A DNA stretch of 42,778 bases from Erysipelotrichaceae bacterium. Its GTDB lineage: Bacteria > Bacillota_I > Bacilli_A > Erysipelotrichales > Erysipelotrichaceae. A program made the position numbers and the translations under genes. Numbering within the stretch: the first letter of the stretch is position 1; every line of letters starts with the position of its first letter. The notes below the pieces were generated by a model. That model did no database searches. It was not told where the DNA came from and saw only the letters and a program-made list of their open reading frames with translations. Location: positions 1 through 42,778 of the forward strand of contig JAUNCS010000014.1 in NCBI GenBank assembly GCA_030526485.1, given 5' to 3'. Of this stretch, positions 1-42,778 are shown one piece after another.

Positions 1-1445
1 CCTTCTATCTCTCTATATAATCTTTGGTGATTAGACATATATTCATCCAGTATTTCCAGATAAGAAGTAGAAATAGCTCTAACCTTGCGATTCTTGCTGA
101 TTTGACTTAATGGATAGTCGAAAAACTCATCAAAATTCTTATAATGGAATTCTTGTATTCCCAATGATAATAATTGACTATCTTCAACAGGTTTTCCCTG
201 GAAATTAAATTTAAGAAATTCATGGGTTTTTACATCATATTCTACTTCTAAGCCCTTAGAAAACTGATAGAACTCACAATGAACTCCCTTCCAGACCTCA
301 TCTCTTAGCATATGCCTTATCATCGATTTTAGCTGTTCGCCTTTTACCATTAATAAGTAAATCGGATCATCATATGGAAAACATTCCATTAAATTCTGAT
401 ACATGACTATTGGTCCTAAAGACTCATTTCGAATACTGCCTGAGCCCATCAGGAAAATATCAACACCCAGACTTTCCTGTAAGATATCCGATACAAGATT
501 GCCCAAAGCTGTTTCCTGGTTTCGATTAGGATGAGTCAACACAGTTTCAAAACGGGTAATTACACGATTATATTTTTCATCAGTCTTGGTCTTATAACGA
601 TTAATCAGATTTTCGATATCAGTATCAATTGGGCAATGGCCACTATCAATTGGTACTGTTTCCCACTTAAAGGAATCAATATTGTTCTTATCGGTATCAA
701 CCATAATATCGAAACGACCTATGCAATCCGTACCAGTACCAGCCTGAACAATTACAATGTCATTTATCGTAATAGCTTCCTTAGGCAGAGTATGGGAGTG
801 GCCACCAATAATCACATCAACACCCCAGGCCGGATCAATACTGGCTGCCAGCTTCTTGTCTTCTTCATAGCCAATATGCGTTAAGACTACCGTTAAATCG
901 ATATCCATAGCCTTATGGGCATTACAGATTCTGCCTACCTCATAGGCAGCTTCTTCCACATTGACAATACTGCCCACAAGAATATCAGTCTTGGTTTGGG
1001 ACATCACTTCTTCGGTTAAGATACCAATAAATAGAATCTTCATCCCATCGATTTCAATGATTTCATAAGGCTTAAATAAACGGGCATTATTAGTAGTGAT
1101 GTGAAGATTGGCATTAATAATTGGAAACTTGGCACACTTTTCAATAAATAAAAGATGTGAAAGACCATAGTCCGTTTCATGATTTCCTAAAGTAACCACA
1201 TCAGGTGATAACATATTCATAATCTCAATTGTTGATAGTCCTTTAAACTCGCTATCAATAACTGAGCCCCTGAACATATCACCAGCTATAGCGTACAGGA
1301 CATTGTTTTCTTCGCTTCTAACCTTATTAATATAGCCTGACAACATGGAAATACCGCCAGTCAGGGTATCATTTACGTCTTCAGCCAGAAAGTCACCATG
1401 CATATCATTTGAATGCAAAAGCACCAGCTTCTTTAAATTTTTCAT
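1..1445 (-). CDS. 5'-nucleotidase / UshA-like metallophosphoesterase, partial at left edge
   Basis: The reading frame is open from an ATG at 1445-1443 to the left edge, so about 481 residues of the N-terminal side are present and the C-terminus is missing. The start has an AAGGGA ribosome site about 8 bases upstream. The metallophosphoesterase motifs are in order: HSNDMHGDF at residues 11-19, GDMF at 55-58, GNHE at 87-90 and GGHSHT further on. A downstream part resembles the 5'-nucleotidase C-terminal domain, with a GSGSIRNE motif. Family members hydrolyse nucleoside 5'-monophosphates, UDP-sugars or cyclic nucleotides. No signal peptide is visible at the chosen start, so this may be a cytoplasmic version, unlike secreted UshA. 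It is divergent from the gene at 1514. The exact substrate cannot be told from sequence. Confidence 0.88.
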   Translation of the reverse strand, partial: MKNLKKLVLLHSNDMHGDFLAEDVNDTLTGGISMLSGYINKVRSEENNVLYAIAGDMFRGSVIDSEFKGLSTIEIMNMLSPDVVTLGNHETDYGLSHLLFIEKCAKFPIINANLHITTNNARLFKPYEIIEIDGMKILFIGILTEEVMSQTKTDILVGSIVNVEEAAYEVGRICNAHKAMDIDLTVVLTHIGYEEDKKLAASIDPAWGVDVIIGGHSHTLPKEAITINDIVIVQAGTGTDCIGRFDIMVDTDKNNIDSFKWETVPIDSGHCPIDTDIENLINRYKTKTDEKYNRVITRFETVLTHPNRNQETALGNLVSDILQESLGVDIFLMGSGSIRNESLGPIVMYQNLMECFPYDDPIYLLMVKGEQLKSMIRHMLRDEVWKGVHCEFYQFSKGLEVEYDVKTHEFLKFNFQGKPVEDSQLLSLGIQEFHYKNFDEFFDYPLSQISKNRKVRAISTSYLEILDEYMSNHQRLYREIE

Positions 1446-1513
1446 ATTATTATTTCCCTTAGTGACAAGCACTACATCTTCTTATCTACATTTTATCGTG
1501 ATATCCTTTGAGT

Positions 1514-1921
1514 ATGAAACTGATAATTTGCTTAGACGACAATAATGGCATGTCCTTCAATAAGAGACGCCAGACCCGTGATATTAAGATGAGAGAACAT
1601 CTTTATAAGAAACTGAATGGAAACAGATTATTAATCAGTCCTTATAGTGAAAAACTATATAGCGGATATGAAAACGTTCTTGTATCCGATAATTACTTAG
1701 AGATAGCTCAAGAGAATGATTACATCTTATCGGAAATCGATGATATTACCGATATATTAGATAAATGTGAAGGTCTTATCGTCTATTACTGGCATCGAAG
1801 CTATCCAAGTGATTTTAAAGTAAGTATTCCCAATTCTTTTAAAATCATCAATAGTGAAGACTTTAGTGGCAAAAGCCATAATCAGATAAGTTATGTGGAG
1901 TATAAAAATGAACAATATTAA
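1514..1921 (+). CDS. Conserved small protein of unknown function, upstream of nuclease
   Basis: A 135-residue protein beginning MKLIICLDDNNGMSFNKRRQ. I recognise this kind of N-terminus as recurring in uncharacterised Firmicute proteins but know no function. It is soluble and acidic-basic mixed, with no membrane segment. A TTG two codons earlier (1508) is possible, but the ATG at 1514 gives the familiar N-terminus. No good ribosome site precedes either start, so the message may be nearly leaderless. Its last 14 bases overlap the start of the nuclease gene at 1908, which implies translational coupling and perhaps a shared process. Confidence 0.72.
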   Translation: MKLIICLDDNNGMSFNKRRQTRDIKMREHLYKKLNGNRLLISPYSEKLYSGYENVLVSDNYLEIAQENDYILSEIDDITDILDKCEGLIVYYWHRSYPSDFKVSIPNSFKIINSEDFSGKSHNQISYVEYKNEQY

Positions 1922-2849
1922 GAAAAAACTGATCAGTATCTTACTGTTAATACTATTAGGGGCAGGCTATCTCTTTATAAATGAAGTACTGGACCCTATC
2001 TTAAATACCAATCCCCCAGTAAATGTCTATCTGGGAAATGATCCATCTTTACAAGAACATCCCAAAGCACCCGAAAGAGACTGGTTAAATAAGTTTGCTA
2101 TGCCTGAATATGCTGGTGAGGCCTATGTGGTAATCAATAATAATGAGCCTTTCTTTGATACCAAGACTTTAAAGGCTGATCCTTATGAAATCTATTATGA
2201 CTTGGATGAATTAGGAAGATGTACACTGGCTGATGCGGTAGCCGGACTGGAAACTATGCCTACTGAGAAAAGAGAAAAGATGAGCGAGGTTAAGCCAACC
2301 GGTTGGCATAACAATAAATATGATCAGAGCCTGGTTGATGGACAACTGTTATATAATCGCTGTCATTTAATCGCCTTTGGTCTTTGTGGTGAATCAGCTA
2401 ATCCTTATAATCTGGTAACTGGTACCCGTTACTTCAATACCGTTGGCATCAATGACTTTGAAAATATGGTTATGGACTATATTAAGGAAACCGGTAATCA
2501 CGTAAGGTATCGTGTCACTCCAGTATTCAGTGGAAATAATCTGGTTTGCGATGGTCAGTTAACGGAAGCATACTCTATCGAAGATAATGGCGAAGGTATC
2601 TGTTTCTGTATCTGGTCATTTAATGTACAGCCTGGTATTGTGATTGACTATAAAACCGGCGACAACTGGCTGGATGAGTCTTATTCAAAAGACTATGATT
2701 ATGTAATCAATATTTCAAAGAAAAAAGTACACGCCAAGGATTGTGAAGGCGTAAGCAAGATGAGTGAAGGTAATAAACAATACTACAGCGGTAATCTTGA
2801 AGACTTATTATCTAAGGGTTATGTATTGGATAATGCGTGTCTAAACTAA
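1908..2849 (+). CDS. Membrane-anchored DNA/RNA non-specific endonuclease (EndA/NucA-like)
   Basis: A 313-residue protein whose start at 1908 is supported by a TGGAG site 7 bases upstream; an ATG at 1893 is in frame but lacks one. Residues about 6-24 form a hydrophobic signal-anchor segment, so the enzyme should face outward. The catalytic region contains LYNRCHLIAFGL, with the likely general-base His at 153 in the N-R-C-H context that replaces the D-R-G-H of the classic family, followed by the Asn-rich NLVTGTRYFN stretch. Relatives include streptococcal EndA, which degrades or processes extracellular DNA during uptake or from host traps. The role in this organism (nutrition, uptake or biofilm) is inference. 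It overlaps the preceding small gene and ends at a strong shared terminator. Confidence 0.85.
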   Translation: MNNIKKKLISILLLILLGAGYLFINEVLDPILNTNPPVNVYLGNDPSLQEHPKAPERDWLNKFAMPEYAGEAYVVINNNEPFFDTKTLKADPYEIYYDLDELGRCTLADAVAGLETMPTEKREKMSEVKPTGWHNNKYDQSLVDGQLLYNRCHLIAFGLCGESANPYNLVTGTRYFNTVGINDFENMVMDYIKETGNHVRYRVTPVFSGNNLVCDGQLTEAYSIEDNGEGICFCIWSFNVQPGIVIDYKTGDNWLDESYSKDYDYVINISKKKVHAKDCEGVSKMSEGNKQYYSGNLEDLLSKGYVLDNACLN

Positions 2850-2886
2850 ACAAAAGATGAGAACTATGAAATTCTCATCTTTTGTT
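2849..2886. terminator. Bidirectional Rho-independent terminator
   Basis: A perfect 15-bp stem (AACAAAAGATGAGAA at 2849-2863 with its complement at 2872-2886) and an 8-base loop, with the T-run within and after the stem on both strands. It lies between the convergent nuclease and AAA_14 genes and serves both. Confidence 0.9.
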
Positions 2887-4217
2887 TATATAAACATCAG
2901 CATGTAATGTGGGAGAGTTATTTTTGAATCAACTCTTCCATTTCTTCCATTAATATATTTCAAAGCAATTGAAGGCTTAAATTCATCAATAAAAGAATTT
3001 AGCGATGGAGTCACAGAATTACCAGCCTTTATTTCCACAGGGATAACTTCCCCATTTTTTTCAATCAAAAATTCGATCTCATGAATATCATCAGGTTTAT
3101 AGTAATAAAGGTTATATCCCCTTTTTACCAGACACTCAGCGGCAACATTTTCGTAGATACCACCCTTGGCATTTCCTTTTATTGTGTTATTTAAAATAGC
3201 GGCCTTGGTTTCAAACCCATACATACAAGTTAATAAGCCTGTATCATTTATATACAATTTAAACTGTTCATTATTAGCATTAGCCATCAGAGGAATATAA
3301 GGCTCATGGATGTTATAGCAGGCATTAACCATAGCTGAATCCTTTAACCATTTAACACTACCACCATATTTTCTTCTGGTCTGCCCCTTTTCAACGGTTG
3401 AATACTGGAACTTTTTTAATTCCTTGGCAAGCTGTTTTGGAATAGCGTCATAACACATACGTACATATTGTTTTTCTCTGCCTACTGCATGTTTGGAAAT
3501 ATCATCCTGATATTCGGACAAGATATCATTTTGTATTCTATTAACTCTAGAAAAATCTTTATATGTCACAAAGTCGGCGACTACCTCTGGCATACCGCCA
3601 ACAACCATATATTCTCTAAATAGTCCTTCGTATTTATTGTGTATAACGTCCGGAATCTGCTCTTCGGTGTCCAAATAAGATTTTAGATTTCCAATAGCCT
3701 CATCATTATAACCGTTAGCCCACAAGAATTCTTCAAAGTCAAGGGAATACATGGTTAAATTCCTTTCATAGCCTACCGGAATTGACGAAGGTATTTCTAC
3801 ACTTTTATCATCATCTTCACCATAAGACAGACCTAATAAAGACCCTGATAAGACAACATCATAACGTAAATCTTCAGCCAAGAATTTTACAGCGGTTCTT
3901 GCATTGCCACAGCACTGAATTTCATCAAGAAAAATTAAAGTATTACCAGGTATTAGATTAATGTTTGGAATTAGACCAGACATTTTTTTATATATTTCAT
4001 CCGGTGTAAGACTGCCTTCAAAAATCATTTTTCTTTCTGGTTCTGAGAAAAAATCAATATAGATAAAAGATTTGTATTCATTTTTCCCAAATTCTTTCAA
4101 AATAAAAGACTTACCAACCTGACGAGCACCTTTTACAAACAAGCACTTTTTTAATCCGTTTTCTCTTCGTTCCTTTTTCCAACTAAGAAGTTCGTTATAA
4201 ACCTTTCTTTTAAGCAT
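2886..4217 (-). CDS. AAA_14/DUF4143 P-loop ATPase with PD-(D/E)XK-like C-terminus, copy A
   Basis: A 443-residue protein of the COG1373 type. The Walker A motif GARQVGKS is at residues 30-37, Walker B LIFLDEIQ at 94-101, and a sensor-like LSGSLLG near 123-129, followed by the family-typical DFEEFLWANG. The middle region carries the DUF4143 pattern, ending in KLYINDTGLL, which in this family includes a winged-helix-like fold. Near the C-terminus HEIEFLIE (379-386) and VEIKAG (394-399) give the E...E-x-K arrangement of PD-(D/E)XK nucleases. No function is established for the family. It is one of three paralogues in this window (see 27195 and 38404). It is a single gene, not in an operon, and is preceded by four 33-bp-periodic repeats that cover its promoter. 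Confidence 0.88.
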   Translation of the reverse strand: MLKRKVYNELLSWKKERRENGLKKCLFVKGARQVGKSFILKEFGKNEYKSFIYIDFFSEPERKMIFEGSLTPDEIYKKMSGLIPNINLIPGNTLIFLDEIQCCGNARTAVKFLAEDLRYDVVLSGSLLGLSYGEDDDKSVEIPSSIPVGYERNLTMYSLDFEEFLWANGYNDEAIGNLKSYLDTEEQIPDVIHNKYEGLFREYMVVGGMPEVVADFVTYKDFSRVNRIQNDILSEYQDDISKHAVGREKQYVRMCYDAIPKQLAKELKKFQYSTVEKGQTRRKYGGSVKWLKDSAMVNACYNIHEPYIPLMANANNEQFKLYINDTGLLTCMYGFETKAAILNNTIKGNAKGGIYENVAAECLVKRGYNLYYYKPDDIHEIEFLIEKNGEVIPVEIKAGNSVTPSLNSFIDEFKPSIALKYINGRNGRVDSKITLPHYMLMFI

Positions 4218-4246
4218 TATTTTTACCTCTATCTATATATATGATA

Positions 4247-4361
4247 CATAAAATCCAGGTATCAATAAACAATAAAATACATAAAATCTAGGTATTGAAT
4301 TGCTGATTTTTGCATAAAATCAAGGTATCAAAATGCTGAAAATTGCATAAAATCCAGGTAT
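4247..4361. repeat. Four direct iterons with exact 33-bp period upstream of ATPase A
   Basis: The word CATAAAATCCAGGTAT occurs at 4247-4262, 4280-4295, 4313-4328 and 4346-4361, with single changes (CTAGG in copy 2, CAAGG in copy 3). All three steps are exactly 33 bp. On the coding strand of the ATPase the first copy sits 30 bp before the ATG, just upstream of a TATAGAT-like -10 region, so it would lie between or over the promoter elements. The fourth copy ends on the first base of the stop codon of the TauE-like gene. Units 2 and 3 also share a TGCTGA core and a TTGCAT junction. Likely protein-binding iterons. Confidence 0.9.
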
Positions 4362-5128
4362 TACTTAAAAATTAAGATGATAATACCCAGGACTGTAAGC
4401 ACAATACCTACTGCCCTATTTAAGGTTTCCGGCTTAGCCTTATTAGCGAAGACAGCTGCAATTCTAGCCCAGACAAAAGTAAAGAAAATGCATAAAGCCA
4501 TAATCATAAGATCTGGTGCATTGCCAAATGAGAAGTGTGATAAAGCTCCAGTTAAGGCTGTAAAAGTCATAATGAAGACACTGGTACCAACTGCTGATTT
4601 TAGTTCGTAGCCTAAGACGCTGGTCAGTATCAGAAGCATCATCATGCCCCCACCTGCCCCAACAAAGCCACAGATAAAGCCAACCATTGAGCCACACAAC
4701 AATGAACCGATTAGCTGTTTCTTCTTACTCACAGCTTCCATATCACTCTTGGTAGTCATTACTGGTTTTAAGATAAACTTAATGCCTAAAAATAGAGTCA
4801 TGACAGTTGAAAATGAGCCCATGGTTCTGGCAGGTACAATACTTGATACATAGCTGCCAACTACTGTAAATATCAGGACCATGGCCATCATCAATAAGCC
4901 GCGCTTAATATCCAGGTTTCCATGTTTCTTATAGGTATAAGCTGATACGGCGCTGGCCAAAACATCAGATGATAAGGCAATGCCTACTGCGGTATAGGGT
5001 TCAATATGTAAAAATGTTATCAGCATGGGACTGATTACAGCTGCTGCACTCATACCAGCAAAGCCTGTACCTAAACCTGCTCCCATACCTGCTAAAAAAG
5101 TAATAAATATAATAAATAATGTACTCAT
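4361..5128 (-). CDS. TauE/SafE family membrane permease
   Basis: A 255-residue, strongly hydrophobic protein with about eight predicted membrane segments and the internal duplication of the TauE/SafE (former DUF81) family: an N-terminal GMGAGLGTGFAGMSAA motif near residues 14-29 and a second GFVGAGGGMMML in the middle. Members export or import sulfite, sulfoacetate or other small organic anions. The gene begins 2 bp after the stop of the MarR gene, so both are on one transcript and MarR probably controls it. The substrate is unknown. Its stop codon touches the last iteron of ATPase A. Confidence 0.87.
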   Translation of the reverse strand: MSTLFIIFITFLAGMGAGLGTGFAGMSAAAVISPMLITFLHIEPYTAVGIALSSDVLASAVSAYTYKKHGNLDIKRGLLMMAMVLIFTVVGSYVSSIVPARTMGSFSTVMTLFLGIKFILKPVMTTKSDMEAVSKKKQLIGSLLCGSMVGFICGFVGAGGGMMMLLILTSVLGYELKSAVGTSVFIMTFTALTGALSHFSFGNAPDLMIMALCIFFTFVWARIAAVFANKAKPETLNRAVGIVLTVLGIIILIFK

Positions 5129-5130
5129 AA

Positions 5131-5574
5131 TTATTTTTCCTTTAATTCATATTCTTTCTTTAAACTGTTTTCAATCTTTAACATCACTTCTCTAAAAGAC
5201 TGCTTATCTTCTTCAGTAATACTTTGATCAATCACTTTAATAAATTCATCTCTTTCTCTTCTGGCAAAATCAACAATTACTTCTGCCTTTTCACAAGGAA
5301 TAAGATGATACTTCTTCTTATCTTTTTCATCGACCTCTTTTCTTAGATAGCCCTTATCAATTAATGATTTAACTGCCAAAGAAACATGTGACTTGGCAAT
5401 TTTCTTATAGCGAACTACATCAGCCGCTGTATTTAAACTAGGGTTATTAGAAACAAAGGCTAAGACATCAACTTCAATAGCCGATAATTCAAAGCTCTTC
5501 ATTATTTTCTTGCGATGATAGTCATAGGCTTCTTCAAACTCACGAATAAAATTCCAGAATGGTAATAATTCCAT
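5131..5574 (-). CDS. MarR-family transcriptional regulator
   Basis: A 147-residue protein with the winged helix-turn-helix layout of MarR: a helical N-terminus, the recognition region around VVRYKKIAKSHVSLAVKSLIDKGY (residues about 68-91), and a wing containing DEKDKKKYHLI. The start has an AGGAGGG site 5 bases upstream. It leads the marR-tauE operon and is divergent from the hydrolase at 5652. An inverted repeat over its promoter suggests autorepression and control of the permease by a small ligand that cannot be identified here. Confidence 0.88.
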   Translation of the reverse strand: MELLPFWNFIREFEEAYDYHRKKIMKSFELSAIEVDVLAFVSNNPSLNTAADVVRYKKIAKSHVSLAVKSLIDKGYLRKEVDEKDKKKYHLIPCEKAEVIVDFARRERDEFIKVIDQSITEEDKQSFREVMLKIENSLKKEYELKEK

Positions 5575-5583
5575 AGACCCTCC

Positions 5584-5636
5584 TTAGTTCAAAAACGAAC
5601 AAGTATTACTATAGTTCTATTTTGAACTAATGTCAA
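5584..5636 (-). promoter_or_regulatory. marR promoter overlapped by inverted-repeat operator
   Basis: On the minus strand a perfect -35 TTGACA (5631-5636) lies 17 bp before a TATAGT -10 (about 5608-5613). An 11-bp inverted repeat, TTAGTTCAAAA at 5584-5594 and TTTTGAACTAA at 5620-5630, brackets the -10, with an inner GAAC/GTTC pair. The arms are 25 bp apart. This is the most likely binding site of the MarR protein encoded next to it. Confidence 0.72.
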
Positions 5637-5651
5637 TGATAAGATAGAGAT

Positions 5652-6389
5652 ATGAATATCGAAAACAAAATACAGTCCATCTATGATAATTTAAGGCCAA
5701 ATAGATACGGACTAAAGAAATACTTAATAAAAGATAACAAGAAACATCCCTTTGCGATAATCTGTCCAGGGGGAGCCTATGGCAAAGTCTGTTCCTATGT
5801 TGAAGGAATGCCAATAGCTAAAGAATTAAATAAACTGGGCTATCACGCCTTTGTTGTGTACTATCGCACAAATGAAAAAGCTATTTATCCTAACCCTCAT
5901 GAAGACCTGTATAAAGGAATAAGCGAAGTATTAAATAATAAGGATAAGTGGAATTTAGATACAGACAAGTGGTCATTGTGGGGTTTTTCAGCAGGTGGAC
6001 ATTTAGTATCTAGCTACTGTACGTTGGATTATGATTTAAAACCCGAAGTATTAGTTCTAAGTTATCCAGTCATCACCTTGAAAGAATATACTCACAAAGG
6101 TACTTTAAAGAATCTTTTAGGTATAAATCCTGATTTAGAATTAATCGAAAGATTATCGGTTGAAAATAATGTGAAAGAAGACTATCCCCCTACTTTTATC
6201 TGGAATGGGGATGCTGATAAAAGCATTGATCCTATCAACTCTAAAATGATGGTAAAAGCTTTAAATCTATCCGGCATTAAATACGAATACAGAGAATATG
6301 AAAATGTGGGTCATGGAGTAGGCTTAGCCAAAGGGACCAATGCTGAAAACTGGCTTAATGAAGCTCTTGATTTCATAAGCAAATTATAG
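5652..6389 (+). CDS. Alpha/beta hydrolase (acetyl-esterase / BD-FAE type)
   Basis: A 245-residue cytoplasmic protein without signal peptide. The oxyanion-hole motif PGGAYG is at residues 39-44, the nucleophile elbow GFSAGGHL places Ser at 113, the acid is in NGDADKSID (Asp 187 or 189) and the catalytic His is 221 in VGHGVG. This is the layout of small esterases that remove acetyl or feruloyl groups from sugars and related compounds. The divergent MarR operator lies just upstream, so the gene could be co-regulated, although a separate promoter is not clear. Specificity cannot be assigned. Confidence 0.85.
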   Translation: MNIENKIQSIYDNLRPNRYGLKKYLIKDNKKHPFAIICPGGAYGKVCSYVEGMPIAKELNKLGYHAFVVYYRTNEKAIYPNPHEDLYKGISEVLNNKDKWNLDTDKWSLWGFSAGGHLVSSYCTLDYDLKPEVLVLSYPVITLKEYTHKGTLKNLLGINPDLELIERLSVENNVKEDYPPTFIWNGDADKSIDPINSKMMVKALNLSGIKYEYREYENVGHGVGLAKGTNAENWLNEALDFISKL

Positions 6390-6390
6390 A

Positions 6391-6430
6391 AAAACGTCGT
6401 TACAGTTTAACCATAACGACGTTCGTTTTT
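6391..6430. terminator. Bidirectional terminator between hydrolase and pyr operon
   Basis: A 10-bp stem AACGTCGTTA (6393-6402) and TAACGACGTT (6414-6423) with A-rich and T-rich flanks. It serves the hydrolase on the plus strand and the pyrB end of the pyrimidine operon on the minus strand. Confidence 0.88.
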
Positions 6431-6434
6431 ATTA

Positions 6435-7499
6435 TTAGATATCGTGTTCGCAATATACACAACGTCTCTTATTGTTTCTAATAACTGACTTGTGCTTTAA
6501 TTCCTGCTCACACTGACTGATGCACTTAGGATTAGTACACTTGTATTCATCACTCAGGGCATCACTTGGCATCAATGACACCTTATTCTTATCTTCTGCT
6601 TCATTTAAAAGCTTAAGTATTAAGGCCATACGCATATATTTGCCATATAGAGTCTGCTTAAAGTAAACAGCGCGTGGATCATCATCAACCGCTACTGAGA
6701 TTTCATTTACTCGAGGAAGCGGATGAAGAATCTTCATATCACTCTTGGCTGTTAAAAGCTTTTCCGGATTTAGGATATATGAATCCTTTAGTCTTAGATA
6801 TTCTTCTTCACTGTCAAATCTTTCTTTCTGAATTCTTGTCATATAAAGAATATCTAAAGAAGGCATAGCTTCTTCAAGTGAAGTTGTAACAGTAAAACTG
6901 TCTTGATCCTTGTCTTCTAAGACATAGTCAGGACACATCAATTCTTTTGGTGAAATAAGTACAAACTTGACGCCTTCGTATCTAGACATGGCATTGATTA
7001 AAGAATGAACAGTTCTACCATACTTTAAATCGCCACATAGACCAATAGTCAAATTATCCAAATGACCTTTTTCACGATAAATAGTTAATAAATCAGCTAA
7101 AGTCTGGGTAGGATGACAATGTCCACCATCACCTGCGTTAATAATTGGTACATCACCATTTTCACTGGCTACCAATGCTGCACCTTCAATGAAGTGACGC
7201 ATTGCAATGATATCAACATAGTTAGATACTACCTTGATAGTATCAGCTACTGATTCACCCTTGGCAGCTGAAGAAGTGGCACCACCTGTCATTGAAATGA
7301 CATTACCACCAAGTTCATACATAGCTGCTTCAAAAGACATTCTGGTACGGGTTGAAGGTTCAAAGAACAGTGTAGCAATCTTCTTACCTTCACAGCTTTT
7401 GGAATACTTTTGAGGATTATCAATGATATCGTTAGCTGTTTTTAATAAGTCATCAAGTTCTTCAACACTTAAATCTAAGATATCAATTAAGCTTCTCAT
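6435..7499 (-). CDS. pyrB: Aspartate carbamoyltransferase with PyrI-like zinc tail
   Basis: A 354-residue protein. The first 310 residues are a complete catalytic chain, with carbamoyl-phosphate-binding STRTRMSFE, the [11 protein letters not shown] motif and the aspartate-loop HPLPRVNEI. It transfers carbamoyl phosphate to aspartate. After a short linker, residues 321-350 hold C321-x4-C326-x20-C347-x2-C350, ending CVYCEHDI. This matches the four-cysteine zinc domain at the end of the separate regulatory chain PyrI, including the KCISQ-like context. The nucleotide-binding domain of PyrI is absent. It is the last gene of the pyr operon; its ATG overlaps the pyrE stop by one base, so translation is coupled. 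Confidence 0.95.
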
Positions 7500-8134
7500 T
7501 AGCCAATCCAGCTTTCATCACTAGGATTGTTTCTAAACTGAATAAGTCTAGCAACATCTTCTTCCTTAATGTAGCCTTCCTTAGCTGCGATATTAGCGAT
7601 TACATCGAAGTTAGAAAGAGAAACATTCTTAACATTAGCTTCAGCAAGTCTTTCAAGACCCTTCTTCATACCATATGTAAAGATAGATACGATACCAAGA
7701 ACTTCAGCACCATTTTCTCTTAAGATATTCACTACTTCGATTACTGAACCACCAGTTGAGATTAAATCTTCAACGACAACTACTTTCTGACCAGGTAATA
7801 ATTTACCTTCGATCTGATTCTTGCGGCCATGGTCCTTAGCACCAGATCTTACATAGCCCATTGGTAAACCAAGGATATGAGCACTAATAGCTGCATGAGC
7901 AATACCAGCAGTTGAAGTACCCATTAATACTTCACATTCAGGATAGTTTTCCTTAATTAACTGAGCCAGACCTTCTTCAACATCACATCTTACTTCGTGG
8001 TCTGATAAAGTTAAACGGTTATCGGTATAAACAGGAGACTTAATACCAGAAGCCCAAGTAAATGGTTCTTCTGGTCTAAAGAATACTGCCTTAATTTTTA
8101 ATAAATCTTTTGCGATCTTTTCACTTAATTCCAT
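7499..8134 (-). CDS. pyrE: Orotate phosphoribosyltransferase
   Basis: A 211-residue enzyme that joins orotate to PRPP to give OMP. The PRPP-binding motif [14 protein letters not shown] is in the middle of the chain, preceded by the substrate loop [16 protein letters not shown]. The ATG at 8134 has an AAGGAG site 5 bases upstream; a GTG two codons earlier is inside that site and is less likely. It lies 9 bp after pyrF and overlaps pyrB by one base. Confidence 0.94.
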
Positions 8135-8143
8135 ATGCACTCC

Positions 8144-8842
8144 TTAGTCAACGAATTCTCTAACACATCTTCTGTAAGCTTCTACTGGATCAGCAGCCTG
8201 TGTAATAGGACGACCTACTACAATGTAGTCTGAACCAATCTTCTTAGCTTCTTCTGGAGTCATAACTCGCTTCTGATCACCCTTGGCACCATCAGCAAAT
8301 CTAACGCCTGGAGTTACAGTTAAGAAATCATTGCCACATCTTTCATGAACCTTGCTAGATTCAAGAGGTGAACATACAACACCATCAAGGCCTGCTTCCT
8401 TAGCTCTTTGAGCGTAGTGCATAACTACTTCATCAATTGGTTCCTTGATTAACAGGTCAGCTTCCATTGAAGCCTGGTCTGTTGAAGTAAGCTGTGTAAC
8501 CGCAATTAATAGAGGTCTTGTGCCATCGGCTCTAGTTAGACCTTCCTTAGCTGCTTCCATCATAGCTACAGTACCAGCGGCATGTAGGTTACAGATATCA
8601 ACATCAAGATTAGAAAGAACAGCCATAGCCTTCTTTACAGTATTAGGGATATCGTGAAGTTTTAAATCAAGGAAGATTTTATGTCCTCTTCTTTTGATTT
8701 CTCTTACGATAGCTGGTCCTTCAGCATAATAAAGTTCCATACCAATCTTTAAGAAAGGCTTTTCTTCCTTAAAGTTATCAAGAAACTTGAAAGTTTCTTC
8801 AGCGCTGTTAAAATCACATGCAATAATTACGTCTCTACCCAT
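8144..8842 (-). CDS. pyrF: Orotidine 5'-phosphate decarboxylase
   Basis: A 232-residue TIM-barrel enzyme that converts OMP to UMP. The active-site signature is [11 protein letters not shown] (Asp, Lys and Asp of the D-x-K-x-x-D motif, residues about 58-68), and the phosphate-binding VVGRPIT is near the C-terminus. The start has a perfect AGGAGG site. It lies between carB (13 bp gap) and pyrE. Confidence 0.95.
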
Positions 8843-8855
8843 TTTTTAAAACCTC

Positions 8856-11800
8856 CTATGAATTGATAGTTGAAATAGTTAGTGTTGTTTCTTCTAAAAC
8901 ATCAAGCAATACCTTAACAGTATCCAGTGATGTAAAGATTGTTGTGTTGTTCTCAGTAGCTAATTGTCTGATCTTAGCTCCATCTGTTTCTGCCGAAGCA
9001 GAAGAAATATCTCTGGTATTGATCACATAAGCGATATGACCCTGTCTGATCGCATCAGGGATTTCATTTGGATCTTCACTGATCTTCTTTAAGATATGTG
9101 TTCTAATACCATTTTCCTTTAAGAACTGAGCAGTACCCTTGGTAGCCTGGATATTGAAACCTAAGTTGTAGAATCTTCTAACCAGTGGAAGAGCCTCTTC
9201 TCTATCTTCCTTAGCTACAGTTACAAAGACTGTACCATAATTCTGAAGATGTGTACCAGCAGCCTGTAAAGCCTTATATAAAGCACGGTTTAACTTGTCA
9301 TCATAACCGATAGCTTCACCAGTAGACTTCATTTCTGGTGACAGATAAGCATCAAGACCCTTGATCTTATTGAAAGAGAAGACAGGAACCTTTACATAGC
9401 TCTTCTTCTTTTCTTCTGGATATAGTTCAAAGATACCCTGTTCTTTTAAAGATTTACCTAAGATTACTTCAGTAGCAATATCCGCTAAAGAGTAACCTGT
9501 TGACTTTGATAAGAATGGAACAGTTCTACTAGAACGTGGATTTACTTCAATTACGAAGACATCTTCATTCTTATCAACAATAAACTGAATGTTATATAAA
9601 CCAACAATGCCGATGCCTAAACCAAGCTTCTTAGCATATTGTAAGATGATTCCCTTTACCTTATTAGAAATAGAGAATGTTGGATAAACGGAAATTGAGT
9701 CACCAGAATGGACACCAGTTCTTTCAACCAGTTCCATGATACCTGGGATAAAGACATCTCTGCCATCACAGATTGCATCAACTTCTACTTCTTTACCAAA
9801 GACATATTTATCAACAAGTACTGGCTTGTCTTCATCGATTTCTACCGCTGTCTTTAAGTAGTGTCTTAGCTGTTCTTCATTAGCGACAATCTGCATTGCA
9901 CGACCACCCAAAACAAATGAAGGTCTAACAAGCACTGGATAGCCAATTTCTGTAGCGGCCTTAACACCATCTTCAATATTGGTAACTGCTTTACCCTTTG
10001 GCTGAGGGATATTTAATTCAGTTAAGACTTTTTCAAATGAATCTCTGTTTTCAGCCTTTTCAATTGCAGCACAATCAGTACCGATAATCTTAACGCCTCT
10101 ATCCATTAATGGCTGAGCCAGGTTGATAGCTGTCTGACCACCTAAAGAAGCGATAACGCCCTCTGGTTTTTCAAAGTCAATGATTGCCATAACATCTTCT
10201 GGTGTTAATGGTTCAAAGTATAACTTGTCACTGGTTGTATAGTCAGTTGAAACAGTTTCTGGATTGTTGTTGATAATGATTGCCTCATAGCCAGATCTCT
10301 TAATAGTCTGAACAGCATGAACTGTAGAGTAGTCAAATTCAACACCCTGGCCGATTCTGATTGGACCAGCACCAAGAACGATAATCTTCTTCTTATCAGT
10401 TAATCTTGAATCATTATTACCAGTATAAGAAGAATATAGATAAGCAATATATTTACCAGTATGTAGAGTATCAACCATTCTGAAGGCTGGTACAATACCG
10501 TTTTCTTTTCTTAAATTGTAAACTTCAAGTTCTTCACAATCCCAAAGAAGAGAAATTTCTTCATCGCCAAAGCCCATGACCTTAGCTTCTTTTAATACTT
10601 CAACATTATTCTTATTAGCCTTTAACTTTTCTTCCATAGCCACAATCTTCTTGAAAGATTCTAAGAATAATTCAGTGATCATTGTTACTTCATGAAGCTT
10701 TTCGATTGATTCGCCTCTTCTTAATAATTCAAAGACGCCATAGACATTGTCATCCTTAAATTCAGCGATATAAGCATAGATTTCTTCGGTAGACATCTTA
10801 TCAAACTTGGCAAGATGCGCATGGCAGACACCAGTTTCTAAAGATCTTACTGACTTTAAGAAGCATTCTTCAAGGTTAGAACCAATACCCATTACTTCGC
10901 CTGTCGCCTTCATTTGTGTACCTAGGGCATTAGGTGCAGAAGTGAACTTATCAAATGGGAAACGTGGGAACTTGGCTACGATGTAGTCCAAGCTTGGTTC
11001 AATAGCAGCTGTACCACCAGCTACTGGAATTTCTTCAAGTGACATACCCATGGCAATCTTAGCTGTTACTCTAGCAATTGGATAACCTGATGCCTTAGAA
11101 GCCAATGCTGAAGATCTTGATACACGTGGATTTACTTCAATCAGGAAGTATTCACTTGAATTAGGATTTAAAGCGAACTGTACATTACAGCCACCTTCAA
11201 TCTTTAATTCACGGATAATCTTGATAGCTGAGTCATTCAGCATCTTCTTATCATGATCATTTAATGAAAGGATTGGAGCAACAACGATTGAGTCACCAGT
11301 ATGAACGCCAACTGGGTCAACGTTTTCCATACCGCAGATAGTAATTGCAGTGTCATTAGAGTCACGCATTACTTCAAATTCGATTTCCTTATAACCCTTA
11401 ACACTCTTTTCAATTAATACCTGATGAACTGGTGAAAGTTTGAAGGCATTGATACCAACTTCAACAAGTTCTTCTTCGCTGTAGGCAAAGCCACCGCCTG
11501 TACCACCTAATGTAAAGGCAGGACGAAGAACTACCGGATAGCCAATTTCCTTGGCAGCTTCCTTAGCTTCTTCTAATGAATAAGTAATCTTACTTGGAAT
11601 TACTGGTTCACCAATGGCTTCACACATTTCTTTAAATAATTCTCTATCTTCTGCTCTTTCAATAGATTCAGAAGAAGTACCAAGAAGCTTAGTACCGCAT
11701 TCCTTTAAGATACCCTTCTTTTCCAGCTGCATAGCCAGGTTTAGACCAGTCTGACCACCGATACCTGGAACAATCGCATCAGGTCTTTCATATCTGATGA

Positions 11801-12029
11801 TCTTAGCAATATATTCAAGAGTTAAAGGTTCCATATAAACCTTATCAGCGATTGAAGTATCAGTCATGATAGTAGCTGGATTTGAGTTACAAAGAATTAC
11901 TTCATAGCCCTCTTCCTTTAGCGCTAAACAAGCCTGGGTACCAGCGTAGTCAAATTCTGCCGCCTGGCCAATGACGATTGGTCCTGAACCAATAATCAGT
12001 ACTTTTTTTACATCCGTTCTCTTTGCCAT
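8856..12029 (-). CDS. carB: Carbamoyl-phosphate synthase large subunit
   Basis: A 1057-residue protein close to the usual full length. Two ATP-grasp halves are present: the first starts KKVLIIGSGPIVIGQAAEFDY and the second repeats the pattern at KKIIVLGAGPIRIGQGVEFDY around residue 545. The C-terminal MGS-like allosteric domain follows from about residue 930. It makes carbamoyl phosphate from bicarbonate, ATP and ammonia supplied by the small subunit CarA. carA is not adjacent, which is unusual for an operon that contains carB, so it must lie elsewhere. The start has an AAAGGAG site, and the gene follows pyrC by 11 bp. Confidence 0.96.
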   Translation of the reverse strand: MAKRTDVKKVLIIGSGPIVIGQAAEFDYAGTQACLALKEEGYEVILCNSNPATIMTDTSIADKVYMEPLTLEYIAKIIRYERPDAIVPGIGGQTGLNLAMQLEKKGILKECGTKLLGTSSESIERAEDRELFKEMCEAIGEPVIPSKITYSLEEAKEAAKEIGYPVVLRPAFTLGGTGGGFAYSEEELVEVGINAFKLSPVHQVLIEKSVKGYKEIEFEVMRDSNDTAITICGMENVDPVGVHTGDSIVVAPILSLNDHDKKMLNDSAIKIIRELKIEGGCNVQFALNPNSSEYFLIEVNPRVSRSSALASKASGYPIARVTAKIAMGMSLEEIPVAGGTAAIEPSLDYIVAKFPRFPFDKFTSAPNALGTQMKATGEVMGIGSNLEECFLKSVRSLETGVCHAHLAKFDKMSTEEIYAYIAEFKDDNVYGVFELLRRGESIEKLHEVTMITELFLESFKKIVAMEEKLKANKNNVEVLKEAKVMGFGDEEISLLWDCEELEVYNLRKENGIVPAFRMVDTLHTGKYIAYLYSSYTGNNDSRLTDKKKIIVLGAGPIRIGQGVEFDYSTVHAVQTIKRSGYEAIIINNNPETVSTDYTTSDKLYFEPLTPEDVMAIIDFEKPEGVIASLGGQTAINLAQPLMDRGVKIIGTDCAAIEKAENRDSFEKVLTELNIPQPKGKAVTNIEDGVKAATEIGYPVLVRPSFVLGGRAMQIVANEEQLRHYLKTAVEIDEDKPVLVDKYVFGKEVEVDAICDGRDVFIPGIMELVERTGVHSGDSISVYPTFSISNKVKGIILQYAKKLGLGIGIVGLYNIQFIVDKNEDVFVIEVNPRSSRTVPFLSKSTGYSLADIATEVILGKSLKEQGIFELYPEEKKKSYVKVPVFSFNKIKGLDAYLSPEMKSTGEAIGYDDKLNRALYKALQAAGTHLQNYGTVFVTVAKEDREEALPLVRRFYNLGFNIQATKGTAQFLKENGIRTHILKKISEDPNEIPDAIRQGHIAYVINTRDISSASAETDGAKIRQLATENNTTIFTSLDTVKVLLDVLEETTLTISTINS

Positions 12030-12040
12030 AATTTTCTCCT

Positions 12041-13231
12041 TTAAATATTTTCACTCTTATAAGCAATCTTGCCATTACTTACAGTTAATAAACATTTTCC
12101 ATATACTTCCATTCCCTCAAAAGGCATATTCACACCCATTGAAAGGAAGTCTTTACTGTCTATTTTGTATACCTCATTTAAATCAAAGACAGTGAACTCT
12201 CCTTCCTTAAAAGGAATGCCAAATCTCTTTCTTGGATTAATCGCCATCAGTTCAATTAATTTATCTAAACTGATGATTTCTGTTTTAACCAGGTTTGTAT
12301 ATAGTAATGGGAAAGCAGTTTCCAAACCAACAATTCCCATATTTGATTTTTCTAAGCCCTTAGACTTTTCTTCCAGACTGTGAGGGGCATGGTCAGTCGC
12401 AATCATATCGATTGTTCCATCTTTAAGTCCTTCAATTAAGGCCAGTCTGTCTTCTTCGGATCTGATAGGAGGATTCATCTTATAGAAACCATCTTCCTTT
12501 AAATCCATATCATTCATAATCAGGTAGTGCGGACCTACTTCACAAGTCACATCAGCACCCAGTTTTTTATATTTTCTGATAATATCTACAGTTTCCTTAC
12601 AAGAAATATGACAGACATGAAACTTACAGCCTGTTTCAAGAGACAGTTTGCAATCTCTTTCCACTTCTACCCATTCTGAAGCTGAAGAGATACCTTTGTG
12701 ATTGTGTAATCTCGCATATTCACCATCATGGATATAACCGCCATGAAGTAAGTCATTTACTTCACAATGCGCCACAATCATCTTATTTAAGGATTTAGCC
12801 TTAATCATGGCCTTCCTCATCATTTCTTCATCCTGTACACCCTTGCCATCATCGGTAAAGGCAATAGCTTTTTCCATCTCTTCCATCTTAGAAAGTTCTT
12901 CGCCCTGCTGTTTTACAGTGATGGAACCATATGGATAGACATCAATGACTGCATCCTTATCAATAATGTCGGTCTGTACCTTTAGATTTTCATAAGAATC
13001 AGGTACTGGATTTAGATTTGGCATTGTGCATACTGCAGTATAACCACCATGGGCAGCTGCCATAGAACCTGTTTTTATAGTCTCTTTATAAGAAAAACCC
13101 GGCTCACGAAAATGCACATGCACATCAGTAAAACCGGGAAATATAAAATATTTATTATCTAATAAAGACAAATCAACAGGAGAGTTATTAATATAGTTGA
13201 TTTCATTTAGTTTGAATACGTTTGGACCCAT
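12041..13231 (-). CDS. pyrC: Dihydroorotase
   Basis: A 396-residue amidohydrolase of the bacterial class I (PyrC of Gram-positive type). The metal motif DVHVHFREPG occurs near residue 60, further metal ligands follow in HCEVND and HISCKE, and the catalytic-Asp motif is ATDHAPH. It cyclises carbamoyl aspartate to dihydroorotate. I chose the ATG at 13231, which has an AAAGGAG site 8 bases upstream. The frame stays open to 13378, but that extension has no homology-like features and covers the promoter and leader. It is the first gene of the operon. Confidence 0.93.
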   Translation of the reverse strand: MGPNVFKLNEINYINNSPVDLSLLDNKYFIFPGFTDVHVHFREPGFSYKETIKTGSMAAAHGGYTAVCTMPNLNPVPDSYENLKVQTDIIDKDAVIDVYPYGSITVKQQGEELSKMEEMEKAIAFTDDGKGVQDEEMMRKAMIKAKSLNKMIVAHCEVNDLLHGGYIHDGEYARLHNHKGISSASEWVEVERDCKLSLETGCKFHVCHISCKETVDIIRKYKKLGADVTCEVGPHYLIMNDMDLKEDGFYKMNPPIRSEEDRLALIEGLKDGTIDMIATDHAPHSLEEKSKGLEKSNMGIVGLETAFPLLYTNLVKTEIISLDKLIELMAINPRKRFGIPFKEGEFTVFDLNEVYKIDSKDFLSMGVNMPFEGMEVYGKCLLTVSNGKIAYKSENI

Positions 13232-13363
13232 ACTATTTCTCCTTTTGTCTACAATAAGGCCGCAAGAAAAAGAAACATAATCATCCGTTTTCATCATCTT
13301 GCCGGCATCTCGTACCGTCTTAAAGACCACTAATATTCTATAATACTCAAGCACCATTTTCAA
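13232..13363 (-). promoter_or_regulatory. pyr operon promoter and structured leader
   Basis: On the minus strand TTGAAA (13358-13363) and TAGAAT (13335-13340) are 17 bp apart, giving a transcript start near 13328 and a leader of about 98 bases before pyrC. In the leader, GCCGGCAAGA (13306-13297) can pair with TCTTGCGGC (13267-13259) with one bulged G, ahead of the ribosome site. There is no U-run, so it is not a simple attenuator. It could be a PyrR-type or other translational control element, but I cannot match a known motif firmly. Confidence 0.5.
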
Positions 13364-13759
13364 TGAACAGAAGTGCAAAAAAATACTTTCTAAAAATATC
13401 TTATTTAAACATCGAAATCTTAGTGTAGAATTAGACAGGTATGTTTTTTGGAAGAGACATTTCTTGAATAAAAAGTCTCTTCTGATACAGAATACTCATT
13501 TGCCCTTATTAACAAGAAATTTAACTTTTGTTTTGATGAACTTTTTATCTTTCTTGGTCCAGAAGTACTTAAAAGACGATGAATAAAGGACTAAAAAAGA
13601 TGTAAATATTTACAGAAAAACCATTCATTCAAATGTAAGAAATTTTCACGATTTTTTTCGTGCAAAAAAATAGTTGAAAGTTCAATCATATGGTAATATA
13701 AACTTACTTCGAGGAAAAAATTTAATAAAAATTCATATATAAAAGAAAAGGAGTTGGCT
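13364..13759 (+). promoter_or_regulatory. Intergenic region with nrdD promoter, palindrome and hairpins
   Basis: This gap between divergent pyrC and nrdD holds no credible gene. The nrdD promoter is TTGAAA (13674-13679), a 17-bp spacer and TATAAA (13697-13702), giving a leader of about 50 bases with an AAGGAG site at 13748-13752. About 70 bp upstream of the -35 is a perfect palindrome, TGTAAATATTTACA (13601-13614). Two hairpins are seen: GAAGAGAC with GTCTCTTC (13451-13482), and CACGA with TCGTG (13647-13662). No recognisable NrdR box is present. Confidence 0.6.
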
Positions 13760-15913
13760 ATGAAAGTTATTAAAAGAGACGGCACGATTGTCGATTATGA
13801 AGAGCAAAAAATCATAAACGCCATCTGGAAAGCTAATAATGAAGTAGATGAAAATGAACGTCTATCTTTATCACAAATCCATGACATCGTTAAATATATC
13901 GAAGGCATGGGCAAGGAAAGAATGCTTGTTGAAGACATCCAGGATATCGTAGAAACACGTATCATGGCTGAAAGAAAATATGTTTTAGCTAAGAAATATA
14001 TTAAATATCGTTATACAAGAGAATTAGTCAGAAAATCTAATACTACCGATATGACTATTAAAGAGTTAATCGATGGTACTTCAGATTACTGGAATACAGA
14101 AAATTCTAATAAGAATGCCAGAATCGTAACTACTCAGCGTGACTATATCGCTGGTATTACTTCTACTGATATCACCAGAAGATTCTTACTTCCAAAGGAT
14201 ATCGTTGAAGCTCACGATAAGGGTATTATTCACTTCCATGATGCTGACTATTTTGCACAGAACGCTTTACATAACTGTGACTTAATTGATCTGGAAGATA
14301 TGTTACAGAATGGCACAATGATCAATGGTGTCATGATTGAAAAACCACATCGTTTCTTAACCGCAGTGACTATCGCTACACAGATTATTACTGCTGTATC
14401 TTCTTCTCAATATGGTGGCTGTACTATCACAATGACACATCTGGCACCATTTGTTAGAGAATCATACAACAGACATGTACAGAAGTATCAGGAAAGAAAC
14501 TTAAGCCCAGAACAGGTTGAAAAGTTTGCGATGGAAGATACAAGAAAAGAAATCTGTGATGGTGTACAGACTTTCCAGTACCAGGTTAATTCAATGACTA
14601 CTACCAATGGTCAGGCTCCATTCCTGTCAGTAAATCTATACTTAGGTGAAACTGATGAATACAAGGAAGAATTAGCCATGATCATCGAAGAAGTATTAAG
14701 ACAGAGAATCCAGGGTATGAAGAATGAAAAAGGTGTTTATATCACACCTGCCTTCCCTAAGCTTCTATATGTCTTAGAAGAAGACAATATCCATCCAGAT
14801 TCTAAATACTTCTACTTAACAGAACTGGCTGCCAAGTGTACAGCTAAGAGACTGGTTCCTGACTACATCTCAGAAAAAGTAATGAAACAGTTAAAGGTTG
14901 ATAAGAATGGTGAAGGTCATTGCTATCCATGCATGGGCTGTCGTTCATTCTTAACTCCATATCTTGATAAAGATGGCAAGCCTAAATACTATGGCCGTTT
15001 CAACCAGGGTGTTGTAACAATTAACTTAGTAGATATCGCTTTATCTTCTCATAAGGACTTAAATGAATTCTGGCGCATCTTTGATGAAAGACTGGAATTA
15101 TGTCATAGAGCTCTTCAGGAAAGACATAAGCGTTTAGCTAATATCACTTCTGATGCTGCACCTATCTTATGGCAGAATGGCGCATTAGCTAGACTTAAGA
15201 AAGGTGAACCAGTTAAGGAATTACTATTAAATGGTTACTCTACTATTTCATTAGGTTATGCAGGTTTATATGAATGTGTTAAATACATGACTGGTAAATC
15301 TCATACTGATGAAGCAGAGGGTGAAGCATTTGGCTTAAGTGTAATGCAGAAAATGAATGACAAGTGTAATGAATGGAAACAGGCAGAACACATGGATTAT
15401 TCAGTATATGGTACACCAATTGAATCAACTACTTATAAGTTCGCTAAGGCTTTAAAAGCTCGCTTTGGTGAAATCGAAGGTATTACTGATAGAGACTACA
15501 TCACTAACTCATATCATGTACCAGTATTTGAAGAAATTGACGCGTTTGAAAAACTGCGCATTGAAGCTAAGTTCCAGAGATTATCTCCTGGTGGTGCTAT
15601 CTCTTATGTAGAAACACCTAACTTAAATAACAATATTGAAGCTATTTTACAGGTTATCACTTTCATCTATGACAACATCATGTATGCTGAATTAAATACT
15701 AAGTCAGACTATTGCCAGGAATGTGGCTATGATGGTGAAATCTTATTAGATGACAATGCTGAATGGTATTGCCCTAACTGTGGTAACAGAGATCATACAA
15801 AACTAAATGTAGCTAGAAGAACTTGTGGCTATATTGGCACAAACTTCTGGAACAAGGGAAGAACAATGGAAATCAAGGACCGTGTTCTTCATATCGATAA
15901 TAAAGATGCATAA
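13760..15913 (+). CDS. nrdD: Anaerobic (class III) ribonucleoside-triphosphate reductase
   Basis: A 717-residue enzyme that reduces ribonucleoside triphosphates to deoxy forms without oxygen. Residues 1-90 form an ATP-cone domain (MKVIKRDGTIVDY start), followed by the glycyl-radical barrel. The C-terminus has a zinc site with two CxxC pairs (CQECG and CPNCG) and the glycyl-radical motif RRTCGYIG at 686-693. The ATG at 13760 has an AAGGAG site 6 bases upstream; the TTG at 13754 does not. The gene is followed by its activating enzyme, which must install the radical. Confidence 0.96.
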   Translation: MKVIKRDGTIVDYEEQKIINAIWKANNEVDENERLSLSQIHDIVKYIEGMGKERMLVEDIQDIVETRIMAERKYVLAKKYIKYRYTRELVRKSNTTDMTIKELIDGTSDYWNTENSNKNARIVTTQRDYIAGITSTDITRRFLLPKDIVEAHDKGIIHFHDADYFAQNALHNCDLIDLEDMLQNGTMINGVMIEKPHRFLTAVTIATQIITAVSSSQYGGCTITMTHLAPFVRESYNRHVQKYQERNLSPEQVEKFAMEDTRKEICDGVQTFQYQVNSMTTTNGQAPFLSVNLYLGETDEYKEELAMIIEEVLRQRIQGMKNEKGVYITPAFPKLLYVLEEDNIHPDSKYFYLTELAAKCTAKRLVPDYISEKVMKQLKVDKNGEGHCYPCMGCRSFLTPYLDKDGKPKYYGRFNQGVVTINLVDIALSSHKDLNEFWRIFDERLELCHRALQERHKRLANITSDAAPILWQNGALARLKKGEPVKELLLNGYSTISLGYAGLYECVKYMTGKSHTDEAEGEAFGLSVMQKMNDKCNEWKQAEHMDYSVYGTPIESTTYKFAKALKARFGEIEGITDRDYITNSYHVPVFEEIDAFEKLRIEAKFQRLSPGGAISYVETPNLNNNIEAILQVITFIYDNIMYAELNTKSDYCQECGYDGEILLDDNAEWYCPNCGNRDHTKLNVARRTCGYIGTNFWNKGRTMEIKDRVLHIDNKDA

Positions 15914-15935
15914 AACCGGACAATAGTCTGGTTTT
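15912..15935 (+). terminator. Weak hairpin between nrdD and nrdG
   Basis: AAAACCGGAC (15912-15921) pairs with GTCTGGTTTT (15926-15935) around a 4-base loop, with one G-T pair. It is followed by only a short T-rich stretch. It probably lowers nrdG expression relative to nrdD or protects the nrdD message, and does not end transcription fully. Confidence 0.6.
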
Positions 15936-15953
15936 ATATTAGAGGGGGAAGAT

Positions 15954-16442
15954 ATGCGCTACTCAGCAATTAGAAAAATGGACGTCGCCAACGGCAAAGG
16001 AATCAGAGTATCCATCTTTGTACAGGGTTGTGAGTTTCACTGCAAGAACTGTTTTAACTCTGATACCTGGTCATTTTCCGGTGGTAAAGAATTTAATGAT
16101 GACATCATAAATGAAGTTCTTGAACTTGGAAGCAAGGACTATATTGCTGGTTTATCAATTCTGGGTGGTGAGCCTCTGCATCCCACAAATATTAATGGCG
16201 TTACTCTTTTGGCTAAAAAATGGAAAGAAAAGTATCCTGAAAAAAATATCTGGCTATGGACTGGTTTCTTATTTGAAGATAAAAAGAATGAAGAAATCAT
16301 GCAGTATCTGGATGTTCTGGTCGATGGTCAATATGTTGATGAACTACATGACTTTAGACTAAAGTGGAAGGGTTCAGCTAACCAAAGAGTAATCGATGTT
16401 AAGGAAACTCTTCTAAAGAACGAAATTATAATCACCGAATAA
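15954..16442 (+). CDS. nrdG: Anaerobic ribonucleotide reductase activating protein
   Basis: A 162-residue radical-SAM enzyme. The cluster motif C26-x3-C30-x2-C33 (CEFHCKNC) binds the [4Fe-4S] that cleaves S-adenosylmethionine and generates the glycyl radical on NrdD. LSILGGEPLHP is the usual GGEP SAM-binding segment. The start has an AGAGGGGGA ribosome site. It lies 40 bp after nrdD. Confidence 0.95.
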   Translation: MRYSAIRKMDVANGKGIRVSIFVQGCEFHCKNCFNSDTWSFSGGKEFNDDIINEVLELGSKDYIAGLSILGGEPLHPTNINGVTLLAKKWKEKYPEKNIWLWTGFLFEDKKNEEIMQYLDVLVDGQYVDELHDFRLKWKGSANQRVIDVKETLLKNEIIITE

Positions 16443-16467
16443 GAGCGACAAGCTCTTTTTCTTTTTG
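16441..16467 (+). terminator. Rho-independent terminator of nrdDG
   Basis: A short stem AAGAGC / GCTCTT with loop GACAA, followed by a long T-rich tract (16456-16466). Confidence 0.8.
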
Positions 16468-16484
16468 TTACCATAAAGGTGTAA

Positions 16485-18404
16485 ATGAAAGTAATAACAC
16501 CTGAATTTATAGCTGACTACTTCAAGATTGACCTTCCTGAAGCTGAAGGCGTTTTTAAAGCGCTTGACTGTATTCATTATAAAAATGGTGAAAATATCGT
16601 AACGGTGGGTGATCCTGCTGATGGCCTATATTTTATCGAAGATGGCCAGGCCACCGTCTTAAACAAAGATGGCGAAGCCGTTAATGAAATGAGTGCTGGC
16701 CACTATTTTGGTGAGTATGCTATTTTAGCCAATGAGCCCCGTCTTACTACTGTTAAGGCCCACGGCAAAGTTATTGCCTATCGTTTAAAGTCTGAGGACT
16801 TTATGCAGATAGTTGCCTGTCATCCGGAAGTAACTGGGAGACTTTTAAAACAGGTCTATGGTCAGATTTCCCAAAAACATACCAGACTTACTTCTTTAAC
16901 TCATAAACATCGCGGTGTCTTATTTTCACCAGGCAATAACCGTGACAACAAGTTATCAAGTATATTAATTACTTATATTCCAATAATTGTCTTATTTATC
17001 TATGTCTTCATCAGTGTAAGAATACAAAATGAATTCACCTTCATGATGCAAATATTACCGATGATCTTCCTTTTAGCCTTTACCCTTTGGACCAAAAGAG
17101 TACTGGAAGGTATGTTACTAACGGTAATACTTCTAGCCGGTATGCTCAATCAGGGTGATTTCATCAATGGTTTAGGCAATATGATGATTGAAGGGATTGG
17201 CAATCCTTCAACTGCTGAAACCATTGTTATTATGGCTCTTGTTGAATGTGTTGCTGCCCTACTGGCTAAGGCTGGTGTTGTATCCGCTTTTAAAAAACTT
17301 TCAAGAGAAAAGATTCATAACCGCAAACAATCACTTTTAGGCATGTTCTTTATCATGGTGGCGGTTTGTATTGATGAGTGTTTAAATATTGTCACTGCTG
17401 CTTTCTGTACTAAAGAGTCCATGGAAGAACATAAGGTATCAGCTGAGCATCGTGCCCTATTAGCTTCATCTTCAATGGCTATCTGTTCTTTAATACCATT
17501 CTCCCTATGGAGCTGTTATATCTATGGTTGGATCAGCATGTATTATAAAAACAGCGGACATATCTTCCTACAGGTCATCCCTAAGAATATGGCTGGTATA
17601 TATGCTTTAATTCTTTCCCTGCTTCTATGTTTTGATCTTTTGCCAGAAACAAAGACTTTAAAGAAGGCAAATGAAAGAATAGAAAATAGCGGTAAGTTAT
17701 GGCCAGAAGGTTCTGAACAGTACTTTGATAATGAAATGGATGATGAAGTAGTTGGTAAGACCTATAATCTGATACTGCCAATGATAGTCTGGATGATTTC
17801 TTCAATCTTCTTTGGCTATTTAAATAATGATGGAAGCTTTGCCTTAGAACCAATACCAGGCTTAATAATGACTTTAATCTTTATGTTTGGGCTTTATGTT
17901 TCTCAAAGACTTTTAAGTCCTAAGGATTACTTTGAAAGTATGGCTGAGGGTATTGGTAACTCCTTAATGCCAATACTGCTACTGGTCTTTGCCGAAAGAA
18001 TTGCTGAAAGCCTATCAAAGCTAGGCTTTATTGAACTGCTTGAAGGAGGCATACTCCTGCTGGTTGGTGATAAGTTGTATTTATTGCCATTACTGGTATT
18101 TGTTGCTGGCCTAATAGTTGGTGTCATCCTCAGATCCTGCTGGGGTATGTATGGTTTAGGTATTCCAATCGCCATCTTCTTAGCCAAGAGTCTAAATGTC
18201 GATGTCACACTGTGCTTAGCTGCCATCTTAGCGGCCGGCATTATTGGCGAAAATCTGAATCCATATTTAGATGAAACTTCTCCAATGGTTGGGGTAATAG
18301 GATGTGAGCCAAGAGTCTATCGAAAACTTAGAGTAGAATACTGGCTATTGATTACCCTGCTATGTGCAATCAGCTATCTCTTACTGGGCTTTATCCTGAT
18401 TTAA
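16485..18404 (+). CDS. Cyclic-nucleotide-binding domain fused to NhaC-like Na+/H+ antiporter
   Basis: A 639-residue two-part protein. Residues about 15-130 form a cyclic-nucleotide-binding (CAP_ED) domain, with VGDPADGLYFIEDGQATV and the GHYFGEYAILANEPR phosphate-binding-cassette region. From about residue 160 to the end it is a polytopic membrane protein of about 11-12 segments with NhaC-family traits: the FIMVAVCIDECLN segment and the C-terminal GENLNPYLDETSPMVGVIG. The likely role is sodium/proton or organic-ion exchange gated by a nucleotide bound at the cytoplasmic N-terminus. The cassette Arg is present in NEPR, but whether the ligand is cAMP, c-di-AMP or something else is unknown. It has its own AAAGGTG site. 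Confidence 0.83.
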   Translation: MKVITPEFIADYFKIDLPEAEGVFKALDCIHYKNGENIVTVGDPADGLYFIEDGQATVLNKDGEAVNEMSAGHYFGEYAILANEPRLTTVKAHGKVIAYRLKSEDFMQIVACHPEVTGRLLKQVYGQISQKHTRLTSLTHKHRGVLFSPGNNRDNKLSSILITYIPIIVLFIYVFISVRIQNEFTFMMQILPMIFLLAFTLWTKRVLEGMLLTVILLAGMLNQGDFINGLGNMMIEGIGNPSTAETIVIMALVECVAALLAKAGVVSAFKKLSREKIHNRKQSLLGMFFIMVAVCIDECLNIVTAAFCTKESMEEHKVSAEHRALLASSSMAICSLIPFSLWSCYIYGWISMYYKNSGHIFLQVIPKNMAGIYALILSLLLCFDLLPETKTLKKANERIENSGKLWPEGSEQYFDNEMDDEVVGKTYNLILPMIVWMISSIFFGYLNNDGSFALEPIPGLIMTLIFMFGLYVSQRLLSPKDYFESMAEGIGNSLMPILLLVFAERIAESLSKLGFIELLEGGILLLVGDKLYLLPLLVFVAGLIVGVILRSCWGMYGLGIPIAIFLAKSLNVDVTLCLAAILAAGIIGENLNPYLDETSPMVGVIGCEPRVYRKLRVEYWLLITLLCAISYLLLGFILI

Positions 18405-18430
18405 AGAAAAAAGACTGTTTCCAGTCTTAG
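18404..18430 (-). terminator. Terminator for the minus-strand gene 18427-18765
   Basis: Stem AAGACTG (18411-18417) / CAGTCTT (18422-18428) with a 4-base loop. Read on the minus strand it is followed by a strong T-run. The A-run on the plus side makes it useful mainly for the minus strand. Confidence 0.85.
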
Positions 18431-18765
18431 AATGCTTTTTCCTTAAAGCGTGAGAAATCGTTATCCTTTAACCTTTCTCGCGCTTCTTTTATTAATAAGT
18501 CTACAAATTCTTTTTCCGTTAATTCCAGGATATTAGGAAACCAGAATCCCTTGATCTTTTCACCCTGTCTATCCATGAATACTCTGTTTTCAAAAGGATC
18601 AGAACCTGTAATATATCTTCCCGAAAAAGATGTATGATTGGCTTCTGGATATTCCTTCTTTATTTCCTCTAAAGCCATTTCTTCATAATCAAAATCAATC
18701 AGCTCATTTTTAGGACCATAGATGCTATCGATAGTCGGCAATGGTGGTCTGTTTTTTCTACTCAT
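18427..18765 (-). CDS. Small acidic/basic hypothetical protein
   Basis: A 112-residue soluble protein that I do not recognise. The N-terminus is MSRKNRPPLPTIDSIYG, and the middle has FSGRYITGSDPFENRVFMDRQG. There is no membrane segment or known motif. The ATG at 18765 lacks a ribosome site. A TATACT -10-like box sits 7 bases before it, so transcription could begin at or next to the start codon (leaderless). It ends in its own terminator and starts 15 bp from the stop of the TetR gene, so read-through from tetR is also possible. Confidence 0.62.
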   Translation of the reverse strand: MSRKNRPPLPTIDSIYGPKNELIDFDYEEMALEEIKKEYPEANHTSFSGRYITGSDPFENRVFMDRQGEKIKGFWFPNILELTEKEFVDLLIKEARERLKDNDFSRFKEKAF

Positions 18766-18780
18766 CAAAAGTAGTATACA

Positions 18781-19371
18781 CTATATTGTTTTTCTTAAGG
18801 CAAAAGGATAGCCAACAATGATGTAGAAAGTCTTTAAATATTCATCAATAAGATTATACGTGCCACCTTCTGCTGCCCAAGAAATACAAATGCTTCTTAA
18901 GGCATGGAAAAGAATATATACAATTTCTTCCGCATTGTTAGGATTAAGAATTTCTTCATTATCCTGTGCTTTTTTTAATAAGCTGATTGCGAAATTATAT
19001 AAATGGGTACCTTGAGGAAAGTGGGTGTTATTTTCACCTTGAAGATTCAATATATATATCTGTCTGACAATATCAGGCCCATATTCAATTGCACCATCAC
19101 AATATACGCGCATTACCTGCCATAAGATATCGATGCTTTTCTGTTCGGTTGTGATTGTTTCTAATATTTCATCAGCCTGAACACCCCACATATCTATCAA
19201 AGTAGAGAAAAGCTCACTCTTGGATTCAAAATGATAATAAAAGGTTCTTTTCGTGATGCCACACTTATTACAGATGTCCATAATAGTTACATCATCATAT
19301 TCCTTTTCTTTAAACAACTCCAAAGCTTCTTTACGTATTATTTCTTTTTTTGATATTCCTTTTTCACTCAT
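18781..19371 (-). CDS. TetR/AcrR-family transcriptional regulator
   Basis: A 196-residue regulator. The helix-turn-helix is in residues about 24-50, VTIMDICNKCGITKRTFYYHFESKSELF, the typical TetR signature. The C-terminal ligand domain is helical and not assignable. It is divergent from the flavoenzyme-PTS operon beginning at 19621, whose promoter carries a large dyad. That operon is its most likely target. The ligand might be a glucoside or its aglycone, which is inference. Confidence 0.88.
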   Translation of the reverse strand: MSEKGISKKEIIRKEALELFKEKEYDDVTIMDICNKCGITKRTFYYHFESKSELFSTLIDMWGVQADEILETITTEQKSIDILWQVMRVYCDGAIEYGPDIVRQIYILNLQGENNTHFPQGTHLYNFAISLLKKAQDNEEILNPNNAEEIVYILFHALRSICISWAAEGGTYNLIDEYLKTFYIIVGYPFALRKTI

Positions 19372-19415
19372 ATTCTCACCATCTTCTATTGTTTAATTTT
19401 ATATGTTTTCTCACA

Positions 19416-19484
19416 ATTTATCAGTTTTCTTTTGTGATAAATGCACTCATTTTATGATTCTTTTATTTGTTTTATGATTCTTTT
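19416..19484. promoter_or_regulatory. Dyad and direct repeats in tetR-side promoter region
   Basis: ATTTATCA (19416-19423) faces TGATAAAT (19435-19442), an inverted repeat with an 11-bp gap. Just beyond it the 15-base word TTTTATGATTCTTTT occurs twice, at 19450-19464 and 19470-19484 (20-bp step). Both lie in the upstream region of tetR and may be operator or activator sites. Confidence 0.5.
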
Positions 19485-19515
19485 TAAGATTTATTAATTT
19501 TTTAACAAAACAGCG

Positions 19516-19544
19516 TTGACATCAATTTTCCCTTTTGATACTAT
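19516..19544 (+). promoter_or_regulatory. Strong sigma-A promoter of flavoenzyme-PTS operon
   Basis: A perfect TTGACA at 19516-19521, a 17-bp spacer and TACTAT at 19539-19544. The start of transcription is expected near 19551, just before the large dyad. Confidence 0.88.
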
Positions 19545-19558
19545 GCAATCGTTGATAT

Positions 19559-19593
19559 GTTACCGCGGTATACTTATAGTATACTTCAGTAAC
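19559..19593. promoter_or_regulatory. 35-bp two-tier dyad operator downstream of the promoter
   Basis: The element has outer arms GTTAC and GTAAC, four-base spacers, and inner arms GTATACT and AGTATAC around the centre TAT. It is symmetric throughout except for the spacers. It starts about 8 bases after the predicted transcript start, so a bound repressor would block the polymerase. The neighbouring TetR protein is the natural candidate. As RNA the same sequence would form a long hairpin in the leader. Confidence 0.8.
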
Positions 19594-19620
19594 ATTTGTA
19601 TAGAAAAGGGGGGAACAGAC

Positions 19621-21537
19621 GTGAAATTATTCGAAGAATTTCAAATTGGTACTCTAACGCTAAAAAATAGAATTGTTTTAGCGCCAATGGGTACTACTTC
19701 TGATCAGACTTATGGTTTCAATCGTCAGGATGTTCAATACTATGCCGAACGTGCCAAAGGTGGTGCAGGCCTAGTATTAACAGGTGCTGTTTGCGCCTCT
19801 GATGAATTTGAACCACCTGCATGTCAGCTATTAAACAGTAATAAGCATGTTTATATGCTTCACGAAATCGCTGAACAGGTTCATTTCTACGGAGCTAAGT
19901 TTGGTCTGCAGTTATCACCTGGTATTGGTCGTATGAACTGGATTGACCCACATACCCCACCATACTCTGCAAGTCCATGTCCTAACTACTACAACCCTGA
20001 GCTTATCTGTAGAGAACTTCCTACCGATGGCGTAAAGAGACTGGTTAAGGCAATGGGTGAATCAGCTAAACTGGCACAAAGCGCTGGCGTTGATATCATC
20101 GAAGTACACGCTTATGGTGGTTACTTAATTGACCAGTTTATGTCAGCAAAGTGGAATAAGAGAACTGATGAATATGGTGGTAGTTTTGAAAACAGACAGC
20201 GTTTCTTATTCGAAATTATTGATGAAATCAAAAAGGCTTGTGGTCCTAAATACCCTATCGCTGTAAAGATGACTTTAGATAGTCTGGATGGCGACGAAAA
20301 ACCACTTGAAGAAGGAATGGCTATCGCTAAGCGATTAGCTGAAAACGGTGTAGACTTAATCCACTTCGGTAGAGGTTCATATTCTTGTCGTTACCGTATG
20401 GTATCGAGTGTCTACATGGAACCAGGCTTTGATCTTGAGGCCGCCAAGCTTATCAGATCGGTAACCGGCAATGTTCCAGTAATGGCTCATGGTAAACTAA
20501 ACCATGTTGATGTAGCTGAAAAAGCTCTTGAAGATGGTTTAATTGACCTGGTTGCGATTGGGCATGGCTTAATCGCTGATCCACACTGGCCAAACAAGGT
20601 TAAAAAAGGACAGTTAGATGAAATTGTTCCATGTATCGGTTGTGGCGAATGTCACGCAAATGCCATGAAGGGTTGGGCTAGACCTTGTGCAGTTAACCCT
20701 CTATGCATGCATGAACAGGATTACAAATTAACACCTGCTTTAGAATCTAAGAATATCTTGGTTCTTGGTGGTGGCCCTGCTGGTCTAAAGGCTGCAGCTA
20801 CTGCTGCAAAAAGAGGACATAAGGTTATTCTGATTGAAAAGAACGAATACCTGGGTGGTGCTCTGGCTGCTGCTGGAGCTATGGGCTTTAAGAAAGATGT
20901 AAAAGCTCAAAACGATTATTTGATCAATCAGGCTTACAAACTTGGAGTTGATATCCGTTTAAACCATACTGCTACGATTGAAGATGTAAGAGACATCAAT
21001 CCTGACTTAACAGTGGTAGCGATTGGTGCAAACCCCGTAATCATTCCAATTCCAGGACATGACTGTTCAAACGTTATGACTGCTGTACCAGCTCTATTAA
21101 ACAAGGAAAAAGTTGGTCAGAAAGTAGTTATCATTGGCGGTGGTGAAGTTGGTTGTGAAATGGCATGTGACTTCTCAAATTTAGGCAAGGAAGTAACAGT
21201 TATTGAACTGATGCCAGATATTCTTCAGGCTCCTTCATTTGTAGCTAATAAACAGAATATCCGTATGTTAATCAACAATAGCGGTGCACGTATCTTAACA
21301 GGTACAAAGACAAAACAGATCTACGAAGATGCTGTTGTGGTAGAAAAAGACGGTGTCGAAGAAAGAATCGCTTGTGACACTGTAATCTTCTCAACAGGTT
21401 TCAGATCAAATCATACTCTATACAACGAAATCCTGAGTGAAGGCTTTGAAGCATTCGAAATCGGTGATGCGATTAAGCCAGGCAAGGTACTTGACGCCAT
21501 CCACCAGGGATATCACCGTATCAGAGTTTATGAATAA
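19621..21537 (+). CDS. Enoate-reductase-like FMN/FAD/[4Fe-4S] oxidoreductase (old yellow enzyme family)
   Basis: A 638-residue flavoenzyme of the 2-enoate reductase / dienoyl-CoA reductase / BaiCD type. Residues 1-330 are the FMN-binding TIM barrel, with EVHAYGGYLIDQFMS and the usual RTDEYGGS. A four-cysteine cluster follows, C338-x2-C341-x2-C344-x11-C356. The last third binds FAD and NAD(P)H, with VLGGGPAGLKAA and VIIGGGEVGCEMA. Such enzymes reduce activated C=C bonds of enoates, enals and related aromatics. I chose the GTG at 19621 because an AGGGGGG site precedes it; the frame is open to 19516 but that part is promoter and operator. It leads a sugar-uptake operon, with 19 bp to the PTS gene. 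Confidence 0.9.
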   Translation: MKLFEEFQIGTLTLKNRIVLAPMGTTSDQTYGFNRQDVQYYAERAKGGAGLVLTGAVCASDEFEPPACQLLNSNKHVYMLHEIAEQVHFYGAKFGLQLSPGIGRMNWIDPHTPPYSASPCPNYYNPELICRELPTDGVKRLVKAMGESAKLAQSAGVDIIEVHAYGGYLIDQFMSAKWNKRTDEYGGSFENRQRFLFEIIDEIKKACGPKYPIAVKMTLDSLDGDEKPLEEGMAIAKRLAENGVDLIHFGRGSYSCRYRMVSSVYMEPGFDLEAAKLIRSVTGNVPVMAHGKLNHVDVAEKALEDGLIDLVAIGHGLIADPHWPNKVKKGQLDEIVPCIGCGECHANAMKGWARPCAVNPLCMHEQDYKLTPALESKNILVLGGGPAGLKAAATAAKRGHKVILIEKNEYLGGALAAAGAMGFKKDVKAQNDYLINQAYKLGVDIRLNHTATIEDVRDINPDLTVVAIGANPVIIPIPGHDCSNVMTAVPALLNKEKVGQKVVIIGGGEVGCEMACDFSNLGKEVTVIELMPDILQAPSFVANKQNIRMLINNSGARILTGTKTKQIYEDAVVVEKDGVEERIACDTVIFSTGFRSNHTLYNEILSEGFEAFEIGDAIKPGKVLDAIHQGYHRIRVYE

Positions 21538-21556
21538 ATAGAAAGAGAGATAAAAA

Positions 21557-22969
21557 ATGGGAAAATACGAAAGTCTTGCGAAAGACATCATCAAAGAAGT
21601 TGGCGGCCAAGAAAACATTAATGCCGTAACTCACTGTATTACACGCTTACGTTTCACTTTAAAAGATGAAGCAAAGGCAAATGACGAAGCTTTAAAAGCT
21701 ATGGGCGATGTTGTTACTGTTGTTCACTCAGGTGGTCAGTATCAGGTTGTTATCGGTCAGAAAGTAAACCTTGTTTACGCTGATGTATGCGAAGTACTAG
21801 GTATCACTGACGCAAAAGCTGCTGAAGCTGAAGAAGCTCCTACTGAAAAGAAGGGTTTTGTTGCTACACTTATCGACATTATTTCTTCTTGTTTCGCTCC
21901 AATCCTTGGACCAATGGTTGCTTGTGGTCTAATGAAGGGTATCAACGCTCTATTAGTATTCTTATTAGGTGCTACTTATTCTGCTAGCGGTACTTATCTT
22001 GTATTAAACGCTATTGGCGATGCTATCTTCTACTTCATGCCGGTTATGTTAGGTTACTCTTCAAGCAAGAAATTCAACCTTAACCCAGTTGTTGGTATGT
22101 TAATTGGTGCAGCACTATGTATGCCTGCATTACAGTCTTCATCACTATCAGCTAAAGAAGTATTAGGTTCAGCTGGTATGCTTGGTAATTATTACATCAC
22201 TTTCTTAAAGATTCCTGTAATCGCTACTTCTTACACTAGCTCAGTAATTCCTGTAGTTGTTGTATGTGCATTTGCAGGTATGATTCAGAAATACGCTAAG
22301 AAGTTTGTTCCAGAACTAGTTCAGAGCTTCTTGGTTCCATTCATCGTAATGGTTATTTCTATTCCGGTTGGTTTAATTGTAATTGGACCAGTTATCCAGT
22401 TATTCACTACATTATTATCAAATGGTTTCACTGCTTTATTTAACTTCTCACCAGTACTAACAGGTATCGTACTTGGTTTCTTCTGGCAGGTATTAATCAT
22501 CTTCGGTCTTCACTGGTCAGCTGTACCAGTAGCTATGATCAATATTGCTGCATTTGGTTACGATACACTTCTGATGGTTACTCACCCTACTGCCTTTGCT
22601 CAGTTCGGTGCACTACTTGGTATGTACGTTAAGATGAAAGATAAGAAGAAAAAAGCTCAGGCTGTTCCAGCTATGATTTCTGCAGCATTCGGTGTTACAG
22701 AGCCATCAATCTACGGTTTCACTCTAGCTGCGAAGACTCCATTCATCGCATCTTTAGTGGCTGGCGCTGTCGGCAATATGTTAATGTGTGTATTAGGCGC
22801 TAAACGTTACATCATGGGTGCTGGTGGTATTGTAGGCCTAGTAAACTACGTTGCTCCAGATGGCAGTATGGCTGGTGTTGTTGTTGCTGTTATCGCAATG
22901 CTTGCGGCTATCGCTGTTGGTTTCGGTCTAACAATGTTACTTTGGAAAGACGATTCTAAAGAAGCTTAA
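21557..22969 (+). CDS. PTS beta-glucoside-type transporter, IIBC
   Basis: A 470-residue protein. Residues 1-85 are the IIB domain with the phosphorylated Cys27 in THCITRLRF; a linker follows and then the IIC membrane domain of about 10 segments, including the conserved TEPSIYGF. It takes up a glucoside and phosphorylates it at C6. Classic BglP proteins carry a C-terminal IIA domain; here IIA is encoded separately two genes downstream. The start has an AGAGAG site. It is in operon with the enoate-reductase-like gene. Confidence 0.93.
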   Translation: MGKYESLAKDIIKEVGGQENINAVTHCITRLRFTLKDEAKANDEALKAMGDVVTVVHSGGQYQVVIGQKVNLVYADVCEVLGITDAKAAEAEEAPTEKKGFVATLIDIISSCFAPILGPMVACGLMKGINALLVFLLGATYSASGTYLVLNAIGDAIFYFMPVMLGYSSSKKFNLNPVVGMLIGAALCMPALQSSSLSAKEVLGSAGMLGNYYITFLKIPVIATSYTSSVIPVVVVCAFAGMIQKYAKKFVPELVQSFLVPFIVMVISIPVGLIVIGPVIQLFTTLLSNGFTALFNFSPVLTGIVLGFFWQVLIIFGLHWSAVPVAMINIAAFGYDTLLMVTHPTAFAQFGALLGMYVKMKDKKKKAQAVPAMISAAFGVTEPSIYGFTLAAKTPFIASLVAGAVGNMLMCVLGAKRYIMGAGGIVGLVNYVAPDGSMAGVVVAVIAMLAAIAVGFGLTMLLWKDDSKEA

Positions 22970-22978
22970 TTTTACTCA

Positions 22979-23006
22979 AAACCCCAAACCAGCTGTTTGG
23001 GGTTTG
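22979..23006 (+). terminator. Hairpin between PTS IIBC and glucosidase genes
   Basis: An 11-bp perfect stem, AAACCCCAAAC (22979-22989) with its complement (22995-23005) and a 5-base loop. The T-run after it is poor, so it is probably a partial terminator or message-processing block. A TATAAT lies just beyond, at 23008-23013, but without a clear -35. Confidence 0.75.
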
Positions 23007-23012
23007 TTATAA

Positions 23013-24497
<1,485 letters not shown>

Positions 24498-24498
24498 T

Positions 24499-25002
24499 AT
24501 GGGTATCTTTAATAATTTATTTGGCAAAAAAGAAGAAAAAACAATTGAAGCAGTAGCTGATAATGCAGTACTTGCTGTATGTGATGGTGAATTCATTCCT
24601 GCAGAAAAGATTGCTGATCCAGTATTTGCTGAAAACATGATGGGTCAGACAGTGGCGATTGAACCAACAAACAGTACTATTACTTCACCAGTAAACGGTA
24701 CACTTGAAGTGGTATTTCCTACAGGTCATGCTTTTGCCGTAAGAGCAAATGATGGTACAGGTTATCTTGTGCATATCGGTATTGATACAGTCTCAATGAA
24801 TGGCGAAGGCTTTAAGGCCTTAAAGAAACAGGGCGATACAGTTAAGGCTGGTGAAACCGTTGTTGAAGTAGACTTCAATAAAGTAGAAGCAGCTAATCAT
24901 CCTAAGACTACAATGATTATCATAACTGAACCAGTTGAAGACAAGACTTACAGTTATATCGATTTCGGTACAGTTAAAGCTAATCAGATCATTTCTAAAT
25001 AA
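24499..25002 (+). CDS. PTS glucose-family IIA component
   Basis: A 167-residue IIA-Glc-type protein. The phosphorylated His is His92 in GYLVHIGIDT, and the supporting His77 is in PTGHAFAV. An N-terminal tail resembles the membrane-binding helix of IIA-Glc (MGIFNNLFGKK). It passes phosphate from HPr to the IIB domain of the transporter in the same operon. It begins one base after the GH1 stop codon. Confidence 0.93.
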   Translation: MGIFNNLFGKKEEKTIEAVADNAVLAVCDGEFIPAEKIADPVFAENMMGQTVAIEPTNSTITSPVNGTLEVVFPTGHAFAVRANDGTGYLVHIGIDTVSMNGEGFKALKKQGDTVKAGETVVEVDFNKVEAANHPKTTMIIITEPVEDKTYSYIDFGTVKANQIISK

Positions 25003-25006
25003 AGCA

Positions 25007-25030
25007 AAAACGGAGCACCGCTCCGTTTTC
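25007..25030. terminator. Bidirectional terminator between IIA and serine dehydratase
   Basis: A 10-bp stem AAAACGGAGC / GCTCCGTTTT with loop ACC, flanked by A-run and T-run. It serves both convergent operons. Confidence 0.9.
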
Positions 25031-26248
25031 TTATCTCTTAATGCCTTTTCTAAAATACGCTTTTGCCAGACCACCCTCTGAGGTTTCACGATAACTTTCA
25101 TTCATATCCAAGCCTGTCTGATACATGCTCTTTAAAACCATATCGTAACTGATTCTTCTGGTATCTGTTAAAAAGAAAGCCAGGTTAGCGGAATTGATTG
25201 CACGCATAGCTGCAACAGCATTTCTTTCAATACAAGGAACCTGCACTAAGCCGCATATCGGATCACAAGTTAAACCAAGATGGTGTTCCAAAGCTATTTC
25301 CGCTGCATATTCAATTTGTTCAATATTGTAGCCAAAGATATAGCCCAAGGAAGCTGCGGCCATTGAGCAAGCAACTCCAACTTCAGCCTGGCACCCACAT
25401 TCAGCACCCGATACAGAAGCATTCTTTTTTGCCAGTTCACCAAAGATACCAGCAACAGCCAAGGCGTTAATAATCTTTTCATCACTAATATTTTTCTTTT
25501 CCTGCATGTAATACAATACAGCCGGTAAGACTCCGCAAGAACCACAGGTTGGTGCTGTTACAATTTTGCCATTATCAGCATTTTCCTCACTGACCGCATA
25601 AGCATAAGCGCAGACTCTTTGGCATTCCATTACCTCAGGATGTTTGGTTCCCAACTCTTTATTGAAAAGAATCTTGGCCTTTCGAAGAATGTTTAAGCCT
25701 CCAGGTAAGACACCCTCCTTTTGCAAGCCACAATGAATCGAATCCTTCATTACTTTCCAAACTTCAGAAAGATATCCCCATATATCTTCATCTTCATTCA
25801 TTGAAATATAGTCTACAAGATCAATATAGGTACACTGGCAAAACTGCTTAATTTCCGCAAAAGAGTTTTCCAGATAAGTTTCTTCTTCCTGAGAAACTTC
25901 TTCATCACCCTCCGCCTTTATATCTCCACCACCGATACTGTAGTATCTTTGGCTTACAGTTTCTTTTCCATCCTTGATAGCGATAAAGTCCATGGTATTT
26001 GGATGCTTCTTTTCTTCAGTATCTTCTGAAAAAATAACTTCTACATTTTTAGGACTAAAAGCCTTTATTAAGGCTCTATCAGTACCATGTCCCTTACCGG
26101 TTTTAGATAAGGAACCATAAAGAATTACTTTAAAACTATCAGCTTCGCTGTTTTCTTTTTTAAATCTATTAGCGGCAAACTCTGGTCCCATGGTATGAGA
26201 GCTTGATGGACCCATGCCGATTTTATAAATATCTCTAATACTTTTCAT
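25031..26248 (-). CDS. L-serine dehydratase (iron-sulfur, single chain)
   Basis: A 405-residue fusion of the beta-like (N-terminal, GMGPSSSHTMGP) and alpha-like (C-terminal) parts of L-serine ammonia-lyase. Cysteines for the [4Fe-4S] cluster are in PTCGSCGVLP, AECGCQAEVG and CDPICGLVQVPC. It turns serine into pyruvate and ammonia and is oxygen-labile, in line with an anaerobic lifestyle. The ribosome site before the ATG is poor. It follows the thioredoxin-reductase-like gene by 21 bp and may share its transcript. Confidence 0.92.
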   Translation of the reverse strand: MKSIRDIYKIGMGPSSSHTMGPEFAANRFKKENSEADSFKVILYGSLSKTGKGHGTDRALIKAFSPKNVEVIFSEDTEEKKHPNTMDFIAIKDGKETVSQRYYSIGGGDIKAEGDEEVSQEEETYLENSFAEIKQFCQCTYIDLVDYISMNEDEDIWGYLSEVWKVMKDSIHCGLQKEGVLPGGLNILRKAKILFNKELGTKHPEVMECQRVCAYAYAVSEENADNGKIVTAPTCGSCGVLPAVLYYMQEKKNISDEKIINALAVAGIFGELAKKNASVSGAECGCQAEVGVACSMAAASLGYIFGYNIEQIEYAAEIALEHHLGLTCDPICGLVQVPCIERNAVAAMRAINSANLAFFLTDTRRISYDMVLKSMYQTGLDMNESYRETSEGGLAKAYFRKGIKR

Positions 26249-26269
26249 CGTTAAAATTATCGCACACTA

Positions 26270-27121
26270 TTAAGCAAGATAGGAAATGATACTGTGGGCT
26301 GCCACATTACCTTCACCTGCTGCCTTAACATATTGATAAGGACAACCTGTACAATCCCCCGCTGCATAGACACCTTTCATATTGGTAGCCATCTTTCTAT
26401 CCACTTTAATATGACCTTCTTCCATTTCCAGGTCTGGCATTAAAGTACTTAAAGAAATGCTGTCTCTAAGACAAAATAAGCCATCTACCTTAAGTTTTTC
26501 CTTATTGGTTAGTACTAAATTAGCTAAACGGCCATTTTCCTCTTCCAGGCTATAAATACGTTCCTTCATCAGTTCGACATTATCAGATAGTTCACCATTT
26601 TCTTCATATAGTGGAAAGTAGTAAACCTTAGATGCTAGATTAGCCAAGAAGTCCAGTTCGTGTTTAAAACGAGGATTATTACATAAAACTGCAATAGTCT
26701 TTTTCTTATAAAGATTGCCATCACAGGTTGCACAATAACTGACTCCTCTGCCCACTAAATCATTTTCATTTAATAAAGTACCAACGGCAGTAACACCAGT
26801 AGTCAACAGGACCGTCTTAGCCTCATAGAAATCTTCAGCCGCCATAATAGCATAGTGATCATCAAAAGGCATGATAGAGCCTACCATCTTATCGATAATT
26901 TCTAAGCCCATGTCATCACACTGTCTCTTAAAGGCTTCATTCATTTCTTTGCCAGAAACTTTATTTAAACCTGGATAGTTTTCAATAAGTTCTGCTTTTA
27001 CTACCTTGTCACTAAAGTTTTTATTGCCAAACCATAAGATATTCTTGTGATTGGCTTTTAAAGTCAGGGCTGCGGAAACTCCTGCAGGACCTGTACCAAT
27101 GATTGCTACATCATAAATCAT
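26270..27121 (-). CDS. Thioredoxin-reductase-like flavoprotein lacking the NADPH motif
   Basis: A 283-residue protein with the FAD motif GTGPAGVSA (residues 9-17), the redox-active CATCDG in the middle and the GDCTGCPYQ FAD motif near the C-terminus. It is shorter than the typical TrxB of about 305-320 residues. Where NADPH-dependent enzymes have GxGxxA followed by HRR, this one reads VLCNNPRFKHE, so the NADPH-binding signature is missing. Clostridial ferredoxin-dependent flavin thioredoxin reductases have the same loss, so ferredoxin could be the donor. That is inference. The redox Cys pair implies a thioredoxin-like partner, not encoded here. Confidence 0.85.
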   Translation of the reverse strand: MIYDVAIIGTGPAGVSAALTLKANHKNILWFGNKNFSDKVVKAELIENYPGLNKVSGKEMNEAFKRQCDDMGLEIIDKMVGSIMPFDDHYAIMAAEDFYEAKTVLLTTGVTAVGTLLNENDLVGRGVSYCATCDGNLYKKKTIAVLCNNPRFKHELDFLANLASKVYYFPLYEENGELSDNVELMKERIYSLEEENGRLANLVLTNKEKLKVDGLFCLRDSISLSTLMPDLEMEEGHIKVDRKMATNMKGVYAAGDCTGCPYQYVKAAGEGNVAAHSIISYLA

Positions 27122-27133
27122 ATCTATTCTCCT

Positions 27134-27148
27134 TCCAGCAATGCTGGA
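27134..27148 (-). promoter_or_regulatory. Small hairpin directly before the ribosome site of the reductase gene
   Basis: On the minus strand TCCAGC and GCTGGA pair around a 3-base loop and are followed at once by AGGAG. It could influence translation or message stability; no known motif is matched. Confidence 0.4.
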
Positions 27149-27194
27149 TCATATTTATTTTATCTTTTCATTTATTCAAAAGGTCTTTTGATGC

Positions 27195-28502
27195 CTATAT
27201 GAAAGAGATTGCATACAAAGGCAAGGTAAGTATTCCTTCATCACTTACACCGATGTTGCCATCAATAAATTTATAAGCCAGTTTAATATCGTTCTTATTC
27301 TTAAGTAGACTGCTAAGAGAACTTGCCTTACTGTTGCCACTCTTGATTTCAATCGGAACAACTTCTCCATCCTTTTGGATAATCACATCAATTTCCTTCT
27401 TGTTTGTTTCATTCTTATAGAAATACAGTGAATAGCCTTTTTTGTGTAAAGCATCAGCGATAGCACATTCATATATTCCACCCTTTGTATTTCCACTTAG
27501 TGTATTTTCGACGATGTGCTTTTTCAAAGAAAAATCCTTCATCGCCATTAAAAGTGATAAATCAGTGGTGTAAGCCCTAAAGAAATCATCCTTTGCATAA
27601 TCATCCAAATCAAAGGTAATATTCGTAACCAGCCTGCTAAGATGAATGATATCTGCTCTTAAAAGCCACTCAATACTTGAATAGTATTTTTGGGCTCTAC
27701 CACCATGTTCTACTTCCTTATACTGGAACTTATGATTTTCTTTATCTAATAACTGTCTTGCCAAAGTCAGATAACATTTCTCTGCTTTTACTTTTTCCTC
27801 AGCATTAGCGTAATGAGCAATATCATACAAATAACCTTGAAGCAGATTCTTTTGAACAGTATCTACTTCTCTAAAATCTTTAGTATCAAGATATTTTTGA
27901 ACTGCTTCTGGCATACCGCCAACTGCAATATACTGTCTGAAATACATCATCATCTGTGTATTGACCGCTTCAGGCAAAGCCTTTTTATCTTCAATATATT
28001 GTCTTACACCGCTAATCATTTCTTCACCGATGCCATTAGCCCACAGAAATTCTTCAAAATCTACGCCCTGCATCTTGTAGTAATCTACATAGCCCACTGG
28101 ATAAGAGGAAGCTCTTTTATAATCAATCCCCAACAGAGAACCAGATGCTATCACATCAAAGTGGTTATCAATAGCCCAGAACTTTAATGAAGTAATCGCT
28201 TCTTCACATTCCTGAATTTCATCTAAAAAGATTAGTGTTTTACCAGGAATGATCTTCTTGTCGGGAAAACGAAAACGCATTGCCATCAGCATGGTTTCAA
28301 CTGTTAAATCACCACTGAATATTTCTTTTGCAGAAGGACTTTCTTTAAAATTGATTTCTAATAGTTCTTCATAATTTTCATTGGCAAAATTTTCAACAGT
28401 AAAAGTTTTACCAGTTTGTCTGGCACCCTGTATCACAAGGCACTTCTTATGTTTTTCACGCAGCCATTTTTTAATATCTGCAGTAGCTTTTCTTTTAATC
28501 AT
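27195..28502 (-). CDS. AAA_14/DUF4143 P-loop ATPase with PD-(D/E)XK-like C-terminus, copy B
   Basis: A 435-residue paralogue of the proteins at 2886 and 38404. Walker A is GARQTGKT at residues 26-33, Walker B LIFLDEIQ is near 90-97, SGSLLGI follows, then DFEEFLWANG. The C-terminal nuclease-like pair is KEIDVII (Asp 372) and IEIKSG (Glu 385, Lys 387). There is an AGAGGG site before the ATG. Its own TATAAT box (28522-28527) is overlapped upstream by the first of three 32-bp-periodic repeats. It is monocistronic, and the family function is unknown. Confidence 0.88.
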   Translation of the reverse strand: MIKRKATADIKKWLREKHKKCLVIQGARQTGKTFTVENFANENYEELLEINFKESPSAKEIFSGDLTVETMLMAMRFRFPDKKIIPGKTLIFLDEIQECEEAITSLKFWAIDNHFDVIASGSLLGIDYKRASSYPVGYVDYYKMQGVDFEEFLWANGIGEEMISGVRQYIEDKKALPEAVNTQMMMYFRQYIAVGGMPEAVQKYLDTKDFREVDTVQKNLLQGYLYDIAHYANAEEKVKAEKCYLTLARQLLDKENHKFQYKEVEHGGRAQKYYSSIEWLLRADIIHLSRLVTNITFDLDDYAKDDFFRAYTTDLSLLMAMKDFSLKKHIVENTLSGNTKGGIYECAIADALHKKGYSLYFYKNETNKKEIDVIIQKDGEVVPIEIKSGNSKASSLSSLLKNKNDIKLAYKFIDGNIGVSDEGILTLPLYAISFI

Positions 28503-28532
28503 AAATATTCCCTCTAGTTATATTATAAGGCT

Positions 28533-28611
28533 CATCAACATTTTAGAAAGAAAAAATGTTGTTTCATCAACATTTTGGACATCTATTATGTTGATACATC
28601 AACATTTTGGA
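28533..28611. repeat. Three direct iterons with exact 32-bp period upstream of ATPase B
   Basis: CATCAACATTTTGGA or a near copy occurs at 28533, 28565 and 28597, with two exact 32-bp steps (the first copy ends TTAGA in place of TTGGA). Each of the second and third copies is also faced by an inverted half, AAAATGTTG at 28553-28561 and ATGTTGAT near 28589, making a small dyad. The first copy lies 31 bp before the ATG, between the promoter -35 area and its TATAAT. The third ends 5 bp from the stop codon of the next gene. Confidence 0.9.
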
Positions 28612-28615
28612 ATTT

Positions 28616-29362
28616 TTATGATAAAAGTTTATATTCAGCATTCAGAAACAATTCTTCGCTTAGCTTCTTGTCGTTAAAGTTAATTCTTTCATATCTAATA
28701 TCTATTTTCTTTAAACAAAGATAGATAAAGCATAGGAAAATACCAATATCTATCTGATTATAATAATCTACTTTTAATGCTGGCATAATGCCACGTTTTC
28801 CTTCCTTTTTATAGCGATAGACTCTTAATACATCATCATCATTTTCAACATACCATGGCTGGCTATTGCAGGCACTTGGGGCAAAACGTACTATTTCACT
28901 TAAGCCCGGTATTAATTCACCCTTCCAGATTTCACTTAATTCTTTTCTTTTACTCTTAAACATATCTTTGCGAAATTTAGACTCATCATCAATCTTTTTA
29001 ATAGCCATCATAATCACAAAGTCCAGTCCATTGAAACACTCTTCTTCTACCTTGCCAATGCCAAACCAGAGTGTTCCAATATTTTTAGAAACCAGATTCA
29101 GTTCCAGCTGTTCACCAAAATAACCAATATTTTGTAAATAGCCATCTTTCTTTTCGCTGTAGAAAAGAACGCAGTATTCCTGGCCTCTCTTGCAGTTGTT
29201 ATCATCTTTTACAATTCGAATACTGGTTTTGATCTCGGGATATAAGGGATTTAATTTCTCATATATCTCATAAATATCATTGAGTTCATCTTCGCTTATC
29301 TTTTCATCACCAGTATTTCTGAATAAGTGGAAAGACTTTCTTTTATAAATCGTTTCGTACAT
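28616..29362 (-). CDS. Nitroreductase-like protein
   Basis: A 248-residue protein. The C-terminal half has the nitroreductase pattern, with VRFAPSACNSQPWYV and a later DIGIFLCFIYL helix, as in the small TM1586-like nitroreductases. The N-terminal half begins MYETIYKRKSFHLFRNTG. These are FMN proteins of poorly known substrate. The ATG at 29362 is preferred over the GTG one codon before it. It is a single gene located between the HAD terminator and the iterons of ATPase B. Confidence 0.72.
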   Translation of the reverse strand: MYETIYKRKSFHLFRNTGDEKISEDELNDIYEIYEKLNPLYPEIKTSIRIVKDDNNCKRGQEYCVLFYSEKKDGYLQNIGYFGEQLELNLVSKNIGTLWFGIGKVEEECFNGLDFVIMMAIKKIDDESKFRKDMFKSKRKELSEIWKGELIPGLSEIVRFAPSACNSQPWYVENDDDVLRVYRYKKEGKRGIMPALKVDYYNQIDIGIFLCFIYLCLKKIDIRYERINFNDKKLSEELFLNAEYKLLS

Positions 29363-29383
29363 CACCTACATTGTATGAATAGT

Positions 29384-29417
29384 TTTAAAAAGAAAAAACA
29401 GTATCTTTAAAATACTG
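29384..29417 (-). terminator. Terminator of the licT-PTS-GH1-HAD operon
   Basis: On the minus strand the stem CAGTAT / ATACTG (29417-29412 and 29404-29399) is followed by a long T-run. The stem overlaps the last codons of the HAD gene. Confidence 0.85.
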
Positions 29418-30239
29418 CTTTCTCTGTATCTATCAATGATTTTATTGTTTTAACTACGCTATTATCTTCGCAAGGTCCAATAATGTATTTAGCTGACTTT
29501 TTTGCTTTAAGAGATGCGTTAGAAGGTGCATAAGAGTTCTTGATGTTCTTCAGCATTTCGCAGTCATTTTCTCCATCACCAAAGGCATACATCTCTCCAT
29601 CTTTCCAGCCTTCTAGTTTCTGAAGATAAGAAATAGCCGAATACTTAGAGATACTTCTGTTATTTAATTCAAGAACACGATAATCAAAAGGTGTATTGAT
29701 TAACTCTTTTACACTATTCACATACTTTATATTTTGTTTTCTCTTTTCTTCATTTAGTTCAAGTATATTTATTTTTAATACTTTATCTTTGAAGTCTTCC
29801 AACTTAGAGTCAAAAACATAATTAGCGAGCAATCCCTCTAAAGCACCTTTTTTCTCTGTCTTCCTTGACCACACATCCCATTTAGAGTATTCATCAAGAT
29901 ATTTTTCTTTAGAAATGGTGAAGTAGCTTTTTTCTGCAGTTACAAACTCAATATTAGCCAATTTGAATTTGTTATATAGTTTTTCAACTATACTTTCATC
30001 TATTGTATTTTGGAAAATGATATTACCTTTTTTGTCTATTATTAGTGCTCCATTCATCACTATTTTGTAAATCGGTTTATCAATCCCGCTGAGTTTAATG
30101 CCATTTCTTGTTCTGCCAGTAGCAATCACCATTTCATTGCCACTTTCAATAACTTCATTAATACATTCCAAAGCTTCTTTTGAAGCAGCAAACGTTTCTG
30201 GGATTAAAGTACCATCCAAGTCGCTAATAAATATTTTCA

Positions 30240-30240
<1 letters not shown>
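29407..30240 (-). CDS. HAD-superfamily Cof-type sugar phosphatase
   Basis: A 277-residue protein with the HAD motif I DLDGTL (nucleophile Asp 7, Asp 9), motif II ATGRT and motif IV FGDGENDCEML, plus the Cof-type cap. These enzymes remove phosphate from sugar phosphates or flavin-type phosphates. Its ATG overlaps the GH1 stop by one base, so it is translated with the glucosidase. A role in dephosphorylating excess sugar phosphate is plausible but unproven. Confidence 0.87.
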
Positions 30241-32218
<1,978 letters not shown>

Positions 32219-32246
32219 ACATATCTCCTTGTCGTCACAGAATTAT

Positions 32247-33608
32247 TTATTTTTCTTCACCTACACCTAGTACCATTACGATCGCAAAGGCAACTAAAGC
32301 TGATACCGCCATACCCAGGCATACACTCCAGAAACCATCTGTCATAAATACCGGTGTTGATAAGATACAAGAGTTTACATAAGCGGTTGCACGACCACCA
32401 AACATACCAACAATAGCGCCACCAATAGCACCACCAGCTACAGTAGCAAGCATAGCTGTCTTAAACTTCAGGAATACACCGTAAATACCAGGTTCAGTAA
32501 TACCGATGAAAGATGAAATAGCTGTAGAAGCACCAATCTGCTTATTTTCAGAATTCTTAGCCTTTAGCCATACACCGAAACATGCGCCAAATAAAGCAAG
32601 AGTACCCATAGTGTTCATAGGTAATAACCAGTCCTTACCATATTCAGCAAGATTGCCAATTGCGATAGCACCAAGTGATAAGTGCATACCAGTCATAACT
32701 ACAAACAATCTAGTACCACCGATAATTGCGCCCGCAACAAGTGGAGATAAGCCATATAAGAAGTTGAATAAACCAACTAATAATTTAGAGATATACATCG
32801 CTAATGGGCCGATTACCACTAGTGTTAATGGTGTCATGATTAATAAAACCAAAGTAGGAACAAATACAATCTGTAAATTCTTTGGAATAATTTTCTTAAC
32901 AGCTCTATATACATAAGAAAGCACTAATACAGTTAAGATAATTGGAATTGTGCTACCAAAGTATCTAGGGAATGGGATAGGTAAGCCTAAGAATTTTAGA
33001 GCTTCAGCACCAGAAGTATTACCTGCCGTCATGGTTGGATACAGTAATACACCGGCTAAAGAAATAGCTAATGCAGCATCAGTCTTAAATCTCTTAGAAG
33101 CTGACCAAGCTACCAGGAATGGTAGGAAATAGAATGCACAATCACCCGCCATTGTAAGAACTGTAATTAGAGAAGATGAAGAGCTTACGCCACAATATGA
33201 AGTTAAAATTGTGATCAAACCCTTAATCATACCAGCACCAGCTAAAGCCGGAATTACTGGAAGCAGGATTGCAGACATAGTCTGGAAAATAGTGTTAATG
33301 CTGAATTTGGCTTTTTCGCCATCAAGGTTTTCATTAACTTTAGCTTCAACATTGATATCTGCTGCTTTACAGAATACATCATATAGCTCATCAACATCCT
33401 GACCGATGATAATCTGTAACTGGTTGCCATTCCATTGTGTACCAGCAACACCATCGATCTTTTCAAGATTTTCAATATCAACTAGACCCTTATCTTTAAC
33501 GTCTAATCTAAGTCTTGTCATACAGTGATATGCACGGTTAACGTTGTCCTTACCGCTAACGCTAGCTAAGATATCAGATGACATTTGTTCATAATTCTTT
33601 TTTGCCAT
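32247..33608 (-). CDS. PTS beta-glucoside-type transporter, IIBC
   Basis: A 453-residue protein with IIB at the N-terminus (phosphorylated Cys29 in YHCMTRLRLD), then a IIC domain of about 10 membrane segments, with TEPGIYGVF late in the chain. As in the first operon, the IIA is a separate protein. It follows licT by 68 bp. Confidence 0.93.
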   Translation of the reverse strand: MAKKNYEQMSSDILASVSGKDNVNRAYHCMTRLRLDVKDKGLVDIENLEKIDGVAGTQWNGNQLQIIIGQDVDELYDVFCKAADINVEAKVNENLDGEKAKFSINTIFQTMSAILLPVIPALAGAGMIKGLITILTSYCGVSSSSSLITVLTMAGDCAFYFLPFLVAWSASKRFKTDAALAISLAGVLLYPTMTAGNTSGAEALKFLGLPIPFPRYFGSTIPIILTVLVLSYVYRAVKKIIPKNLQIVFVPTLVLLIMTPLTLVVIGPLAMYISKLLVGLFNFLYGLSPLVAGAIIGGTRLFVVMTGMHLSLGAIAIGNLAEYGKDWLLPMNTMGTLALFGACFGVWLKAKNSENKQIGASTAISSFIGITEPGIYGVFLKFKTAMLATVAGGAIGGAIVGMFGGRATAYVNSCILSTPVFMTDGFWSVCLGMAVSALVAFAIVMVLGVGEEK

Positions 33609-33641
33609 TTTAATTTTTCCTCTTTTTTAAAATTTATTTTT

Positions 33642-33668
33642 ATAAACTGTTGCGCGCTATTAGTTTAT
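33642..33668 (-). other. Hairpin between licT and PTS IIBC
   Basis: A 7-bp stem ATAAACT / AGTTTAT with a 13-base loop containing GCGCGC. No T-run follows on the minus strand, so it is not a terminator. It may set message stability of licT versus the transporter. Confidence 0.4.
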
Positions 33669-33676
33669 TAAAATAC

Positions 33677-34489
33677 TTACTTTTCTCTGCTTATCAATCT
33701 ATTGATATGAAGCATCAGATACATTAATTCTTCATCACTCAATTCAGTCTCCAATACTCGACCAATTTTCTTTGAACATTCGTAAATCTTTGGATATTCA
33801 TTTACCAGTTTGGCAAACATTTTCATATTTTCACTTTTAAGTGGTTCGTTATTTTTAAGTCTATCTAGCAAGAAATACATGTGAGATAAAAATCTTGAAT
33901 AGTTAAAGCTATCCTTATTGATTTTTAAATCCATCTCTTCTTCGATTACTTCAACACATTTATCAATCTTTTGTCTTGAACTGGATGTCGTTTCAACATT
34001 CATTGAATTCAAACCATATTCAATTACGTGAAGAGTAATAACCGCTGCCTCATCATTTGGCAACACGATATCCATTTTCTTTTCAATCAATTTCAGTGCA
34101 TACTCCCCAATGACTATTTCATCAGGATACATATATTTAACTTCATGTATCATTGGTAAACTGATATACATATTTTTCTTTTTGCGTTCAATACTGAAAT
34201 TGATATGGTCAGCTAATGTAAACACCAGATTACTGTCAAAGCGTCCTTCAAACTTTTCATTCGCAAAATCAATAACTTGCTTGCTGATCTCGATAATGTT
34301 TTCTGGAATATTCGCCAGTGTATCGATATACACCGGATTAACATTGTAGAAAGTTCTTTCAATACTGCTGATTGGTAAATCATATGGTGGTTTTTTAAAG
34401 CCAATGCCCTTGCCAAAAGCTACAACCTCATTGCCCTTAGAGTCTATACACAGCGATATATTGTTATGAATGTTTTTGATAATTTTCAT
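33677..34489 (-). CDS. licT: BglG/LicT-family transcriptional antiterminator
   Basis: A 270-residue RNA-binding regulator. Residues 1-55 are the CAT RNA-binding domain (NIHNNISLCIDSKGNEVVAFGKGIGF), followed by two PTS-regulation domains with conserved histidines: the first in TLADHINFSIER and the second near LSHMYFLLDRL and LMLHINRL. Phosphorylation by the PTS controls dimerisation; when active it binds the antiterminator RNA and lets transcription pass the leader terminator. It is the first gene of its operon and should control itself through the element at 34569-34600. The symbol is by family. Confidence 0.92.
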   Translation of the reverse strand: MKIIKNIHNNISLCIDSKGNEVVAFGKGIGFKKPPYDLPISSIERTFYNVNPVYIDTLANIPENIIEISKQVIDFANEKFEGRFDSNLVFTLADHINFSIERKKKNMYISLPMIHEVKYMYPDEIVIGEYALKLIEKKMDIVLPNDEAAVITLHVIEYGLNSMNVETTSSSRQKIDKCVEVIEEEMDLKINKDSFNYSRFLSHMYFLLDRLKNNEPLKSENMKMFAKLVNEYPKIYECSKKIGRVLETELSDEELMYLMLHINRLISREK

Positions 34490-34522
34490 TCAGTTCTCCT
34501 CGTTTTTGTTTTAAAGATAAAC

Positions 34523-34600
34523 AAAAAAACTCTTCAAAGCAACCCACACATAAAAAGCATTTATGTTTATAGGGGAAGCCTCAAAGAGTAACTAACCTAT
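34523..34600 (-). promoter_or_regulatory. LicT antiterminator (RAT) overlapping a leader terminator
   Basis: On the minus strand, 34600-34569 reads as a RAT-like element, with AGGTTAGTTACTC on one side and GAGGCTTCCCCT on the other, closely matching the LicT/SacY target pattern. Its 3' part, 34589-34578, can instead pair with 34540-34529 over 12 bp (three G-U pairs), giving a terminator followed by seven T. The two structures exclude each other, the classic BglG-type switch. Confidence 0.85.
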
Positions 34601-34610
34601 TTACAACTCA

Positions 34611-34638
34611 ACTCTAACAAATGATCTTACAGTGTCAA
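34611..34638 (-). promoter_or_regulatory. Promoter of the licT operon
   Basis: On the minus strand a perfect TTGACA (34638-34633), a 16-bp spacer and TAGAGT (34616-34611). The -35 lies in the palindrome-like AGTGTCAACACT, and a second inverted repeat TGTAA/TTACA is at 34647-34660. Both could bind a catabolite or local regulator. The transcript would start just before the RAT. Confidence 0.7.
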
Positions 34639-34694
34639 CACTTTTTTGTAAACACTTACATATTTTTTCATGCTTCACAAAAGATTGAAAGGCA

Positions 34695-34700
34695 TATAAT
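34695..34700 (+). promoter_or_regulatory. -10 box of the MATE gene promoter
   Basis: TATAAT at 34695-34700, about 40 bases before the MATE ATG. The -35 is weak (TGCTTC about 18 bp upstream). An AAGGAT ribosome site is close to the ATG. Confidence 0.6.
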
Positions 34701-34740
34701 ACTTCAGTGACATTTAAAAATTAATCAAGGATTATGTTTT

Positions 34741-36066
34741 ATGAATAAAGATTTAACTATTGGAAATCCGCAAACTGTACTCTGGAAGTTCTGTCTTCCT
34801 CTATTTGGGAGCATCATCTTTCAACAATTATACAATATTGCTGATAGCTTAATAGCTGGCAAGTTTATTGGTGAAAATGCTCTGGCTGCTGTTGGTAACA
34901 GTTATGAAATTACTTTGATATTTATCGCCTTTGCCTTTGGCTGCAATATGGGTTGCTCAGTTGTGGTATCAAGGCTATTTGGAGCTAAAGACTACAGTAG
35001 GATGAAAAGTGCTGTCTATACAGCCTTAATTATGAGTGGTGTTATCTGTCTTGCCTTAATGCTGTTTGGAATACTGGCAGCTACACCTTTACTAGACATG
35101 ATTCATACACCATTAGAAGTGTTTGCTGACTCCAAGCTTTATCTTGATATCTATGTCTTAGGCTTGCCATTTGTCTTTTTCTACAATATCGCCAATGGTA
35201 TTTTCTCAGCCCTTGGTGACTCTAAAACGCCTTTCAAATTCTTAGCTGTTTCATCTGTAGCTAACATTATTGTTGATATTATCTTTGTTAAATACTTCAA
35301 GATGGGCGTAGCAGGTGTAGCCTGGGCTACCTTTTTATGTCAGGGAGTAAGCTGCTTCTTGGCAATGAGTGTTGTCTTCTTAAGACTAAAAGATATTCAT
35401 ATAAAAGATAAAGTCAAAATCTTTGACTTTGAACTGTTGAAACAGATTATCGCAATTGCGATACCCAGTACCTTGCAACAGAGTTTTATCTCAATCGGAA
35501 ACATCTTAATACAAGGTGTCATCAATGGTTTTGGTGCACCAGTCATGGCTGGCTATTCAGCTGGTGTAAAGCTTAATAACCTGGTTATTACTTCATTTAC
35601 TACTTTGGCTAACGGTATATCTAACTATACTTCGCAAAACCTGGGCGCTAATAAACTTGATCGTATCAAAGAGGGCTTTAAGGCCGGCATTAAAATGGTT
35701 TGGACACTAGGTTTACCACTTAGCCTTCTATACTTCTTTGGTGGTGAACTGTGTCTTAGATTCTTCTTGGATAATCCTACAGACTTAGCTGTACATACTG
35801 GGGTAATGTTCTTAAGAATTCTTTCACCATTCTATTTTGTTGTATCAACTAAGCTGATAGCTGATGGCATTTTGAGAGGATCAGGCAATATGAATTATTT
35901 CATGATTGCGACATTCACCGATTTAATACTACGCGTAGTATTAGCCTTTATTTTCTCTGGTACATCTTTAGGAGCAACCGGCATCTGGTGTGCCTGGCCA
36001 ATCGGCTGGACTATCGCCACTTTCTTATCAGTTATGTTTTACAAGAGGGAACCATGGATTAATTAA
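34741..36066 (+). CDS. MATE-family efflux transporter
   Basis: A 441-residue protein with 12 membrane segments in two halves, typical of the MATE family (LFGSIIFQQLYNIADSLIAGKFIGENALAAVG at the start). It exports organic cations, drugs or metabolites in exchange for Na+ or H+. It is divergent from licT, and no regulator is encoded next to it. The substrate cannot be assigned. The N-terminus has its family start and no signal peptide. Confidence 0.92.
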   Translation: MNKDLTIGNPQTVLWKFCLPLFGSIIFQQLYNIADSLIAGKFIGENALAAVGNSYEITLIFIAFAFGCNMGCSVVVSRLFGAKDYSRMKSAVYTALIMSGVICLALMLFGILAATPLLDMIHTPLEVFADSKLYLDIYVLGLPFVFFYNIANGIFSALGDSKTPFKFLAVSSVANIIVDIIFVKYFKMGVAGVAWATFLCQGVSCFLAMSVVFLRLKDIHIKDKVKIFDFELLKQIIAIAIPSTLQQSFISIGNILIQGVINGFGAPVMAGYSAGVKLNNLVITSFTTLANGISNYTSQNLGANKLDRIKEGFKAGIKMVWTLGLPLSLLYFFGGELCLRFFLDNPTDLAVHTGVMFLRILSPFYFVVSTKLIADGILRGSGNMNYFMIATFTDLILRVVLAFIFSGTSLGATGIWCAWPIGWTIATFLSVMFYKREPWIN

Positions 36067-36091
36067 AAGCTGTGAACACCACAGCTTTTTG
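36065..36091. terminator. Bidirectional terminator between MATE and DUF4230 genes
   Basis: A 10-bp stem AAAAGCTGTG / CACAGCTTTT with a 5-base loop and T-runs on both strands. Confidence 0.9.
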
Positions 36092-36093
36092 TT

Positions 36094-37080
36094 TTATTTA
36101 TTAAATTCAATTTCCACAACAAACTCAGGTGATACCGCTGAGATTAATGGCTGGAATACTTCCCAGCACTTCATCTTGGCAAATTCATCAGCCTGGTTTA
36201 ATAATGTTTCCTGAAGCAGTGTTTCTCGCATTGAAGACTGCACTGACTTCTCCAGTTCATTCTGCTGTTCCATAGTCAGGGTAATATCACCAAAAGATAA
36301 TAAACCTTTTTCAGTATCCTCAAACTTCATTTCATCATAACTGATGTTTACATATTGAAGAACTGTGTGATTGATATAGATGGTAACTGTCTTTTCTTCT
36401 TCATCAACCCTGATATGATCTTCATCAATATCCTTTAGATCAACTGTATAAACGCCAGTGCCGGCATAGCTGATTTCCTTGGTCTTAGAGAAGATAGCCA
36501 GATTACCTAAACCAGCCTTGGTAATAGTTGTATCAATCACCAGTGGCTGTTCCATAACGATTAATTCCTGATGCTGGCTGGCTTCACCTAATACCGCATT
36601 CTTAAAGTCTACTGCCGTATATCCCGCAAAGGTTTCAGTTAAGACTTCATCAAAATTATCCTTTACTGTTTCAATTGGATTTTTAAACATTGTATCCAGA
36701 TACCCCGAAAGCATAAAGCTTAAGGCAATACCTGCTACCAAACCAATAATTAAACCTGAGAAGAAGCCCTTATTCTTTTTACCAGCCAGTGCAGTTGTCG
36801 CAATAGCTGCTACACCGCTTATGGTTTCCTTGGTTTTATCTTTCTTTTCTTTTTCTAAGGCTTCTGCTTCTTTTATTCTTTTTTCTTCTTCCTGTTTAAG
36901 CTTTTCTGCCTTTTCTTTCTTTAAGCGTTCTTCCTTGATTCTATCTTCACTGGCTTTTTGAGCCTTCACTTTCGCTTCTTCTTTTTTCTGTTTAGCCTTA
37001 GCCAGTTCTTCACTCTGCTTATCTGTTTTATCGTTTTTAACAGTCTTAGCCTTGGCCTTTACCTTTACTTCTTCTGCCAT
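36094..37080 (-). CDS. DUF4230 domain protein with N-terminal coiled coil and membrane anchor
   Basis: A 328-residue protein. Residues 1-85 are a highly charged, Lys/Glu-rich coiled coil. A single hydrophobic segment, about 104-124 (GFFSGLIIGLVAGIALSFML), follows, and the remaining part is the DUF4230 domain. The function of DUF4230 is unknown. The N-terminal coiled coil would be cytoplasmic and the DUF4230 part outside. There is an AAAGGGG site before the ATG. It shares no operon with neighbours. Confidence 0.8.
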   Translation of the reverse strand: MAEEVKVKAKAKTVKNDKTDKQSEELAKAKQKKEEAKVKAQKASEDRIKEERLKKEKAEKLKQEEEKRIKEAEALEKEKKDKTKETISGVAAIATTALAGKKNKGFFSGLIIGLVAGIALSFMLSGYLDTMFKNPIETVKDNFDEVLTETFAGYTAVDFKNAVLGEASQHQELIVMEQPLVIDTTITKAGLGNLAIFSKTKEISYAGTGVYTVDLKDIDEDHIRVDEEEKTVTIYINHTVLQYVNISYDEMKFEDTEKGLLSFGDITLTMEQQNELEKSVQSSMRETLLQETLLNQADEFAKMKCWEVFQPLISAVSPEFVVEIEFNK

Positions 37081-37115
37081 TTTTATCCCCTTTGTATATT
37101 AGTCTTTATTAATTA

Positions 37116-37145
37116 TACAAAAAGACCTCGGTCTACATTTTTGTA
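37116..37145. terminator. Terminator of the methyltransferase gene
   Basis: TACAAAAA (37116-37123) and TTTTTGTA (37138-37145) enclose an inner AGACC / GGTCT pair, making a long imperfect hairpin with a T-rich exit on the minus strand. Confidence 0.7.
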
Positions 37146-37161
37146 TTCCAAGGTCCAAGTA

Positions 37162-38283
37162 TTATTTTCCCCAAACTTCTTCAGCAATCTCTTTAACAAG
37201 TCTAAGTTTTGCCCATTGTTCTTCTTCGCTCAGCTTATTACCTACCTCACATGAGGCAAAGCCACATTGAGGCCCTAGGCAGATTCTTTCAAGCGGAATG
37301 TACTTGCTAGCTTCGCCTATTCTCTTGATTACTGTTTCCTTATCTTCCAGCTTTGGCGACTTGGTAGTGATTAGGCCAATCACCACTTTCTTATCACCAG
37401 ATACTTTAGATAGAGGTGCAAAGCCACCAGATCTTTCATCATCAAATTCCAGATAGTAGGCATTGACATTTTCTTCGCCAAATAAAATATCAGCTACTGA
37501 ATCATAGGCACCTTCATTGGCATAAGTAGAGTGGAAGTTACCTCTGCAGATATGGGTATTTACTTTCATATCTTTTGGAGCTTTTTCAATTACTCTGTTA
37601 TTGATGTCTTTATGTTTCTTCTGAAATTCCACAAGTCCTTCCGGTGTGGTTCCATATAAGACATGACCAATCTTATCAGCAAACATGCCCCAGGTGCAGT
37701 CATCAAGCTGCAGATTACGACAGCCGGCTGCATATAAGTCATTAATTACTTTTTCATAAACGGCCACAATATCGTTTTCTAGTTCAGTAAAGTCTTCATA
37801 TACTTCTAAAGTTTTATCTTTATTGAATGGCATAGTGAACTGAGCCAAGAACTGTGCTGGTGCTGGGATAGTCTGCTTAGCTACAGTGTTTTCATCTTCC
37901 AAAGCTTTAACAAATCTGAAGTGTTCAATAAATGGATGTTCCTTATTTAGTCTGAACTTGCCAACTGCATATGTATCATCCAGCATTGCTGCTTCGCCAT
38001 GGAATGGCAGGCCAGTTTTTGTAGGTTTATGTCCCACGCCTTCAACGCCCCACATGAAGTCTAAATGCCAGGTAGCACGTCTGAATTCACCATCAGTAAT
38101 TACGTGATAGCCAATTTCTTTTAACTTATTTACAAGTTCAACAATTGATTCGTCTTCTACTTTTTTAAGTTCTGTATATTCAATCTTTCCTTCATCAAAT
38201 TGTCTTCTGGCTACCTTTAGTTTTTCTGGTCTAAGGAAGCTTCCTACATAGTCATATCTAAATGGCGTACTTAAATTACTCAT
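37162..38283 (-). CDS. MetE C-terminal-like methyltransferase (YxjG/YxjH type)
   Basis: A 373-residue TIM-barrel protein matching the catalytic half of cobalamin-independent methionine synthase. It starts MSNLSTPFRYDYVGSFLRP, contains the zinc-ligand region HICRGNFHSTY, and ends with the family's CLGPQCGFASCE, where the Cys residues would bind zinc. Relatives YxjG and YxjH in Bacillus are involved in sulfur amino acid metabolism. The exact methyl donor is not known. I chose the ATG at 38283 because AAAGGA precedes it; a TTG six codons earlier overlaps that site. Confidence 0.87.
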   Translation of the reverse strand: MSNLSTPFRYDYVGSFLRPEKLKVARRQFDEGKIEYTELKKVEDESIVELVNKLKEIGYHVITDGEFRRATWHLDFMWGVEGVGHKPTKTGLPFHGEAAMLDDTYAVGKFRLNKEHPFIEHFRFVKALEDENTVAKQTIPAPAQFLAQFTMPFNKDKTLEVYEDFTELENDIVAVYEKVINDLYAAGCRNLQLDDCTWGMFADKIGHVLYGTTPEGLVEFQKKHKDINNRVIEKAPKDMKVNTHICRGNFHSTYANEGAYDSVADILFGEENVNAYYLEFDDERSGGFAPLSKVSGDKKVVIGLITTKSPKLEDKETVIKRIGEASKYIPLERICLGPQCGFASCEVGNKLSEEEQWAKLRLVKEIAEEVWGK

Positions 38284-38315
38284 TATTATTAATCCTTTCA
38301 AATATCTCTGAATTA

Positions 38316-38344
38316 ATACTAATTCACTATCTGATATAAAACAA
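38316..38344 (-). promoter_or_regulatory. Promoter of the methyltransferase gene
   Basis: On the minus strand TTGTTT (38344-38339), 17-bp spacer, TAGTAT (38321-38316). The leader is only about 25 bases, so there is no room for an S-box or T-box element. Confidence 0.6.
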
Positions 38345-38403
38345 ATTGTAAATTTCTATGGATTGCTATAAAGAATACTTATAACAGAAACTATGCGTTA
38401 AAG

Positions 38404-39759
38404 TTATTGTGAACTATAGTTTGTTTCTCTTAATTTCATCCATTCCTTTAAAAGGAAAGTACAGAAATACGGGAATGTATAAATGTTTTTTTCAAAGCCA
38501 ATATTATTAAGTGAAAGTTTAACCCCCCATTTTATCAATGGATACAAATCGCTTGTTATTAACTGTCGCATGGATTTTGATCTGCCGTCGGTAGCTTTTA
38601 CTTCTATTGGTACGACACCATTACTGCTTCTGATAAAAAAATCCTGTTCAAGTGTTGAATCATCTCTTCTGTAATAATACAAAGGATAGCCACTTTTAAG
38701 CAATTCTTCAGCCACGATATTTTCACATATTGCACCGTTATATGTGTTGAAGTTTTTGCTGGTTCTTAAGTCTTCTTGTGCTTCATCATCCAGCATGGAA
38801 ATCAGAAGTCCCGTATCAGCCATATACAACTTAAACTTTGAATCATCGCAATTTCCTTTTAGCGGAAGTTCTGGGAAAGACAAACAATAACACTTCTTGG
38901 CAATACCCGCATCCTGAAGCCATTCCACGCATGACGCGTGAGTACTAAATCTAGCGCCATGGCCAAGTTTGGTAAACTGGAACTTTTTATTATCTTTGGC
39001 AAGCTGAAAAGGTATCGAATCAAAAACTCTGGTGACTTTTGTTTGGTCTGTACCGCTAGTGTATTTTCTAATATCTTCTCTATATGCAGATACTATTTGT
39101 CTTTGACAATCCAGAGTACCTGAGAAAGATCCGCTTTCCACATACATTGATACAACTTTTGGCATTCCTCCAATTATTGTATGTTCCATAAACAAATCTT
39201 TTAGGGTCTGAAAAGTTGTGTCACCAAAAGGTTTACTTTCAATCATATGATTAAGCAAAACATTTTTCAAAGAATCATCATAACCCTTAGCCCAAAGAAA
39301 TTCTTCGAAATCCAAAGAATACATTTCGTATTCAGTTCTATAGCCTACACTAATGCTTTCAATTTGCTTATAATTAATACCCAATAGAGACCCGCTACAA
39401 ATCACGTCAAATCTTTCATCAATAGCAAAAAACTTTAGTGCTGTCATGATGTCCGGATAAGCCTGCATTTCATCAAAAAAGAGGAGCGTCGAACTTTCTT
39501 TGAAAGAAATGTTTGTATCTAACATAGTAATGTTTTTGATGATATCATCAACGCTATACCCATCAGAAAGAATAGTTCTGAATTTTGGCATCTCAATAAA
39601 ATTTATCTCAATTACATTTTCATAGTTTTTGTATGCAAAACGTCTTATTGATTCTGTCTTACCTATTTGTCTTGCCCCTTTCACTACAAGTGGTAGTCTT
39701 TTAGGATCGTTTTTCCATTTTTCAAGATATTCATCTATTTTTCTTCTAAGATACGCCAT
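38404..39759 (-). CDS. AAA_14/DUF4143 P-loop ATPase with PD-(D/E)XK-like C-terminus, copy C
   Basis: A 451-residue paralogue of the proteins at 2886 and 27195. Walker A is GARQIGKT (28-35), Walker B LLFFDEMQ near residues 92-99, then CSGSLLGINY and DFEEFLWAKG. The DUF4143 region ends KLYMADTGLL, and the C-terminal pair LEQDFF (Asp 373) and IEVKAT (Glu 386, Lys 388) gives the nuclease-like motif. The ATG has an AGAGAGG site. A TTGTGT/TAAAAT promoter runs into the first of three 32-bp-periodic repeats. Monocistronic; family function unknown. Confidence 0.88.
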   Translation of the reverse strand: MAYLRRKIDEYLEKWKNDPKRLPLVVKGARQIGKTESIRRFAYKNYENVIEINFIEMPKFRTILSDGYSVDDIIKNITMLDTNISFKESSTLLFFDEMQAYPDIMTALKFFAIDERFDVICSGSLLGINYKQIESISVGYRTEYEMYSLDFEEFLWAKGYDDSLKNVLLNHMIESKPFGDTTFQTLKDLFMEHTIIGGMPKVVSMYVESGSFSGTLDCQRQIVSAYREDIRKYTSGTDQTKVTRVFDSIPFQLAKDNKKFQFTKLGHGARFSTHASCVEWLQDAGIAKKCYCLSFPELPLKGNCDDSKFKLYMADTGLLISMLDDEAQEDLRTSKNFNTYNGAICENIVAEELLKSGYPLYYYRRDDSTLEQDFFIRSSNGVVPIEVKATDGRSKSMRQLITSDLYPLIKWGVKLSLNNIGFEKNIYTFPYFCTFLLKEWMKLRETNYSSQ

Positions 39760-39806
39760 AATTCACCTCTCTTTATCTATATTTTAAGGCATCATTTTTA
39801 CTCTAC

Positions 39807-39880
39807 ACAATTTTTTGGCCCATTTTTTTGTGTATTTTACAATTTTTTGGGTGAATTTTTTGTGTTTTTTACAATTTTCC
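39807..39880. repeat. Three direct iterons with exact 32-bp period upstream of ATPase C
   Basis: ACAATTTTTTGG occurs at 39807-39818 and 39839-39850, and a partial copy, ACAATTTTCC, at 39871-39880. Both steps are 32 bp. A second word, TTTTTTGTGT, recurs in the gaps at 39824-39833 and 39856-39865, also 32 bp apart. The first copy lies 48 bp before the ATG and overlaps the likely -35 (TTGTGT on the coding strand). These words do not resemble those of ATPases A or B. Confidence 0.85.
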
Positions 39881-39900
39881 TAGCGAACTTTAGTTTTTAG

Positions 39901-39936
39901 AAGAAAAAAGCCCTATTTGAATATTGCAAATAAGGC
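39901..39936 (-). terminator. Terminator of the XRE gene
   Basis: On the minus strand a 10-bp stem, GCCTTATTTG with CAAATAGGGC (one G-T pair), followed by a run of six T. It lies between the XRE gene and the iterons of ATPase C. Confidence 0.87.
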
Positions 39937-39943
39937 TCGTATA

Positions 39944-40450
39944 TTATTCTTTATCTTTGAAGTGTTGCTGGAATTTGCCACCATAGATTGAATGTTTGCA
40001 ATTCTTGATTACAAACAGGGCTGCAAATACTATTCCTACTGTTAAGAAAGCAGTTTGTACCTGACCAAAGTCAATCTTTCCATAGACAAACAGGCACAAT
40101 ATAGTAGCTATCGCAATAAACAATAAAACTACATACAGAATGTCAGACATTATTATTTTCTTCTTATACTGTTTCATGCGTTCTTCACTTATGATTTCTT
40201 TGATTAATTCACTGGCCTCATAATGCGATAGATCAGAATTAGATCTCTCAGATTTAATTAGCTCAGTAATATTGATATCTAATACTTCACTAAGTGGCTC
40301 CAGCATTGTGATATCAGGATAGCTTAGTCCTCTTTCCCACTTTGAGACTGCCGACACTGTTACATGCAACTTATCTGCCAGATCTTTCTGAGTGAGATTC
40401 TTTTCTTTTCTAACACTTTGTAAGAAACCTGCAAATTTATCTCTATCCAT
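39944..40450 (-). CDS. XRE-family regulator with C-terminal membrane segments
   Basis: A 168-residue protein. Residues about 9-63 are a Cro/C1-type helix-turn-helix (KNLTQKDLADKLHVTVSAVSKWERGLSYPD). A linker follows, then two hydrophobic segments (about 103-122 and 132-146) that should place it in the membrane. Membrane-bound XRE regulators are common in Firmicutes, but their signals are poorly known. There is an AAGGAGG site. An inverted repeat over its promoter suggests autocontrol. Confidence 0.88.
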   Translation of the reverse strand: MDRDKFAGFLQSVRKEKNLTQKDLADKLHVTVSAVSKWERGLSYPDITMLEPLSEVLDINITELIKSERSNSDLSHYEASELIKEIISEERMKQYKKKIIMSDILYVVLLFIAIATILCLFVYGKIDFGQVQTAFLTVGIVFAALFVIKNCKHSIYGGKFQQHFKDKE

Positions 40451-40476
40451 AAGATCCTCCTTGCTTTCAGTTTAAT

Positions 40477-40512
40477 TATATTCTTATAAAAATAATATCA
40501 ACCCTTGGTTGA
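40477..40512 (-). promoter_or_regulatory. XRE gene promoter with operator dyad
   Basis: TCAACC (40498-40503) faces GGTTGA (40507-40512) across three bases, overlapping the -35 region (TTGATA on the minus strand). A TATAAT-like -10 is near 40477-40482. It is a compact site well suited to the XRE dimer. Confidence 0.65.
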
Positions 40513-40573
40513 ATTAATAGAACAAATCACCTAAACCATATGTTAATTGCCTAAATGAGGCGTTATTTTAGGT

Positions 40574-40763
40574 AATAAAACCTCAACTTTTCAGTTGAGG
40601 CATATTGTTAGATATTATTCGAACTCGATTGTATTATTTTCTAAATGGTCTAAAAAGCTCCCTTTTTTAGCACTTAATTGCAGGTGCAATTCCACCAAAA
40701 CAGGGCTTTTTCTCATGCGTCTACAAAAAATGTTTTCAAAAATGTTTTCACGGAAATGGTTTT
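40574..40763 (-). ncRNA. Candidate small RNA through repeat copy 1, ending in a terminator
   Basis: On the minus strand the 8-bp stem CCTCAACT / AGTTGAGG (40600-40581) with a GAAA loop is followed by TTTTATT, a good terminator, yet no coding gene lies upstream of it on that strand. The segment above it is the 142-bp repeat copy, which contains a further hairpin (40650-40670). A transcript through the repeat would explain the terminator. No promoter has been pinned down, so this is a hypothesis. Confidence 0.35.
40622..40763. repeat. About 140-bp direct repeat, left copy
   Basis: Strongly similar to 42445-42584. The first 29 bases differ at one position (AACTCGATTGTATTATTTT shared), and the last part is nearly identical, including CAATTCCACCAAAACAG, CATGCGTCTAC and a tandem AAATGTTTTCA pair. 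The middle is more divergent. The two copies bracket the gene at 40979-42343. Confidence 0.9.
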
Positions 40764-40978
40764 AAATCATTGTTACATATCCTGAAGAGTAAATAACATC
40801 TTTAAGGATATGCATGATGTTGCATTCACTGATAACAGTATTCCACATGCTGTTCAAGAAGTCCAATCTAAAAAACAGCTGAAGCAGCATCTTATAATAG
40901 CTTGCTGGAAATGTTATAATAGTATAGACATTTTACCAAGACAATCATAAATCCCATATAAAGAAAGAAGGAATAGCA
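40764..40978 (+). promoter_or_regulatory. Promoter region of the AlbA_2-type gene
   Basis: An extended -10, TGTTATAAT (TATAAT at 40915-40920), lies about 60 bases before the GTG start. No strong -35 is seen, as is usual with a TG-extended -10. The rest of the gap shows nothing more than a short open frame that I rejected. Confidence 0.55.
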
Positions 40979-42343
40979 GTGGATATCAAAAGCCTGATTG
41001 GCGAAACAACGGAATATGACAAGAAATTAAGACTTGAGGAAAAGAAACCGAAGAGCTGGTGCAAGACTGTCAGTGCCTTTGCAAACTCATTTGGCGGTTT
41101 TCTTGTCTTTGGCATTTCTGATGATGACGAAATCATCGGGCTTAAAGATGCTGCCAAGGATGCTGAAAAGATCAGCGAAATCATCAAGACCAGGCTTGAT
41201 CCAGTACCTGAATTCTCTATTGAATTCCATAAGGAAGATAACAAGGATCTGATCCTTCTTCATGTTTTTAAGGGTGAGGAAACGCCTTACTACTATTCTG
41301 GCGATGGCTCGCTTGAAGCCTATGTAAGAATGGGAAACGAGAGTGTCAAGGCTACTTCCATCGAATTGAAACGCCTTGTAATGCGTGGAAAGAACTCCAC
41401 TTTCGATTCGCTTGTTACCGATTATGACTTTGATGATTACTCTTTCTCCAAGTTGAAGGAAAGATACTTCCAATGGACTGGCAAAAGCTTTGACGATAAA
41501 CTGTATGAATCATTTGGCATTGTCAATAGCAACGGCAAACTGACAAACGCCGGAGCTCTATTGGCTGATGAAACCCCTGTTTATCAAAATAGATTATTCT
41601 GCACTAGATGGAATGGCTTGACCAAAGCTGGAGGCTTGATTGATGCACTGGATAGTGCAGAATACAAAGGAGGCTTGATTTCCCTTCTTCGTGATGGCGA
41701 ATCCTTTATCAAAAGGAACACCAGAGTGATGTGGAGGAAAACACCTTTCTCAAGAATCGAAATGCCGGAATATGTTTTCCAAAGCGCATCCGAGGCTCTT
41801 GTCAATGCGCTGATTCATCGTGACTATACGGTAGTTGGCAGCGAAGTCCATATCGACATATTCGATGATCGAATGGAGATATATTCTCCAGGTGGAATGG
41901 TCAACGGAAGACTAATTCAGGAGTTAGACATCAGGCATGTCCCTTCGGAAAGAAGAAACCCAATATTGGCCGATATCTTCAATCGTCTTGGTCTTATGGA
42001 AAGACAAGGCAGCGGACTTAGCAAGATTGTCGAAGGTTACCAGTTTGAGGAGAATTATACAGAAGCAAAAAGACCAGTCTTCTACTCTGACAGAACTCAG
42101 TTCATAGTTGAGATGCCTAACTTAAATTATGATTCATCAAATAGTGGCACCCAAGATGGCACCCAAGATGATATTAATAACAGAATCATCAGCCTGATCA
42201 GAGCAAACAACAAAATAAGCGCAAAAGATATGGCAAATGAATTAGGCATCAGTTTAAGAACTGTGAGAAGAAAGCTTAGTGAATTAGACTGTATTAAATA
42301 TGTTGGTAGAGGATATAGTGGCCATTGGGAAATAGAGGAATAA
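40979..42343 (+). CDS. AlbA_2/HATPase_c_4 (RecG-like) DNA-binding transcriptional regulator
   Basis: A 454-residue protein. Residues about 1-120 are the AlbA_2 (Schlafen AAA_4) domain with the marker FANSFGGFLVFGISDDDEIIG. The middle resembles the HATPase_c_4 domain (SEALVNALIHRDY near residue 272), and the C-terminus is a helix-turn-helix (AKDMANELGISLRTVRRKL). Such proteins are often found in accessory regions and phage-defence or toxin-antitoxin neighbourhoods. The GTG start has an AAGGA site 6 bases upstream. Codon use is visibly richer in G and C than neighbouring genes. It is bracketed by direct repeats, so recent arrival is likely. Confidence 0.85.
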   Translation: MDIKSLIGETTEYDKKLRLEEKKPKSWCKTVSAFANSFGGFLVFGISDDDEIIGLKDAAKDAEKISEIIKTRLDPVPEFSIEFHKEDNKDLILLHVFKGEETPYYYSGDGSLEAYVRMGNESVKATSIELKRLVMRGKNSTFDSLVTDYDFDDYSFSKLKERYFQWTGKSFDDKLYESFGIVNSNGKLTNAGALLADETPVYQNRLFCTRWNGLTKAGGLIDALDSAEYKGGLISLLRDGESFIKRNTRVMWRKTPFSRIEMPEYVFQSASEALVNALIHRDYTVVGSEVHIDIFDDRMEIYSPGGMVNGRLIQELDIRHVPSERRNPILADIFNRLGLMERQGSGLSKIVEGYQFEENYTEAKRPVFYSDRTQFIVEMPNLNYDSSNSGTQDGTQDDINNRIISLIRANNKISAKDMANELGISLRTVRRKLSELDCIKYVGRGYSGHWEIEE

Positions 42344-42351
42344 CTGATCAT

Positions 42352-42384
42352 AAACGTTAGCAGAAGCTGCTGGCGTTTTTGTTT
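42352..42384 (+). terminator. Terminator of the AlbA_2-type gene
   Basis: A 12-bp stem AAACGTTAGCAG / CTGCTGGCGTTT with two G-T pairs, loop AAG, followed by TTGTTTA. Confidence 0.82.
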
Positions 42385-42444
42385 ACCTTGCAATAGCTTG
42401 AAAACCATCTGTTTTCACAGGTGCAATCCCTAAGAAAGCGAGCA

Positions 42445-42584
42445 AACTCGATTGTATTATTTTCCAAATGGTCAAAAATGTGCCCTTTTTGGCCATATTC
42501 ACAGGTACAATTCCACCAAAACAGTTCTTTTTCCCATGCGTCTACGAAAAATGTTTTCAAAAATGTTTTCACGGAGTTGGTTTT
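42445..42584. repeat. About 140-bp direct repeat, right copy
   Basis: Second copy of the repeat at 40622-40763, in the same orientation and about 1.82 kb away. A further shortened echo of its AGGTGCAAT word lies just before it (near 42418). It has an open antisense frame that the left copy lacks, so the repeat is best seen as noncoding. Confidence 0.9.
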
Positions 42585-42778
42585 GATGCGATTATTTCAT
42601 GTCATGAAAATCAATATACTTCTCAGTTAGATCTTCGATCTATTTTATTGAATGATTATATTATTACAACTGAATAAAATAGAATCCATCATGAATTTAA
42701 CAATTTTATACCGACTATCCAGAGCTATAAAATAAATGTTATACTCTAGGTGATTTTAGATAAATGGATTTATACAAA
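42585..42778 (+). other. Right-end intergenic DNA with a possible start of a gene
   Basis: A short hairpin TAGATC / GATCTA (42628-42642) is followed by TTTTATT. A TATACT box at 42740-42745 precedes an ATG at 42764 that is open to the window edge (MDLYK). This may be the start of a gene, but only five codons are seen. Confidence 0.3.

What the first reader, a model, noticed from the sequence alone, without database searches (positions are those of the whole stretch)
4247..4361. Four 33-bp-periodic iterons cover the promoter of an AAA_14/DUF4143 ATPase gene
The 16-base word CATAAAATCCAGGTAT recurs four times with start points 4247, 4280, 4313 and 4346, exactly 33 bp apart. This is about three helical turns, so bound proteins would sit nearly on the same face of the DNA. 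The copy nearest the gene is in the promoter region and the farthest reaches the neighbour's stop codon. The spacers differ while the words and period are kept, which implies selection for protein spacing.
Basis: seen in the sequence. Interest (0 to 1): 0.8.

Follow-up and report, generated by a model that had tools for sequence, protein, structure and literature searches.

The report
Self-addressed operator arrays of nuclease ATPases
A very common but uncharacterised family of candidate phage-defence ATPase-nucleases carries, directly over each gene's own promoter, a private array of regularly spaced DNA words that differs from gene to gene and changes with the protein, which suggests that each protein recognises and switches its own gene.

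Summary
In detail: four 16-bp words at exact 33-bp steps lie at 4247-4361 (two identical, two with one change at the same base), far beyond chance. They are not a local curiosity. The window holds three AAA_14-DUF4143 genes and each has its own array, period 32 or 33, with a different word. Of 80 homologues from many phyla, 73 pass a 99% shuffle threshold, and all 73 have a period of 31-33; among 274 control genes one does. Period follows the protein clade (about 33, 23 or 40 bp; another clade is enriched in long palindromes). Words are conserved, spacers are not, and word similarity rises with protein identity. In the five best-populated word families the last copy sits at a nearly fixed distance from the -10 box, on or beside the core promoter. 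Array plus gene appears to travel as a unit. The protein is a STAND-type ATPase with a winged helix and a PD-(D/E)XK-like domain (PADLOC: PDC-S01, called the fourth most common predicted defence system). Best reading: private autoregulatory operators bound by the encoded ATPase. Binding and its sign were not tested.

The parts
2886..4217 (-). Gene A: AAA_14-DUF4143 ATPase, 443 aa (STAND-type AAA+, winged helix, PD-(D/E)XK-like domain); PADLOC family PDC-S01
   Evidence: Pfam AAA_14 E 6e-21 and DUF4143 E 1e-31; PDC-S01 E 2.5e-143; model pLDDT 93
4247..4262 (-). A iteron nearest the gene, in the core promoter region
4280..4295 (-). A iteron 2 (one mismatch)
4313..4328 (-). A iteron 3 (one mismatch)
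4346..4361 (-). A iteron farthest from the gene; overlaps the last base of the tauE stop codon
4241..4246 (-). Candidate -10 box TATCAT abutting the last A iteron, the offset also seen in L083, L087 and L072 (TATATA just downstream is an alternative)
   Evidence: consensus match only
27195..28502 (-). Gene B: second AAA_14-DUF4143 ATPase, 435 aa
28533..28548 (-). B iteron nearest the gene (TTCTAAAATGTTGATG), 5 nt upstream of a TATAAT at 28522-28527
28565..28580 (-). B iteron 2, 32 bp on
28597..28612 (-). B iteron 3, 32 bp on
38404..39759 (-). Gene C: third AAA_14-DUF4143 ATPase, 451 aa
39807..39820 (-). C iteron nearest the gene; its TTGTG coincides with a candidate -35 (TTGTGT), 18 nt or so before TAAAAT at 39781-39786
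   Evidence: promoter by consensus only
39839..39852 (-). C iteron 2, 32 bp on
39871..39884 (-). C iteron 3 (degenerate), 32 bp on

Best explanation
The repeats are a private operator array. The AAA_14-DUF4143 ATPase encoded next to them binds the phased words as an oligomer, probably through its winged helix, covers the core promoter of its own gene and holds transcription down (negative autoregulation). Each paralogue has its own word, so the paralogues are largely insulated from each other, and array plus gene forms one portable, self-controlled unit. Shown: the arrays, their period, single polarity in four of five word families, promoter position, gene-to-gene word differences, covariation with the protein, and joint inheritance. 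Inferred: that the product is the binder, that the effect is repression, and that nucleotide state or an infection signal releases it.
For: Arrays in 73 of 80 homologues, all at period 31-33, against 1 of 274 control genes above threshold at period 31-34. Nine of 12 full-length paralogues in this genome have arrays, mostly with different words. Adjacent words 77-93% identical per column, spacers 36-46%. Period follows the protein tree: 24 changes against 62 for shuffled labels. Word similarity at background below 45% protein identity and strong above 60%. Last copy at a nearly fixed distance from the -10 within word families: 28 nt in 5/5; 12 nt in 3/4; 22-24 nt in nine genes including a gammaproteobacterial plasmid copy; 7-8 or 38-40 nt, one period apart. 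Word families F1, F2, F4 and F5 occur only on the coding strand. Array-plus-gene similarity without flanks. A-word unique in the genome. Fold includes a winged helix and resembles Orc1/Cdc6 among others.
Against: No binding or expression data exist here. STAND winged helices often do not bind DNA (general knowledge). The residue-level covariation scan gave only modest, scattered signals (highest around 286-320, 371-390 and 401-415; none in the helical domain) and is confounded by relatedness. In several A-like homologues a complete TTGACA lies downstream of the array, which would also fit activation. Words are not always private: C and L006 both read CAAAAAATTGT, and the B word has five one-mismatch sites elsewhere against one for its control. 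The 80 homologues were picked for closeness to A.
Confidence: 0.7

Rival explanations
1. The ATPase binds the array but activates its own promoter (positive feedback), with the last site next to or replacing the -35 box.
For: In A-like homologues the array ends just upstream of TTGACA and one period from the -10; single polarity.
Against: In other families the last word contains the -35-like hexamer or abuts the -10, where a bound protein should block polymerase.
Confidence: 0.12
2. The array is chiefly the recognition end of a mobile single-gene element: the ATPase-nuclease moves the unit from array to stop codon, and promoter overlap is secondary.
For: Similarity between homologues usually covers only array to stop codon; 13 copies here, 23-32 matches in three archaeal genomes; COG1373 is listed among recently transferred genes (PMC10782964); neighbours' orthologues in the genus lack the gene.
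Against: No repeats at both ends and no target-site duplication were seen in the few boundaries inspected; relatives were too diverged for empty-site analysis. Fixed distance to the -10 is not expected of a transposition end.
Confidence: 0.1
3. A host regulator, not the ATPase, binds the arrays.
For: Binder identity was not tested.
Against: Words differ between paralogues in one genome, and similar words are kept with similar proteins across genera and phyla.
Confidence: 0.06
4. The repeats are replication or partition iterons, as beside plasmid Rep or Par genes.
For: Iterons upstream of a DNA-binding ATPase gene; similarity to the Orc1/Cdc6 fold.
Against: Genes A-C lie among pyrimidine-synthesis and other housekeeping-type genes; 13 family members in a 1.95-Mb genome; no replication-initiator domain matched.
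Confidence: 0.02

Closest known systems
PDC-S01 (PADLOC phage-defence candidate, single gene; COG1373)
   Same: Same protein family by HMM; ATPase fused to a PD-(D/E)XK-type domain
   Different: I found no description of arrays at its promoters in the searched open-access literature; experimental validation is described as pending for most such candidates in PMC12988326
STAND NTPases: SSO1545, PABY2304, CED-4, plant NLRs, Avs
   Same: Predicted fold of residues 1 to about 333, Z 13-15; invariant GGxP motif resembling the STAND GxP motif
   Different: No room for a C-terminal repeat sensor domain (443 aa); nuclease-like domain at the C terminus; a promoter array. IniR of mycobacteria is a STAND-like ATPase shown to bind a promoter (PMC5760070), but with a predicted C-terminal LuxR-like domain and as an activator of another operon
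RepA of repABC replicons
   Same: Several paralogous ATPases in one cell, each specifically autorepressing its own operon (PMC4492784)
   Different: ParA-type ATPase, palindromic operators, plasmid partition; here STAND fold, direct-repeat arrays, chromosomal loci
Iteron-controlled plasmid Rep genes
   Same: Direct repeats of fixed spacing upstream of the gene for their presumed binder (general knowledge)
   Different: No replication-initiator domain; many chromosomal copies; operator position on the core promoter

Membership tests
PDC-S01 | Matches the PADLOC PDC-S01 profile over its length | tested here: met
   E 2.5e-143, 1.2e-135 and 1.4e-151 for A, B and C, nearly full length
PDC-S01 | Antiviral activity | not testable with these tools
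   Experiment needed; described as pending for most PDCs in PMC12988326
STAND NTPase | Nucleotide-binding core with Walker A and B and a GxP-like motif | tested here: met
   Invariant GxRxxGK, DExQ and GGxP in 57 homologues
STAND NTPase | NB-ARC-like fold with helical domain and winged helix | tested here: met
   PABY2304 Z 15.4, SSO1545 Z 14.6, CED-4 Z 13.7; predicted model, pLDDT 93
STAND NTPase | C-terminal superstructure-forming repeats as sensor | tested here: not met
   443 aa, taken up by ATPase, helical domain, winged helix and DUF4143; no repeat family matched
PD-(D/E)XK nuclease | Conserved E / (D,E) / ExK motif in an alpha-beta fold | tested here: met
   Invariant E356, E395, K397 and near-invariant E380, A numbering; alpha-beta model
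PD-(D/E)XK nuclease | Structural match to known PD-(D/E)XK enzymes | tested here: inconclusive
   Best Foldseek hits DdmD and UPF0102, with McrC, Can2 and Hjc lower, E 0.017 or weaker
Iteron plasmid replicon | Replication-initiator protein domain | tested here: not met
   No such Pfam match for A, B or C
Autoregulatory operator | Sites overlap or abut the gene's own core promoter | tested here: met
   Near-constant offset to a predicted -10 within five word families; promoters are consensus predictions
Autoregulatory operator | Product binds the sites and alters transcription | not testable with these tools
   Needs binding and reporter assays

The most novel reading that the evidence does not exclude
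A large family of NLR-like ATPase-nucleases spread through bacteria and archaea uses its own promoter array as both switch and guard: the protein stays parked and inactive on its private phased sites, and disturbance of that complex by invading DNA or takeover of transcription releases both expression and nuclease activity. The period of the array reports the geometry of the subfamily's oligomer on DNA.
Probability: 0.2. Interest if true: 0.93.

Novelty: new variant of a known kind. Interest (0 to 1): 0.8.

Why it matters
PDC-S01 has been called the fourth most common predicted defence system in prokaryotes, with no known mechanism. The arrays give many matched pairs of protein and presumed binding site, so DNA binding, specificity, oligomer geometry and autoregulation can be tested directly, and cognate and non-cognate pairs from one genome serve as built-in controls. 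They would also show how a potentially harmful gene can arrive in a new host with its own control element.

Tried and rejected
Phage-sequence sensor: one common word occurs in 16 viral stretches, one match each and no array, about what chance would give by my rough estimate. Recent tandem duplication: spacers are at background identity. RNA element: where the last copy lies before the -10 the array is not transcribed from that promoter, and no inverted repeat was found around A's array. Locating the DNA-reading residues by covariation: scattered, confounded signal, not used as proof. Empty-site comparison: neighbours' orthologues too diverged (45-66% identity). Archaeal TATA distance: the script stopped early and is not used. 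Solved structures by sequence: no close relative. Thermus TT_P0211, a DUF4143 gene whose RNA rose 6.6-fold with plasmid and Ago present, has no direct array above shuffles but a short palindrome before the ATG (I matched it to the record by position, not by locus tag).

Full report
Observation. On the + strand CATAAAATCCAGGTAT stands at 4247 and 4346, with one-base variants at 4280 and 4313, all at 33-bp steps. 46 of 48 bases match at period 33; 2000 shuffles reach at most 31 over all periods 20-42. The genome has no other exact match to CATAAAATCNAGGTAT; two-mismatch sites (7) are no more than in the reversed-pattern control (9). On the coding strand the word reads ATACCTGGATTTTATG. The array fills the space between the stop codon of a TauE-type transporter gene and the ATPase promoter.

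The same thing twice more in the window. Genes B (27195-28502) and C (38404-39759) are also AAA_14-DUF4143. B has TTC(C/T)AAAATGTTGATG three times at 32-bp steps, the middle copy beginning GTCC (28533, 28565, 28597). C has ACAATTTTTTGG at 39807, 39839 and, degenerate, 39871. The words differ, the design is the same.

Genome. The 1.95-Mb genome holds 13 DUF4143 genes, 12 of them full length. Nine of the 12 show direct repeats at 32-33 bp above or near the top of shuffles, mostly with distinct words. L008 and L010 have two copies at wider spacing and L011 has an inverted repeat. C and L006 share CAAAAAATTGT, so privacy is not absolute.

Homologues. Eighty relatives (74-37% identity to A) came from Firmicutes, Bacteroidota, Spirochaetes, Verrucomicrobia, Kiritimatiellae and archaea. 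Seventy-three exceed the 99% shuffle threshold: 51 at period 33, 21 at 32, one at 31. Among 274 neighbouring genes with family members removed, 19 exceed it and one has a period of 31-34. This set is biased to A's clade, but a wider set of 191 genes shows that period follows the protein: one clade at 32-33, one at 23/46, a few at 38-41. Archaeal members, some in genomes with 23-32 matches, include arrays of several near-perfect 23-bp copies. Copies of A-like genes on plasmids of Glaesserella and Fusobacterium, and on a faecal phage contig, also have arrays. The clade without direct repeats is enriched in long inverted repeats: 11 of 29 above the 98% shuffle level.

Anatomy. Of 119 well-resolved arrays in the 33-bp clade, 82 have three copies, 23 four, 7 five and 7 two; spacings are 33 (164), 32 (92), 31 (6) and 34 (6). 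Per-column identity of adjacent copies is 77-93% in the 18-bp word and 36-46% in the spacer. The word was chosen as the best-matching stretch, so its own value is somewhat inflated; the spacer value near background is the informative one. Four word families (F1, F2, F4, F5) occur only on the coding strand; the fifth is near-palindromic and ambiguous.

Promoter position. Within word families the distance from the last word to the best -10 is nearly constant: AAAACTTGCA 28 nt in five of five; GGAATTTTGTGA 12 nt in three of four; TTGAAAAAGT 22-24 nt in nine genes, where TTGAAA itself would be the -35; the A-like family 38-40 nt (with a TTGACA-like box between) or 7-8 nt. The last two values differ by about one period, so array and promoter share a phase. 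Promoters are consensus predictions; members of a family are related, so these are not independent events, and for some F2 and Bacteroidota genes the program chose implausible boxes.

Protein and word evolve together. Over 119 genes, word similarity is at background below 45% protein identity, rises from there and is strong above 60%. In 72-97% identical pairs from different genomes DNA similarity generally begins 100-170 bp before the ATG, at the array, and ends at the stop codon; a few pairs extend further or lack upstream similarity. Orthologues of the tauE and nitroreductase neighbours in the genus have no ATPase beside them in the stretches held. This fits horizontal spread of array plus gene.

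Protein. The AlphaFold2 model (pLDDT 93) shows an AAA+ core, helical domain, winged helix (about 247-322) and a C-terminal alpha-beta domain. The first 333 residues match STAND ATPases (SSO1545, PABY2304, CED-4, plant NLRs) at Z 13-15. The C-terminal domain keeps E356, E380, E395 and K397 and gives weak matches mostly to PD-(D/E)XK nucleases. PADLOC files the family as PDC-S01; PMC12988326 calls it the fourth most common defence across prokaryotes, with experimental validation pending for most such candidates.

Interpretation. Many different words in one genome, kept with the matching protein across hosts and fixed to the core promoter, are best explained if the product binds its own promoter region. 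Repression is the simpler sign where the site overlaps the -35/-10; activation remains possible for A-like promoters. What releases the protein, and whether the nuclease-like domain acts in defence, is unknown.

Literature limits. Only open-access full texts were searched; DUF4143 appears in one paper, COG1373 in seven and PDC-S01 in three, and none of the passages read mentions the arrays. Subscription papers and preprints were not searchable, so novelty is provisional.

Noticed in passing
window 40640-40760 and 42450-42580: Similar direct repeats of over 100 bp (ending ...CATGCGTCTAC.AAAAATGTTTTCAAAAATGTTTTCACGG) flank a Schlafen/AlbA_2-type gene (40979-42343), which may be an inserted unit.
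   Followed up: no
L244-L263 (PF01637 genes of several genomes): Upstream regions of the related STAND family ATPase_2 often look rich in inverted repeats (e.g. TGTCAAATCATATTTTGACAAATTATAATTTGACA in L256), possibly private palindromic operators.
   Followed up: no
archaeal genomes G197, G201, G204: 23, 29 and 32 DUF4143 matches in genomes of 1.4-1.5 Mb, an extreme expansion.
   Followed up: partly
window 21557-25002 and 30240-33608: Two sets of genes that look like PTS transporter, glucosidase and PTS component, a few kb apart, suggesting duplicated sugar-uptake clusters.
   Followed up: no
L307, upstream of the ATP-binding protein gene at 14854-16074 (-), Thermus thermophilus pTT27: A DUF4143-type gene has TGAATGA-CTA-TCATTCA just before its ATG; TT_P0211, probably this gene, rose 6.6-fold in cells with plasmid and Argonaute (PMC4406477).
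   Followed up: partly
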